A stretch of 46,272 bases of DNA, taken from the IMG/VR virus record IMGVR_UViG_3300009151_000115, positions 1-46,272 of that record; one strand, given 5' to 3'. The position numbers and the translations under genes were made by a program. The DNA is from a virus. The notes under the pieces were generated by a model. That model made no database searches and had not been told where the DNA came from. It was given only the letters and a program-made list of their open reading frames with translations. Below, one piece after another: positions 1-46,272 of the stretch (position 1 is the stretch's first letter; each line of letters opens with the position of its first letter).

Positions 1-855
1 AAGATTAGCCTAGGTGCTCGTCAGAATGTTATTAGCGTTGTTTCAGTTAACCTGGACACCACTACAGCAACTACAGGTTACGTACCTGCTCAATCTTCAA
101 CTGGAATTAACGCCCAGATTAGCCCACTTACTCTGCTCACTAGCGTAAGCCCAACTACTACAGCATTCAGCCTTGCTGGATTTGCTGCTCAGGGTTACAC
201 AGCTGGTGGAGAAGACGGTACTAACACTGGTGTTCAATTTGCTAATGCAACCCTATCTGGTGATGCCTCAAGCGTCACACTTATTGGTCCAGACGGTTCA
301 CGTTTTGCACTTGCTTACAACGGTACTGCTTCTACCATCTCTGGTGGTTGGGCTACTGTATGGCAGGACTACAATAACCGTTACATCTCAACTGCTTCTG
401 GTATCAGCTTGCTAGTTAAGGCTGATGGTCTTGGAACTGCTTACCCTGTAAGCGTTAATACAACACTTTCTGGTACAGGTGGTAACGTTGTTACTATTGG
501 TACTAAGGCTGGTGAATTTGCTGGAATTGCTCTAGTTAACATTCCAGCTGGTAACTTTGGATTTGTTCAAATCGAAGGTACTTGCCCTAAGGCTGCCGTT
601 GCTTCTGGTGTAGCTGTTGGTGCAACAATTGCTGTAAGCGGTTCAAGCAACGCTGGTTACCTAGCTGTTCCAACCAACACTACTGCTTCTGTAAGTAGCC
701 TTGGTGTTGTAACTGGTACTGCTCTTGCTAACAACGTTGTAGGTACAGTTCTTACTGCTCCTGCTTCAGGTACTAACGGTCAATTCTTCGCAACAATTGA
801 CATCCGTAGCCGTAAGGTTAAGAAGCCTTACGTCCGAGTGCTTAACAAAAACTAG
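1..855 (+). CDS. Virion surface or head protein, C-terminal part (partial)
   Basis: Frame 1 is open from the first base to the TAG at 853-855, giving 284 residues without the N-terminus. The protein is rich in Gly, Ala, Thr, Ser and Val with almost no charge until a basic C-terminus (RSRKVKKPYVRV). The central stretch with FGFVQIEG followed by VAVGATIAVSG resembles phage capsid decoration or head-fibre proteins, but its place just before the tail chaperones would also suit a tail tube protein. Codons are richer in C and G than in the genes that follow (AAC, AAG, TAC preferred), as expected for an abundantly made virion protein. The structural assignment is inferred from composition and position; the exact role is uncertain. 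Confidence 0.6.
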   Translation, partial: KISLGARQNVISVVSVNLDTTTATTGYVPAQSSTGINAQISPLTLLTSVSPTTTAFSLAGFAAQGYTAGGEDGTNTGVQFANATLSGDASSVTLIGPDGSRFALAYNGTASTISGGWATVWQDYNNRYISTASGISLLVKADGLGTAYPVSVNTTLSGTGGNVVTIGTKAGEFAGIALVNIPAGNFGFVQIEGTCPKAAVASGVAVGATIAVSGSSNAGYLAVPTNTTASVSSLGVVTGTALANNVVGTVLTAPASGTNGQFFATIDIRSRKVKKPYVRVLNKN

Positions 856-868
856 TTAAATCAACTGG

Positions 869-885
869 TAGGCCGAAAGGCCCTA
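869..885 (+). other. Small GNRA hairpin between virion protein and tail chaperone
   Basis: GGCC-GAAA-GGCC forms a 4-bp GC stem closed by a GAAA tetraloop, extended by a TA/TA pair with one bulged C. No T-run follows, so it is not an intrinsic terminator. It may stabilise the 3' end of the upstream message or act as a processing mark. It lies just before the AAAGG ribosome site (891-895) of the next gene. Confidence 0.4.
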
Positions 886-899
886 GATCCAAAGGTAAA

Positions 900-1424
900 A
901 TGACAACAGACATTGAAAACGGATGGGGGATTGAAGACCTTCCTCAGACCGAAAGTAAGGGGATTGATGCATTCCCTAACGAGTGGAAAGACGAGTTTGA
1001 AGGTTTACTATTTCTTGGTAAACTAGAAAAAGAAGTAGATCGTATTCCTTATCACAAGTTCGTGGTAAGGACGCTAACGATCAATGAAAAGTTAGAAGTT
1101 AGTCTACTGGCTAAACCATTTATTGAAACGATCGGTTACGGTCGTGCTTACAAGGCTTCTGTAGTAGCAGCTGGCCTTATTAGTGTAGATGGCCGTGATA
1201 TGGTACCTCTTAGTAAAGGTATTAATGTCATTAGACAAAAGTATGAGTATATTGTTAACAACTGGTATGACACTGTTATTGATATTCTTTATGAAGAAAT
1301 TGAAATGCTGGAAACCAAAGTTATTTTTATACTTCAAGAGTTAAATATCATTGAACCTCTTGTTCGTCAAAGCGTATTTGAGCAAACTGAAGAGGAAAAT
1401 GATACCCCAAAAGGTGGGAAGTAG
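900..1424 (+). CDS. Tail assembly chaperone, upstream frame (gpG-like)
   Basis: A 174-aa soluble, acidic, alpha-helical protein placed directly before the tape measure gene, the conserved position of tail assembly chaperones. It would bind the tape measure protein while the tail tube polymerises and is normally absent from the finished virion. The ATG at 900 has AAAGG 5 bases upstream. The last codons (N-D-T-P-K-G-G-K) contain a CCCAAAA slippery site, and the -1 frame then runs into the next gene without a stop. No specific sequence motif is diagnostic; the call rests on position, length and the frameshift signal. Confidence 0.75.
   Translation: MTTDIENGWGIEDLPQTESKGIDAFPNEWKDEFEGLLFLGKLEKEVDRIPYHKFVVRTLTINEKLEVSLLAKPFIETIGYGRAYKASVVAAGLISVDGRDMVPLSKGINVIRQKYEYIVNNWYDTVIDILYEEIEMLETKVIFILQELNIIEPLVRQSVFEQTEEENDTPKGGK
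1406..1412 (+). other. Programmed -1 frameshift site CCCAAAA
   Basis: The zero-frame codons ACC-CCA-AAA-GGT place the heptamer C-CCA-AAA in the canonical X-XXY-YYZ register. After a -1 slip reading continues AGG-TGG-GAA-GTA-GAT and stays open through the ATG at 1442 to the stop at 1825. The upstream frame otherwise stops at 1422-1424. The fusion would have 171 + 137 = 308 residues. This matches the lambda G/GT arrangement known from many tailed phages. Confidence 0.85.
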
Positions 1425-1441
1425 ATCCTTACGTTATTGAG

Positions 1442-1825
1442 ATGAGCGAGTTAGCTTATCTTCGAGGTTTACTAAACCAAGCTGATCTTAATTCAGTTCA
1501 AGAAGCCATGCTTTCTGCTGTGATTCGTCGCAACAAAAAAGAAGAAATTGATTTTGAGACTGCAAAGTTTGAACAAATGATGTTTATTAATAATCCTTCA
1601 TTGTATAAAGATTACATGGAAAATAAGCAACAACAAGAAATAAGTGGCAATGATGGTGTTCAATGGATGGCACCTGAAAGTATTGAAGAAGCTGCAGAAC
1701 TTATGGACATGTTTAGCGACATTGATAAACAGCTTAAAGAAATGGATAATGAACCCATTGCACAGGTTAATTTCTTAGATGCATTGGGTGGTATTAATTT
1801 AGACGAGATTGGAGATGATGAATAA
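1442..1825 (+). CDS. Tail assembly chaperone, downstream frame (gpT-like extension)
   Basis: A 127-aa acidic, helical protein, probably made mainly as the C-terminal part of a -1 frameshift fusion with the upstream frame. The frame is open back to 1403, so the fused segment adds about ten residues before this ATG. No good ribosome site precedes the ATG at 1442, which supports expression by frameshifting. The gene overlaps the tape measure start (TAATG at 1823-1827). In the family the extended chaperone joins tape measure and tail tube subunits during assembly. Confidence 0.75.
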   Translation: MSELAYLRGLLNQADLNSVQEAMLSAVIRRNKKEEIDFETAKFEQMMFINNPSLYKDYMENKQQQEISGNDGVQWMAPESIEEAAELMDMFSDIDKQLKEMDNEPIAQVNFLDALGGINLDEIGDDE

Positions 1826-4104
1826 TGGCAGATCCGATACAGTTAGAATTTGAATTCCCTGATAATACAGGACCCATTTCGTCTAGTTGGTCAGGTCTTG
1901 CTACCATTAGTAAAGATATGCGTGAATCTTGGGAGGCTATCAATCTTTCAATGGACACAACCATGGAAAAAGCTGATAAACTACGTCTAAAATTAGATCT
2001 TAAAGATGAAGTTTTGCTAGGCATAAAAACAATGCTTGATGAAATTACAACTGCTATCAATACCAATGATGCAACTTTAAGAAATAGTTTACAAATGATT
2101 AATCAAATCATGGGAAGTTCCAACAGTGTTGCGCAGCTTACAAGCCGTATTGATGGATATGCTCCTCAAGGACAAAATGGTTTTTCTAATCCTCTCGCTG
2201 GTCCAATGCAATATGCAGCTGCTGCCAACCAAGCTCGTCAACGGCAAGTTGATCCATTTAATTCACCCAGCGCTATGTCGTCACAATTTGCTGACTATAA
2301 CCAACCCACTTTCTTTGGAAAACATGCCACTATAAGGCCAAATCCAGAAGAACTTGGTGATGCTAGTGGATCTGGTAGAGGCCGTGGTGGCGGCGGTGGC
2401 CGTAGAACAAGCAACGACATGGGTTCATTTGACGATGAATTTGAACCAATGAATGAAATACCATTTGGAACAACAGGTGCTGGCGATGCACAATATAGCA
2501 ACCCTCTTGGTCAATATGCATTTGGTACGCATCAAACTCCACGTCCAGTACCAGATAAGATAAGCGGAGTAATTAAAAATCAAGCAATGTTACAACCATT
2601 ACTTAATAAAAGTGGTGGATTTAGTAATGAAGCTGAACAACTTTTGAATCAAGGTAATTATAATGCACTTACTTCTCAAGCAATTCACGGTGGAATGGGT
2701 GCTATAAGTCAAAGTGCACTCGGAATAATCCCTGGAATAGGTGGAGCATTAGGTCAACTTGCCGGTATTTTAAGTGCTATGGCTGCAAATAAAAATGCTG
2801 GAGAAGGTAAATTTAGCGATACACAAACAAAAATATTAGATAAACTTGGCAATGCTGTAGAAAAATTTACTCAATCTCCAGCTGCTATTACTGCTGCCAA
2901 GGCTGCTAGCTTGGGTGCTGGTACTTTCAATGCAATAAGAGGAACACAGAACGCAGTTTTGGGCGGATATTCATATCCTTCACAATCACTTGCTAATGTT
3001 ACTGGTGGTCAAGTACAATACATGCCATGGAATGGTAATAATGCATTGGCTTTTCAAGCTTCAAATTATTTATATTCTATGCAACATGGTTTAGGAATGA
3101 CTTATAGTAGTCAAGATGCACAAACAGCATCTATGGCAGCTATGCAACTTGGTCTAAAAGGTGGTGCTGGAACCAATTACAAGAATCTTGATTATACAGC
3201 GCAAACTAAATATGGTTTAAGTCATGGAGAAACTCAACAAACAATAAATACTGCTCTTGCTTATGGAGTTAATACAAATCAAATGATGTCTGGACTTTAT
3301 GATGCTAGAACATCTGCTAATAAAGTTGGTAACACTCCAATAGGATATACCGACATGGCTTATCAAATGGGTGTAGCTAAATCAGCAAGTCTTGGTTATC
3401 AAGGACAAGCAGCAATAGCAATGGGTAAATCATCTGCTGCATTTGGTGCTGGCAATCAAATTGCTGCAAATGCTGGTATGACTGGTCAAGAACTTATGGG
3501 TACTACTCTTGGTACTGCTTTGTTTGCACAACAAGCCGGTGTTTCTTTTATGAATGCTTATGCAGCTGCTCAAAACATGAGTGGTGCTCAAGCACAAAAA
3601 TTGCAATCTAACGCAATGTTAGGATTGTTGGTTAACCTTGGTATACCAGTTAATTCAATTCAAAAACTTTCTGACCTCAACCCATACGCTATTAAATTAG
3701 GTATTATTCTTCCGCAACTTGGCGTTACTGACGTAACTACACCACAACAAGCTACTGTTTGGGCATGGGGAATTATTCAACAATCAAGAGGTTTTAAAGC
3801 TGGTACCGGAACGTCTAATGTTGCATTCGGAACACCAGGAACAGGAACACAAGGAGTGCCAGCCAATTCTACTTTGTTGGGTTCAACAGACAATAGCAAC
3901 TTATCACAATCTTTAAATAGTGTAGGGTTTAATTCAACAGGTCTTGGTGCTGGAGGATCTTCTTCTGCAACAACCTCTAATGGAGTAACAGTACAAGTGA
4001 ACCTAGCACCTGGTCTACAAAACATTATTACTGCTACAGTTCAAAGTGCAAATGCTGCTGCAACAAGCCCTAGTGCTCGTGTAAATAATCCAAGTGGTGC
4101 ATAA
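1825..4104 (+). CDS. Tape measure protein
   Basis: A 759-aa protein directly after the chaperone pair, the conserved site of the tape measure gene. Residues 1-100 are helical and charged. A Gly/Arg-rich linker lies near 182-194, and a hydrophobic Gly/Ala/Leu stretch around 295-320 could insert into or contact the host membrane. The remainder is Ala, Gln, Asn and Gly rich, with many predicted short helices. By the usual rule of about 0.15 nm per residue the tail would be roughly 110 nm; that is an estimate. No lysozyme or peptidase motif was recognised in it. The start overlaps the stop of the preceding gene. Confidence 0.8.
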   Translation: MADPIQLEFEFPDNTGPISSSWSGLATISKDMRESWEAINLSMDTTMEKADKLRLKLDLKDEVLLGIKTMLDEITTAINTNDATLRNSLQMINQIMGSSNSVAQLTSRIDGYAPQGQNGFSNPLAGPMQYAAAANQARQRQVDPFNSPSAMSSQFADYNQPTFFGKHATIRPNPEELGDASGSGRGRGGGGGRRTSNDMGSFDDEFEPMNEIPFGTTGAGDAQYSNPLGQYAFGTHQTPRPVPDKISGVIKNQAMLQPLLNKSGGFSNEAEQLLNQGNYNALTSQAIHGGMGAISQSALGIIPGIGGALGQLAGILSAMAANKNAGEGKFSDTQTKILDKLGNAVEKFTQSPAAITAAKAASLGAGTFNAIRGTQNAVLGGYSYPSQSLANVTGGQVQYMPWNGNNALAFQASNYLYSMQHGLGMTYSSQDAQTASMAAMQLGLKGGAGTNYKNLDYTAQTKYGLSHGETQQTINTALAYGVNTNQMMSGLYDARTSANKVGNTPIGYTDMAYQMGVAKSASLGYQGQAAIAMGKSSAAFGAGNQIAANAGMTGQELMGTTLGTALFAQQAGVSFMNAYAAAQNMSGAQAQKLQSNAMLGLLVNLGIPVNSIQKLSDLNPYAIKLGIILPQLGVTDVTTPQQATVWAWGIIQQSRGFKAGTGTSNVAFGTPGTGTQGVPANSTLLGSTDNSNLSQSLNSVGFNSTGLGAGGSSSATTSNGVTVQVNLAPGLQNIITATVQSANAAATSPSARVNNPSGA

Positions 4105-4106
4105 AA

Positions 4107-4643
4107 ATGGCAACACAGTTTGACAACAAGTACGAAACTGCGACCTTAACCGATAACACAACAGGAATAACATACAGTTTCCCGTTCAATGTAAATAGTC
4201 TTTCTTGGACGTATCAAATGAATACAAGCAGTTATAGTACGATTGGTGGACGTGTAACACAATTGTTGTCTACACGAGTTAATACAGTATTTTTGCAAGG
4301 TGAAGCTGGAAGTAGACAAAGACTTTTGAATCTATATAGCCAGTTTAAAACGATGCAAGACAATCAAAATAAACATAAAACTAGTATGACTTTGAATGTT
4401 GCTAGCCAAGGTATCACTATGAACGTATGGTTGGAGCAAATGCAAATAGGTTGGGGAGTTGACACTGTAACTTATCAATACAATATGGCTTTTGAAGTAG
4501 ACGGAGATTTAAGTAGCAGTACTCAATTATCTACTGCAGTAACAAATGATGCATTAAACAGAATAACCAATGGTGTTGGATATAATGCCGATTATATTGG
4601 TTTTACCACTACTAACGTAAATCTTAACTTAACTGGGAAATAA
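4107..4643 (+). CDS. Putative tail or baseplate protein
   Basis: A 178-aa protein following the tape measure stop by two bases. It is Thr, Asn, Ser and Gln rich with alternating hydrophobic residues, typical of beta-rich tail tube or baseplate proteins. It has no cysteine pairs, membrane segment or enzyme motif. Position between tape measure and hub suggests a baseplate or tail-tip connector, as for the small proteins between these genes in other myoviruses. Family not recognised. Confidence 0.5.
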   Translation: MATQFDNKYETATLTDNTTGITYSFPFNVNSLSWTYQMNTSSYSTIGGRVTQLLSTRVNTVFLQGEAGSRQRLLNLYSQFKTMQDNQNKHKTSMTLNVASQGITMNVWLEQMQIGWGVDTVTYQYNMAFEVDGDLSSSTQLSTAVTNDALNRITNGVGYNADYIGFTTTNVNLNLTGK

Positions 4644-4645
4644 CA

Positions 4646-4819
4646 ATGATTCAAGATTATTCATATTCTAACTGCAAAATATCTAACCCTATTGTGCAAC
4701 CAGGAAGACAAACCGTAACATTTAATGGAATGGCATGGAGTAGCACAGGCATGATGCATGAAGTTACTAATGTTAGTAGCAATGAAAGCTGGCAGCAATG
4801 GCTGGGAACGCAACAGTAA
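4646..4819 (+). CDS. Small hypothetical tail-module protein
   Basis: A 57-codon reading frame starting 3 bases after the previous stop and ending inside the next gene (22-base overlap). Its composition (Ser, Asn, Gln, Thr, Trp) matches its neighbours. It fills what would otherwise be a 154-base gap in a module with no other gaps. It could be an independent small connector, or the N-terminal part of the next gene if a -1 shift or a sequencing error joins the two frames. No ribosome site stronger than AACTGGGAAAT is seen. Confidence 0.45.
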   Translation: MIQDYSYSNCKISNPIVQPGRQTVTFNGMAWSSTGMMHEVTNVSSNESWQQWLGTQQ

Positions 4820-5472
4820 CTCTATACGACGGTAATAAAAGCATCACATTTGAAATATGGATGCAGACTTTTGCGACGGCTTCAATAACTGAATTTAACA
4901 GTGGACAAGTACGCAATGGAGTTAGCTGGATGCCAATTCGTCGTGGTGAAACTTCTGTGCAATTTTCTATATCATGGCCATTGGTTGGCACAAGCAAAGC
5001 CGCTGATCTTGGGTTTGAAAATTTTGACCCTAAAGATGGTTTTGGTAAAATGCAACATTTCCAAGATATTATGAGAAAACATCAGCAATCTCTTGTTAAT
5101 GGTAGTACAAATACCCCCATGATATTAAACTATTACAATAATAGTGATAAAAGTTCGCCAATTTACAACACGCTTATTAGCCAACAACCTTTGTCTTCTT
5201 TGAAATATAGCGGTTGGATTCAACAAGTAGAAAAAAACTATATTAGATTTCAAAATGTCTATATGACAAACTATAATATGATAGTGATTAATCCTAATAC
5301 AACTAGCATAACTGCTGCAAATACTCCTTCTTATCTAAATTCAACAACTAGTGTTAAATCATCAACCACTTTTGCACCAACCGCTGCTACGCAAAATGCA
5401 TATGGTTCAAATTGGATCAACGTTAATGTATTAGTTTCCGGTACCAACTTAATTCAAGGATTGCCAAAATAA
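4798..5472 (+). CDS. Putative baseplate or tail protein
   Basis: A 224-aa protein of beta-rich, Asn/Thr/Ser/Gln-rich composition like the two before it. The ATG at 4798 has only a weak GAAAG upstream, and an in-frame TGA at 4783-4785 limits upstream extension, so translation is probably coupled to the 57-aa frame it overlaps. It ends by overlapping the hub start (TAATG). Its position suggests a baseplate component; family not recognised. Confidence 0.5.
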   Translation: MAGNATVTLYDGNKSITFEIWMQTFATASITEFNSGQVRNGVSWMPIRRGETSVQFSISWPLVGTSKAADLGFENFDPKDGFGKMQHFQDIMRKHQQSLVNGSTNTPMILNYYNNSDKSSPIYNTLISQQPLSSLKYSGWIQQVEKNYIRFQNVYMTNYNMIVINPNTTSITAANTPSYLNSTTSVKSSTTFAPTAATQNAYGSNWINVNVLVSGTNLIQGLPK

Positions 5473-8189
5473 TGGGTCTTAATAACGCAGGTACTTTTAC
5501 TTATACACCAGATATTAGCTGCACTATTAGCACGTTAAAAAATGGTGTTCTTGACGTATCTAATGATATAATGAATTTTCAAGTTACTCGCAATTTAAAT
5601 GCAGTTAGTACTTTTAACGCTACGCTTGCAAACCCAAGACGCAAATATAACCGTGTAATTAATACTATGGACAAAATTACCGTGTTCCTTAAAAGAACTA
5701 ATTATGTACAAGTTTTTACAGGTTATGTAACGTTAGCACCTATTGAAACATTGGTTCCTACACCCATTCAAATCCAAGCATCGTGCACATTAAGAAACCT
5801 CCAGCAAACATACTGGGATGACACTTTGTTGGAATACCAATCATTGCTACTTAACTACATGGATAGTTCTGCAGCTAGCAGCAATGCAACTTTAAATGAT
5901 GGTGGTGTCTCGCAAGTTGTTGTTAATTTATTAACTAAGGTAGCCGGTTGGGATCCTAGTAGAATTCATGTTGCACCAGTTCCTCAAAAATTTCTTGATT
6001 TAGCTGGTACTATTGCTAAAAACCAAGATAATTATAATAGCACAATCAATCAAACCACAGTACAAACTATTGCAACTATTGTTGGTGTTAATAATATTAC
6101 TAGCGGTCAAAGTAATTCTAACAATAAATATGTTTATGGTAAACAACAAACTGTAAAAGATACTGCTGCACCAGATGGTGGCGTGGGAACTAATTTTTCT
6201 GTATCAAGAGCTATAGCTTTAAAAACTGCAGCTATAAATGGTAAAAATAAACAATATTTTCCTGGACCAAGTTCAATGAATCCAGTAAGTCTTAATAAAA
6301 CCGATGAAAATATTTATTATTGCAGTGTTCCATTTTCTTATATAACTAATCCTGATCCAAATATTATTAATAATGCTAAAAGTTGGATTTCTGAAAATGC
6401 TTATAATTCAAAAGATAAGTATAACGGAAGAATGTTGCTTCTCACAAATACTAAAACCAATAGAGTTGTAGCACTTAGAGCAACAACTGTAACTCAAAAA
6501 GTCGATAAAGATGGCAACCTTGTTTATCAAAATGGTTCCACTGTAGCAGAACCTAATTCTAACGCTGTGCAATGTCACCCTGGAGTTGTTGCTTATCTAA
6601 ATGCCGCCATTGGTGACCCAACTCAATGGAGCAATAAAGTTGCTGTTGATTATGCATATATTGAAATATCATGGGCTGATCAATCTCAAGTATCATCACC
6701 AGGCCCTCAACAAGTAATTCAACAATCTACCATAACCAATACTCAATCATATCTTGGTATCAATTCACAAAACAATGTTACTTCTCAGGTTCTTACAAGT
6801 GCTGTTGAAGCATTAAATTATTACCTACGCCAACAATTTGGTGCTCAATATAGTCAAGATACTAGTGGAGCTCATTACCGTGAAACACCAAACACTCCAG
6901 GTAAAAATAGCGGTGGTTATTTTGACTGTTCTGGTTTAGTACAATGGGGTTACCGACAAATTGGTATTACAATTGGTGGAAACACTTATTCGCAATTTGG
7001 TACTGGTAGCAACTCTGATAATAATAAATGTGGTCTATGGATTCCACCTAATCAAATGCCAATCCCAGGTGATTTGCTGTTCTGGGATGTTCCTAGCGAT
7101 GGTTCTAAACAACCAGGTCACGTAACTTACCTTGAAACTCCATTTATAAACGACAAAGCAACAATGATTCAATCATCTACCTATGGCAAACCTGTAGGAG
7201 AAAGTCCTGTTTATTGGTCACAAATTAAAAATGGCGGAAGCCCTCCTGGTTGGGGAATGTCATATATGGGTGCTCGTAGACCATTAACTCTACACCCAGG
7301 TTGGGGTCAATACTTTAGACAATCTGTAACAGTACCAAGTACATCTGCCAATGCTAATTATTCAACTACCGAAACTTCTACATTGGTTACTGATATTCAA
7401 GGATGGAATACTCAATGGATATCACCTAATTACAACATTGTTGCTTCTACAATCCAAGGTACTCCAAGAGCGTTTATATTGGATAATCCATTAATGCAAG
7501 ATTTGCATCAAGTAGTGCAAGCTGGATTAAGAACATATATGAGTGCTCCCAACGGAGATTTTGTAGCTTGGTTTCCTGATTGGTATGGAATTTATGGTAT
7601 GGATCCTGTAATGGAAATATGTGATATTGAAATTATTGACTTCCAAATTTACCACAGTGATGATGCATTAGTTACTCACGTAGCAGTTATTGGTGATACT
7701 TCAGGTATTGGTCAATCTATTAACATTGTTGACTACATGAGTACCAATGGTGTTGTTAGTATTCAAGATGTTACCACTATGCAACTTTTATTTGGTCAAC
7801 AAGTAGGTAATACTGCAACTGACCAACAAAATGCTCAAATTGCTCTCAATTTCTTACAAAGATATGGCATTCGACCATTTCCACAAGAAGTAAATGTTAT
7901 CCACAGCCACGCTCTTGAATATTTCTTTGGTCTACAAACTTTTATGCAACAATGGGCAAACCAATTTACAAGCAACGTAACGCTTACTTTTATGCCAGAA
8001 CTATACCCTGGTATGAGAGTTGTTCTTAACCTTGACAATGAAAGCGGCGGTCAAGATCAATACCAATTCTATTGTGTATCAGTAACACACAATGGTGACC
8101 GAAGTGGTGGGTTTACTACTCAGGCAACGATGACTGCTCCAATGAAAAATGGAACAGTTATGCATTACGGACTGGAGTTTGTACAATGA
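5472..8189 (+). CDS. Baseplate hub protein with internal NlpC/P60 peptidoglycan hydrolase
   Basis: A 905-aa tail-tip protein. The first ~130 residues resemble gp27/gpD-type hubs (beta-rich, with FTGYVTLAPIE). Around residues 445-610 sits an NlpC/P60 cysteine peptidase: FDCSGLVQWG with catalytic Cys486, then PGDLLFWD, then GHVTYLE with His550. C-terminal residues 640-905 return to hub-like beta structure. NlpC/P60 enzymes cut the peptide stems of peptidoglycan; at the tail tip this would open the wall during DNA injection. Actinobacterial walls are common targets of this family. The gene overlaps both neighbours by one to four bases. Confidence 0.8.
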   Translation: MGLNNAGTFTYTPDISCTISTLKNGVLDVSNDIMNFQVTRNLNAVSTFNATLANPRRKYNRVINTMDKITVFLKRTNYVQVFTGYVTLAPIETLVPTPIQIQASCTLRNLQQTYWDDTLLEYQSLLLNYMDSSAASSNATLNDGGVSQVVVNLLTKVAGWDPSRIHVAPVPQKFLDLAGTIAKNQDNYNSTINQTTVQTIATIVGVNNITSGQSNSNNKYVYGKQQTVKDTAAPDGGVGTNFSVSRAIALKTAAINGKNKQYFPGPSSMNPVSLNKTDENIYYCSVPFSYITNPDPNIINNAKSWISENAYNSKDKYNGRMLLLTNTKTNRVVALRATTVTQKVDKDGNLVYQNGSTVAEPNSNAVQCHPGVVAYLNAAIGDPTQWSNKVAVDYAYIEISWADQSQVSSPGPQQVIQQSTITNTQSYLGINSQNNVTSQVLTSAVEALNYYLRQQFGAQYSQDTSGAHYRETPNTPGKNSGGYFDCSGLVQWGYRQIGITIGGNTYSQFGTGSNSDNNKCGLWIPPNQMPIPGDLLFWDVPSDGSKQPGHVTYLETPFINDKATMIQSSTYGKPVGESPVYWSQIKNGGSPPGWGMSYMGARRPLTLHPGWGQYFRQSVTVPSTSANANYSTTETSTLVTDIQGWNTQWISPNYNIVASTIQGTPRAFILDNPLMQDLHQVVQAGLRTYMSAPNGDFVAWFPDWYGIYGMDPVMEICDIEIIDFQIYHSDDALVTHVAVIGDTSGIGQSINIVDYMSTNGVVSIQDVTTMQLLFGQQVGNTATDQQNAQIALNFLQRYGIRPFPQEVNVIHSHALEYFFGLQTFMQQWANQFTSNVTLTFMPELYPGMRVVLNLDNESGGQDQYQFYCVSVTHNGDRSGGFTTQATMTAPMKNGTVMHYGLEFVQ

Positions 8190-9610
8190 GTGTAACAGGT
8201 CAAAAGTATGATACTAAATCTGGTGTACGCAAAGTTACCCTAACGTCTAATCCACAAATTAATCCCCTTAGCAATACAGCTGGTGCTTCCCAAAATTACT
8301 ATTGTCTTGGTTTTGATCAAAATGGTTTTCAATATCAAATTGACCTACAAGCATTGCCAGCTGGTGTAGTTCTTGATCAAATTCAACAGAATCAAGTCTG
8401 GTGGGTAGAAAAACGCACTACTCTTTATAGACTATATCTATATGCCGGTTTGTTTGATCCCAATACACGTCAAATTAATAGCACTGCTTTATTGCCAGCA
8501 CCAGCAACTAGCAGTCTTAACAATGTAACAGTTGCTAGTGGAATATTAATTAATGGATCATTAAGCATTGGCAACATTGCTATAAGTGGTGGTCAAACTA
8601 CAACTGGTTATGTATTAACTGCTACAAGCCCAATTGAAGCATCATTTCAACCACACCCTGTTAGCGTTTCAACTCCTCCAGGAGTAATGCTTGATTATGC
8701 TGGAGCAACAGCTCCAAGTGGATATTTGCTTTGCGACGGTTCTAACTATTCTACCACTACTTATGCTGCCCTATTTGCCGCAATTGGCTATGCATGGGGT
8801 GGATCAGGCACTAGTTTTAATGTACCGGATATGCGAGGAAGAGTATCTATTGGAGCTGGTTCTGGAACTGGTCTTACAAATAGAACTTTAGCAACAAAAA
8901 GTGGTGAAGAATATCACACTCTTGTTACTGCAGAAACACCTTTAGCAACTCACACCCACACGTTTACAGTACCAAGTTCTACAGGAACAACCAACACAGG
9001 TACAAGTTCTAGCGTAAGTTTAAATACATCTGGCGGTTCTACTGGTACCGGTGCTACAGGTGGAGGTACCACTGGTACGGGTACTACCGGTACAGGAAAC
9101 ACTGGTACAACCACAACTTCAGCAGGAACTGGAAGCATTAGTTCGGGTGTAACTGGTACAGGTAACGCAGCTATTGCAGACCCAGGCCACTCACATGGAC
9201 CTCCAGCTGCTGGTAACTACATTGCAAGAAACACTGCCGGTGCTTTCTTAGCTGGTACTGGTGCAGCAGCATTTTCTCAACAATCTAGCACTGCTAGTGC
9301 TACTACTGGTATTTCTGACACGGGTCACGCTCACAGTTTAGCCGGGGTTACTTTTAGCATTGGTGCTCTTACTGTTAATTCTGCTTCCATTCCAGGACTT
9401 TCCATTCCAGGACTTTCCATTCCATCTCTTTCTATTCCATCTCTTTCTATTGCCTCACAAGCAGTTACAGGTAGTGTAGCCATTCCTGGTCTTGGTTTTA
9501 CAGTGCCTGCCCAAACGGGGCTTACAACCAGCGGAAACACCGCTACAACAGCTTCTGGCCACAATAACATGCAACCATATGCCGTGGTTACCAAGATTAT
9601 CAAGTACTAA
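8186..9610 (+). CDS. Tail fibre with phage collar domain
   Basis: A 474-aa protein. Residues about 163-228 form a phage tail collar domain (PSGYLLCDGS, then FNVPDMRGRVSIG), as in microcystin-dependent proteins and short tail fibres. The end, NNMQPYAVVTKIIKY, is the classic terminus of this family. Between them lie a Gly/Thr-rich low-complexity region (about 265-328) and a pentapeptide repeat of the type SIPGL/SIPSL (about 401-420). The N-terminal ~110 residues probably attach it to the baseplate. Likely role: host recognition. It overlaps the hub stop by ATGA. Confidence 0.8.
   Translation: MSVTGQKYDTKSGVRKVTLTSNPQINPLSNTAGASQNYYCLGFDQNGFQYQIDLQALPAGVVLDQIQQNQVWWVEKRTTLYRLYLYAGLFDPNTRQINSTALLPAPATSSLNNVTVASGILINGSLSIGNIAISGGQTTTGYVLTATSPIEASFQPHPVSVSTPPGVMLDYAGATAPSGYLLCDGSNYSTTTYAALFAAIGYAWGGSGTSFNVPDMRGRVSIGAGSGTGLTNRTLATKSGEEYHTLVTAETPLATHTHTFTVPSSTGTTNTGTSSSVSLNTSGGSTGTGATGGGTTGTGTTGTGNTGTTTTSAGTGSISSGVTGTGNAAIADPGHSHGPPAAGNYIARNTAGAFLAGTGAAAFSQQSSTASATTGISDTGHAHSLAGVTFSIGALTVNSASIPGLSIPGLSIPSLSIPSLSIASQAVTGSVAIPGLGFTVPAQTGLTTSGNTATTASGHNNMQPYAVVTKIIKY
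9386..9445 (+). repeat. Four tandem 15-bp units in the fibre gene
   Basis: Units at 9386, 9401, 9416 and 9431. The first two are identical (TCCATTCCAGGACTT) and the next two are variants ending CCATCTCTT. Each encodes five residues (S-I-P-G/S-L). A fifth, degenerate copy begins at 9446. The in-frame unit length allows expansion or contraction without breaking the gene. Confidence 0.9.
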
Positions 9611-9642
9611 TGTATAAAACCCCTTATTTTGCCTAAGATATT

Positions 9643-10104
9643 ATGAAGACGATCACAGTTAGCAATGGAGATATTCAACTTAATGGTGGGAAACTGCAAT
9701 TCTCCTACGGTTCAAATAAATTAGCTCAAGACATTGCCCTATGGCTTAAAGAACCATTGGGAATAGGGTTTACTACGCCTGGTTTTGGTAGCCTTTTACC
9801 TGGAATGATTGGAACGTCACAAGCAGTTAATAGTACTAGTACCGTTGAAAATGAAATACTTAGAGTATTACAATTATACCAGGGTCAACAAATTCTATCA
9901 CTACAAAAATCTCAAAATTCTGCACAATTGTCTAACTGGAACAGAAACGAAATTATTGAAAAAATTGTTTCAGTTACAACGCAAATTAACAAAAACAATG
10001 GCACAGAAATAGATGCCACAATTGTTTTACAAACGCTTACAGGTAATTTAGTTACCTTGCTTACATCAATAAACGCAAACGGAGTTAGTGTTCAAAATGG
10101 CTGA
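9643..10104 (+). CDS. Baseplate wedge protein, gp25/GpW-like
   Basis: A 153-aa protein. The N-terminal half has the features of the gp25 family: a short beta start, then KLAQDIALWLKEPLGIGF and a following FGSLL segment. It lies directly before the J-like gene, which is the conserved gp25-J (W-J) order of contractile tails. In T4 and P2, gp25/W joins the sheath to the baseplate wedge. The 32-base gap upstream has no strong ribosome site, and the 3' end overlaps the J gene. Confidence 0.7.
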   Translation: MKTITVSNGDIQLNGGKLQFSYGSNKLAQDIALWLKEPLGIGFTTPGFGSLLPGMIGTSQAVNSTSTVENEILRVLQLYQGQQILSLQKSQNSAQLSNWNRNEIIEKIVSVTTQINKNNGTEIDATIVLQTLTGNLVTLLTSINANGVSVQNG

Positions 10105-12616
10105 TACAACAGGAGTATTATCAAGACTGCAAGCGGCTTTATCTACTTATGACCCAACATGGGACGTAAGTGTTGGTAGTGCTACTTACAAAATTCTAGA
10201 ATCAGTAGCTCAAGAAATTGCTAATGCAAACAACAATTCTGTTCTACAAACTTATAGTTATGATATTAACACTAAATCGGGTAGCGATCTAGATAATTTT
10301 TGTAACTTATTTGGTGTATACCGTCAACTTGGTAAAAGAGCTATTGGATTAGTAACATTTATAACTAATGCACCTGCTACAAGCATTATCAATATTCCTA
10401 TCGGAACACAAGTAGCGGTTCCAGTAAATGCAACGTACACAACGCCAATTTACTATTCAACAACAGCCCCAGCAATTATTCCAATTGGATTAACATCAGT
10501 TAGTGTACCAATTATAGCATCATTGCCTGGAATTTATGGTAATGTTCCTGCTAATACAGTTACCGCACTAGCAACAACATTGCTTGGAGTAACTAGTGTT
10601 ACTAATTTATCACCAATTGCCAACGGTGCTGACCCTGAAGCAGATTCACAATTCCGTGCAAGATGGCAAGCTACAGCTTTCAACAACACCACTGGAACAA
10701 ATGGTAAATATATTCTTACGGCATATCAAGATCCTAATGTAACAACTGCTAATGCTGTTGGTGCTCAAAATTTTTATGATGAACAACTTGCTATTCAAGC
10801 TACTATTAGTGGTGGATCTAGCAATGTTACATTCCAACTGGTTGCTTATAGTGGTATGACCAATGTAATTAATGGAACTACCTATAGTGGTACAACATTA
10901 GTTGCATATAGTGGATTTCCTTCTTCAACAACCGGTACAGCATTAGCATCCGGTTTACAAGCTATGGTTAGTGGAGTATACCCATTTGGTTATTTAAACG
11001 TTTCCGCAGTTCCCACAGGAAATACAATTGCTAGTGGATTAAACATTACTTTTGGAGGTCCAAGCCCTTACCGTTTAACAATTGGTAGTGGTAGTACCCT
11101 TAACAATACTACTGTCAGTGGTCTTGTCACTATTAGTGGATCTACATACACAGAGTATGTAACAAGTCTTAATCCAGATATTGGTGCCTTAGGTACACAA
11201 TCATACAATGGAACATACAGTGGATTTGTTTATCCTCAAGGCAATGAACTAGTTGGTTCTAATCTTAATTCTGCTAGCGAAACTATTTATACACCAAATT
11301 CTGATTACTATTATTTTATTGGTTCATCTACCGTAAGTGGAACCTATTCACCACAACTTTATCTACGAATTGTTAATTCAACTGATTATAAAAATTTATT
11401 TATTGGCAATACTATTGAAGTGATTTCTGAATATAATCCTGCTTGTAGCAGAGTAACATCTGTAGCAAGTGGTAATTTTGTTGATATATTTGTTAATGGT
11501 ACAATAGCACTTAATGCTAGCGAACAATCCGTTTTCAATCCCAACAACATACTCACTTCGGGAAATCCAACACCATATCTAAATACAAACAATTATGTTT
11601 TAGGCAATGGTAGTATTGCATCAACCAATACTGCTACTAGTGGTGACATCTATGTTTCTATGGATCGTCAACCACTTATTAACTTTCCATTACAAATCGG
11701 TACTTCACAAAGTGGCATGTCTGATATGGTTGTTCTTTACAACGATGTAATTAGCAGTGGCATTACGTATGGTATTTGTTTAAACCCTTATCCATACATT
11801 ACTTTTACTGGCACAATTGTGCCAACTCCTTATACATATACTAATTCTTCAGGTGTTATTGTTTCCGGAACAACTGTTTCTGGTGTTAATTTTATACAAA
11901 TTAACAATGCAAACACTTTCTTGTATCCAGGATTATGTCTACAAAATGATGGTGTTGTTCTTTCTGGACAACCATATCACATTATGCAAGTAATGAGCAG
12001 TGGAATTATGTTAAACCAAATGGTTGCTAATAGTGGAACTGTTGTAACAAGTGGTAAAGCATTGGTATATTCACTTTACGATATTACTGATAATAGCAAT
12101 AGTGTGAAATCAATGACTGGTTTAGCTTTTGATACAACTACTCCACCTTCTGCTTATGGTGGATGGCCTGCACTTCCTAATACTGGTAACTCATCAATTC
12201 TTTACAATCATGATTACAATAATGATGTTGTCGACGTTGAGGGACTTGTGCAACAAAGTCGACCACTAGGTGTTAACACGTTGGTGCACCAAGCAAGTTT
12301 TCAAAACCTTATTATAAATGTAAGAATTGTTCTTTTGCCGGGTTACAGTTTAACAACTGTTCAAGCCAACGTTACAAATCAACTAAATCAATATTTTTCA
12401 AACTTTAATTATCTTGGAAATATTTCATTTGCAAACCTACAAACACAAATACTTGGCGTTGCTGGTGTTGCTAATGCAAGAATTACCAATGTTAGCACAG
12501 TAGCACTTGATGGTACAATACTTAATTCATATTCGTCTGATTTTATTCTTGCCAGCAATCAATTGCCAAAACTTTATAATATTGTTTATAACGTTGTAGG
12601 ATCGAGTACATTCTAA
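10097..12616 (+). CDS. Baseplate J-like (gp6-like) wedge protein with long insertion
   Basis: The ATG at 10097 gives 839 residues; a GTG at 10088 is the alternative start. The N-terminal ~230 residues fit baseplate J proteins, including the conserved GADPEADSQFRARW stretch. The last ~120 residues (from NTLVHQASFQNLIINV) fit the J C-terminal domain. Between them sit roughly 470 extra residues rich in Ser-Gly, Thr and Tyr with repeats such as SGTTVSG; ordinary J proteins are about 300-500 residues. The insertion is probably a beta-rich decoration at the baseplate edge. GGAG lies at 10081-10084. It overlaps both neighbours. Confidence 0.75.
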   Translation: MADTTGVLSRLQAALSTYDPTWDVSVGSATYKILESVAQEIANANNNSVLQTYSYDINTKSGSDLDNFCNLFGVYRQLGKRAIGLVTFITNAPATSIINIPIGTQVAVPVNATYTTPIYYSTTAPAIIPIGLTSVSVPIIASLPGIYGNVPANTVTALATTLLGVTSVTNLSPIANGADPEADSQFRARWQATAFNNTTGTNGKYILTAYQDPNVTTANAVGAQNFYDEQLAIQATISGGSSNVTFQLVAYSGMTNVINGTTYSGTTLVAYSGFPSSTTGTALASGLQAMVSGVYPFGYLNVSAVPTGNTIASGLNITFGGPSPYRLTIGSGSTLNNTTVSGLVTISGSTYTEYVTSLNPDIGALGTQSYNGTYSGFVYPQGNELVGSNLNSASETIYTPNSDYYYFIGSSTVSGTYSPQLYLRIVNSTDYKNLFIGNTIEVISEYNPACSRVTSVASGNFVDIFVNGTIALNASEQSVFNPNNILTSGNPTPYLNTNNYVLGNGSIASTNTATSGDIYVSMDRQPLINFPLQIGTSQSGMSDMVVLYNDVISSGITYGICLNPYPYITFTGTIVPTPYTYTNSSGVIVSGTTVSGVNFIQINNANTFLYPGLCLQNDGVVLSGQPYHIMQVMSSGIMLNQMVANSGTVVTSGKALVYSLYDITDNSNSVKSMTGLAFDTTTPPSAYGGWPALPNTGNSSILYNHDYNNDVVDVEGLVQQSRPLGVNTLVHQASFQNLIINVRIVLLPGYSLTTVQANVTNQLNQYFSNFNYLGNISFANLQTQILGVAGVANARITNVSTVALDGTILNSYSSDFILASNQLPKLYNIVYNVVGSSTF

Positions 12617-13605
12617 TGGCTGGTAATATTTTTTCAATATCACCGCATTCAACTTTAGCTTCTAAAGTTTTAAATTTTCCTGAAACAGTTTATAATTTTA
12701 ATGAAGGTGATTATATAACTACTTTGATGACAATTTTGTTGGGCAATAGTGGAACTGGTCAATTAAAAAATATTCAAACTGTAGCTAGATTAGGTCAAGA
12801 AACTATTGAATTTGATAATTTGGACAATATCCTTGGTCAAATTTTCAATATGAAACGACTATCATCAGAAATTTATAGTTTTGCCACCAATCCATTTATT
12901 GACCAATTGCAACAAATTCAATGGCAAGAAATTGTTCGCAAAGATGCTAATTATAGAGAACGTTTGTTGGGTGCAGCAGAAGCTTACCAAACCGGTGCTA
13001 CTCTATGGGCAATTTTAACGTTGTGTGAAGCATCATGCGGTATGAAATTCTATGCTGTAGAAGGTTGGAGAACAAAAGGTTATGGTAGATCAGGTGTAAA
13101 CAGTGATCAAGAAATTGTTCTTCTTCCAATAAGTGATGGTTCTTTCTTTACTTGGGATCAAGGAAAAGCACAAGCAATTCTACAAGTTATTCAAAGTATT
13201 ATACCTTCTAATTTTATTATTAGTTTTGGTCCAGTCCAAAACACATTAAATCAAATCCCATTTACTTCTGTAACTATATCTGGAATGGATATGAATGGAA
13301 ATCCAACTACAATGGAACCAGCTGGTTACTCTGAATATTTTTACCTTCAACCGTCAGTAACTGCTAACAACATTGTAACTCCAACAAATATTCCAATTGG
13401 TGCTTCAACACGTTATTGGTTGATGAATGGAATGCCAATTAATGCACCTTATTTTGCTCACCTACAAACCCAAGAAATATCTATAGATGCTACTGGGAAT
13501 ATTGCCAACGTTACTTCTACCGATAATAATGGTATAAATGGCCCTGGTCAAAGTGTTGCTCAACCAACTTTGCAAGTTACTTCAACGATGTATGGTGCAC
13601 AATAA
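12616..13605 (+). CDS. Baseplate protein, tail protein I-like
   Basis: A 329-aa protein following J, the usual place of tail protein I (P2 gpI). The middle has a helical segment (RERLLGAAEAYQTGATLWAI) and a conserved-looking GWRTKGYGRSG stretch, followed by beta-rich sequence. In contractile tails this protein links the wedge to fibres or closes the baseplate ring. The assignment rests mainly on gene order and moderate resemblance. TAATG overlaps occur at both ends. Confidence 0.5.
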   Translation: MAGNIFSISPHSTLASKVLNFPETVYNFNEGDYITTLMTILLGNSGTGQLKNIQTVARLGQETIEFDNLDNILGQIFNMKRLSSEIYSFATNPFIDQLQQIQWQEIVRKDANYRERLLGAAEAYQTGATLWAILTLCEASCGMKFYAVEGWRTKGYGRSGVNSDQEIVLLPISDGSFFTWDQGKAQAILQVIQSIIPSNFIISFGPVQNTLNQIPFTSVTISGMDMNGNPTTMEPAGYSEYFYLQPSVTANNIVTPTNIPIGASTRYWLMNGMPINAPYFAHLQTQEISIDATGNIANVTSTDNNGINGPGQSVAQPTLQVTSTMYGAQ

Positions 13606-16600
13606 TGTCAGTTCTACCTAACCATACAGATCCATTAAAAGATTATGTAGCAAATGGTCCAATTGGTTCTTTGCCACCATTGACATTAGATGGATTAGTA
13701 TATAACAAAGTTTATGCACAAACAGGTGTTATTGATACCATTGGTCGTAGCCTCACTAATAAAACTGGTTACACCGATCCAAATACCAATATTATTAATG
13801 GACACAATAATGCTATTACATTTAATCAATCATTAGAAACAAATTGGATTTCGACTCAAGATTTTGGTGGTCCAAATAGCACACCAGTAATATTAACTTA
13901 TGATCTAGCTATTGAAACAGATCTTAATTATATCACTTTTGATATATTGAATGTTCCTTGTTTTGTAGAAATATTATATCTTGATGCAAATAGCGGCAAC
14001 ATAATTCCAGCACCAGGATCTTCTACGTTTGTAGTAAATGGTGGTTCTAATATATTTACAACAGATGAATTTACTCGTTTAACATATATAGCGCCTCAAA
14101 CTTTTTCAACTTTGCAATTGCAATTAAAAATTACGAGAACCATAGCAATTCAAACTGTCACTAACGGTATTGCTACTAACATAGCTTATTCAATTGGTGT
14201 TCAATCATTCTCAATTAGATTGTTAGTTTTGCAATATTCTGATATTCCGTCAAATACATCTGCATCAACAATGGGTATGATGCCAGCATCAATTAATACT
14301 CAAAATCGTTTTGGATTTCTAGAAAATTATTCTTTTGCAAATTATCCAGTAAATAATATGTTTACCAATGATAATTTATATTGGAAATCTGGACCACAAC
14401 CTACTAGTGATTCTATTGTTTATTTTTATGCATGTTTAACTGATGACTCATTAAATCCAAAAACTATCAATCGTTTATATATTGATCCACTTTACAGCGG
14501 TTGTCGTTTTAATATTTATTTTACAACACAATCTACCAATAGCGGAACAATAGATCCAAATACATTTACATGGACACCTATTCCAAACGATTTTACGCTT
14601 CGTAAAGGTACTTATGAAATACCACAAACTACAGCTACATATTTAAAATTTGAATTTGTAAAACTTGTCGCTGAGGCGTACGATTTGCCATTTGATAGTG
14701 TACCACGAACAATTAATGTTTTTCCTGCTGATGTTGAAGAATATTATTACAATCTTGAAAATCAAATTATTGATGGTAATTCAGTGCAATATTCTTACAT
14801 TGGAAACAACAACAATCCACAAACTATTACCAATACTAATATTAATTCATCAACATTGTTTGGTCTTTCATCTAACACAGTTGCTAACAAAAATTCTTGG
14901 CCACAACTTAGTGCTCTTAACGATTCTCAACTTGGTGGGAACACAACAACTGTAGGCAACAATACCAATTCTTATGTTTTTGATCCAACTGTAAGTTACA
15001 AAACAGTTGATGCAAATGGTAATTATAATGGTGTTGCATACAATCAATTTTTGCAACGTCGATTCCCAAATGTTCAAGTTCACAATTATACGCAAACAAC
15101 TTTTAATCAAGTTTGGCACCAAGCATATTTTACTGGTATTCAATACTTAACTGCTTTCTATGAACAACTATACGATGATATTCGTATTACTCCTCAAAAT
15201 TTAATACCAAATCAACCTGATGGATTTGTGGCATCAGGTACTGGTTATATTGTAATGAATCCTGATGACCAAGCATCCACGCCATGGTTTCCAACCATTG
15301 AAACATTTAATAGTTTTAACTTTGGTTCAATTGATAGTGACTGGTCAAGTTTCCTTACTGATGATCAAGTATTAATGAATGATACAAACAACCTCAATAG
15401 CAATTATTTTTATAATGCTGTAGGACAAAAAGTTGGCAATCTTGGAACTAGTTCTATTATTTCTGTAACACAAAATATACCTGGTATTGGATACAGCATT
15501 TCTTCTCCTACATATTCTGGATCAAGCAACTTGCTTTATTATGACTATGCTAATTTTATTGATAATTCAAATTGGAGTGCAGGTAGCGGAACAACAATCA
15601 CACCAACAACTGTCCAATGGGTTAATGGAAATACAATCAACCAACAGGTTTCTGGAACAGCAAGTGGCATAACCGTTAGTGGTGGATCGTTTACTGCTAT
15701 TTATACATGGACAATTCCAGGCGTTGGTTACGGTGGAGCAGAGCCATGGAAGCTACAATTTGCTGCACCTGGACTTGGTAATGTTGGTTTTGGTAAATAC
15801 AATCAATTAACCTCTGGTACTAATTATTATTTTACAGTAAATTCACAAGTTTCTGGTACAGCATCTGGTATTTCAAAAGTAAACGGAACTCTTTCAGCAA
15901 GTACTCGTTTTTATAATCCAGTATCTAACACAATTATATCTGGAACTACTGTTAGTGGTAATACGTTAACATATATTAGTGGAACAAGCAGTAATATTGG
16001 TTCTTTAGCAGCTACCAACTACACTATTAGCGGTATTCCAGCTGGCACCATTCAATTAGTTATTAGTGGCAATAATTTGCCAAAATATAAACTATTTCAA
16101 CTTGGTGTATTCCCAACACCATCAAATTCATGGATTACCCCACAAGATCGTGCCAATATGCGTATTAGTGCACTTATGAGAATTTTATTGCCGTTTACTA
16201 ATAACGGTGCATATCGTTTTTCTTTAAATGCTCTTGATGATGCAGGAAACAAAAATGTTCTAGTATTTCACGATTTTGCACCAATGATGGTTCCACTTAA
16301 TACATGGTACGATGTTGAATTAACAGGATTTACTGCTAAAAACTATACGCAATTTTTTACCGAAATTGAACAGTTAAATGGTGGAGTAAACGAAGTATTT
16401 TATGTAGCTGCAAATGCACCATTTTACTACCCGTTGCGATATGAATATACTACATTTAGTGGTTCAACGTATCCAAATAACTATCATTACATAACTGGTA
16501 ATGTCAATAATCCTAACTTCTTTATTAGCACTACATCAGGTTTACCAGCAAGCGGCATACAAATGAGAATGACTGCTTTGGACCCAAACATTTTTATATC

Positions 16601-16829
16601 TGGAATGAGTATTGTTCCTTATTATAAATCTAATCCATATTATGCAGAAATGAATATGGACTATATTGGTAATAGTAAAACCAACGAGTTAGAGTCACGT
16701 ACAGTAGTAGACCAAAAACCTTACTTCCAGAATACATCGTTAACTTTCCCTGAACGTTTTCAAATACCAATTATTGCTGGACCATCTACTTACTACGTAA
16801 CATCTCAGTTTATATATAATTCAATTTGA
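13605..16829 (+). CDS. Large structural protein of the baseplate or fibre
   Basis: A 1074-aa protein, the largest in the virion module and its last gene. It is Asn, Thr, Ser, Tyr and Gly rich with few charges. Around residues 650-830 it holds VSGTASG/SGTTVSGN-type repeats that resemble the insertion in the J-like protein. No enzyme motif was recognised. At the end of a contractile-tail operon this could be a baseplate arm, fibre or tail-fibre adaptor. The next 31 bases hold a promoter for the helicase gene. Confidence 0.55.
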   Translation: MSVLPNHTDPLKDYVANGPIGSLPPLTLDGLVYNKVYAQTGVIDTIGRSLTNKTGYTDPNTNIINGHNNAITFNQSLETNWISTQDFGGPNSTPVILTYDLAIETDLNYITFDILNVPCFVEILYLDANSGNIIPAPGSSTFVVNGGSNIFTTDEFTRLTYIAPQTFSTLQLQLKITRTIAIQTVTNGIATNIAYSIGVQSFSIRLLVLQYSDIPSNTSASTMGMMPASINTQNRFGFLENYSFANYPVNNMFTNDNLYWKSGPQPTSDSIVYFYACLTDDSLNPKTINRLYIDPLYSGCRFNIYFTTQSTNSGTIDPNTFTWTPIPNDFTLRKGTYEIPQTTATYLKFEFVKLVAEAYDLPFDSVPRTINVFPADVEEYYYNLENQIIDGNSVQYSYIGNNNNPQTITNTNINSSTLFGLSSNTVANKNSWPQLSALNDSQLGGNTTTVGNNTNSYVFDPTVSYKTVDANGNYNGVAYNQFLQRRFPNVQVHNYTQTTFNQVWHQAYFTGIQYLTAFYEQLYDDIRITPQNLIPNQPDGFVASGTGYIVMNPDDQASTPWFPTIETFNSFNFGSIDSDWSSFLTDDQVLMNDTNNLNSNYFYNAVGQKVGNLGTSSIISVTQNIPGIGYSISSPTYSGSSNLLYYDYANFIDNSNWSAGSGTTITPTTVQWVNGNTINQQVSGTASGITVSGGSFTAIYTWTIPGVGYGGAEPWKLQFAAPGLGNVGFGKYNQLTSGTNYYFTVNSQVSGTASGISKVNGTLSASTRFYNPVSNTIISGTTVSGNTLTYISGTSSNIGSLAATNYTISGIPAGTIQLVISGNNLPKYKLFQLGVFPTPSNSWITPQDRANMRISALMRILLPFTNNGAYRFSLNALDDAGNKNVLVFHDFAPMMVPLNTWYDVELTGFTAKNYTQFFTEIEQLNGGVNEVFYVAANAPFYYPLRYEYTTFSGSTYPNNYHYITGNVNNPNFFISTTSGLPASGIQMRMTALDPNIFISGMSIVPYYKSNPYYAEMNMDYIGNSKTNELESRTVVDQKPYFQNTSLTFPERFQIPIIAGPSTYYVTSQFIYNSI

Positions 16830-16854
16830 TTTAATTCTTGGTTTCTGATATGAT
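16826..16854 (+). promoter_or_regulatory. Promoter for the helicase gene, predicted leaderless
   Basis: TTGATT (16826-16831), a 17-base spacer, and TATGAT (16849-16854). The expected +1, seven bases after the end of the -10 box, is position 16861, which is the A of the helicase ATG. No ribosome site is present. The -35 box overlaps the last codons of the structural gene. Leaderless messages are common in Actinobacteria. Confidence 0.7.
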
Positions 16855-16860
16855 TTGCTC

Positions 16861-18717
16861 ATGTCTTTGGAAAAGAATATATATGTTCAACGTAGTGAAA
16901 CTCTCAATGGTGTACTAAGATACAGCTCCTTGGACCAAGAAGTCAAGAAATTATTTTCTTTAGATTCTTACGGTACTCTTCGTAATCGTGACAAAATCAG
17001 TATGTTTGATGATTTGATCAGGTATAACGGATATGAATTGTCGTTTGAAGACGAATCTGCCAAAGAACGTTATTATACACTTTTGGCTTGTAGTAAGAAC
17101 CCTTATGAAGTTAATAGCCCTTTCCTGGTTGATCACCAATTATTCCCTTTTCAACATGTTGGATTGAATTACGTATGGGAACAAATGCATTCTGATAAAC
17201 CAAGAGTTTTGGTGCAATGGGACACAGGTGCTGGTAAAACTCTACTCAGTTGCTTAACAAGTCAAAAACTTTTTGACAATAACGATATTGATCAGGTATT
17301 AGTTTTCTGCAAAAAAATCAAACAATATGACTGGGAACAAGAATACAAACGTATGACCCACCTTACGGTTGATCGGGTTAATGAAAAAATGACACGTATT
17401 AAACGTCATGCATTTTACAAAGAAACCCAAGCTCAAGTGTTAATACTTAACTATGAAAAAGTCCGTGATGGGTCTATGAAAAAAGTCAAAGGAGAACGTC
17501 GTAGGGTTAAATCTTATGACCGTACTGATTTAGAACAAGTACTGGAAATGGTAAAGGGTAAACGCATTCTTGTTGTAATTGACGAATCCCAGAAGATTAA
17601 TACAGGAACCAGCCTTTTGAGCGATGGATTCTTCAAACTCATCAATCAAGAAGGTATTGACGCTAAAGTTCTGGCACTGACTGCCACTCCCTATACAACC
17701 AGCCCTTTAAACATTCGCAATATTATGGCAGTTGTGGCACCTGGCATTCCTGACGTAAGCGACATGAATAGAGACAAGTTCAAAGCTATGTATGGAAAAG
17801 AATTTGGTTTTTTCAACAATGGGTTCGTCCAGGAAACGTATGTCAAGGAATGGGATCGCAATAAACTGCCCGTTCTTGGCAAGAAGCACGAAGACTGGAC
17901 TCACATTGCAATGAAGAGTGATCCAACGATTGCTTCTCAATTCCCAGAAAGCATGCCAAAACGTTTAGTGTATGAATTGTCAGATATTGATCGTGAAATT
18001 TATGATTGGGCTGAAGAACGTGCTCGTGAACGTTATAATCCTGATAACACTGTAGCCAACTGGTCTTATATTGATACTCTTCGCATGATTTGTAATTCTA
18101 CGGAAGGCCTTAAAAACAGTGATGGTAATTTTGCTAAAGAAATTGTAGCTGAGTTTGGATCAGACATTAGCATTCTTAATAGTTCTAAGTATCAATTGAT
18201 TGAAGACAATTTGGAATCTTATATTGAGAATGGCGACAAAGCAGTTTTGTTCACCTTTTGGACACATGGAACTTTGTTCCCATACCTAGAAGCATTAAAA
18301 GCAAAATTTGCTGGTATTCCAATTTTGCCAATTTGGGGAGTGGGTATGAGCAGTGATCAAGTAACCAAAAATATTAAAGTTTTCAACGAGACCAAAGGAC
18401 CTGCTATACTTATTACCAGTGACGTAGGTCAGGAAGGTTTAAATTTATATGCACCATATCTTTGGAACATCGAAATTCCTAGGACTTACTCAGACTACAA
18501 ACAAAGGGCAAACCGTATCAATCGTGCCGATAGCAAGTCAAAGGGCATTAGTCATACCTGGATCTACCGTCCAGTCGCAGTGGGAACTATTGAAGAGCGG
18601 GTGGATGCAAAAATTCTTAGAAGAAGAGCAGAGGCGGAAGCCATCAGGGGAGTTGTAGACGAAAACGCCAATATGGAAGATACTATTGATTTAACCCCCA
18701 AAGGGTTCCTATTTTAA
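16861..18717 (+). CDS. SNF2/DEAD-like superfamily 2 helicase
   Basis: 618 residues from the ATG at 16861; a TTG two codons upstream is possible but would fall before the predicted +1. Motif I is DTGAGKT (121-127), motif II is DESQ (241-244), motif III is ALTATP, and motif VI is QRANRINR (548-555). The order and spacing of two RecA-like lobes fit SNF2-type ATPases. Likely roles are DNA branch or protein remodelling in replication, recombination or packaging preparation. It begins a new transcription unit after the virion genes. Confidence 0.85.
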   Translation: MSLEKNIYVQRSETLNGVLRYSSLDQEVKKLFSLDSYGTLRNRDKISMFDDLIRYNGYELSFEDESAKERYYTLLACSKNPYEVNSPFLVDHQLFPFQHVGLNYVWEQMHSDKPRVLVQWDTGAGKTLLSCLTSQKLFDNNDIDQVLVFCKKIKQYDWEQEYKRMTHLTVDRVNEKMTRIKRHAFYKETQAQVLILNYEKVRDGSMKKVKGERRRVKSYDRTDLEQVLEMVKGKRILVVIDESQKINTGTSLLSDGFFKLINQEGIDAKVLALTATPYTTSPLNIRNIMAVVAPGIPDVSDMNRDKFKAMYGKEFGFFNNGFVQETYVKEWDRNKLPVLGKKHEDWTHIAMKSDPTIASQFPESMPKRLVYELSDIDREIYDWAEERARERYNPDNTVANWSYIDTLRMICNSTEGLKNSDGNFAKEIVAEFGSDISILNSSKYQLIEDNLESYIENGDKAVLFTFWTHGTLFPYLEALKAKFAGIPILPIWGVGMSSDQVTKNIKVFNETKGPAILITSDVGQEGLNLYAPYLWNIEIPRTYSDYKQRANRINRADSKSKGISHTWIYRPVAVGTIEERVDAKILRRRAEAEAIRGVVDENANMEDTIDLTPKGFLF

Positions 18718-18760
18718 CTGAAAGGATGTAAAAAAGAAGGAAAACTGGTCCTAGATAGTG

Positions 18761-18854
18761 AAGAGAGCTTAATCTAAAGCTTCTTCCTGAAGGGCCTGGT
18801 CTTCCTCGGGAGTTGCAGTCGGTGTTCTTACCTTGACTCCTCCCGAGGCCCTTC
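18761..18854 (+). ncRNA. Structured intergenic RNA element of unknown role
   Basis: Within the 148-base gap between helicase and whiB are two successive hairpins. The first (18761-18785) pairs AAGA-(G)-AGCTT with AAGCTTCTT around a 6-base loop. The second (18789-18854) has a perfect 9-bp outer stem, GAAGGGCCT with AGGCCCTTC, an 8-base bulge on the 5' side, and an inner CGGGAG/CTCCCG stem with a 27-base loop. No U-tract follows, so it is not a standard terminator. It ends 11 bases before the whiB ATG, which lacks a ribosome site. It could be a leader regulating whiB, a processing signal or a small RNA. Confidence 0.45.
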
Positions 18855-18865
18855 CGTAAAACAAC

Positions 18866-19267
18866 ATGGAAAATTTAACAGTAGATTATAAATGGCAAGA
18901 TGATGCCATATGTGCTAAACTAGATCTCTCAATGTTCTATCCAGCGCATGGACAAAAATATTCCAAAGAAGCTATTGAAGCTTGCAAGATTTGTCCAGTT
19001 AGTTATGAATGTTTAAAGCATGCTTTAAAGTATGAAGAACATGGGTACTGGGCTGGTACAACGCCAGTGCAACGTGTCAAACTTCGTAAAAGCATGGGCA
19101 TAAAAGTAGAAAACATTACGTTTGAATCTGATAAAATTGTCAAGGAAGAATTGCTGAAAAAAGCTGAAGCTGTTTCTAATCAAAAGATTAAAGGCCGTGG
19201 CAGAAAACCATACAAGAGCTTGACAACAAACTATGTTGATGGTACTATCCTAGATGAAGATCTATAA
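18866..19267 (+). CDS. whiB: WhiB-family iron-sulfur transcription regulator
   Basis: 133 residues. Four cysteines, Cys16, Cys40, Cys43 and Cys49 (C-X23-C-X2-C-X5-C), would bind a [4Fe-4S] cluster, and GYWAG (60-64) is the family's tryptophan turn. The C-terminal KGRGRKP (109-115) resembles the AT-hook used by WhiB7-type proteins to grip AT-rich DNA. The family binds region 4 of the main sigma factor and redirects host RNA polymerase; phage copies can repress host whiB genes. The ATG has no ribosome site and sits just after a strong RNA structure. Family call is secure; its target promoters are not known. Confidence 0.95.
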   Translation: MENLTVDYKWQDDAICAKLDLSMFYPAHGQKYSKEAIEACKICPVSYECLKHALKYEEHGYWAGTTPVQRVKLRKSMGIKVENITFESDKIVKEELLKKAEAVSNQKIKGRGRKPYKSLTTNYVDGTILDEDL

Positions 19268-19277
19268 GGAGTAGCGG

Positions 19278-20573
19278 ATGAATAAGACTCGAGTGCTTGC
19301 GTGGGGTGACTACGCATGCAGTACTGGATTTGGCACTGTAATGAAAAATATTATGGGAGAATTGCAAAAATCAGGTCAGTATGAAATTGATGTAGTAGGT
19401 GTTAACTACGATGGTGGTCCATACGATACTAATAAGTGGCCTGGTACTCTATGGCCAGCTATTAGTGCTCTTCGCACACAAGGACCATACGGTGACGTAT
19501 TTGGTCGTCAAGTATTTCTTGACATGTTAGCACAACGTCCATACGATTTGGTTTTTATTGTGCAAGATACGTTTATTGTGCTTGACATCGTTACTCAGAT
19601 TGCTGAACTACAGAATACTAAGCCAGGTAGTTTTAAAACTATTTACTACTACCCATTTGATTGTGGTCCACGCGAAGAATGGGTTACTAAGTGTGTTGCT
19701 CATTTTGATTACCCTGTTGCTTATACTGAGTACGCTAAGAATGAAAGTCGCAAGTTTATTGGTGAATTTGCAGATGACCAACATGTTATCTATCATGGAA
19801 CTAACACTAAAGACTTTTTTGCTATGGATAAGTTAAAAAGAGCTGAAGCACGTAATCAAATTTTTCCAGAACAAATGCGTGATAAATTTATTGTTACCAA
19901 TGTTAACCGCAATCAGGGTCGCAAGGATATCTCGCGTAGTCTTATGATTATGAAAGAAATTGTAAACCGTGGCGTGGAAGATGTATTTCTTTACATGCAC
20001 ATGCAAGAGAAAGACTTCGGTGGCAGTGTTTTAGAAATGGCACGTGCAATGGGTCTTGATCCAAATAAACACTTCACAGTTCCAGATCCACGTCAATTTG
20101 GTGCACACAGTGGATTTCCTGTCGAATTTCTGAACGGTATCTACAATGCTAGTGATGCATACCTAACCACTACTCATGGTGAAGGTTGGGGATTGAGTAT
20201 TACCGAAGCCATGGCTACAAAGCTACCAGTAGTTGCACCACGCAATACCAGTGTTCCAGAAATCCTTGGAGAGAATGCTGAACGTGGATGGATTGTTGAT
20301 AGTGGTCACACGCCTTCTCACTGGATTATCAAGGACAACGACAATGAACGTATGCGTCCTTTGATGAGTGTAGAACAAGCAGCTGATGCTATTCTATATA
20401 TTAAGGATAATCCTGAAGAAGCACAAGCTAAGGCTAATCTTGCTCACGATTGGATCCAAGAGCACACATGGACTAATATTTGTAAGCAATGGAAACTTCT
20501 CTTTTCAGAAGCAAAAAAGAGTCTTGAAGATAAACGTAAGATTTTGGCCTCAGTGCCACCAAAGATTGGATAG
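19278..20573 (+). CDS. Glycosyltransferase, GT4 type (GT-B fold)
   Basis: 431 residues. The N-terminal Rossmann-like domain carries a Gly-rich loop (STGFGTV, 15-21). The C-terminal domain has the E-X7-E motif, Glu302 to Glu310 (EGWGLSITE), that binds the nucleotide-sugar donor, followed by MATKLPVVAP and VPEIL. The strong AAGGAG (19266-19271) supports this start. In actinophages such enzymes have been linked to sugar decoration of capsid or tail proteins; modification of DNA bases or host surface glycans is the alternative. The sugar donor and acceptor cannot be read from sequence. Confidence 0.85.
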   Translation: MNKTRVLAWGDYACSTGFGTVMKNIMGELQKSGQYEIDVVGVNYDGGPYDTNKWPGTLWPAISALRTQGPYGDVFGRQVFLDMLAQRPYDLVFIVQDTFIVLDIVTQIAELQNTKPGSFKTIYYYPFDCGPREEWVTKCVAHFDYPVAYTEYAKNESRKFIGEFADDQHVIYHGTNTKDFFAMDKLKRAEARNQIFPEQMRDKFIVTNVNRNQGRKDISRSLMIMKEIVNRGVEDVFLYMHMQEKDFGGSVLEMARAMGLDPNKHFTVPDPRQFGAHSGFPVEFLNGIYNASDAYLTTTHGEGWGLSITEAMATKLPVVAPRNTSVPEILGENAERGWIVDSGHTPSHWIIKDNDNERMRPLMSVEQAADAILYIKDNPEEAQAKANLAHDWIQEHTWTNICKQWKLLFSEAKKSLEDKRKILASVPPKIG

Positions 20574-20575
20574 TT

Positions 20576-20761
20576 ATGACATTCGAAGAATGGTTGCAAT
20601 ACGGTGTAGACCACCAATATTGCAGTGAACAGTTCTGCAGTACCCACGATGGTTTTCCTATGCATGATAGCGAAGAACAATCATGGGAAGACGGTGGAGA
20701 CCCTTGTGCACATGTCGTGCGTTTGGGATCATATGATGATTGGAACATAGGAGAAGAATAA
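20576..20761 (+). CDS. Small acidic conserved phage protein
   Basis: 61 residues. Three cysteines and several histidines (HQYCSEQFCSTHDG, then GGDPCAHVVRLG) suggest metal binding. The pattern C-X4-C...C-X-H with a GGDPCAHV core is familiar from hypothetical proteins of actinophages, but no function is known. It starts two bases after the glycosyltransferase stop. Confidence 0.65.
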   Translation: MTFEEWLQYGVDHQYCSEQFCSTHDGFPMHDSEEQSWEDGGDPCAHVVRLGSYDDWNIGEE

Positions 20762-20763
20762 CA

Positions 20764-20928
20764 ATGGGTGCAGGACAGAATTTTTTAAATTGGTTGCAAG
20801 GAACTTTTGGTGGTAACAACGGACCTGGTATTCCAGACCTTCCACTTCCAATGGGAGATAAAGCTCCAACAGCAAAGCCAAAGAAAGCAGCACCTAAGAA
20901 GGCTGCACCAAAGAAGAAGGAACAATAA
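20764..20928 (+). CDS. Small protein with lysine/alanine/proline-rich tail
   Basis: 54 residues from the ATG at 20764, with GGAG 10 bases upstream; a TTG at 20740 in the same frame is less likely. The first 30 residues are neutral with NFLNWLQGTFGG. The end repeats AAPKK, as in histone H1-like and HU-type basic tails. It may bind DNA or RNA nonspecifically. It overlaps the next start by one base. Confidence 0.6.
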   Translation: MGAGQNFLNWLQGTFGGNNGPGIPDLPLPMGDKAPTAKPKKAAPKKAAPKKKEQ

Positions 20929-21089
20929 TGCACGTAATGTTAGTACTAATCCTACCAGCACTATTTTTTATGTTTGTTGGTGCTTTTATCCATATGTTTA
21001 GTCAGGGTGTAAAAACTGGTATTTATCAAAAAAACACAGCACCTAAGAAAACGTCCAAATGTGATGGCAATTGTAAGTGTAAGAAGTAA
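20928..21089 (+). CDS. Small membrane protein with cysteine-rich tail
   Basis: 53 residues. Residues 3-24 form one hydrophobic transmembrane segment near the N-terminus. The C-terminal cytoplasmic or external tail is basic and ends CDGNCKCKK, with three cysteines that could bind a metal. Overlaps with both neighbours (TAATG) support it being translated. Function unknown. Confidence 0.55.
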   Translation: MHVMLVLILPALFFMFVGAFIHMFSQGVKTGIYQKNTAPKKTSKCDGNCKCKK

Positions 21090-21316
21090 TGACGCTTAAC
21101 CAAGCTGCAAAAATTATGCTTGAACTGGCTAAGATACCAGCACAACCAAAATTGATAGCTGCATTTAGTAACCCTGGACCCAATAGTATGTGGATCAAAG
21201 GTGTAATTAAAACAGCTTCACCAGCAGCCAATAGCATGGTTAATCCAGCTTACGAAGAAGCACTTAATGTTTTGCGCGACAACGGGATTGATGTTAATAT
21301 ATACGATACCAACTAA
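21089..21316 (+). CDS. Hypothetical protein
   Basis: 75 residues, helical, with a moderately hydrophobic start (AAKIMLELAKIPAQPKLIAA) and no clear motif. It begins on the stop of the preceding gene. Family not recognised. Confidence 0.55.
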   Translation: MTLNQAAKIMLELAKIPAQPKLIAAFSNPGPNSMWIKGVIKTASPAANSMVNPAYEEALNVLRDNGIDVNIYDTN

Positions 21317-21328
21317 GTAGGGAGTAAA

Positions 21329-21505
21329 ATGCATCACGAAACATGGTGGCATATTCTTAGTGATCCAAATCATTTGATTGCTGAGAGTATAGTGACTATA
21401 GTAGAAGAACTAGTTATTTTTGTTCTTGGGTATTACCTGGGACGCAAGAAGATCTGGCAAAAGATTCACAAACAATTTGACAAGGAACACAATATCGAAC
21501 ATTAA
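21329..21505 (+). CDS. Small membrane protein
   Basis: 58 residues. A WWHILSDPNHLIAES start precedes a transmembrane segment at about 21-36, followed by a basic, histidine-containing cytoplasmic tail. GGGAG lies 4 bases before the ATG. The WWxILxDPxHxxAE pattern recurs in actinophage membrane proteins of unknown role. The stop codon directly abuts the tRNA gene. Confidence 0.6.
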   Translation: MHHETWWHILSDPNHLIAESIVTIVEELVIFVLGYYLGRKKIWQKIHKQFDKEHNIEH

Positions 21506-21578
21506 GCCCTAGTAGCTCAACGGATAGAGCATCGGAGTTCTAACCCGCAGGTTGCAAGTTCGAGTCTTGCCTGGGGCA
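21506..21578 (+). tRNA. tRNA-Arg (anticodon UCU)
   Basis: A 73-base cloverleaf: 7-bp acceptor (GCCCTAG/CTGGGGC), 4-bp D stem (GCTC/GAGC), 5-bp T stem (GCAAG/CTTGC) with loop TTCGAGT, and discriminator A. The loop GTTCTAA gives anticodon TCT (21539-21541) for AGA/AGG codons, frequent in this AT-rich genome. CCA is not encoded. The anticodon stem TCGGA/CCCGC has mismatches at both ends (T-C and A-C) and G instead of a pyrimidine at position 32, so it is somewhat degenerate. Confidence 0.9.
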
Positions 21579-21600
21579 CATAGTAAAGTAAAGGAATAGT

Positions 21601-21939
21601 ATGCAAACATATAAGAAGTATTATTTAAAAGCTGCGTCACAATTTTATTTAGCACATTTGTTGGGTAAAATTGAAAAAGATATGAAACAAAGGAAGATGA
21701 TGGAATTAGAAGAAAGTAGCAAAAATATACCACAGGATTCTATGTCGCCACGCTTGGAATATCATTTTTACGAAAGTTCCGTGGTAAGAATTATGGGTGT
21801 GATATCATCATTCATGGAAGCTACATTAAGGAATGGTTTAGAAGTAGATCCTTACTTGATGAGTGAATCTCAAGATATAATGAATAGTTTGCAAAGTTTG
21901 ATGGAAGATAAGAAGAAAAAGGGTAACAATGGAAATTAA
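21601..21939 (+). CDS. Hypothetical helical protein
   Basis: 112 residues, highly charged and helical, with no cysteines and no recognised motif. It is the first gene after the tRNA; AAAGGA lies 8 bases upstream of the ATG. It overlaps the next gene by 11 bases. Confidence 0.6.
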   Translation: MQTYKKYYLKAASQFYLAHLLGKIEKDMKQRKMMELEESSKNIPQDSMSPRLEYHFYESSVVRIMGVISSFMEATLRNGLEVDPYLMSESQDIMNSLQSLMEDKKKKGNNGN

Positions 21940-22288
21940 ACTTAGTGTAAGCATTGGAGCTACGCTTCAGGTAAAAAACGAAAAAGGTGACTGGGACTGG
22001 ATTAAACCAGAAGTGGGTTGTGAGGTTAAGTTGATTGATGGTGAAATCAAAGCTGAAACAATGCCATCACAATTTGCTGCTATGTGGGATGAAATTGTAG
22101 GTCCTCAGTTTGCATCAGTAGTGGTAGAACTTTTAACTCAACAAACTTCTAAAGAACAAGAGGCTGTTGAAGAAACAACAGAAGATGATACCATTGTTGA
22201 TGAAGCTGTGTCGTCAGAAGAATTTATTGAAAAGCTTGAATCGATTATGGAAGATAGCACAGTTAATGATGATGAGGAATATTACTAA
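21929..22288 (+). CDS. Hypothetical acidic protein
   Basis: 119 residues. The first ~70 residues alternate strands and helix (GATLQVKNEKGDWDWIKPEV). The last ~45 are very acidic and probably disordered (EETTEDD, DDEEYY). AAAGGG upstream serves as ribosome site. Similar two-part proteins occur in actinophages without known function. It ends on the start of the next gene. Confidence 0.6.
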   Translation: MEIKLSVSIGATLQVKNEKGDWDWIKPEVGCEVKLIDGEIKAETMPSQFAAMWDEIVGPQFASVVVELLTQQTSKEQEAVEETTEDDTIVDEAVSSEEFIEKLESIMEDSTVNDDEEYY

Positions 22289-22434
22289 TGCAAGTTTGGG
22301 TTGTAACCACTAAGGAAAAGAACAAAGTAGTTGGCGTTTACTCAGAAGCTGAGTATGCCAAGAAAAATATTAAGAATCCTGAGAATGTAAACATTCAAAA
22401 GATTCAAGTGAACGCTACTCTTAAAAAAGGATAA
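22288..22434 (+). CDS. Small basic hypothetical protein
   Basis: 48 residues with strand-helix-strand periodicity (QVWVVTTKEKNKVVGVYS, then SEAEYAKKN). It overlaps the previous stop (TAATG) and ends 2 bases before the Ntn hydrolase start, so it is likely co-translated with it. Family not recognised. Confidence 0.5.
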   Translation: MQVWVVTTKEKNKVVGVYSEAEYAKKNIKNPENVNIQKIQVNATLKKG

Positions 22435-22436
22435 TC

Positions 22437-23009
22437 ATGACAGTATTGGCTGCTGCAATTACAAAACAAGACGGTATTGTTATGGCTGCTGATTCTCAAT
22501 TTTCTTGGGACTATTCTAAGAGTGATGAGGGACCTAGCAAATTGTGGATTGACAAAGAACGTAAGTTTATTTTTGGTGGTTGTGGTAGTGTTAGAGCAAT
22601 GCAGGTAGTACAACATTGGACTGAATGGCCAGAATTTCGTGAATTTCATTGTGATCATGTTGAACAATTTGTTGTTAAAGATGTTGTTCCGTCCATGAGA
22701 ACTGCTCTTGATGAACACGGTGCTTTGGAAACTTCTAAAAAAATTCAAACATTCGATGCTGGCATTATTATGGCTTGGGATAATACATTGATTTCAATTG
22801 ATGAAGACTTTTCAGTTACTATTCCAGTTAGTGGAAGATGGGCAATGGGATCAGGTTCTAGCGAAGCTTTTGGCAGTCTAGGTGATACTGGTCCATGGAC
22901 TAAAGCAGATGTTATTAAAGCTGCTCGTGTTGCAACAAAAACCGCTTTAGGTGTTGGTGGAGATATCTACTACGTAACCACAAAAAGCATGGAAATCAGA
23001 AAGGCGTAG
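22437..23009 (+). CDS. Proteasome/HslV-like Ntn hydrolase
   Basis: 190 residues. Removal of the initiator Met would expose Thr2 as the N-terminal nucleophile, as in HslV. The family's further catalytic positions fit: Asp19 in VMAADSQ and Lys35 in GPSKLW, each shifted by one from the classical Asp17 and Lys33. GGCGS (near 48-52) and GSGS (near 137-140) match conserved proteasome-fold turns. The length fits HslV (about 175-180 aa). No HslU/ClpX-type unfoldase is seen in the window, so it may act alone, with a host partner, or on virion proteins. Fold call is good; substrate unknown. Confidence 0.75.
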   Translation: MTVLAAAITKQDGIVMAADSQFSWDYSKSDEGPSKLWIDKERKFIFGGCGSVRAMQVVQHWTEWPEFREFHCDHVEQFVVKDVVPSMRTALDEHGALETSKKIQTFDAGIIMAWDNTLISIDEDFSVTIPVSGRWAMGSGSSEAFGSLGDTGPWTKADVIKAARVATKTALGVGGDIYYVTTKSMEIRKA

Positions 23010-23014
23010 CCGAT

Positions 23015-23043
23015 TTGATTCCTAATAACTATTATGTTACTAT
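23015..23043 (+). promoter_or_regulatory. Promoter upstream of the 229-aa gene
   Basis: TTGATT (23015-23020), a 17-base spacer and TACTAT (23038-23043). The predicted +1 near 23050 leaves a leader of about 23 bases containing TAAGTAAGGAGAA, a strong ribosome site. The same TAAGTAAGGAGAA sequence stands before the gene at 26107. Confidence 0.65.
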
Positions 23044-23072
23044 AAGTACAAACCTAAGTAAGGAGAATAGAA

Positions 23073-23762
23073 ATGCCACAAAATTATATTATGCCCAAGA
23101 AGAAGGAAGTTACTACTACCAACCTTCGGGAGGTTACGGAACCTACCTATGGGGAATCAGCCAAAGCTCCAACCAGAGCTGACATTCGTCGCAACAGTGC
23201 TGATGAGAATGGCCTTGTAGTAGCTGTAGAAGCATTCAGTGTACTCAATGAAGTCATGTACACAAGTGATCTCAGTGAAGTTCGACCATTGGCCCCAGTA
23301 GAAATTGATATGCTTGCTGCTGAACTTGTAGCAGTTCGTACGGCTAAAGATATTGTTGAAGGACGTGAAGCTGCTATTAAGAAGTATGCTACTGAAGTCA
23401 TTGACCTTAAAATTAACATGCAAGGCGATGATCCTGCTTCCACCAGTGGATACCTTGTTAGTCCTGAGAATGGTATAAAACTCTCCAAAGAAGTATCTGG
23501 TGGAAAACTTGCTGTGGACATTGATCTTCTTGAAAAAATTCTGGATGATGATCAATTTAAGTCAGTTGTTAATGTCGTAGAGACTATTACTAAAACTCAG
23601 ACCCCAGATGGCAAAGTTACTACTGTTGCATCTATTGTCCATGAACTTAACGAAGATGCGTTAGAAAAGCAACTTAAACTTGGCAATATTGGTATGGAAC
23701 AAATCGTTCAAGCTACTACTCCAGGTAAGGTGCGTTCAGCATTTTATGTCAGAAGTCTCTAA
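23073..23762 (+). CDS. Hypothetical protein at head of the replication module
   Basis: 229 residues. The basic N-terminus (PKKKEV) is followed by a long helical region (about 55-110) and a mixed second half. No recognised motif. AAGGAG 7 bases before the ATG and its own promoter suggest early, efficient expression. Gp157-like recombination accessory proteins have comparable helical layout, but no real evidence links them. Confidence 0.6.
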   Translation: MPQNYIMPKKKEVTTTNLREVTEPTYGESAKAPTRADIRRNSADENGLVVAVEAFSVLNEVMYTSDLSEVRPLAPVEIDMLAAELVAVRTAKDIVEGREAAIKKYATEVIDLKINMQGDDPASTSGYLVSPENGIKLSKEVSGGKLAVDIDLLEKILDDDQFKSVVNVVETITKTQTPDGKVTTVASIVHELNEDALEKQLKLGNIGMEQIVQATTPGKVRSAFYVRSL

Positions 23763-24084
23763 AAGACCACAACGCACACCATCAATACGCGATAACATTC
23801 CCATGTACACACAGGGTATGGCTGCAGCATTCTTTGATTTACGACCAGAAGCATTTCGTGCTAAGGAACGTCATTACAAGAATCACATAGATATTCAAAG
23901 AAGTGCTGCAGGCACACGTATGTATAGCTTGAATGATATACTGAAGATAGCTCACTTTCTTAGGAAAGTGGATAAGATGACAGACCGTCAACTTCGGTTA
24001 ATCATCTTAAGAGTTGATGCCTTTAAAGAACCTATAAAGAAAAGTCGCAAGAGATATCGCAAAGGCAATTACGACAATGAATAA
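23746..24084 (+). CDS. Putative MerR-like helix-turn-helix protein
   Basis: 112 residues from the ATG at 23746, overlapping the upstream gene by 17 bases; a distant in-frame start at 23680 is unlikely. The central segment GTRMYSLNDILKIAHFLR has the R-x-Y-S-L-x-D-I-x-x-I-A pattern of the MerR/excisionase winged helix. The end is very basic (KKSRKRYRKG). It could regulate transcription or act in replication. It overlaps the exonuclease gene by 8 bases. Confidence 0.5.
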   Translation: MSEVSKRPQRTPSIRDNIPMYTQGMAAAFFDLRPEAFRAKERHYKNHIDIQRSAAGTRMYSLNDILKIAHFLRKVDKMTDRQLRLIILRVDAFKEPIKKSRKRYRKGNYDNE

Positions 24085-25030
24085 AAAAACATTACTATTA
24101 ATTGACGGACATAATATTTTTATCCGTAGTTTCAGCGGTTTAATGCGTCATGGTCTTAGTGCTCCCAATGGAGAAGGTACGTGGGGCGCTTATGGTGCAT
24201 ACAACGTTATAACCAGCATGATTAGAAAATATGAACCTAGTCACGTTCTTATTGCATTCGATAAAGGTCGTAGTACTAAACGTCTAGCTATTGATCCCCA
24301 ATATAAAGCTAATCGCCATAAAGCTAGCGACAAACCACGTACTGCTATTGATGATGCATTTGCCACTGAATTCAAACCACAAATGGCTACGTTTATGAAT
24401 TTATGTTTGAAGAGTGGTATACCTTACATGAGTTTGGAAGGTGTTGAGGCTGATGATATTATTGCTACTGCAGCACTTAAACATTCCACTATTTTTGATA
24501 AAATTATTATTGTTAGTGCAGACCACGATTTACACCAATTAATTCGTGAAAATATTATTGTTGTTAAACCAAGCATCAGTTATAAAGATATTGATGCTGA
24601 AGTATACGATACAGAAGCTATAAAAAATGAATGGGGCATAGCACCAGAAAGATTATCAGAGATCTGGGCACTTATGGGTGACAAAGGTGACAATGTCAAA
24701 GGTATCCCAGGTATTGGTCCTAAGAAAGCTACCAAGCTTATTGCCGAGCATGGTGACCTAGATACTGTTCTTAAATTAGATGATGCAAAAATTAAAGATA
24801 ACATTGATGTTGTAAAAATAGCTAAGCGACTTATTGAGCTTGATGTAGACGATGAATTGCCATTTCCTCCATTGGGTGATCTTCAATTTACACCAGTACG
24901 TCATGGTGGTCCTAACGCCAGAGCTTTGGATGAATTATTTGTTAACCTTGGCTTTACGCAGATTAGAAGTCGCTGGTATCACAACAATCTTTGGAATGAT
25001 GTGAGAAATTTTGGCAGGAGTCTTAATTAA
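24077..25030 (+). CDS. 5'-3' exonuclease, PolA N-terminal/FEN type
   Basis: 317 residues. Metal-binding acidic residues are visible at Asp10 (LLLIDGHN), Asp62, Glu124/Asp126/Asp127 (EGVEADDI), Asp149/Asp151 (SADHD) and Asp202/Asp205 (GDKGDN). The helix-three-turn-helix GIPGIGPKKA (209-218) binds duplex DNA. It would remove RNA primers and flaps; as a stand-alone protein it complements a DnaE polymerase that lacks this activity. Confidence 0.92.
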   Translation: MNKKTLLLIDGHNIFIRSFSGLMRHGLSAPNGEGTWGAYGAYNVITSMIRKYEPSHVLIAFDKGRSTKRLAIDPQYKANRHKASDKPRTAIDDAFATEFKPQMATFMNLCLKSGIPYMSLEGVEADDIIATAALKHSTIFDKIIIVSADHDLHQLIRENIIVVKPSISYKDIDAEVYDTEAIKNEWGIAPERLSEIWALMGDKGDNVKGIPGIGPKKATKLIAEHGDLDTVLKLDDAKIKDNIDVVKIAKRLIELDVDDELPFPPLGDLQFTPVRHGGPNARALDELFVNLGFTQIRSRWYHNNLWNDVRNFGRSLN

Positions 25031-25032
25031 AC

Positions 25033-26085
25033 ATGGTTAATTGGGTTATCAATCCTTCACTAGATATGCCAACTGTATTAGAACAATACGGTAGGTTTTT
25101 AGAAGACGACTATAGAATGCTTATTGAATCGTTGAGAGTTCCTCATTCATTTGATGAATATTCAGAAAAAACTAATAGAAGGTTTATTATAGCTAGCGGC
25201 AAGGAAAGACCAGGGCTTATAGCTAAAAGCGTGTACCTGTGTATTAAATTGGCTGGTCCAGAAAGCGTTAGTGTATACGTACAAACATTAGATGAAATGT
25301 TCCTTGTACAGAATGTTTTTGAGTATTATGCAAAAGACATAGAAACTAAATTGTTTGCTAATCCCCTTGATTTTTTAAATTTAAGTAAAGACTGGAGGGA
25401 TGAGATTGAAAAAGCTACCGATATCATTGTTTATGGTGATGATCAAACTATAGAAAAATGGCGTGAATACGAAACCGTAGATCGTCACATATGGGAACAC
25501 GGTTTGAGTTTTGGTTTTGGTGTAGTTAGGGCGGAAGATCTTGGTCAATCAATTATTAACGAAATATGCTTTGACTTTTTTTGTTATTATGGTGAAGGAA
25601 GATTGGCACCAAAATTTTATTTTATTGTTGGAGAATATTCAGCTAGTTTAATTGAAAGTTTTGCTATGAATATAATGGTTAATTACGCTCCATTTATAGA
25701 AGCTTACAGGAGCAAGTTGCCGTTTACACGCAAGAGTGATCTTACACGAGAAGTACTGGGTGCTTCTTATTACGCAAAATATGTTCGTTCTTTTCATTTG
25801 AAATCTAAAGAACTTTTTGCTACACTCTACGGTGATGTAAGATTCGTGTTTGTTGATAATCTTGATGATATTGAAGAGTTTGTAGAAAAATGGAGAGAAA
25901 ACATAGGAACTGTCGCCGTCGATTGGGATGACGAGGATGTTATTGATATCATGGAAGATAACATGATACCTCGTATATGCCACATTGGCGATATGCAATT
26001 TCCAGATTTTTTTGAGCAATACGATACATTAGATGATTTTAATATCTATGTCAGTGATGACATGGGCACAGATGGTCTTATATAA
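25033..26085 (+). CDS. LuxC/aldehyde-dehydrogenase-like protein, catalytic Cys possibly lost
   Basis: 350 residues. Three stretches resemble LuxC-type acyl-CoA reductases: IIVYGDDQTIEKW (131-143), like the GGDE nucleotide-site segment; HGLSFGFGVV (156-165); and FCYYGEGRLAPKFYF (183-197), like the GxGCLSP active-site segment. In the last, Arg190 stands where the catalytic Cys is expected; Cys184 is nearby. The resemblance is by eye and remote. If correct, this is a fold re-used without the usual chemistry, or with a shifted nucleophile. It follows the exonuclease by 2 bases. An unrelated phage protein remains possible. Confidence 0.4.
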   Translation: MVNWVINPSLDMPTVLEQYGRFLEDDYRMLIESLRVPHSFDEYSEKTNRRFIIASGKERPGLIAKSVYLCIKLAGPESVSVYVQTLDEMFLVQNVFEYYAKDIETKLFANPLDFLNLSKDWRDEIEKATDIIVYGDDQTIEKWREYETVDRHIWEHGLSFGFGVVRAEDLGQSIINEICFDFFCYYGEGRLAPKFYFIVGEYSASLIESFAMNIMVNYAPFIEAYRSKLPFTRKSDLTREVLGASYYAKYVRSFHLKSKELFATLYGDVRFVFVDNLDDIEEFVEKWRENIGTVAVDWDDEDVIDIMEDNMIPRICHIGDMQFPDFFEQYDTLDDFNIYVSDDMGTDGLI

Positions 26086-26086
26086 A
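26057..26086 (+). promoter_or_regulatory. Possible promoter before the 74-aa gene
   Basis: ATGACA (26057-26062), an 18-base spacer and TATAAA (26081-26086), lying in the last codons of the preceding gene. The predicted leader ends in TAAGTAAGGAGAAAG before the ATG at 26107. The boxes are imperfect; the strong ribosome site supports a unit boundary here. Confidence 0.4.
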
Positions 26087-26106
26087 AATATAAGTAAGGA
26101 GAAAGT

Positions 26107-26331
26107 ATGAAAGAATTAAACGAACTACGTAAGAAAATGATGGAACGTTGGAATCTTATGGTCAGTTTCAAAGGTGATTGGAATTCTGGTTATGCAGAAG
26201 GTCTGAACTACGCTATGAGCTTGATTTATGATGAACTACGTGAAATTGACAAGAACAAACCAATTAAAATTGATCATGCTCCTAAGAAAGAATGGTCTAA
26301 ATTTTATGGTACAAAGAAAAGTGTTAAATAA
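26107..26331 (+). CDS. Hypothetical protein
   Basis: 74 residues, charged and helical, with SFKGDWNSGYAEGLNYAMSLI in the middle, a pattern of helix packing seen in small phage proteins. A strong AAGGAG ribosome site precedes it. Family not recognised. Confidence 0.6.
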   Translation: MKELNELRKKMMERWNLMVSFKGDWNSGYAEGLNYAMSLIYDELREIDKNKPIKIDHAPKKEWSKFYGTKKSVK

Positions 26332-26333
26332 AA

Positions 26334-26606
26334 ATGGAATCTAAAAATTTTATGGAAAGTTTGCCTGATTCAAAACTATTAAGATTTTTTTTGTTTATTT
26401 CACTTTCTATTGCGTATTTAATGTTGCTGCCAATTGCAATTATTGTATTGCCATTTGTATTTGCATGGCAGTGTGCCAAAATGCTTACCGTAAAAAAGAA
26501 AAAGAAGTATGAATACAATATTTTTGATTCAAGCAACAACAATAAAGTCAACGATCTTATCCTTGATTTTAACAATTGGTTTAATACAGGAACGGGTAAT
26601 GATTAA
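26334..26606 (+). CDS. Membrane protein
   Basis: 90 residues. A hydrophobic region at about 16-50 likely makes one long or two closely spaced transmembrane helices, followed by a basic KKKKK stop-transfer and an Asn-rich tail. It starts 2 bases after the previous stop and overlaps the next ATG. Function unknown; a holin is conceivable but the context is replication, not lysis. Confidence 0.5.
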   Translation: MESKNFMESLPDSKLLRFFLFISLSIAYLMLLPIAIIVLPFVFAWQCAKMLTVKKKKKYEYNIFDSSNNNKVNDLILDFNNWFNTGTGND

Positions 26607-26977
26607 TGGAAAATAAATTAGCACAAGCTGGTCACATGGTATTTGAAAGAAACCTTGCCATTATTGCTGGTAGACGACAAGAGGTACAAGTATTCAGCGA
26701 TGGATTTGTTTACAGAGGTTACCTATGTGGTCTTGATGAACAATGGATTCAACTCTATGGCCATGAAGAGAATGACTCGAATGACTATGATGCACAGTGG
26801 CGTTTCTTGTTGATCAACCGAAAAAACATATCGGCGCTTGGCCCTAATGGGAAAAACCTAAACGATCTTGAGTCTGAGACACGCGATTGGGTTAGCAAAA
26901 AGATCCAGATCTTCTCAGACATTTGTGATAAGTTTGCATCAGTCAGAGGAGCGAGAAATGGAAAAGAAAAGTTTTGA
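26606..26977 (+). CDS. Putative LSm/Hfq-like protein
   Basis: 123 residues. The stretch from EVQVFSDGFVYRGYLCGLD through WIQLYG to the later RFLLINRKNISALGP follows the Sm1/Sm2 pattern: a dG turn, G-x-L-x-G-x-D, then a beta strand ending in an LI...I segment. LSm rings bind RNA. Several actinobacteria lack a classical Hfq, so a phage LSm protein would be notable. The match is by pattern only. It overlaps the next gene by 20 bases. Confidence 0.4.
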   Translation: MENKLAQAGHMVFERNLAIIAGRRQEVQVFSDGFVYRGYLCGLDEQWIQLYGHEENDSNDYDAQWRFLLINRKNISALGPNGKNLNDLESETRDWVSKKIQIFSDICDKFASVRGARNGKEKF

Positions 26978-27419
26978 TGGTGAACCTGTCAACTATGACA
27001 GTGATAGCTACGATGAAATTGTTGTAATAAAAGTAGCAGAAAGCAAGGAAGAGTTGGTAGCTGGTATTGATCTAGCAAATGCTCAACCTCGTGATTTACT
27101 CATATACTTTGCTGATCGGTTCAAAGAAACACATGGTTACACTTACAATATTGAATGGGTAAAAGAATCAGCTATCTTTAAGAGTTTTAAGGAACGATAC
27201 GGACTTGACGCAGGTCCCATGGTTGCACTACTCTTTGACAATCACAAAGGCAAGCTCAATGATTTGGTGATGACAGCAACAGCATTCAGTAAAGGTAGTA
27301 AATGGATTCAGGATACTTTGTACATTGAACTACAACAACAAAAACTTAAGAACGAGAATAGAAATAGTACGGAAGGATTAATGAATACCAATGACTTCAT
27401 TGAACGATTCGCTGTTTGA
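26958..27419 (+). CDS. Hypothetical protein before the helicase loader
   Basis: 153 residues from the ATG at 26958, with GGAG 6 bases upstream (a longer frame from 26868 is less likely). A helical central domain (residues about 45-125) and a charged Asn/Gln-rich end. It lies directly before and overlaps the DnaC-like gene, so it may be a replication accessory factor. Family not recognised. Confidence 0.55.
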   Translation: MEKKSFDGEPVNYDSDSYDEIVVIKVAESKEELVAGIDLANAQPRDLLIYFADRFKETHGYTYNIEWVKESAIFKSFKERYGLDAGPMVALLFDNHKGKLNDLVMTATAFSKGSKWIQDTLYIELQQQKLKNENRNSTEGLMNTNDFIERFAV

Positions 27420-28191
27420 TTGGGAAAAGGATTACGTCAACCTAAAATATGAATTCCTTGATGATGAGGAAATCGATTACTTAGAGCAGAAGTATCCTCA
27501 GTTTGAGAAATTTACAAAGCAGGGATGCCCTACATGTACCGATGGTTCATGTGGTGATTGTAAACTACAACTGCAATTGTATAAACATTATTCACGTGCA
27601 GGTATTGGTCTTAACTACCAACGTCTTAATTGGTCAGACTTTAATGGTGACGAGAAAGCTTTGGCGTTAGCTAGGATCTATCTTGGACAACACAAAGATT
27701 TTGTAAAAGGTGGTATGGGAATTCTCTACCACGGTACGTGGGGTACAGGCAAAACATTGCTCACTAGTCTTATTGCTAAAGAGTTGGTCAAGCTTGGCTA
27801 CAGTGTATACTTTGCTACATTCACTCAGATGGTTGACGAGTTCACCAGAGGGTGGGGCAGCAATGATGACAAGGCACGTTTTGAGAGCAAAGTTGTTAAG
27901 AGCGATGTATTCTTTCTGGATGACATTGGTAAGGAATTCCGTACCAAGAACAATTTGAGTGAAGCAACGTTTGACCATGTAATGCGTCAACGCGCGTTGG
28001 ATAATCGTCCTACGTTTATTACTACCAACATGGGTATTGATGAATTGATGGATGGTTACGGTGGTGCTATATTTTCTCTCCTAAAGGAAAGAGTAATTGA
28101 GCACAACATGGATGGAATTGACTACCGTGAATACGCACGTAATCGTACACTTGATGAAATCAAGGACGGAACAGTAAGGAAGATTCAGTAA
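27391..28191 (+). CDS. DnaC/IstB-like helicase loader ATPase
   Basis: 266 residues. An N-terminal zinc site, Cys46, Cys49, Cys54 and Cys57 (C-X2-C-X4-C-X2-C), is followed by an AAA+ core: Walker A GTWGTGKT (115-122), Walker B VFFLDDIG (173-180), then FITTNM (sensor 1) and LKERV (arginine finger region). It would load the neighbouring DnaB-like helicase onto single-stranded DNA. The gene overlaps the previous one by 29 bases and touches the helicase start. Confidence 0.88.
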   Translation: MTSLNDSLFDWEKDYVNLKYEFLDDEEIDYLEQKYPQFEKFTKQGCPTCTDGSCGDCKLQLQLYKHYSRAGIGLNYQRLNWSDFNGDEKALALARIYLGQHKDFVKGGMGILYHGTWGTGKTLLTSLIAKELVKLGYSVYFATFTQMVDEFTRGWGSNDDKARFESKVVKSDVFFLDDIGKEFRTKNNLSEATFDHVMRQRALDNRPTFITTNMGIDELMDGYGGAIFSLLKERVIEHNMDGIDYREYARNRTLDEIKDGTVRKIQ

Positions 28192-29471
28192 TGGATATTG
28201 AAAAGAGTTTGGTACGGCACTTTGCTGACTTAGATAGTTTTAATGAGATTTGGAACAAAGGTGTTCGCAGCGAGCACTTCTTTGATGATGGTGTTCGTGA
28301 ACTGTTTGAATACAGCCTTGACTACTACATTCGTAGTGAGTTCAAGGATACAGCTACTCAAGAACTTCTAGAAAATAAGTTTGCAGATTATTTTGCACGC
28401 AACGAATGGCCTGAGAAAGATTACTTGGTATGCGTTCTCATTGAAGAGATGATGACTAAGTATCGTAAAGCTACTACTCAAAACATTCTGCTCAAGGCTG
28501 CAACTGCACTAGAAGAAGATCCAGAAATTGGTATTGCTTTAGCACTTAATAGCCTGTCTAAGATTCAGAACGATACTAGTACTCGTGAGCGTCTTGAAGT
28601 TTATGGTGAAGGTTATGATCGTCGTGTTAACAATTACTTGGACGAGGTAGCAAACCCTTCTCGAGACAAGAAAGGTATCTACCTTGGTTGGGATGAACTT
28701 AACGACCACATGTATGGTATTCAGAAAGGTGAACTTGCGGTTGTCGTAGGTATTCCTAACGTTGGTAAGTCATGGGTAGGATCAGTTATCGCTCTTGAAG
28801 CAGCACGTCGCAAGACCAAAGTGTACTTTGCATCGTTGGAGCTTCGTAAAGAACTAACTTTGATGCGACTTGACTGCCTAGCTAGTGGTGTACCATATAG
28901 TCGTTATGAGCGTGGACAACTTACACCTAACGAGCTTCGTCGTCTAAAAGAAGCACGTGAAGAAATTATGGAGTTTGGTGAGTACCTCATGATTGACTCA
29001 CCGGCACGCAAAAACGAACGTAGTGTTTTAGAGCTTTACTCTAAAGCTAAACACTGGGGTGCGGAGATGGTTGTTGGTGACCAGTTGTCATGGGTTACTA
29101 CAGAGAAGTCATACGGTAGTGCTAGTAACGTGCAATCTTTGCAGATGGCTGAAGTTATTACTGACATTGCTAGCACCAATCGTGAAATGGGTATGGCCTC
29201 TGTATGGCTTGCTCAGTTCAACCGTGAAGCTATGAAGAACAAGAAAGGTCGTGGTGGTCTAGGAAACATCGGTTTATCTTCACAGATCGAACAGATTGTA
29301 GACATGGCTATTGGTATTGGTGCTACTCGTGAGATGAAACAACAAGAAGCTCTTGTTATGGATATTATGAAAAGTAGACGCAGTGATCTTAAATCCTGGA
29401 TGATGGGATTTGAGTTGAGAGACCGTACATCGTTAAAGGTTGTACGAGAATTTGAGGATGCTAATGATTAG
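28191..29471 (+). CDS. Replicative DNA helicase, DnaB-like
   Basis: 426 residues. A short N-terminal helical domain precedes a RecA-type core with Walker A GIPNVGKS (187-194) and Walker B MVVGDQ (293-298). QFNREAMKNKKGRGG and the late KSRRSDLKSW segment correspond to the DnaB loops and arginine finger region. It unwinds the fork 5'-3' and binds primase. Order loader-helicase-primase within 4 kb supports the role. Confidence 0.9.
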   Translation: MDIEKSLVRHFADLDSFNEIWNKGVRSEHFFDDGVRELFEYSLDYYIRSEFKDTATQELLENKFADYFARNEWPEKDYLVCVLIEEMMTKYRKATTQNILLKAATALEEDPEIGIALALNSLSKIQNDTSTRERLEVYGEGYDRRVNNYLDEVANPSRDKKGIYLGWDELNDHMYGIQKGELAVVVGIPNVGKSWVGSVIALEAARRKTKVYFASLELRKELTLMRLDCLASGVPYSRYERGQLTPNELRRLKEAREEIMEFGEYLMIDSPARKNERSVLELYSKAKHWGAEMVVGDQLSWVTTEKSYGSASNVQSLQMAEVITDIASTNREMGMASVWLAQFNREAMKNKKGRGGLGNIGLSSQIEQIVDMAIGIGATREMKQQEALVMDIMKSRRSDLKSWMMGFELRDRTSLKVVREFEDAND

Positions 29472-29646
29472 GCATATTTTAGAATACGTATTACCTATAA
29501 TGTTGTGGTTTTCTATGGCATGGTTTCTTTCTGACAATGGCAAAAACAGAGAAGATTTTTGGTATGTTATTTTGTTGCCAATCTTTATGGTGTTGTTTTG
29601 TGGATTTATATTTTTGATTTCACTAGGGTTTATGTGGTTATACTAA
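29464..29646 (+). CDS. Small membrane protein with two hydrophobic segments
   Basis: 60 residues from the ATG at 29464, overlapping the helicase end by 8 bases. Two transmembrane helices (about 5-22 and 34-58) flank a charged loop (SDNGKNRED). Function unknown. Confidence 0.5.
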   Translation: MIRHILEYVLPIMLWFSMAWFLSDNGKNREDFWYVILLPIFMVLFCGFIFLISLGFMWLY

Positions 29647-29792
29647 TGAATGAATGTCAACACATTGAAAAATATGAAAACCTTGATGGAGATAAATTAG
29701 AACGTCCTTGGAATCGTATCTTTTGTCCTGATTGTGGAGTACGCATTGTAGGAGAATACAAGACAGATCCATTTAAGTTGCGTGGACGATGA
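29646..29792 (+). CDS. Small zinc-ribbon protein
   Basis: 48 residues from the ATG at 29646. C-x-H near the start (Cys4, His6) and CPDC (near 27-30) could bind one zinc. It overlaps the previous stop and the next start (ATGA). Confidence 0.55.
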   Translation: MNECQHIEKYENLDGDKLERPWNRIFCPDCGVRIVGEYKTDPFKLRGR

Positions 29793-29992
29793 ACCTAACT
29801 GAACGTCAAGCATTACGAGACAAACACCAACAATCAGACAGAAGTTTAATTTGTAAACATTGCGTTGATCAATATCCTTGTGATGTAATTAAATTGTTGG
29901 ATGCGACTAAACCAGAAGAATGTTTAGAAAGCCATGAATTTTTACAGAAGAAATATTTCAACTTTTGCAATGGTTGTGGAGAAAAACTATGA
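29789..29992 (+). CDS. Small zinc-binding protein
   Basis: 67 residues with CKHCVDQYPC and a terminal CNGCG, suggesting one or two zinc sites. The layout RxKHQxSD...CxxCxxxYPCD...LLDA is seen in actinophage proteins of unknown role. ATGA overlaps on both sides. Confidence 0.6.
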   Translation: MNLTERQALRDKHQQSDRSLICKHCVDQYPCDVIKLLDATKPEECLESHEFLQKKYFNFCNGCGEKL

Positions 29993-30135
29993 TGAATGAT
30001 GATCCAAAAAAATTATCTGAACAAGCTTATAATGATTTAAGTCCTGAAGATAAAGCTTTCTTGGAAAAAGTTATGAAAGATAACAAAGAATTTTTAGAAA
30101 AGTTGAAGAACGATGGACCTTTCGGCAATATTTAA
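29989..30135 (+). CDS. Small charged hypothetical protein
   Basis: 48 residues, lysine, aspartate and glutamate rich, probably one long helical hairpin. It starts on the stop of the previous gene and overlaps the primase start by 23 bases. A second in-frame ATG at 29992 is an alternative start. Confidence 0.5.
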   Translation: MMNDDPKKLSEQAYNDLSPEDKAFLEKVMKDNKEFLEKLKNDGPFGNI

Positions 30136-31123
30136 CAATTTAGATGCAAGATTAGTTTTACAGGATATCTTGGGAGTTGGAGAAATTATAGAAAATGGTG
30201 ATGAGTTAATCCATTCTTGTCCTTTGCCGTTTGGTATGCATAAAAATGGTGATAGCAGCCCATCAGCTAGTCTCAACAAAGAAACTCTTTTGTTCAATTG
30301 TTTTACTTGTGGTGGTGGCAGTGTTATCTGGTTAGTCCAGAATTGCCTTAATATTAGCCGTGAGGACGCTATTGCTAATCTAAAGAATGAGGTGGCAGAA
30401 CTTAAGGTTGTATCTGTTGAGGATTTTATTGAACGTTTAGAAGGGGTTTTTGTCTCCAAACACCAGGATTATACCGATATTCCTGTATATAGCGATACTA
30501 TCCTTAGAAGATGGGAGAGTTCTTGCGATTATTTGACCTCCAGAGGGGTCTCAGAGGCCGTACAACGGCAGATGCGTACAGGAGTAGACTCAGGTAGGTT
30601 AGAGATCCAAAAAACGCCAGAAGGTGAAAGAAATGTGCCTGTAGACAGGGTCGTTCTTCCACATTTTATGAGGGGTAAACTTATAGGGTGGGTAGCACGT
30701 AAGCTCGAGGACGTCCCAGGGGTACCCAAGTATCGCAATTCCAAGGGTTTCCCTCGTGGATCTTGGCTATACAACCTAGACAATGCTATGATGTATGATG
30801 AAATTTATGTGGTTGAAAGCCCTATGAGTGTTCTTGTATTGAAGAGTCGCGGCATTGATAACATCGTAGCTACCTTTGGAGCTAAAGTTGATAAACAACA
30901 GATTAACCTGCTAAGAAACTTTAGCAAGGTAAATATCTTTATGGATGGCGATGCACCTGGTCGTATGGCCACTGAGCATTTAATCGAAGAATTGCAAAAT
31001 TATACAAAACTTGGTATCATTGCTACACCAGATGACGAGGATCCTGCTACCATGTTGGGGATTCCTACACCAATAAGTTCGTTTGAATATCAGTTAAAGC
31101 ATCATTTGACTTGTACAAGTTAA
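30113..31123 (+). CDS. DNA primase, DnaG-like
   Basis: 336 residues. The zinc-binding domain has Cys36, His43, Cys63 and Cys66 (CHC2 type). The TOPRIM catalytic core has Glu235 in YVVESP and the Asp pair in DGDAPG (278-283). At 336 residues it is shorter than bacterial DnaG (about 600), lacking the C-terminal helicase-binding domain. It would make RNA primers on the lagging strand. The stop TAA lies inside a palindrome overlapping the promoter of the next gene. Confidence 0.88.
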   Translation: MDLSAIFNNLDARLVLQDILGVGEIIENGDELIHSCPLPFGMHKNGDSSPSASLNKETLLFNCFTCGGGSVIWLVQNCLNISREDAIANLKNEVAELKVVSVEDFIERLEGVFVSKHQDYTDIPVYSDTILRRWESSCDYLTSRGVSEAVQRQMRTGVDSGRLEIQKTPEGERNVPVDRVVLPHFMRGKLIGWVARKLEDVPGVPKYRNSKGFPRGSWLYNLDNAMMYDEIYVVESPMSVLVLKSRGIDNIVATFGAKVDKQQINLLRNFSKVNIFMDGDAPGRMATEHLIEELQNYTKLGIIATPDDEDPATMLGIPTPISSFEYQLKHHLTCTS

Positions 31124-31124
31124 A
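31105..31124 (+). promoter_or_regulatory. 20-bp palindrome, candidate operator
   Basis: TTTGACTTGT followed directly by ACAAGTTAAA: an inverted repeat with 9 of 10 positions paired and a perfect 12-base core, ACTTGTACAAGT. It covers the -35 box and the first part of the spacer of the SSB promoter, an ideal repressor site. A wider perfect inverted repeat, TATCAGTT with AACTGATA, encloses it. Confidence 0.55.
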
Positions 31125-31134
31125 CTGATACTCT
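31106..31134 (+). promoter_or_regulatory. Promoter for the SSB gene
   Basis: TTGACT (31106-31111), a 17-base spacer and TACTCT (31129-31134). The predicted +1 is near 31141, giving a leader of about 50 bases that holds a small AGCCC/GGGCT hairpin (31159-31170) and the weak ribosome site AAAGAAAG. Confidence 0.6.
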
Positions 31135-31189
31135 TGCGAGGCAGTAACCAAAACCAACAGCCCAAGGGCTTCTAAAGAAAGACACTAAA

Positions 31190-32026
31190 ATGGCATTGCA
31201 AAAAGGCATGGCTGCCGTAAAGGCCAGTATTGAAAAGTCACAAAAGGGTTCAGCCCCTAAGACTTACACAGAAACAAATTGGTTCTACTGGACACCAGGA
31301 GAAACAAAGGCACTTCGTTTTCTTACAGATTCGAATGACATCTTTGTAGTTCCTGTCCACGAGAACGTACCATCACATGATGGGAAGAAGAAGACGTTTG
31401 TATGTCGCAGTGTGTTCGACGCTTCTTGTGAGCTTTGCGCTCGTGAGAAGGGTGCACCTGGAGCATACCGTCGTGACGTTGGATACGGCATTGCTGTACT
31501 CCGTGAAGAAGTGTACGAAGAGGTTGATGGTCAACGTAAGTTAACTGGATACCGTGACGTAACTTCTACCTATGAAGAGACCGTAGACGGTAAGTCTGTT
31601 ACAAAGAAGAAGCCATACGTGGGAATTGTATCTCAGGGTATGCGTAACTTCTGGAATCAGATTGCTGTCATCACTGAAAAGTACGGTAGCCTCAAGGAGC
31701 GAGAGATTGAAATCATGCGTCAAGGTCAGGGAACTGACACTACATACATGGCTTTTGCTCTTGACAAGAAGGAGATCGAGAACATCGATACACGTTACGC
31801 AAAGTTCCTTCCCGATGTTGAAGCTTTCCTAAACCGTATTGGTAGCCAAGAGTATTACGATGCACAGCTACACGGAATTGTCAAAGAGAAGGAAGCCTTC
31901 AGTCCAAAGGCATCCACACCCTCCTCAGTCTCTGTTGACGATGACGAATACGCAGAAGAAGAGTTTGTCAGTATCGAGGAAGAGACTACTGCAGACCGTC
32001 TACGCCGCAAGATGACAGGTCAGTAG
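31190..32026 (+). CDS. Single-stranded DNA-binding protein, gp32-like
   Basis: 278 residues. A zinc site of gp32 type is visible: His63 (or His57), Cys72, Cys80 and Cys83 (CELC). Aromatic and basic residues typical of an OB fold surround it (NWFYWTPGETKALRF). The C-terminal ~40 residues are very acidic (DDDEYAEEEF), the usual tail for recruiting replication proteins. Codons are clearly richer in C and G than in neighbours (TTC, AAG, TAC), as for a highly expressed gene. It has its own promoter. Confidence 0.75.
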   Translation: MALQKGMAAVKASIEKSQKGSAPKTYTETNWFYWTPGETKALRFLTDSNDIFVVPVHENVPSHDGKKKTFVCRSVFDASCELCAREKGAPGAYRRDVGYGIAVLREEVYEEVDGQRKLTGYRDVTSTYEETVDGKSVTKKKPYVGIVSQGMRNFWNQIAVITEKYGSLKEREIEIMRQGQGTDTTYMAFALDKKEIENIDTRYAKFLPDVEAFLNRIGSQEYYDAQLHGIVKEKEAFSPKASTPSSVSVDDDEYAEEEFVSIEEETTADRLRRKMTGQ

Positions 32027-32033
32027 TCAAACC

Positions 32034-32107
32034 AGAGTAGACCAGTGGAGTTAATCAGGTATCGCTTCCTCCCTTTCCGTTACCGAATTGACTTCACTGG
32101 TTACTCT
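32034..32107 (+). other. Long imperfect hairpin between ssb and dnaE
   Basis: About 25 pairs: 32034-32039 with 32102-32107, a bulged G, then 32041-32055 with 32087-32101 (two G-T pairs), then 32058-32061 with 32081-32084. The 19-base loop is pyrimidine-rich and includes TTCCTCCC. No T-run follows, so it is not a classic terminator. The -35 box of the dnaE promoter lies in the 3' arm. It may protect or end the ssb message, or be a DNA dyad recognised by a protein. Confidence 0.75.
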
Positions 32108-32116
32108 ACTTATAAT
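32088..32116 (+). promoter_or_regulatory. Promoter for dnaE, predicted leaderless
   Basis: TTGACT (32088-32093), a 17-base spacer and a perfect TATAAT (32111-32116). The predicted +1 is near 32123, three bases before the ATG at 32126, so the message would be essentially leaderless. This is the best sigma-70-type promoter in the window. Confidence 0.8.
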
Positions 32117-32125
32117 GAGTGAGTT

Positions 32126-35100
32126 ATGGAAAAGTTAGTCCACCTTCATGTCCACACCGAACACAGTTTCCTTGATGGACTTCAAACAGTAGATCAATTA
32201 GTGGAACGCGTAGTTTCTTTAGACCAAGAAGCCGTTGCTATCACCGATCATGGTGAATGCAGTGGGCACCTTCGTCTTCAGCATGCAGCAGATGCAGCTG
32301 GTATTAAACCTATCTTCGGTATGGAAGGTTATTTCACCGATGACCGTCATGAAAAGATTGGTAAGAAAGGTGAGAACTACGACCACATGACTATCATGGC
32401 TCTTAATGCCAAAGGTTTAGAGAATCTATGGTCATTATCCAGCATGGCGTACATTGAAGGTAGTTACTACGGCAACCCACGTTTTGACTGGGAACTTCTA
32501 GAACGTTATAACGAAGGTCTTATTGTTACTGGTGGTTGTATGGGTGGTTGTATTGGTAAGCATCTCAAAGATGATGGTGTTTATCAGCGTGCTGTAGAAC
32601 GCATTAGTCGTTATCAAGCTATTTTTGGTGATCGTTTTCACTTAGAACTTCACACTTATCTTGACCCTGAAAGCAACGAATGGAACATGCGTGTAGCAGA
32701 GGCAGCTCTTGACTATAGTGTTCCACTTCTTGCTGTGAGTGATGCACACTACGCTAAGCCTGAGCACTGGTATGCCCATGAACTAATGACTGCTGTGCAA
32801 ATGGGTAAGACTATGGATGACCCAACACGATTTAGCTATGGTCCTAATCAACTTTGCATTTTTTCTGAAGAAGAAACCCGCAGCAGATTAAGTTATCTAC
32901 CCGAAAGTATTGTTGATCAAGCGATCAATCGTACAAACGAAATCGCACAGATGTGTGATGCGCGTGTACCTGGGTCTCGTAAGATGCCTGTGTTCTATAA
33001 CACTGCGGAGATGGATGAACGTAAATTGCGTGAGTCTGTTGAAGAAGGTTTCGCACGAAAGATTGTAGGCCATGTTACAGAAGACATGTTACCTATTTAC
33101 CGTGAACGTATTGAGTATGAAATGGAAGTTATCATTACTCGTGGGTTCCCAGGTTATTTTTTAACAGTACAAGACATTATTGATTGGAGTAAAAATGAAG
33201 GATTCCTTGTGGGCCCTAGTCGCGGTAGTGTGGGTGGTAGCTTGCTTGCTTACTGCATGGACATTACCGAGGTAAATCCGATACCTTCTGGTCTTATCTT
33301 TGAACGTTTCCTAAACCCTGAACGTGTAAGTATGCCTGATATTGATATTGACATGCCAAAGCTAGAGCGTGGATTGGTGCGTGACTACCTTGAAAAGAAA
33401 TATGGCAGACATAACATTGCTAGTATTGGTACTCTAAACACACTTGGTATACGTCAGGCATTGCGTGACCTATGCCGTGGTATGGGTATTGATAAAGATG
33501 ATGCTGCTAAAATGTCAGATATTATTGATGACGATTGGAACATCAAGAACCGTGGTGCTGATTGGGAGACTGTCGAAAAGCAGTACCGTAGAGAATACGC
33601 TCCATGGATAACTAAATACCCACAATTGTTTGAGACTTTACCTGAGGTTGTGAACCACATCCGTCATGCTAGTGCTCACGCTGCAGGTATTGTTATTAGC
33701 AAGGACCCATTGGTAGGTGCTATGCCACTACGTTACAGTCCAGTTAATGATGATATCCGTACACAATTTGATATGAGTGATGTTGAAGAGTTGGGATTTG
33801 TAAAGATCGACCTTCTTGGTCTGCGTACTTTGAGTACACTCATGGCTACTTTAAATCTTATTAAAGAAAACCATCATGGTGTATTGCCGTTTGAACATTT
33901 CTATGAATGGAATAACAACTGGGATAAGTACTACAACGATGCTGACGTATGGGATGACGTTTGCACTGGCAATAATATTGGGTTATTCCAGATTGAAACA
34001 GGAAGCCTACGTAATCTTGTAAAGCGATTCCAACCACGTAACATAGAAGACCTATGCACTATGATTGCTATTTACCGCCCTGGTATTACCCGTTCAGTTG
34101 ACAGTGAAACTGGTCTTAATCTACTTGAGATGTACATGCAAAAACGTGAGGGTAAGCGCAAGGTGACATACAAGCACCCCAAGCTACGTGACATCTTAGG
34201 TGTTTCCTATGGTTCATTTGTATACCAGGAACAGATCATGGAAACTTGTGTTGCTCTAGCTGGTTATACCATTGTTGAGACTGACCGTGTACGTAAAGCT
34301 GTGGCAAAATCTAACTATGAAGATATGGTTGAAGAAGCTGATACATTCGTTCGTAAGTGTGTTGAGTCTGGCGTTGACCGTGAAACTGCCAAGTCAATCT
34401 TCGATGACATGCGTGCGTTTGGTATGTATGGATTTAACAAGAGTCACGGTTATGGATATTCTATGTTAACTTATTGGACTGCATGGATTAAACATCATTA
34501 TCCACGTGAATACATGACTGCTCTATTTCGTACAAATCCAAAAGATAACGTTATTTATACTCGTGAAGCTCGACGTATGGGTATAGAAGTACTAGGTCCT
34601 GACATTAACGAGAGTGGTGGCAACTTCACTCTCACCAAGGCTGGCAGTATCCGTTATGGCTTGAACAGTGTCAAGTACATTTCAGGGTCTGCCCAAGAAC
34701 TACAGAAGCTAGGGCCATTCACTAGTATGGATGACTTTGTAGAGCGTGTTCCTTCCAAGAAAGTAAACAAGCGTGCAGTTATAGCTATGATTAAATGTGG
34801 TGTGTTTGATAGCATATGTGGGGATGCTAAGAGTGCCCTACAGCAGTACCTTAAAGCACGAAAGGAATACAAAAATTATGACGATAGTTGTAGCGCTGAT
34901 TGCACTCATTGTTTGGGTCATCTTAGCAAGTTTGATTGTTACGCAGATTTACAAGAAAATATCATGGCGAGGGGCCAACACGAGCACGAGCTTTTGGGAA
35001 CTATGGTTAGTATTGATCCTCTTGCTGCTTATCTTTCATTGATCGAAGAAGAACATAATTTCCCTGGGGAAAAGAAAATGTTCCAAGGTGAGAAAGCTAT

Positions 35101-35410
35101 GATCGGTGGTATGATATCACAGATTAAGGAACTTATTACTAAGAAGGGTAAGAATCCTGGTGCAGAAATGTGCCAAGTGTGGATTGAGCTTCCTATTGAT
35201 AGCATAGAAGATGAAATTGATATTGACGAAGATGTTGAAGTTTTGTCGAAAGATGATAATGTGCAGGTTGTGGCATTCCCTGATACGTATAAACGTATCA
35301 AGGCTGACATACAGATAGGTACTCCAGTTCTGGTGGAAGTTGAGAAGCTCAGGGATGGTCTTAGTCTTAAAAATATATTCCGTCTTGACAAGCTGGCTGA
35401 GACCTGCTAG
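32126..35410 (+). CDS. dnaE: DNA polymerase III alpha subunit (DnaE-type)
   Basis: 1094 residues. The PHP domain opens with HLHVHTEHSFLDG (7-19). Polymerase catalytic aspartates sit in PDIDID (404-409), Asp405 and Asp407, matching E. coli Asp401/Asp403, and the third is Asp562 in KIDLLGL. GPSRGSVGGS precedes the first pair. C-terminal helix-hairpin-helix and OB-type segments follow. It is the C-family replicative polymerase of the phage. Its length is near the bacterial 1,160. Use of a phage DnaE instead of a PolA or PolB polymerase is known in several actinophages. Confidence 0.95.
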   Translation: MEKLVHLHVHTEHSFLDGLQTVDQLVERVVSLDQEAVAITDHGECSGHLRLQHAADAAGIKPIFGMEGYFTDDRHEKIGKKGENYDHMTIMALNAKGLENLWSLSSMAYIEGSYYGNPRFDWELLERYNEGLIVTGGCMGGCIGKHLKDDGVYQRAVERISRYQAIFGDRFHLELHTYLDPESNEWNMRVAEAALDYSVPLLAVSDAHYAKPEHWYAHELMTAVQMGKTMDDPTRFSYGPNQLCIFSEEETRSRLSYLPESIVDQAINRTNEIAQMCDARVPGSRKMPVFYNTAEMDERKLRESVEEGFARKIVGHVTEDMLPIYRERIEYEMEVIITRGFPGYFLTVQDIIDWSKNEGFLVGPSRGSVGGSLLAYCMDITEVNPIPSGLIFERFLNPERVSMPDIDIDMPKLERGLVRDYLEKKYGRHNIASIGTLNTLGIRQALRDLCRGMGIDKDDAAKMSDIIDDDWNIKNRGADWETVEKQYRREYAPWITKYPQLFETLPEVVNHIRHASAHAAGIVISKDPLVGAMPLRYSPVNDDIRTQFDMSDVEELGFVKIDLLGLRTLSTLMATLNLIKENHHGVLPFEHFYEWNNNWDKYYNDADVWDDVCTGNNIGLFQIETGSLRNLVKRFQPRNIEDLCTMIAIYRPGITRSVDSETGLNLLEMYMQKREGKRKVTYKHPKLRDILGVSYGSFVYQEQIMETCVALAGYTIVETDRVRKAVAKSNYEDMVEEADTFVRKCVESGVDRETAKSIFDDMRAFGMYGFNKSHGYGYSMLTYWTAWIKHHYPREYMTALFRTNPKDNVIYTREARRMGIEVLGPDINESGGNFTLTKAGSIRYGLNSVKYISGSAQELQKLGPFTSMDDFVERVPSKKVNKRAVIAMIKCGVFDSICGDAKSALQQYLKARKEYKNYDDSCSADCTHCLGHLSKFDCYADLQENIMARGQHEHELLGTMVSIDPLAAYLSLIEEEHNFPGEKKMFQGEKAMIGGMISQIKELITKKGKNPGAEMCQVWIELPIDSIEDEIDIDEDVEVLSKDDNVQVVAFPDTYKRIKADIQIGTPVLVEVEKLRDGLSLKNIFRLDKLAETC

Positions 35411-35438
35411 GGTCAATACCAGTAGGAAAGGAGTTGCT

Positions 35439-35579
35439 ATGTCAACTAAAAATCAAATGAAGTTATGGCGTTGTCCAAAATGCAAAGAAGAAATCAAAGC
35501 TCTTGCTCTTCAGGTTTCTCACAGATGCAAAAGCAACAAGAATCTCAGCACTAACTGGGAATTAGTAGAGGAAAAATAA
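35439..35579 (+). CDS. Small zinc-ribbon protein
   Basis: 46 residues from the ATG at 35439, with AAAGGAG 5 bases upstream. CPKC followed by HRC gives a C-X2-C...H-X-C site. Lysine-rich. It starts a new translational cluster after dnaE and overlaps the next ATG. Confidence 0.6.
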   Translation: MSTKNQMKLWRCPKCKEEIKALALQVSHRCKSNKNLSTNWELVEEK

Positions 35580-35884
35580 TGGGAGATTACGAATACCAAC
35601 AGTTGGAAAACAGTAGTATCAGAATGGCAGTGCATAAACCTGAGAATTGTATGAGTGAGGTTTGCACAATTCATCAACGCACTGATCACAGCATGCGACG
35701 TTTCCCACAAATTTGGAGGGGAGATCGCAAACTAATGATGCGTACCTGCCCACATGATGTTCAACATCCAGATCCTGATGATTTTAAAATTATTGATGGC
35801 ATTGATAATGGAGAACACGAGTGTGATGGTTGTTGCATCCAATTCTTAGACGAGGAGCCAGATTATAATGCAAATAACGATTGA
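35579..35884 (+). CDS. Conserved phage protein with Cys/His motifs
   Basis: 101 residues. A CPHDVQHPDPDD segment and a later HECDGCC segment probably bind metal. The MMRTCPHxxxHPDPDD pattern is familiar from actinophage hypothetical proteins. Function unknown. It overlaps the ribbon-helix-helix gene by 17 bases. Confidence 0.6.
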   Translation: MGDYEYQQLENSSIRMAVHKPENCMSEVCTIHQRTDHSMRRFPQIWRGDRKLMMRTCPHDVQHPDPDDFKIIDGIDNGEHECDGCCIQFLDEEPDYNANND

Positions 35885-35990
35885 TATTGATGATAAACTG
35901 TTTGATACCTTGACTCGAATGGCTGAGTCGTATAGAATGGATGTAGAGCAATGGCTCGAATACCACTTGGAGGAAGAATATGGCCGGTAA
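35868..35990 (+). CDS. Ribbon-helix-helix (CopG/Arc-like) protein
   Basis: 40 residues: a beta strand (QITIDIDDKL) followed by two helices (FDTLTRMAESYRM and DVEQWLEYHLEEEY), the minimal ribbon-helix-helix fold. Such dimers bind short palindromes, so it is a candidate for the palindromic operator near 31105. It overlaps the end of the previous gene and the start of recA. Confidence 0.6.
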   Translation: MQITIDIDDKLFDTLTRMAESYRMDVEQWLEYHLEEEYGR

Positions 35991-37095
35991 AACTGATGCT
36001 ATTGATAAATTAATCGCTGATCTGAATAAATTTACACCAGAGGGTAGCAACAAACCTTTGGTATTGCGTGGCAATAACATTGAAAAGGTCAATGCTATCC
36101 CATGTTTTACACCAGCATTGGCATATCTGTTAGGTATTGGTGGATGGCCAGAAGGTAAGCTCATTGAGTTTTTCGGTAAGGAACACTCTGGTAAAACTTC
36201 ATTCGCTATCTTGGCATTAAAAGATTGTTATGACTATTACAAGGGTGAAAAGATGGTAGCTATCATCGATCTTGAACACCGTTTCAACCCTGAATGGGCT
36301 GAGAAGCTTGGTCTTAAAATCGATGAGAACCTTATTGTTGTACAACCACCAGATGCAGAGACTGGTACTGACATGATGGTTGCATTGATTAAGAGTCAAG
36401 AAATTTGTGCCATTGTATGGGATTCTGTAGGTGCTGCAGCAACTAAGCACAGCATGCAACAACTCACTGACAAGAATGACAAGATGGGTGGTAACGCTGC
36501 AGTAATGAAACGCAATGTTCAAACTGTTGCTCCATTGGCAAACCTTTATGGTGTTACATGTTTCTACTTAAACCAGCTACGTGCTGACATGGATGGATAC
36601 AATCGCCCTATGACGCCAGGTGGTCACGCAGTAAAGCACGCTATGTCCGTACGCATTTACCTACGTCCTGGTAGTGATAAGTACTTTGATAAAATCAATA
36701 GCGAAAATACTCAGGTAGGTAATCCTATCGTTATTAAAACTGTAAAGAACAGTTATGGTCCTCCTTTCCGTGAGGGTTGGACTGATTTCTACAGTCAACC
36801 ATGTGTGTTCCTAGACCATCCTGGTATTGATACACGCAGAGATCTAGCACGTATGGGTATTCTCCTCGGAGTAGCACAACGTGGTGGTGCATGGTTCACA
36901 TGGCGTGACATTAAAGCACAAGGCCGTGACACATTCTTTGAGCAAATCTGGAAGAGTGGCAAGGCAGAAGAGTTTGAGGCAGAGATTATCGAAGCCATCA
37001 AGAAGGGCTCAGGCATTACAGAGGTTGAAGGCGATGAGTTCTTTGGCCGACCATTAACATCAGACAGCGACGACGTAAACGACCCGGAGGTATAA
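35980..37095 (+). CDS. RecA-like recombinase
   Basis: 371 residues. Walker A GKEHSGKT (66-73) and Walker B-type IVWDSVG (near 143-149), with LEHRFNPEWAEKLG between. QLTDKNDKMGG and the LNQLRADMDG segment fit loops L1/L2. It lies between UvsX and RecA in appearance. Role: strand exchange, recombination-dependent replication and repair. It overlaps the ribbon-helix-helix gene by 11 bases. Confidence 0.9.
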   Translation: MAGKTDAIDKLIADLNKFTPEGSNKPLVLRGNNIEKVNAIPCFTPALAYLLGIGGWPEGKLIEFFGKEHSGKTSFAILALKDCYDYYKGEKMVAIIDLEHRFNPEWAEKLGLKIDENLIVVQPPDAETGTDMMVALIKSQEICAIVWDSVGAAATKHSMQQLTDKNDKMGGNAAVMKRNVQTVAPLANLYGVTCFYLNQLRADMDGYNRPMTPGGHAVKHAMSVRIYLRPGSDKYFDKINSENTQVGNPIVIKTVKNSYGPPFREGWTDFYSQPCVFLDHPGIDTRRDLARMGILLGVAQRGGAWFTWRDIKAQGRDTFFEQIWKSGKAEEFEAEIIEAIKKGSGITEVEGDEFFGRPLTSDSDDVNDPEV

Positions 37096-37096
37096 C

Positions 37097-37291
37097 ATGC
37101 AAGTTGGAGATACAGTAGTACACATTACATCAGTTGGCATCATTGTAGGTGTTAGCACATCAAACAACCCTGTTGTGGAATGGGCTGAAGATACAATGTT
37201 TGAAGAAGTTGTAGCTGAGGATTTAATCCTTGTTACAATGCCTACACCAACAGAGGAGCTTGACCCTAAAAAGGAAGAAAAAAATGACTGA
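37097..37291 (+). CDS. Small beta-rich hypothetical protein
   Basis: 64 residues. VGDTVVHITSVGIIVGV looks like a small SH3/KOW-type beta barrel, followed by an acidic, lysine-rich end. It starts right after recA and overlaps the next gene. Confidence 0.5.
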   Translation: MQVGDTVVHITSVGIIVGVSTSNNPVVEWAEDTMFEEVVAEDLILVTMPTPTEELDPKKEEKND

Positions 37292-37463
37292 ACATGAAGA
37301 TGAATATGAGGGCGTAACTCTTTACGTAGATGCTTCTGAAGACTGGCCAAACAACTTAGCTGGTGTTATGATTCACGAACAAAGAGTGTATGTAGAAAAT
37401 GGTAAAGTCAAGATCATCGGTGATCCTATTTGGAAGTTCGGTGAAGAAGATGACAGCGATTAA
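37284..37463 (+). CDS. Small acidic hypothetical protein
   Basis: 59 residues from the ATG at 37284, with AAGGAAG upstream. Strongly acidic at both ends. No cysteines, unlike most of the following small genes. Overlaps both neighbours. Confidence 0.5.
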   Translation: MTEHEDEYEGVTLYVDASEDWPNNLAGVMIHEQRVYVENGKVKIIGDPIWKFGEEDDSD

Positions 37464-37587
37464 GCATTTTTGCCATGTATGCAACGTTAAATTCCAACGT
37501 GCTATAGATTTTATTTTACATAAGCACGAGGAAATTAAACCTATTGTAGAAAAATTTGTAGGAGAAGAAAAGAATGACCGAATGTAA
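37450..37587 (+). CDS. C2H2-like zinc-finger miniprotein
   Basis: 45 residues from the ATG at 37450. HFCHVCNVKFQRAIDFILHKH gives Cys8 and Cys11 plus two histidines at its end (C-X2-C-X12-H-X-H), with the Phe and Leu positions of a C2H2 finger core. It may bind nucleic acid. It overlaps both neighbours by 14 bases. Confidence 0.55.
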   Translation: MTAIKHFCHVCNVKFQRAIDFILHKHEEIKPIVEKFVGEEKNDRM

Positions 37588-37723
37588 ACATTGTGGTATG
37601 CCAATTGTAAAATATAGTTCCGATGCTACTGATTGGGATAGGTTGGGTGATGATGACCAATGGGTTCACACAAGCCCTCATGGACCTCACAAAGCTGAAC
37701 CAGATTGGAAAACTAAATCATGA
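37574..37723 (+). CDS. CxxC...WVH zinc miniprotein, copy 1
   Basis: 49 residues. Cys4, Cys7, then W-V-H at 30-32 and His36: candidate ligands C-C-H-H. It belongs to a set of four related small proteins in this module that share CxxC, then W[VI]H, then a further Cys or His. Overlaps the previous gene by 14 bases and the next by ATGA. Function unknown. Confidence 0.55.
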   Translation: MTECKHCGMPIVKYSSDATDWDRLGDDDQWVHTSPHGPHKAEPDWKTKS

Positions 37724-37797
37724 ATTCATGGGTTATGATAATTGATACTCTTATTATGACAATTGGTATGGTGATGATTGCGAGAATTAAAAAATGA
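37720..37797 (+). CDS. Tiny hydrophobic peptide
   Basis: 25 residues, mostly Ile, Met, Val and Thr with a basic end (ARIKK), able to form one transmembrane helix. ATGA overlaps with both neighbours fit a translated frame, but at this size chance cannot be excluded. Confidence 0.35.
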   Translation: MNSWVMIIDTLIMTIGMVMIARIKK

Positions 37798-37964
37798 CTG
37801 AATATATTCCTAAAAAAGCAAAATGCAAAAATTGTTTTCGTAAAAATGGAGAGAACAGAGAAATTTTGCAGGGTGCCAATGGTGAATGGGTTCACCAGTT
37901 TCTAGACTATACCGTAAAATGCCACCCATTCCAACAATGGGTAGCTGAACCAATGGAAGAATAA
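37794..37964 (+). CDS. CxxC...WVH zinc miniprotein, copy 2
   Basis: 56 residues. Cys11, Cys14, W-V-H at 32-34 and Cys43-His44. Same ligand order as its paralogues here. Starts by ATGA overlap and ends two bases before the next ATG. Function unknown. Confidence 0.55.
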   Translation: MTEYIPKKAKCKNCFRKNGENREILQGANGEWVHQFLDYTVKCHPFQQWVAEPMEE

Positions 37965-37966
37965 TA

Positions 37967-38338
37967 ATGGAAAAACCAAATAATAATTATTGGTATGATG
38001 AAAAAATAAAATTTGCTGATGATGTTTTTTTAGATGACCATGATCATTTAACTCCATTCCAACAGATCCTTAAAGAAATACAAGCTATGCATGATAAGAA
38101 GCAAGCTGATTATGGTAAAAAAGGAGACCCATTTGCTAATGTGAGAGCAAGCGAAGAATGGGGTATCCCAGGTTGGATAGGTTGCATGACTAGAGGAACG
38201 GACAAAATTAAGCGTCTTCAAGCTGCAGCACGTGGACAAAATCTTGTTAATGAAAGCATCGAAGATTCATTGCTTGATCTAGCAACTTACACAATCATTG
38301 CACTATGTTTATTTAGGGAAGAAAATGGGATACAATAA
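37967..38338 (+). CDS. DUF1599/Nmad1 nucleotide-associated protein
   Basis: 123 residues. The signature runs from KKQADYGKKGDPFANVRAS through a Trp-rich WGIPGWIGC segment to RGTDKIKRLQ, and the acidic ESIEDSLLDLATY helix follows. This is the nucleotide-modification-associated domain 1 family, an all-alpha group distantly related to MazG pyrophosphatases and often found in phages. It may hydrolyse or channel modified or unwanted dNTPs. Other hypermodification enzymes were not recognised in this window. Confidence 0.75.
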   Translation: MEKPNNNYWYDEKIKFADDVFLDDHDHLTPFQQILKEIQAMHDKKQADYGKKGDPFANVRASEEWGIPGWIGCMTRGTDKIKRLQAAARGQNLVNESIEDSLLDLATYTIIALCLFREENGIQ

Positions 38339-38459
38339 GTGCCCTGAATGCAATGAGAACCTTTTGTTAATTACAGAAGGAAATAATGCTTATTGGATTC
38401 ATGACGATCCAGATTTAGCTAATAATCCAGAATGTTTTCTAAGAAATGTGGCAGAATGA
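38325..38459 (+). CDS. CxxC...WIH zinc miniprotein, copy 3
   Basis: 44 residues. Cys6, Cys9, W-I-H at 24-26 and Cys37. Overlaps the Nmad1 gene by 14 bases and the next start by ATGA. Function unknown. Confidence 0.55.
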   Translation: MGYNKCPECNENLLLITEGNNAYWIHDDPDLANNPECFLRNVAE

Positions 38460-38710
38460 ATGAAGAACAATTGCAGTTATTTAATCCAACTGAATTTCTT
38501 GCTATGGATGGCATGTGGAGTATAGAGTTAGATATTGATGACAATGAATTAAGCTATATAGATCAAGCTGCTGCGACTGAAGGAATTACTCGCAATGAAT
38601 TTATCAATAACGCAGTAAAAAAATACGCAGGCAATTTGACATGTCCTACCTGTAAGAAGTATCGTATTCCAGGGGACACATGTTCCCACTGTGGAGAGTT
38701 AGATCAATAG
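38456..38710 (+). CDS. Ribbon-helix-helix plus zinc-ribbon protein
   Basis: 84 residues from the ATG at 38456. Residues about 21-58 have a strand (WSIELDID) and two helices typical of CopG-type ribbon-helix-helix DNA binding. The end, CPTCKKYRIPGDTCSHCG, is a four-cysteine zinc ribbon. A possible small regulator. It overlaps the preceding stop and shares a base with the following GTG start. Confidence 0.6.
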   Translation: MNEEQLQLFNPTEFLAMDGMWSIELDIDDNELSYIDQAAATEGITRNEFINNAVKKYAGNLTCPTCKKYRIPGDTCSHCGELDQ

Positions 38711-38841
38711 TGTTTTGTGGCGATTGCAGGAAGCCTGTCCATCTTAGTAAAGTATGGTGGGTGCATGATGAAACAAACGATATTCGATGTAACCCTGCTG
38801 TAAACAATGATAACATTGAACCAATAGTAAGTGAGGAATAA
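38710..38841 (+). CDS. CxxC...WVH zinc miniprotein, copy 4 (GTG start)
   Basis: 43 residues from a GTG that overlaps the previous TAG (TAGTG). Cys3, Cys6, W-V-H at 17-19 and Cys27. The same ligand order as the three copies upstream supports this otherwise easily missed frame. It ends on the ATG of the next gene. Confidence 0.5.
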   Translation: MFCGDCRKPVHLSKVWWVHDETNDIRCNPAVNNDNIEPIVSEE

Positions 38842-39266
38842 TGCAAACGTTTTTACCATACCCAGATTACGCAGCAAGTGCCAAAGTTTTAGATAGACAA
38901 AGACTTGGCAAACAACGCGTAGAAAATCTACAAATCATCAAAGCGTTGCTTGATCCAACATACGGATGGCAAAATCATCCAGCAGTAAAAATGTGGCGTG
39001 GTCACATTATTTCTTTGTTGGATTACCAAGCTGCTATCTGTAGTGAATGGGTAGGACGTGGGTACAAAGATACGTGTCTTGATAAATCATTTGCTTTGTT
39101 AAATGAATACGGCGGTGAGCTACGTATAATTCCACCTTATTGGATGGGTAATATGGAAATTCATACTAGTCATCAGAGCAATCTTATGCGTAAATTTCCA
39201 GAACACTATGGTCAATATTTTGATGTTCCTAATGATCTTGAATATGTATGGCCAACAGCAGCATGA
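38841..39266 (+). CDS. Pyrimidine-dimer glycosylase-like protein (MSMEG_6728-type)
   Basis: 141 residues. It begins MQTFLPYPDYAASAKVLD and continues LGKQRVENLQI, NHPAVKMWRGH and a later EWVGRGYKDT. This matches a family of actinobacterial and phage proteins related to T4 endonuclease V type pyrimidine-dimer glycosylases. Whether it is active in UV repair is not known. GAGG precedes the ATG. Confidence 0.6.
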   Translation: MQTFLPYPDYAASAKVLDRQRLGKQRVENLQIIKALLDPTYGWQNHPAVKMWRGHIISLLDYQAAICSEWVGRGYKDTCLDKSFALLNEYGGELRIIPPYWMGNMEIHTSHQSNLMRKFPEHYGQYFDVPNDLEYVWPTAA

Positions 39267-39523
39267 GTGAAGAGATTTATTTTAATATTCCTATATCAGA
39301 GGATCTTTTAGAATTTCACAGAGATATCACGTTTGGTGAAAAAACTGTTACTCAAGAACAGTTTGCAAAAGCAAAACAATTCCATGCTGAGGAACTTTTA
39401 CTTAAAAAAATATTTAACAAAGTGGCTAAGCAAATAGAGCCCGGTGATCACTGTCTTGAAGTTTTATGGGATACCATTGAAGAATACATTGAAAAGAATG
39501 AACGTTTTATGAGACAATGGTAG
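39263..39523 (+). CDS. Hypothetical helical protein
   Basis: 86 residues from the ATG at 39263 (ATGA overlap); an ATG at 39248 in frame is also possible. Acidic, helical, one cysteine. Family not recognised. Confidence 0.5.
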   Translation: MSEEIYFNIPISEDLLEFHRDITFGEKTVTQEQFAKAKQFHAEELLLKKIFNKVAKQIEPGDHCLEVLWDTIEEYIEKNERFMRQW

Positions 39524-39524
39524 T

Positions 39525-39941
39525 ATGGGTAAATTCCAACAGAAGTTTAGTCAACGACAGGAAAAAGAACTTGAGGCTGAATGGCCTCTTGCTCATCGTA
39601 CGGTAGGTTCTGGCAACAAGTGGGAGAAGGGTGACCTCTCAACAGAAGAGCAATACAATATATCATTCCTTGTAGAAGCTAAAGCTACCCAAGCGGCATC
39701 GTATAGTATTACCAAAAAAGTATGGGATACGATCAAAGAACATGCTCAAAATCGCAGTTGGTTGACTAGACCTATCTTGGCCATCAGATTATATGGTCCT
39801 ACCATGGAAAAGACCAACTGGGGTGGAGAAAGAGAAAATACCCCTGATACCCTCCCAGTGGAATTAGATTTGATATGTATGGACAAGAATGATTTTCTTG
39901 AGCTATACTATGATTACCTACGTCTAAAGGAAAAGGAATAA
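39525..39941 (+). CDS. PD-(D/E)XK nuclease, resolvase-like
   Basis: 138 residues. GSGNKWEKGDL supplies Asp37, and FLVEAK supplies Glu51 and Lys53 (E-X-K). The following SYSITKKVWDTI helix fits a phage family of small nucleases thought to resolve branched DNA. Likely role: recombination or nucleotide scavenging. It overlaps the next start by one base. Confidence 0.6.
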   Translation: MGKFQQKFSQRQEKELEAEWPLAHRTVGSGNKWEKGDLSTEEQYNISFLVEAKATQAASYSITKKVWDTIKEHAQNRSWLTRPILAIRLYGPTMEKTNWGGERENTPDTLPVELDLICMDKNDFLELYYDYLRLKEKE

Positions 39942-40153
39942 TGTGGTCATGGATACTGGCAGTCGTTGGTTCATGCGGACTATTCTTTGTAGGTAAAAAA
40001 AACATATGGGGCTTTGTGATATTGTTTATTACAGAACTTTTATGGTTTATCTATTCATTTTCTACCCATCAATATGGTTTTGTGCTTGGTGGCGTGCTGT
40101 ATAGCGGTATGTATATTAAAGCATTTATCCATTGGAAGAAAGATCGAGAATGA
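39941..40153 (+). CDS. Membrane protein with two to three helices
   Basis: 70 residues. Hydrophobic segments at about 3-17, 23-41 and 46-62, ending KKDRE. The layout (WSWILAVVG, then a GKK turn, then QYGF) is familiar from actinophage membrane proteins with no assigned function. A holin-like role is conceivable. Confidence 0.55.
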   Translation: MWSWILAVVGSCGLFFVGKKNIWGFVILFITELLWFIYSFSTHQYGFVLGGVLYSGMYIKAFIHWKKDRE

Positions 40154-40902
40154 GTTTCCTAGAACGTACGTTAGCTGCGTATCAGAATGATGAACCTATA
40201 ACAAAATACATTGAAGAAGCATTGATGAAGGGCAATATTTTCCCTGAAGAATATCCGGTCAAAGTTTTCAACAAAGAGCGTGTATTTGACAATATGTATC
40301 ACCCATCCAGCGATGTATCAGCTGGAGAATTACAATTATACTATAAATTTCATCCAGAGGAGAGATTACTATTACAAGAAGAAAGAATAAGCCCAACCCT
40401 GGCGATGACGTTTCAAGTTGGTTCGGTTTTCCATTCGGTGGTGCAGAACTTACTAATCCACTTGGGGTTCACTACCATCGACAAGGTCGAAGTGAAATTC
40501 AAAAACGAAGAACGCATGATAGCTGGAGCCGTCGACGTATTGAAACTGACTACCCCGGATGGCGAGAAGTTCTTAGTCGATATAAAAAGCACTAACCAAC
40601 TACCTAAGGAAGCTAGTTACCAGTATGCTATGCAACTTAGAACGTATCAGGATAACTGTCCTGATGCTCCTGATCGTATGGCACTTCTATTTATCCAAAA
40701 GTCTTACCCGCATAAGATAAAGACGATTGAAGTAAAGAAAGATCAAGATGAGCTCGATAAACTATACGGCAAGTGGTCAAAGGTTAGAGTGGCCATCGGT
40801 AAGTCCGATCCGTCTGAGCTCGAACCCTGCTGTACTGGCACTACAGATGAGACTTACCTTGGATGCCCTGCAAGAAAAATCTGCCACCTTTGGAATAAAT
40901 GA
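40150..40902 (+). CDS. Cas4/RecB-like exonuclease
   Basis: 250 residues from the ATG at 40150. RecB-family nuclease residues: His95 (GSVFH), Asp129 (GAVDV), Asp144 and Lys146 (VDIKST), and Gln158-Tyr159 (motif QYAMQLRTYQ). Four cysteines near the end, Cys227, Cys228, Cys239 and Cys245, could bind an iron-sulfur cluster as in Cas4 and AddB. No CRISPR array or other cas gene is nearby. Phage Cas4-like nucleases are generally linked to recombination. Confidence 0.8.
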   Translation: MSFLERTLAAYQNDEPITKYIEEALMKGNIFPEEYPVKVFNKERVFDNMYHPSSDVSAGELQLYYKFHPEERLLLQEERISPTLAMTFQVGSVFHSVVQNLLIHLGFTTIDKVEVKFKNEERMIAGAVDVLKLTTPDGEKFLVDIKSTNQLPKEASYQYAMQLRTYQDNCPDAPDRMALLFIQKSYPHKIKTIEVKKDQDELDKLYGKWSKVRVAIGKSDPSELEPCCTGTTDETYLGCPARKICHLWNK

Positions 40903-41255
40903 TGAATAAATTTAATTGGAAAAAACCAACCACACTAATGCTTGGCAGGTATCAGCCTTGGCACGAAGGTCATAGAGCATTATATGAAGAAGCACTTAAA
41001 CGTAATGAACAAGTTCTTATTGGTATTAGAGATACACAAGGAACATCAGAAAAAGACCCATTAACTTTTGAAGAAGTCAAAAACTACATAGTTGCTGACA
41101 TCGGAGAGCGTGACGATACTTTGATTATGTTGTTACCTAACATTACACACATTGTTTATGGTCGTGATGTCGGTTATCAGATTGAAAAAGTTGAGTTAGG
41201 AGCAGAAATTGAATCCATTTCTGCTACTCAAAAAAGAAAAGAAATGGGATTGTGA
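40899..41255 (+). CDS. NMN-adenylyltransferase-like nucleotidyltransferase
   Basis: 118 residues. The nucleotidyltransferase signature is HEGH (22-25) after MLGRYQPW, and the C-terminal ISATQKR (107-113) is the ISxTxxR motif. The size fits small phage and NadM-like NMN/cytidylyl transferases. It may make NAD from NMN and ATP, or activate another small molecule. Two tandem ATGs (40899 and 40902) are possible starts. It ends overlapping the next GTG start. Confidence 0.7.
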   Translation: MMNKFNWKKPTTLMLGRYQPWHEGHRALYEEALKRNEQVLIGIRDTQGTSEKDPLTFEEVKNYIVADIGERDDTLIMLLPNITHIVYGRDVGYQIEKVELGAEIESISATQKRKEMGL

Positions 41256-41602
41256 CTTCACCACAGAAAGCTAAAGGTTCTCAATGGGAAAGAGATGTAG
41301 CCAAGTATTTTAATGAGCGCGGCTTTCCAGAAGTAGAACGTCGCTATGGTGCTGGTGCTACACTTGACAAAGGTGACATCAATGGTGTTAAAGATACTGT
41401 TGTAGAGGCTAAGAACTGGGCTAAGATTGTGCTCGCCACTATCATGGACGAGACTTTAGTAGAACAGAAAAATGCTAAGAAACGTTTTGGTATTGCTGTC
41501 ATCAAGCGTCGTAATAAGAACGTTAAAGATGCTTATGTTATGATGACACTTGAAAATTGGATTGATCTTTATTCATTTTACGTTAATAAAAAACCTGAAT
41601 AG
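41252..41602 (+). CDS. Holliday-junction-resolvase-like PD-(D/E)XK nuclease
   Basis: 116 residues from a GTG overlapping the previous TGA (GTGA). KGSQWERDVAKYF supplies Glu14, KGDIN supplies Asp42, and VVEAKN supplies Glu52 and Lys54. The arrangement matches Hjc-like archaeal and phage resolvases. Likely resolves branched DNA before packaging. Last gene before the promoter at 41605. Confidence 0.7.
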   Translation: MTSPQKAKGSQWERDVAKYFNERGFPEVERRYGAGATLDKGDINGVKDTVVEAKNWAKIVLATIMDETLVEQKNAKKRFGIAVIKRRNKNVKDAYVMMTLENWIDLYSFYVNKKPE

Positions 41603-41604
41603 AC

Positions 41605-41634
41605 TTGTAAATAAGTAAAATACCTGTGTATAAT
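41605..41634 (+). promoter_or_regulatory. Promoter for the 41660 gene cluster
   Basis: TTGTAA (41605-41610), an 18-base spacer and a perfect TATAAT (41629-41634). Predicted +1 near 41641, then a leader of about 20 bases with GGATGGAAG before the ATG at 41660. GACTTGTA at 41602 and AAGTAAAA at 41613 resemble the two halves of the SSB operator. Confidence 0.65.
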
Positions 41635-41659
41635 ATCATTTAACCAGATTGGATGGAAG

Positions 41660-42214
41660 ATGAGTTTAAACAAGGGTATTAAACGTGGCCTTGAAGGTCT
41701 TACAGAGCCTGAGCTCGGGATCAGTCACGATGATAAATTCGGTGAACTTCATGAGTTTGCTGTACGTGCCTTTACTTGGAAAACCAAGCCAGAAGATCTT
41801 GAAATGCTTGAAACTATTGAGCGTGTGGTTGATGATTTTATGAGGGATTATATTGATCCTGCTGAGGTAATCATAGCACGTTTCAATACTGATAAAAGTT
41901 TGAACGCAGATGAAGCAGATAGGCTGTTCCTCAACCTTCAGAGTGCTATTACAGCGATTGAAGAAGAGGTTACCAGACGGTATCTGAAAGCACAATACTC
42001 ATACTACATGTTAGATGATAAGTATTGGAACGCATGGCGTAAGCCAACTGGTGGTACTCAGAAGGATCTGGAAGCAGTCGCTAAGCTAGAAACTCGTGAA
42101 GACAGACAGTTTTATTTTGTCCAATACGCAGCTTGGAGAATGATTAACGATAAGGTGCAAAGTCTCAAGGCTACGCAACGTTACATTCAACAACAAATAT
42201 ATCGAAGAAGTTAA
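41660..42214 (+). CDS. Hypothetical helical protein
   Basis: 184 residues, almost entirely helical and strongly charged, first in a new transcription unit. No recognised motif. Its place two genes before the probable small terminase suggests a DNA packaging or late-switch role, but that is inference only. Confidence 0.6.
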   Translation: MSLNKGIKRGLEGLTEPELGISHDDKFGELHEFAVRAFTWKTKPEDLEMLETIERVVDDFMRDYIDPAEVIIARFNTDKSLNADEADRLFLNLQSAITAIEEEVTRRYLKAQYSYYMLDDKYWNAWRKPTGGTQKDLEAVAKLETREDRQFYFVQYAAWRMINDKVQSLKATQRYIQQQIYRRS

Positions 42215-42215
42215 T

Positions 42216-42584
42216 ATGACCGAACCATCCCCGAAACGGAAGAGTCGTAAACAAGAAGTTATACCTGGCAAGATTACTTGGCAGATACTAGAACGACTCT
42301 TAAACAATTATTGGGAATGGTATGAAATTTATTTAACCACTGGTAATTCTGACTTAAAACTAAACAACGGTGTCACTGTAAACATCTATGACATATTGAA
42401 AGGAATAGATCGTTTGCCTCCACGTCAGAAGCAAGCGGTTGTACTATCATGCCTAGAAAATCGAAAAGAAGTAGAAGTAGCAAAGATAATGGGCTTCACG
42501 AAATGGAGCAGCCAAGTGGGGATGTACAAGAGGAAAGCTCTGAAAACTCTGTGCGAAACCGTGTGGAAAGCGGAGAACGATTAA
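42216..42584 (+). CDS. Sigma-70 region 4-like DNA-binding protein
   Basis: 122 residues. From about residue 68, IDRLPPRQKQAVVLSCLENRK followed by EVEVAKIMGFT and YKRKALKTL follows sigma region 4: a first helix, then a helix-turn-helix. Region 2 is absent, so it is not a full sigma factor. Similar phage proteins are thought to act as late regulators or packaging-site binders. The N-terminus is basic (PKRKSRKQ). It overlaps the next gene by at least 82 bases. Confidence 0.6.
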   Translation: MTEPSPKRKSRKQEVIPGKITWQILERLLNNYWEWYEIYLTTGNSDLKLNNGVTVNIYDILKGIDRLPPRQKQAVVLSCLENRKEVEVAKIMGFTKWSSQVGMYKRKALKTLCETVWKAEND

Positions 42585-42931
42585 ACCCTCAATCAGTTTT
42601 TAATGAACTGGAAGAGAAGTATCAGGACAAGCTACCAAAAAACTGGAGTGAACTTAACTATAGCCAAAAGTTGGAATGGTTCGCTCACCGTATGTTGCTT
42701 GATGAGCGTGAATCTATTCGTCAAGAGTATGGCAACGATGTTGCTCGTGAAGGTGGCTTTCTCAGCGACTACCAGCTAGAACGACGTAGACGTAGAGAAG
42801 TACATTCTAAGCTAGATAGCTGGGATGATGTACCACCACGACAGGGTGTCTTCAGTAGAACTTATGTCGATAAAAACAATCTATTAACACCAGGCAACCC
42901 AGAGGAAAACAATGGACCGAAGAACACGTGA
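42503..42931 (+). CDS. Hypothetical acidic/basic protein with long overlap
   Basis: 142 residues from the ATG at 42503. The frame is open from 42449, and GTG codons near 42551-42560 are also possible starts. Real coding character begins near NPQSVFNELEEKY, after the end of the upstream gene. The centre is helical (NWSELNYSQKLEWFAHRML), and a very basic stretch (ERRRRREVH) follows. It ends overlapping the next gene by 20 bases. Function unknown; start uncertain. Confidence 0.5.
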   Translation: MEQPSGDVQEESSENSVRNRVESGERLNPQSVFNELEEKYQDKLPKNWSELNYSQKLEWFAHRMLLDERESIRQEYGNDVAREGGFLSDYQLERRRRREVHSKLDSWDDVPPRQGVFSRTYVDKNNLLTPGNPEENNGPKNT

Positions 42932-43637
42932 ATACAATGAGTTGGTAAAAATGACACCAACCACTCAAGAATTGTTGAGTGAAGAAATTGATGGTGAAAT
43001 CTACCTTTACAAGTCATCACCAAACTGTAAGATTTGTACAACCAGTGATGATCTAAAGAATATAATTGATTCGTTGCTGTTGTTCCCTAAAACTTATAAA
43101 GAAGTTCTTAAGGCTATCGAACCTATTCAAGACAAGCTAGGTATAGAAGGCAGCGAACGTATTAACTACGAAAACATTCGTAATCACCAAAAGCGACACT
43201 TGCCATTTGAAAAACTCATGGTTCGTGAAATTGTAGAAAAACGTGCTGCTGAAAAGAATCGCAGCATTCTTGACGCTGGTGAACGTTTGCTTACTGCTGA
43301 AGCTTTTTATGAGGTTATTGTAGCAAAAGGGTTTGAAGGCATTGCCCAGGGGTATGACAAGCCTACGCTTACTCAGACTATGTACGCCATGGATATGCTT
43401 ACCAAGCTTGAAAAAGAAGGTAGAGATGACTACCGTCCAGAAGAATTGGTTAACCAGCTGGATATGATCCTTACGGCTATCCGTGAAGTTCTGCCTGCTG
43501 ACATGAAGGAAGCCTTGTTCAACAAGATTGAGGAACTTCAACTGGGCACTGCTCCCAAGAAAAAGGCTAGGCGTTTGCCTGAAGCAGAGATTATAGATGC
43601 TGATTATGTCGATGAAGACCTTGAGGAAGACCAATAA
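42912..43637 (+). CDS. Probable terminase small subunit
   Basis: 241 residues. An N-terminal CKIC (39-42) is followed by two helices resembling a helix-turn-helix (DDLKNIIDSLLLF, then YKEVLKAIEP) and NHQKRHLP (92-99), a C-X2-C...H-X3-H-like arrangement seen in small terminases that recognise packaging sites. A helical oligomerisation region follows, then a basic KKKARR and an acidic tail. The large subunit is not in the window; it may lie beyond either edge. The assignment is tentative. Confidence 0.45.
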   Translation: MDRRTREYNELVKMTPTTQELLSEEIDGEIYLYKSSPNCKICTTSDDLKNIIDSLLLFPKTYKEVLKAIEPIQDKLGIEGSERINYENIRNHQKRHLPFEKLMVREIVEKRAAEKNRSILDAGERLLTAEAFYEVIVAKGFEGIAQGYDKPTLTQTMYAMDMLTKLEKEGRDDYRPEELVNQLDMILTAIREVLPADMKEALFNKIEELQLGTAPKKKARRLPEAEIIDADYVDEDLEEDQ

Positions 43638-43652
43638 AACCCTGTAGTTTTA

Positions 43653-43689
43653 TGTAAAAGATGCTGTAAAACGCTTGAGTTATTGTAAA
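43653..43689 (+). repeat. Three TGTAAA direct repeats before the 43703 gene
   Basis: TGTAAAA at 43653 and 43665 and TGTAAAC at 43684 lie in the 65-base gap after the probable small terminase gene. They could be protein-binding half-sites or chance in AT-rich DNA. The following TAGGGG serves as ribosome site for the next gene. Confidence 0.3.
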
Positions 43690-43702
43690 CATAGGGGTAT
43701 AT

Positions 43703-44191
43703 ATGGCTAAATGGTTTAGAAGAGAGTACAAAACTACTGCTCGTCGTCCCATTAAAATAGAAAACTTACCTGCAGAAATTTATTGGATTGCTGACCCTGG
43801 TCACCTTGATCCACGCATGAGAGAAGCAGCTGGTGCTGTTGACGTATCACCTGGTGACATTGAACGTATACGTGGTGGAAGAGACCGTTCCGGTGCCATG
43901 AGTGGTGCTGGTATCCCTTCCAGTGAAATGGACTACCACAAGACCCCTAGACAATTTCTTACTAGAAATGCCAGATTATTTTGGGCTGGTTTAGGTAACA
44001 AAGCAGGCGGTAGCAAAACTATACCACACTGTTTTAGATGCGATCAACCTGTTGAAGTTTCACAAGCTGAACTAGTAGAGAATGAATCTTCACCTACTGG
44101 ATGGGATTATCAGCACAAGTCATTTGCATATGGTGGTTGCAATGAAACACAAAGTAGAACTGAATTTGGTCCAAAGGGTCGAGGACGCTAA
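43703..44191 (+). CDS. Unrecognised protein with CxxC motif
   Basis: 162 residues. The N-terminus is basic; residues 47-75 are Gly/Arg-rich (RIRGGRDRSGAMSGAG). Cys110, Cys113 and Cys146 with His138 may form a zinc site. AGGGG 5 bases before the ATG. It is the first of three neighbouring proteins with unusual cysteine sets and no recognised family; late virion or packaging role is inferred only from position. Confidence 0.55.
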   Translation: MAKWFRREYKTTARRPIKIENLPAEIYWIADPGHLDPRMREAAGAVDVSPGDIERIRGGRDRSGAMSGAGIPSSEMDYHKTPRQFLTRNARLFWAGLGNKAGGSKTIPHCFRCDQPVEVSQAELVENESSPTGWDYQHKSFAYGGCNETQSRTEFGPKGRGR

Positions 44192-44193
44192 CC

Positions 44194-45075
44194 GTGTTAA
44201 AGAACGAAAACGAAATTCGTAAAATGCAAGGAGAGTATCAAAATAAATCTGATACTCTTAGCAATGGTGTCCTTCTTCTACAGAATAGTGCTAATGCTGC
44301 AAAAAATCCTAAGCAAGTTAAGGAAAGAACAGAACGTGCAAAAGATGCAGTTGATTCTAGTTTATTTGAATTGTACGATAACTTACAAAAGAATTGCGAT
44401 TCTGTTGTTCGACTAGGACCTTCTGCTTTCCCTAATGTCGATGGCAATTTTGATAGTGCAACTGGTCAGTTTAATATTGATAATTCACCTGCTTATTCTA
44501 GAATTTTGAATAAATACTTTCCATCACTTTACACCATGGCAAAGACATCAGGTGAACACTACCTTCCTGGTGATAGGAAAATAACACCTTGTTTTAGTAC
44601 GACGTTGGATAGTCCAATGCTTTCAAAGATATTGCCTGGTCGTAGAAAGAATGCAGATTTTAGAGATGTTGAAGTACCAGATCTAACTCAAAAACGTGCA
44701 CTTCAACTATGTTCTGGACAAAAATGTATGGATTGCATTGACTGTGGTGTACATCAAGATGAACTACACAAGGCTCTTACTGGCATAGCACGTGGTCCAA
44801 AAGATATGCGTAGTTTACACATGAAGAATCTTATAACTGTACTTAATAGCTGGTCTGTTCATCAAAATAGCAGAGGTGGTAACCGCAACACTCAAGATGA
44901 TCCAAGATTTCAAGAATGCAGCGGCGGCCATCAAAAATTGGGTACAGCTTTGAGAATGATAGGACATAGACTACACTTAGCTTATAGTGATGATTACAAA
45001 ACAACCGGTGGTCTTGGTGGTGGTAGACACAGAGATAGATTTTCTGGTTACGGTGATGATATGAGTGCATACTAA
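44194..45075 (+). CDS. Unrecognised protein with four-cysteine cluster
   Basis: 293 residues from a GTG two bases after the previous stop. The first ~75 residues are helical. The middle is neutral. Cys173, Cys178, Cys181 and Cys184 (C-X4-C-X2-C-X2-C), then a His-containing helix (HQDELHKALTGIARG), could bind zinc or an iron-sulfur cluster. The C-terminus is His, Gly and Arg rich (GGLGGGRHRDRFSGYGDD). Function unknown. Confidence 0.6.
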   Translation: MLKNENEIRKMQGEYQNKSDTLSNGVLLLQNSANAAKNPKQVKERTERAKDAVDSSLFELYDNLQKNCDSVVRLGPSAFPNVDGNFDSATGQFNIDNSPAYSRILNKYFPSLYTMAKTSGEHYLPGDRKITPCFSTTLDSPMLSKILPGRRKNADFRDVEVPDLTQKRALQLCSGQKCMDCIDCGVHQDELHKALTGIARGPKDMRSLHMKNLITVLNSWSVHQNSRGGNRNTQDDPRFQECSGGHQKLGTALRMIGHRLHLAYSDDYKTTGGLGGGRHRDRFSGYGDDMSAY

Positions 45076-46272
45076 TGAAACTTCTTGAATTATTTAGACC
45101 AAGACAAGCTGCATTTGCAGCTGAACCTCTTGATCCAACAATGATACCTAATCACAGTGCTTGCAACTGTGCAGATATATTGTTGGGAGACCATGCTGCG
45201 GAAGTTAAAGCAGGATTGGATAGTGGTGGAAATCGTAGACAATTTCACCAAAACATTGCTGGTAAAATTTTAGATATCATGTTTAACAGCCCTGATAGAT
45301 CAGAGGCTAAAGGTATTCTAGGTAAAATTAAAAGAACACAACCATCACCAAATCCTGCAGAGGAATGGGAACGTCACCTTCTCATGCACCTTGATGGTGC
45401 TGGCATTACTCACAGAGACCTTGGGTTTAATGACAGTGAACTAAGCTCAGAATACATTGAAGGTCGTGAACTCGCTGGACAAGCAGCTAGAGCCGCTGAA
45501 CCAACAGACTATGATACTACACACTGTGGTACATGTGCATCGTATCTCACTCACCTACAAGATCAAGCTCGCAAATTCCATTCAGCAATCAATAAAGGTG
45601 CTGAGAATTTACCTGAATCTCAAAAACCATACGCTGAAATGAGCACCAAAGGTTTGTTCAATAGACTATGGCATTCTTGGACTAACAAAGAACCTATCAA
45701 AGATGATGATCACCCAATTGTTGCACAAGGCAACGATATTCTTCGTGCTTGGAATGCTCACAGTGAACAACAACACGGCTCATCTCTTGACCCTTACGCA
45801 CACTTAAGAAACACACCGGTAGTTGATGACTCCACTGGCAACAGATTTGATAATTTATATCGTAAGTTTGAAGGTATGTCACCTGGATGGTCACTAACAC
45901 GTCGACCAGATGCACCAGAAATGAGTGAAACAACTAGACAAGATCTAGAAAGTTTATTTCCATATCAAGATGTATACCAAGAAGGTTACTCTAAAGATAT
46001 TACACCAGAAGAAAGAACAGAAGCTCGTGGACTTGCTGATGTTATGAAGCAAGAGGGTGAGATGCAAGAATACACCCTCCAAGGTATTGGCAACGCACCT
46101 AAAGCTATTTTCCCTGAAGGTAGCATGGATCCTAAATCAATGGAAAAAGCTATTGTTAAAGATAAACCAACTGGTAAAGAACAAGAACTGCTTGTAGAGC
46201 CTAGACCAATAGGTTATGAAGAAGGCAATGTAAATGCACCGCAAAGATACATTGAAACAGAAAATATAACTG
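45075..46272 (+). CDS. Unrecognised large protein, cut by window end
   Basis: At least 399 residues, open from the ATG at 45075 (TAATG overlap) to the last base. Features: a C-x-C near the start (Cys30, Cys32), CGTC at 151-154, many histidines (HLHMHLD-like spacing is absent, but HRDLG and HSWTNK occur) and an acidic, Pro/Glu-rich second half. Codon use matches its neighbours. No family recognised; it may continue for some distance. Confidence 0.65.
   Translation, partial: MKLLELFRPRQAAFAAEPLDPTMIPNHSACNCADILLGDHAAEVKAGLDSGGNRRQFHQNIAGKILDIMFNSPDRSEAKGILGKIKRTQPSPNPAEEWERHLLMHLDGAGITHRDLGFNDSELSSEYIEGRELAGQAARAAEPTDYDTTHCGTCASYLTHLQDQARKFHSAINKGAENLPESQKPYAEMSTKGLFNRLWHSWTNKEPIKDDDHPIVAQGNDILRAWNAHSEQQHGSSLDPYAHLRNTPVVDDSTGNRFDNLYRKFEGMSPGWSLTRRPDAPEMSETTRQDLESLFPYQDVYQEGYSKDITPEERTEARGLADVMKQEGEMQEYTLQGIGNAPKAIFPEGSMDPKSMEKAIVKDKPTGKEQELLVEPRPIGYEEGNVNAPQRYIETENIT

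Follow-up and report, generated by a model that had tools for sequence, protein, structure and literature searches.

The window, a 46,272-base virus record representing a fragment of a freshwater actinophage, encodes a protein that is well supported by sequence profiles and structure prediction as a proteasome/HslV-type Ntn hydrolase. With a probability of roughly 0.5, we regard it as a phage group I proteasome homologue, a threonine peptidase that acts independently of ATP, probably forms a ring and is encoded together with replication genes. Phage-borne proteasome homologues are already known; the window protein is a new, deep-branching member. Proteasome-type proteases with an intact catalytic set were common in actinophage genomes, above all in freshwater contigs, and the gene has at least three kinds of neighbourhood, lying alongside replication genes, close to WhiB or adjoining the portal gene. 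This would bear on the use of proteolysis by phages against hosts which possibly have proteasomes of their own.

The 190-aa protein starts with the sequence MTVLAAAITKQDGIVMAADSQ, and AAGGA, resembling a ribosome-binding site, lies just 5' of the open reading frame. On the complement only a shorter chance frame of 114 aa (22404-22748) was present. Thr2, Asp19 and Lys35, named as the catalytic set in the preliminary description, stand at the positions claimed. They are accompanied by Gly47 at the oxyanion place and a GSG motif at 138-140. Thr2 and Asp19 were unchanged in all 139 distinct relatives, even in those with 17-30% identity, and the lysine equivalent to Lys33 (Lys35 in the window protein) was present in 139/139. 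Arg53, Gly138, Gly140 and Ala144 were likewise constant across the 139 relatives; Gly50 was conserved in 138 and Gly47 in 133 of them. For 133/139 relatives the lysine is located 13 residues N-terminal of the conserved Gly50. In the window clade (6/139) it precedes Gly50 by 15 residues, and the hairpin is longer by two residues. In nearly all family members the start codon is found immediately before the threonine, without a propeptide. Within the clade, pN was 0.08-0.16 versus a pS of 0.56-0.82; selection on the gene is purifying.

In PHROGs, the window protein matched phrog_1040, 'peptidase HslV family' (E=3.5e-14), and this profile was matched in 16 of 16 records checked. With the window protein or the profile of its close clade (A1), searches by phmmer against PDB and in Pfam and NCBIfam gave nothing or weak matches. 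Pfam yielded no match for the single protein. In NCBIfam the archaeal proteasome beta model was matched weakly (E 0.02), and TIGR03692 (HslV) was not matched at E<=10. The A1 profile found no match in PDB and matched HslV weakly. These results are due to the divergence of the window clade, for which a wider alignment was needed. PF00227 (Proteasome) was matched by 52 of 63 relatives and TIGR03692 by 57 of the 63 (E < 0.01). A profile of these 63 sequences matched HslV (1m4y, 7.2e-13) best in PDB, and BPH (5ovu) with 5e-10. Its comparison with E. coli HslV by hhalign gave a probability of 97.3 (E=2.2e-11), and the catalytic residues were aligned with those of the E. coli enzyme. Thus, the link from the window clade to HslV and the proteasome passes through more distant relatives of this clade.

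AlphaFold modelling, which covered the monomer, was performed with the 63-sequence alignment and predicted an alpha-beta-beta-alpha sandwich (pLDDT 84.7, pTM 0.82). Strands were placed at 3-9 and 13-19 and helices at 52-61 and 69-93; the model also has a central sheet and two more helices. In Foldseek it matched proteasome and HslV chains with E of about 1e-8, a probability of 1.00 and moderate TM scores of 0.56-0.65; for phage HslV-like models TM values up to 0.83 were reached. The profile matches, the predicted fold and the conserved catalytic residues thus agree with the proteasome/HslV-like Ntn hydrolase proposed in the preliminary description. Neither of the two conditions named there as refuting it, a model lacking the sandwich or catalytic residues out of register with HslV, was observed. 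The conserved Thr, Asp and Lys, the fold and a pN far below pS suggest that the protein is maintained and presumably an active hydrolase.

Close relatives, 72-99% identical to the window protein, are encoded on 15 contigs. Scans that started from more distantly related phage proteins detected at least 80 loci each, the second at least 576 confirmed stretches. Hence the family is very common in IMG/VR and occurs on hundreds of contigs. It was found in WhiB-bearing contigs, in DSL-LC01 and in the cultured Arthrobacter phage Hum25 (gene 81) and Microbacterium phage Pumpernickel (gene 135), with which the function of the family can be tested in a simple system. In a FastTree phylogeny of 75 sequences rooted with E. 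coli HslV, the window clade had a support of 1.0 and joined an actinophage-type clade at 0.89. The next group to join (0.90) comprised plasmid proteins from Rhizobiales, Streptomyces and Paraburkholderia together with the proteins of Geobacillus phage E3 and Vibrio phage 166E36-1. The plasmid relatives of the DSL-LC01 protein were mostly from Rhizobiales, plus Streptomyces. The window clade is a deep lineage within a common phage family and neither HslV proper nor PPH. The phrog_1040 phages Vibrio phage JSF10, Geobacillus virus E3 and Actinomycetia phage DSL-LC01 share with the window protein the fold, the catalytic set, the Met-Thr start and the absence of HslU. In contrast, their sequence identity to the window clade amounts to only 23-32%; this clade forms its own fully supported branch and differs in the longer hairpin, whose two extra residues lie before Gly47, as well as in the lysine spacing described above.

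The group I homologues AAH, CPH and PPH were described by Fuchs, Alva and Lupas in 2021 (PMC8665760). AAH was reported from alpha-proteobacteria, Actinobacteria and phages; for none of the three were biochemical data given, a function assigned or co-occurring AAA+ partners found (PMC8665760). The occurrence in actinophages adds to this survey, which reported no AAH there (PMC8665760), and we found no functional work on phage HslV in actinophages in the literature. Like AAH, the window protein is a compact group I homologue with an arginine at the start of helix 1. In agreement with the published description of AAH, the model of the window protein contains both helix pairs, no S12/H5 extension and no propeptide (PMC8665760). 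The window protein and the actinophage proteins stand beside plasmid proteins of Rhizobiales and Streptomyces, which have the distribution of AAH (0.90). However, the phage proteins group separately from their bacterial counterparts, in a clade with a support of 0.89, and the relatives identified here are from actinophages. CPH, the cyanobacterial proteasome homologue, is also a group I homologue found in phages and Actinobacteria (PMC8665760). Given the plasmid relatives, AAH/CPH-like is the most suitable name for the window protein, where both classes were compared by their published description and are not told apart.

Further known homologues fit less well. PPH, the proteasome homologue of phages and their hosts, is phage-borne too, but is only about 140 aa long and has no helix H2 (PMC8665760), whereas the window protein has 190 aa and a long second helix predicted at 69-93. 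HslV shares the predicted fold, Thr/Asp/Lys and the GSG motif. HslV proper was rejected, as no HslU was found in 15 records and no match of the window protein to TIGR03692; moreover, the family signature Arg53 is not present in E. coli HslV. BPH, the beta-proteobacterial proteasome homologue and also of group I, apparently functions without an unfoldase (PMC8665760) and was matched by the profile as mentioned. Its sequence is distant, and its long acidic pore loop is not seen in the window protein, which has about 7 residues between the helices. For the actinobacterial 20S beta subunit PrcB a propeptide is expected. The window protein has its start codon directly before the threonine and did not match TIGR03690.

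Genome context was compared within the clade (see the table). The same two genes follow the Ntn gene in all compared window-clade relatives, even where the upstream genes differ. The order 3' of this triplet is exonuclease, DnaC-like loader, DnaB-like helicase, primase, DnaE-like polymerase and UvsX/RecA-like recombinase. For the DnaE-like polymerase, the nearest relatives were those of Rhodococcus phages E3 and Finch and of I3-type Mycobacterium phages. WhiB is a recognised actinophage marker (PMC6802176, PMC10202952). Both genes point to a host that is very probably an actinobacterium, in line with the host assumed in the preliminary description.

Table: Features of the window around the Ntn hydrolase gene, and one portal-adjacent relative (positions refer to the window unless an accession is given)
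Feature	Position	Strand	Remarks
Tail/virion structural protein	5472-8189		Upstream of Ntn gene
WhiB-family transcription factor	18866-19267	+	
Glycosyltransferase, phrog_2170	19278-20573		Adjoins WhiB; clade-conserved
tRNA-Arg (TCT), single	21506-21579		Just upstream of small-gene cluster preceding Ntn gene
48-aa ORF, weak phrog_3002	22288-22434	+	Ends just 5' of Ntn gene
Proteasome/HslV-like Ntn hydrolase (predicted)	22437-23009	+	190 aa, ATG start
229-aa DUF7242/phrog_2808 protein, function unknown	23073-23762	+	Always directly 3' of Ntn gene in clade
112-aa protein, function unknown	23746-24084	+	Third gene of conserved triplet
5'-3' exonuclease	24077-25030	+	First of adjoining replication genes
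350-aa protein	25033-26085		No PHROG match, sub-threshold LuxC match; clade-conserved
DnaC-like helicase loader	27391-28191	+	AAA+, not an unfoldase
HslV-like gene, ct2KA10 type	OX376641.1 17155-17691		Directly after portal gene

For the preferred reading, a stand-alone threonine peptidase, the following course may be proposed. Removal of the initiator methionine before threonine is usual; the host methionine aminopeptidase would thus expose the threonine as N-terminal nucleophile, which Asp19 and Lys35 would activate. The subunit probably forms a homo-oligomeric ring of beta type. It may act similarly to BPH without a dedicated ATPase of HslU or Clp type, presumably independent of ATP, and could cleave short or unfolded stretches of proteins from host or phage. 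Because the gene adjoins replication genes, activity would be expected from early to middle infection.

An alternative is a role in virion morphogenesis, in which portal, scaffold or capsid proteins would be trimmed by the ring or its subunit while the head is assembled. In the ct2KA10 type, a sister subfamily for which portal and terminase were identified, all 65 of 65 distinct loci had the HslV-like gene directly 3' of that for the portal. This is the position at which many phages have the head maturation protease. For the DSL type, another portal family was encoded within a few genes in 12/64 loci, but most members have no portal nearby. Neither portal nor terminase was found near the window-clade gene, which is flanked by WhiB and glycosyltransferase genes and by the replication genes. 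Thus, head maturation is plausible for the portal-adjacent subfamily and less so for the window clade, for whose protein we consider it unlikely. The ct2KA10-type protein is possibly a prohead protease of the Ntn type; if true, it would be the first Ntn-type head maturation protease, and this sister subfamily is the more intriguing lead compared with the window clade. That the family includes stand-alone, ATP-independent infection proteases, acting in head maturation in the portal-adjacent subfamily and in host takeover beside the replication genes in the window clade, is a tentative and rather doubtful reading. WhiB was encoded within flanks of about 4-8 kb in 28 of the 64 distinct DSL-type loci (e.g. 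the locus with 7884-8837), and a functional or regulatory link between it and the HslV-like gene is possible there.

Docking of the subunit on a host AAA+ ATPase (Mpa/ARC or Clp), by which host proteolysis would be redirected, was also considered. The actinobacterial host indicated by WhiB and DnaE is in favour of it, as many Actinobacteria possess proteasomes. However, Mpa and ARC bind pockets of the alpha ring, whereas the window protein resembles beta and HslV subunits, and no docking element was identified in it. HslV is not recorded in Actinobacteria (Table 1 of PMC8665760); host HslU is therefore not expected and docking to it is unlikely. In general, host docking appears improbable. The same holds for a non-proteolytic Ntn enzyme, e.g. 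a connectase-like peptide ligase or a specific amidase. Connectase demonstrates that proteasome homologues can act as monomeric ligases (PMC8665760), but it lacks the first helix pair and carries a two-helix insertion between S3 and S4; the window model has both helices (52-61 and 69-93) and no insertion.

The preliminary description had stated that the protein is encoded without an unfoldase partner. This applies to the window, where the DnaC-like loader was the sole AAA+ protein found, and to HslU/Clp-type ATPases (AAA_2), none of which was detected in 15 records of up to 133 kb, which may be incomplete. However, all seven clade contigs that reach far enough carry, roughly 40 kb downstream from the Ntn gene and on the opposite strand, a gene for a MoxR-type AAA+ protein (AAA_5) of about 250 aa; the window is too short to reach this position. 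In stretches taken from three clade contigs the gene was located at 1255-2016, 1417-2172 and 1249-2004. A small secreted-looking, transglycosylase-like protein precedes it. This distant gene leaves some room for an AAA+ partner encoded by the phage. AAA_5 genes were found in DSL-LC01 and Pumpernickel, too, but none above the cut-off in the protease-carrying records of ct2KA10, JSF10, Geobacillus E3, 166E36-1 and Hum25. Large phages commonly encode MoxR ATPases, which are not known to drive Ntn rings. In view of the distance and the different strand, we consider the MoxR-type ATPase a very unlikely partner. A catalytically dead decoy is hardly credible with Thr, Asp and Lys completely conserved.

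Bacterial relatives were searched for in GTDB. The A1 profile detected none, and the A3 profile a single phage-like contig binned as a Gammaproteobacterium. On JAURLY010000091.1, a contig of a Gammaproteobacteria MAG, an HslV-like gene was found with a WhiB gene nearby; this is probably a mis-binned actinophage contig.
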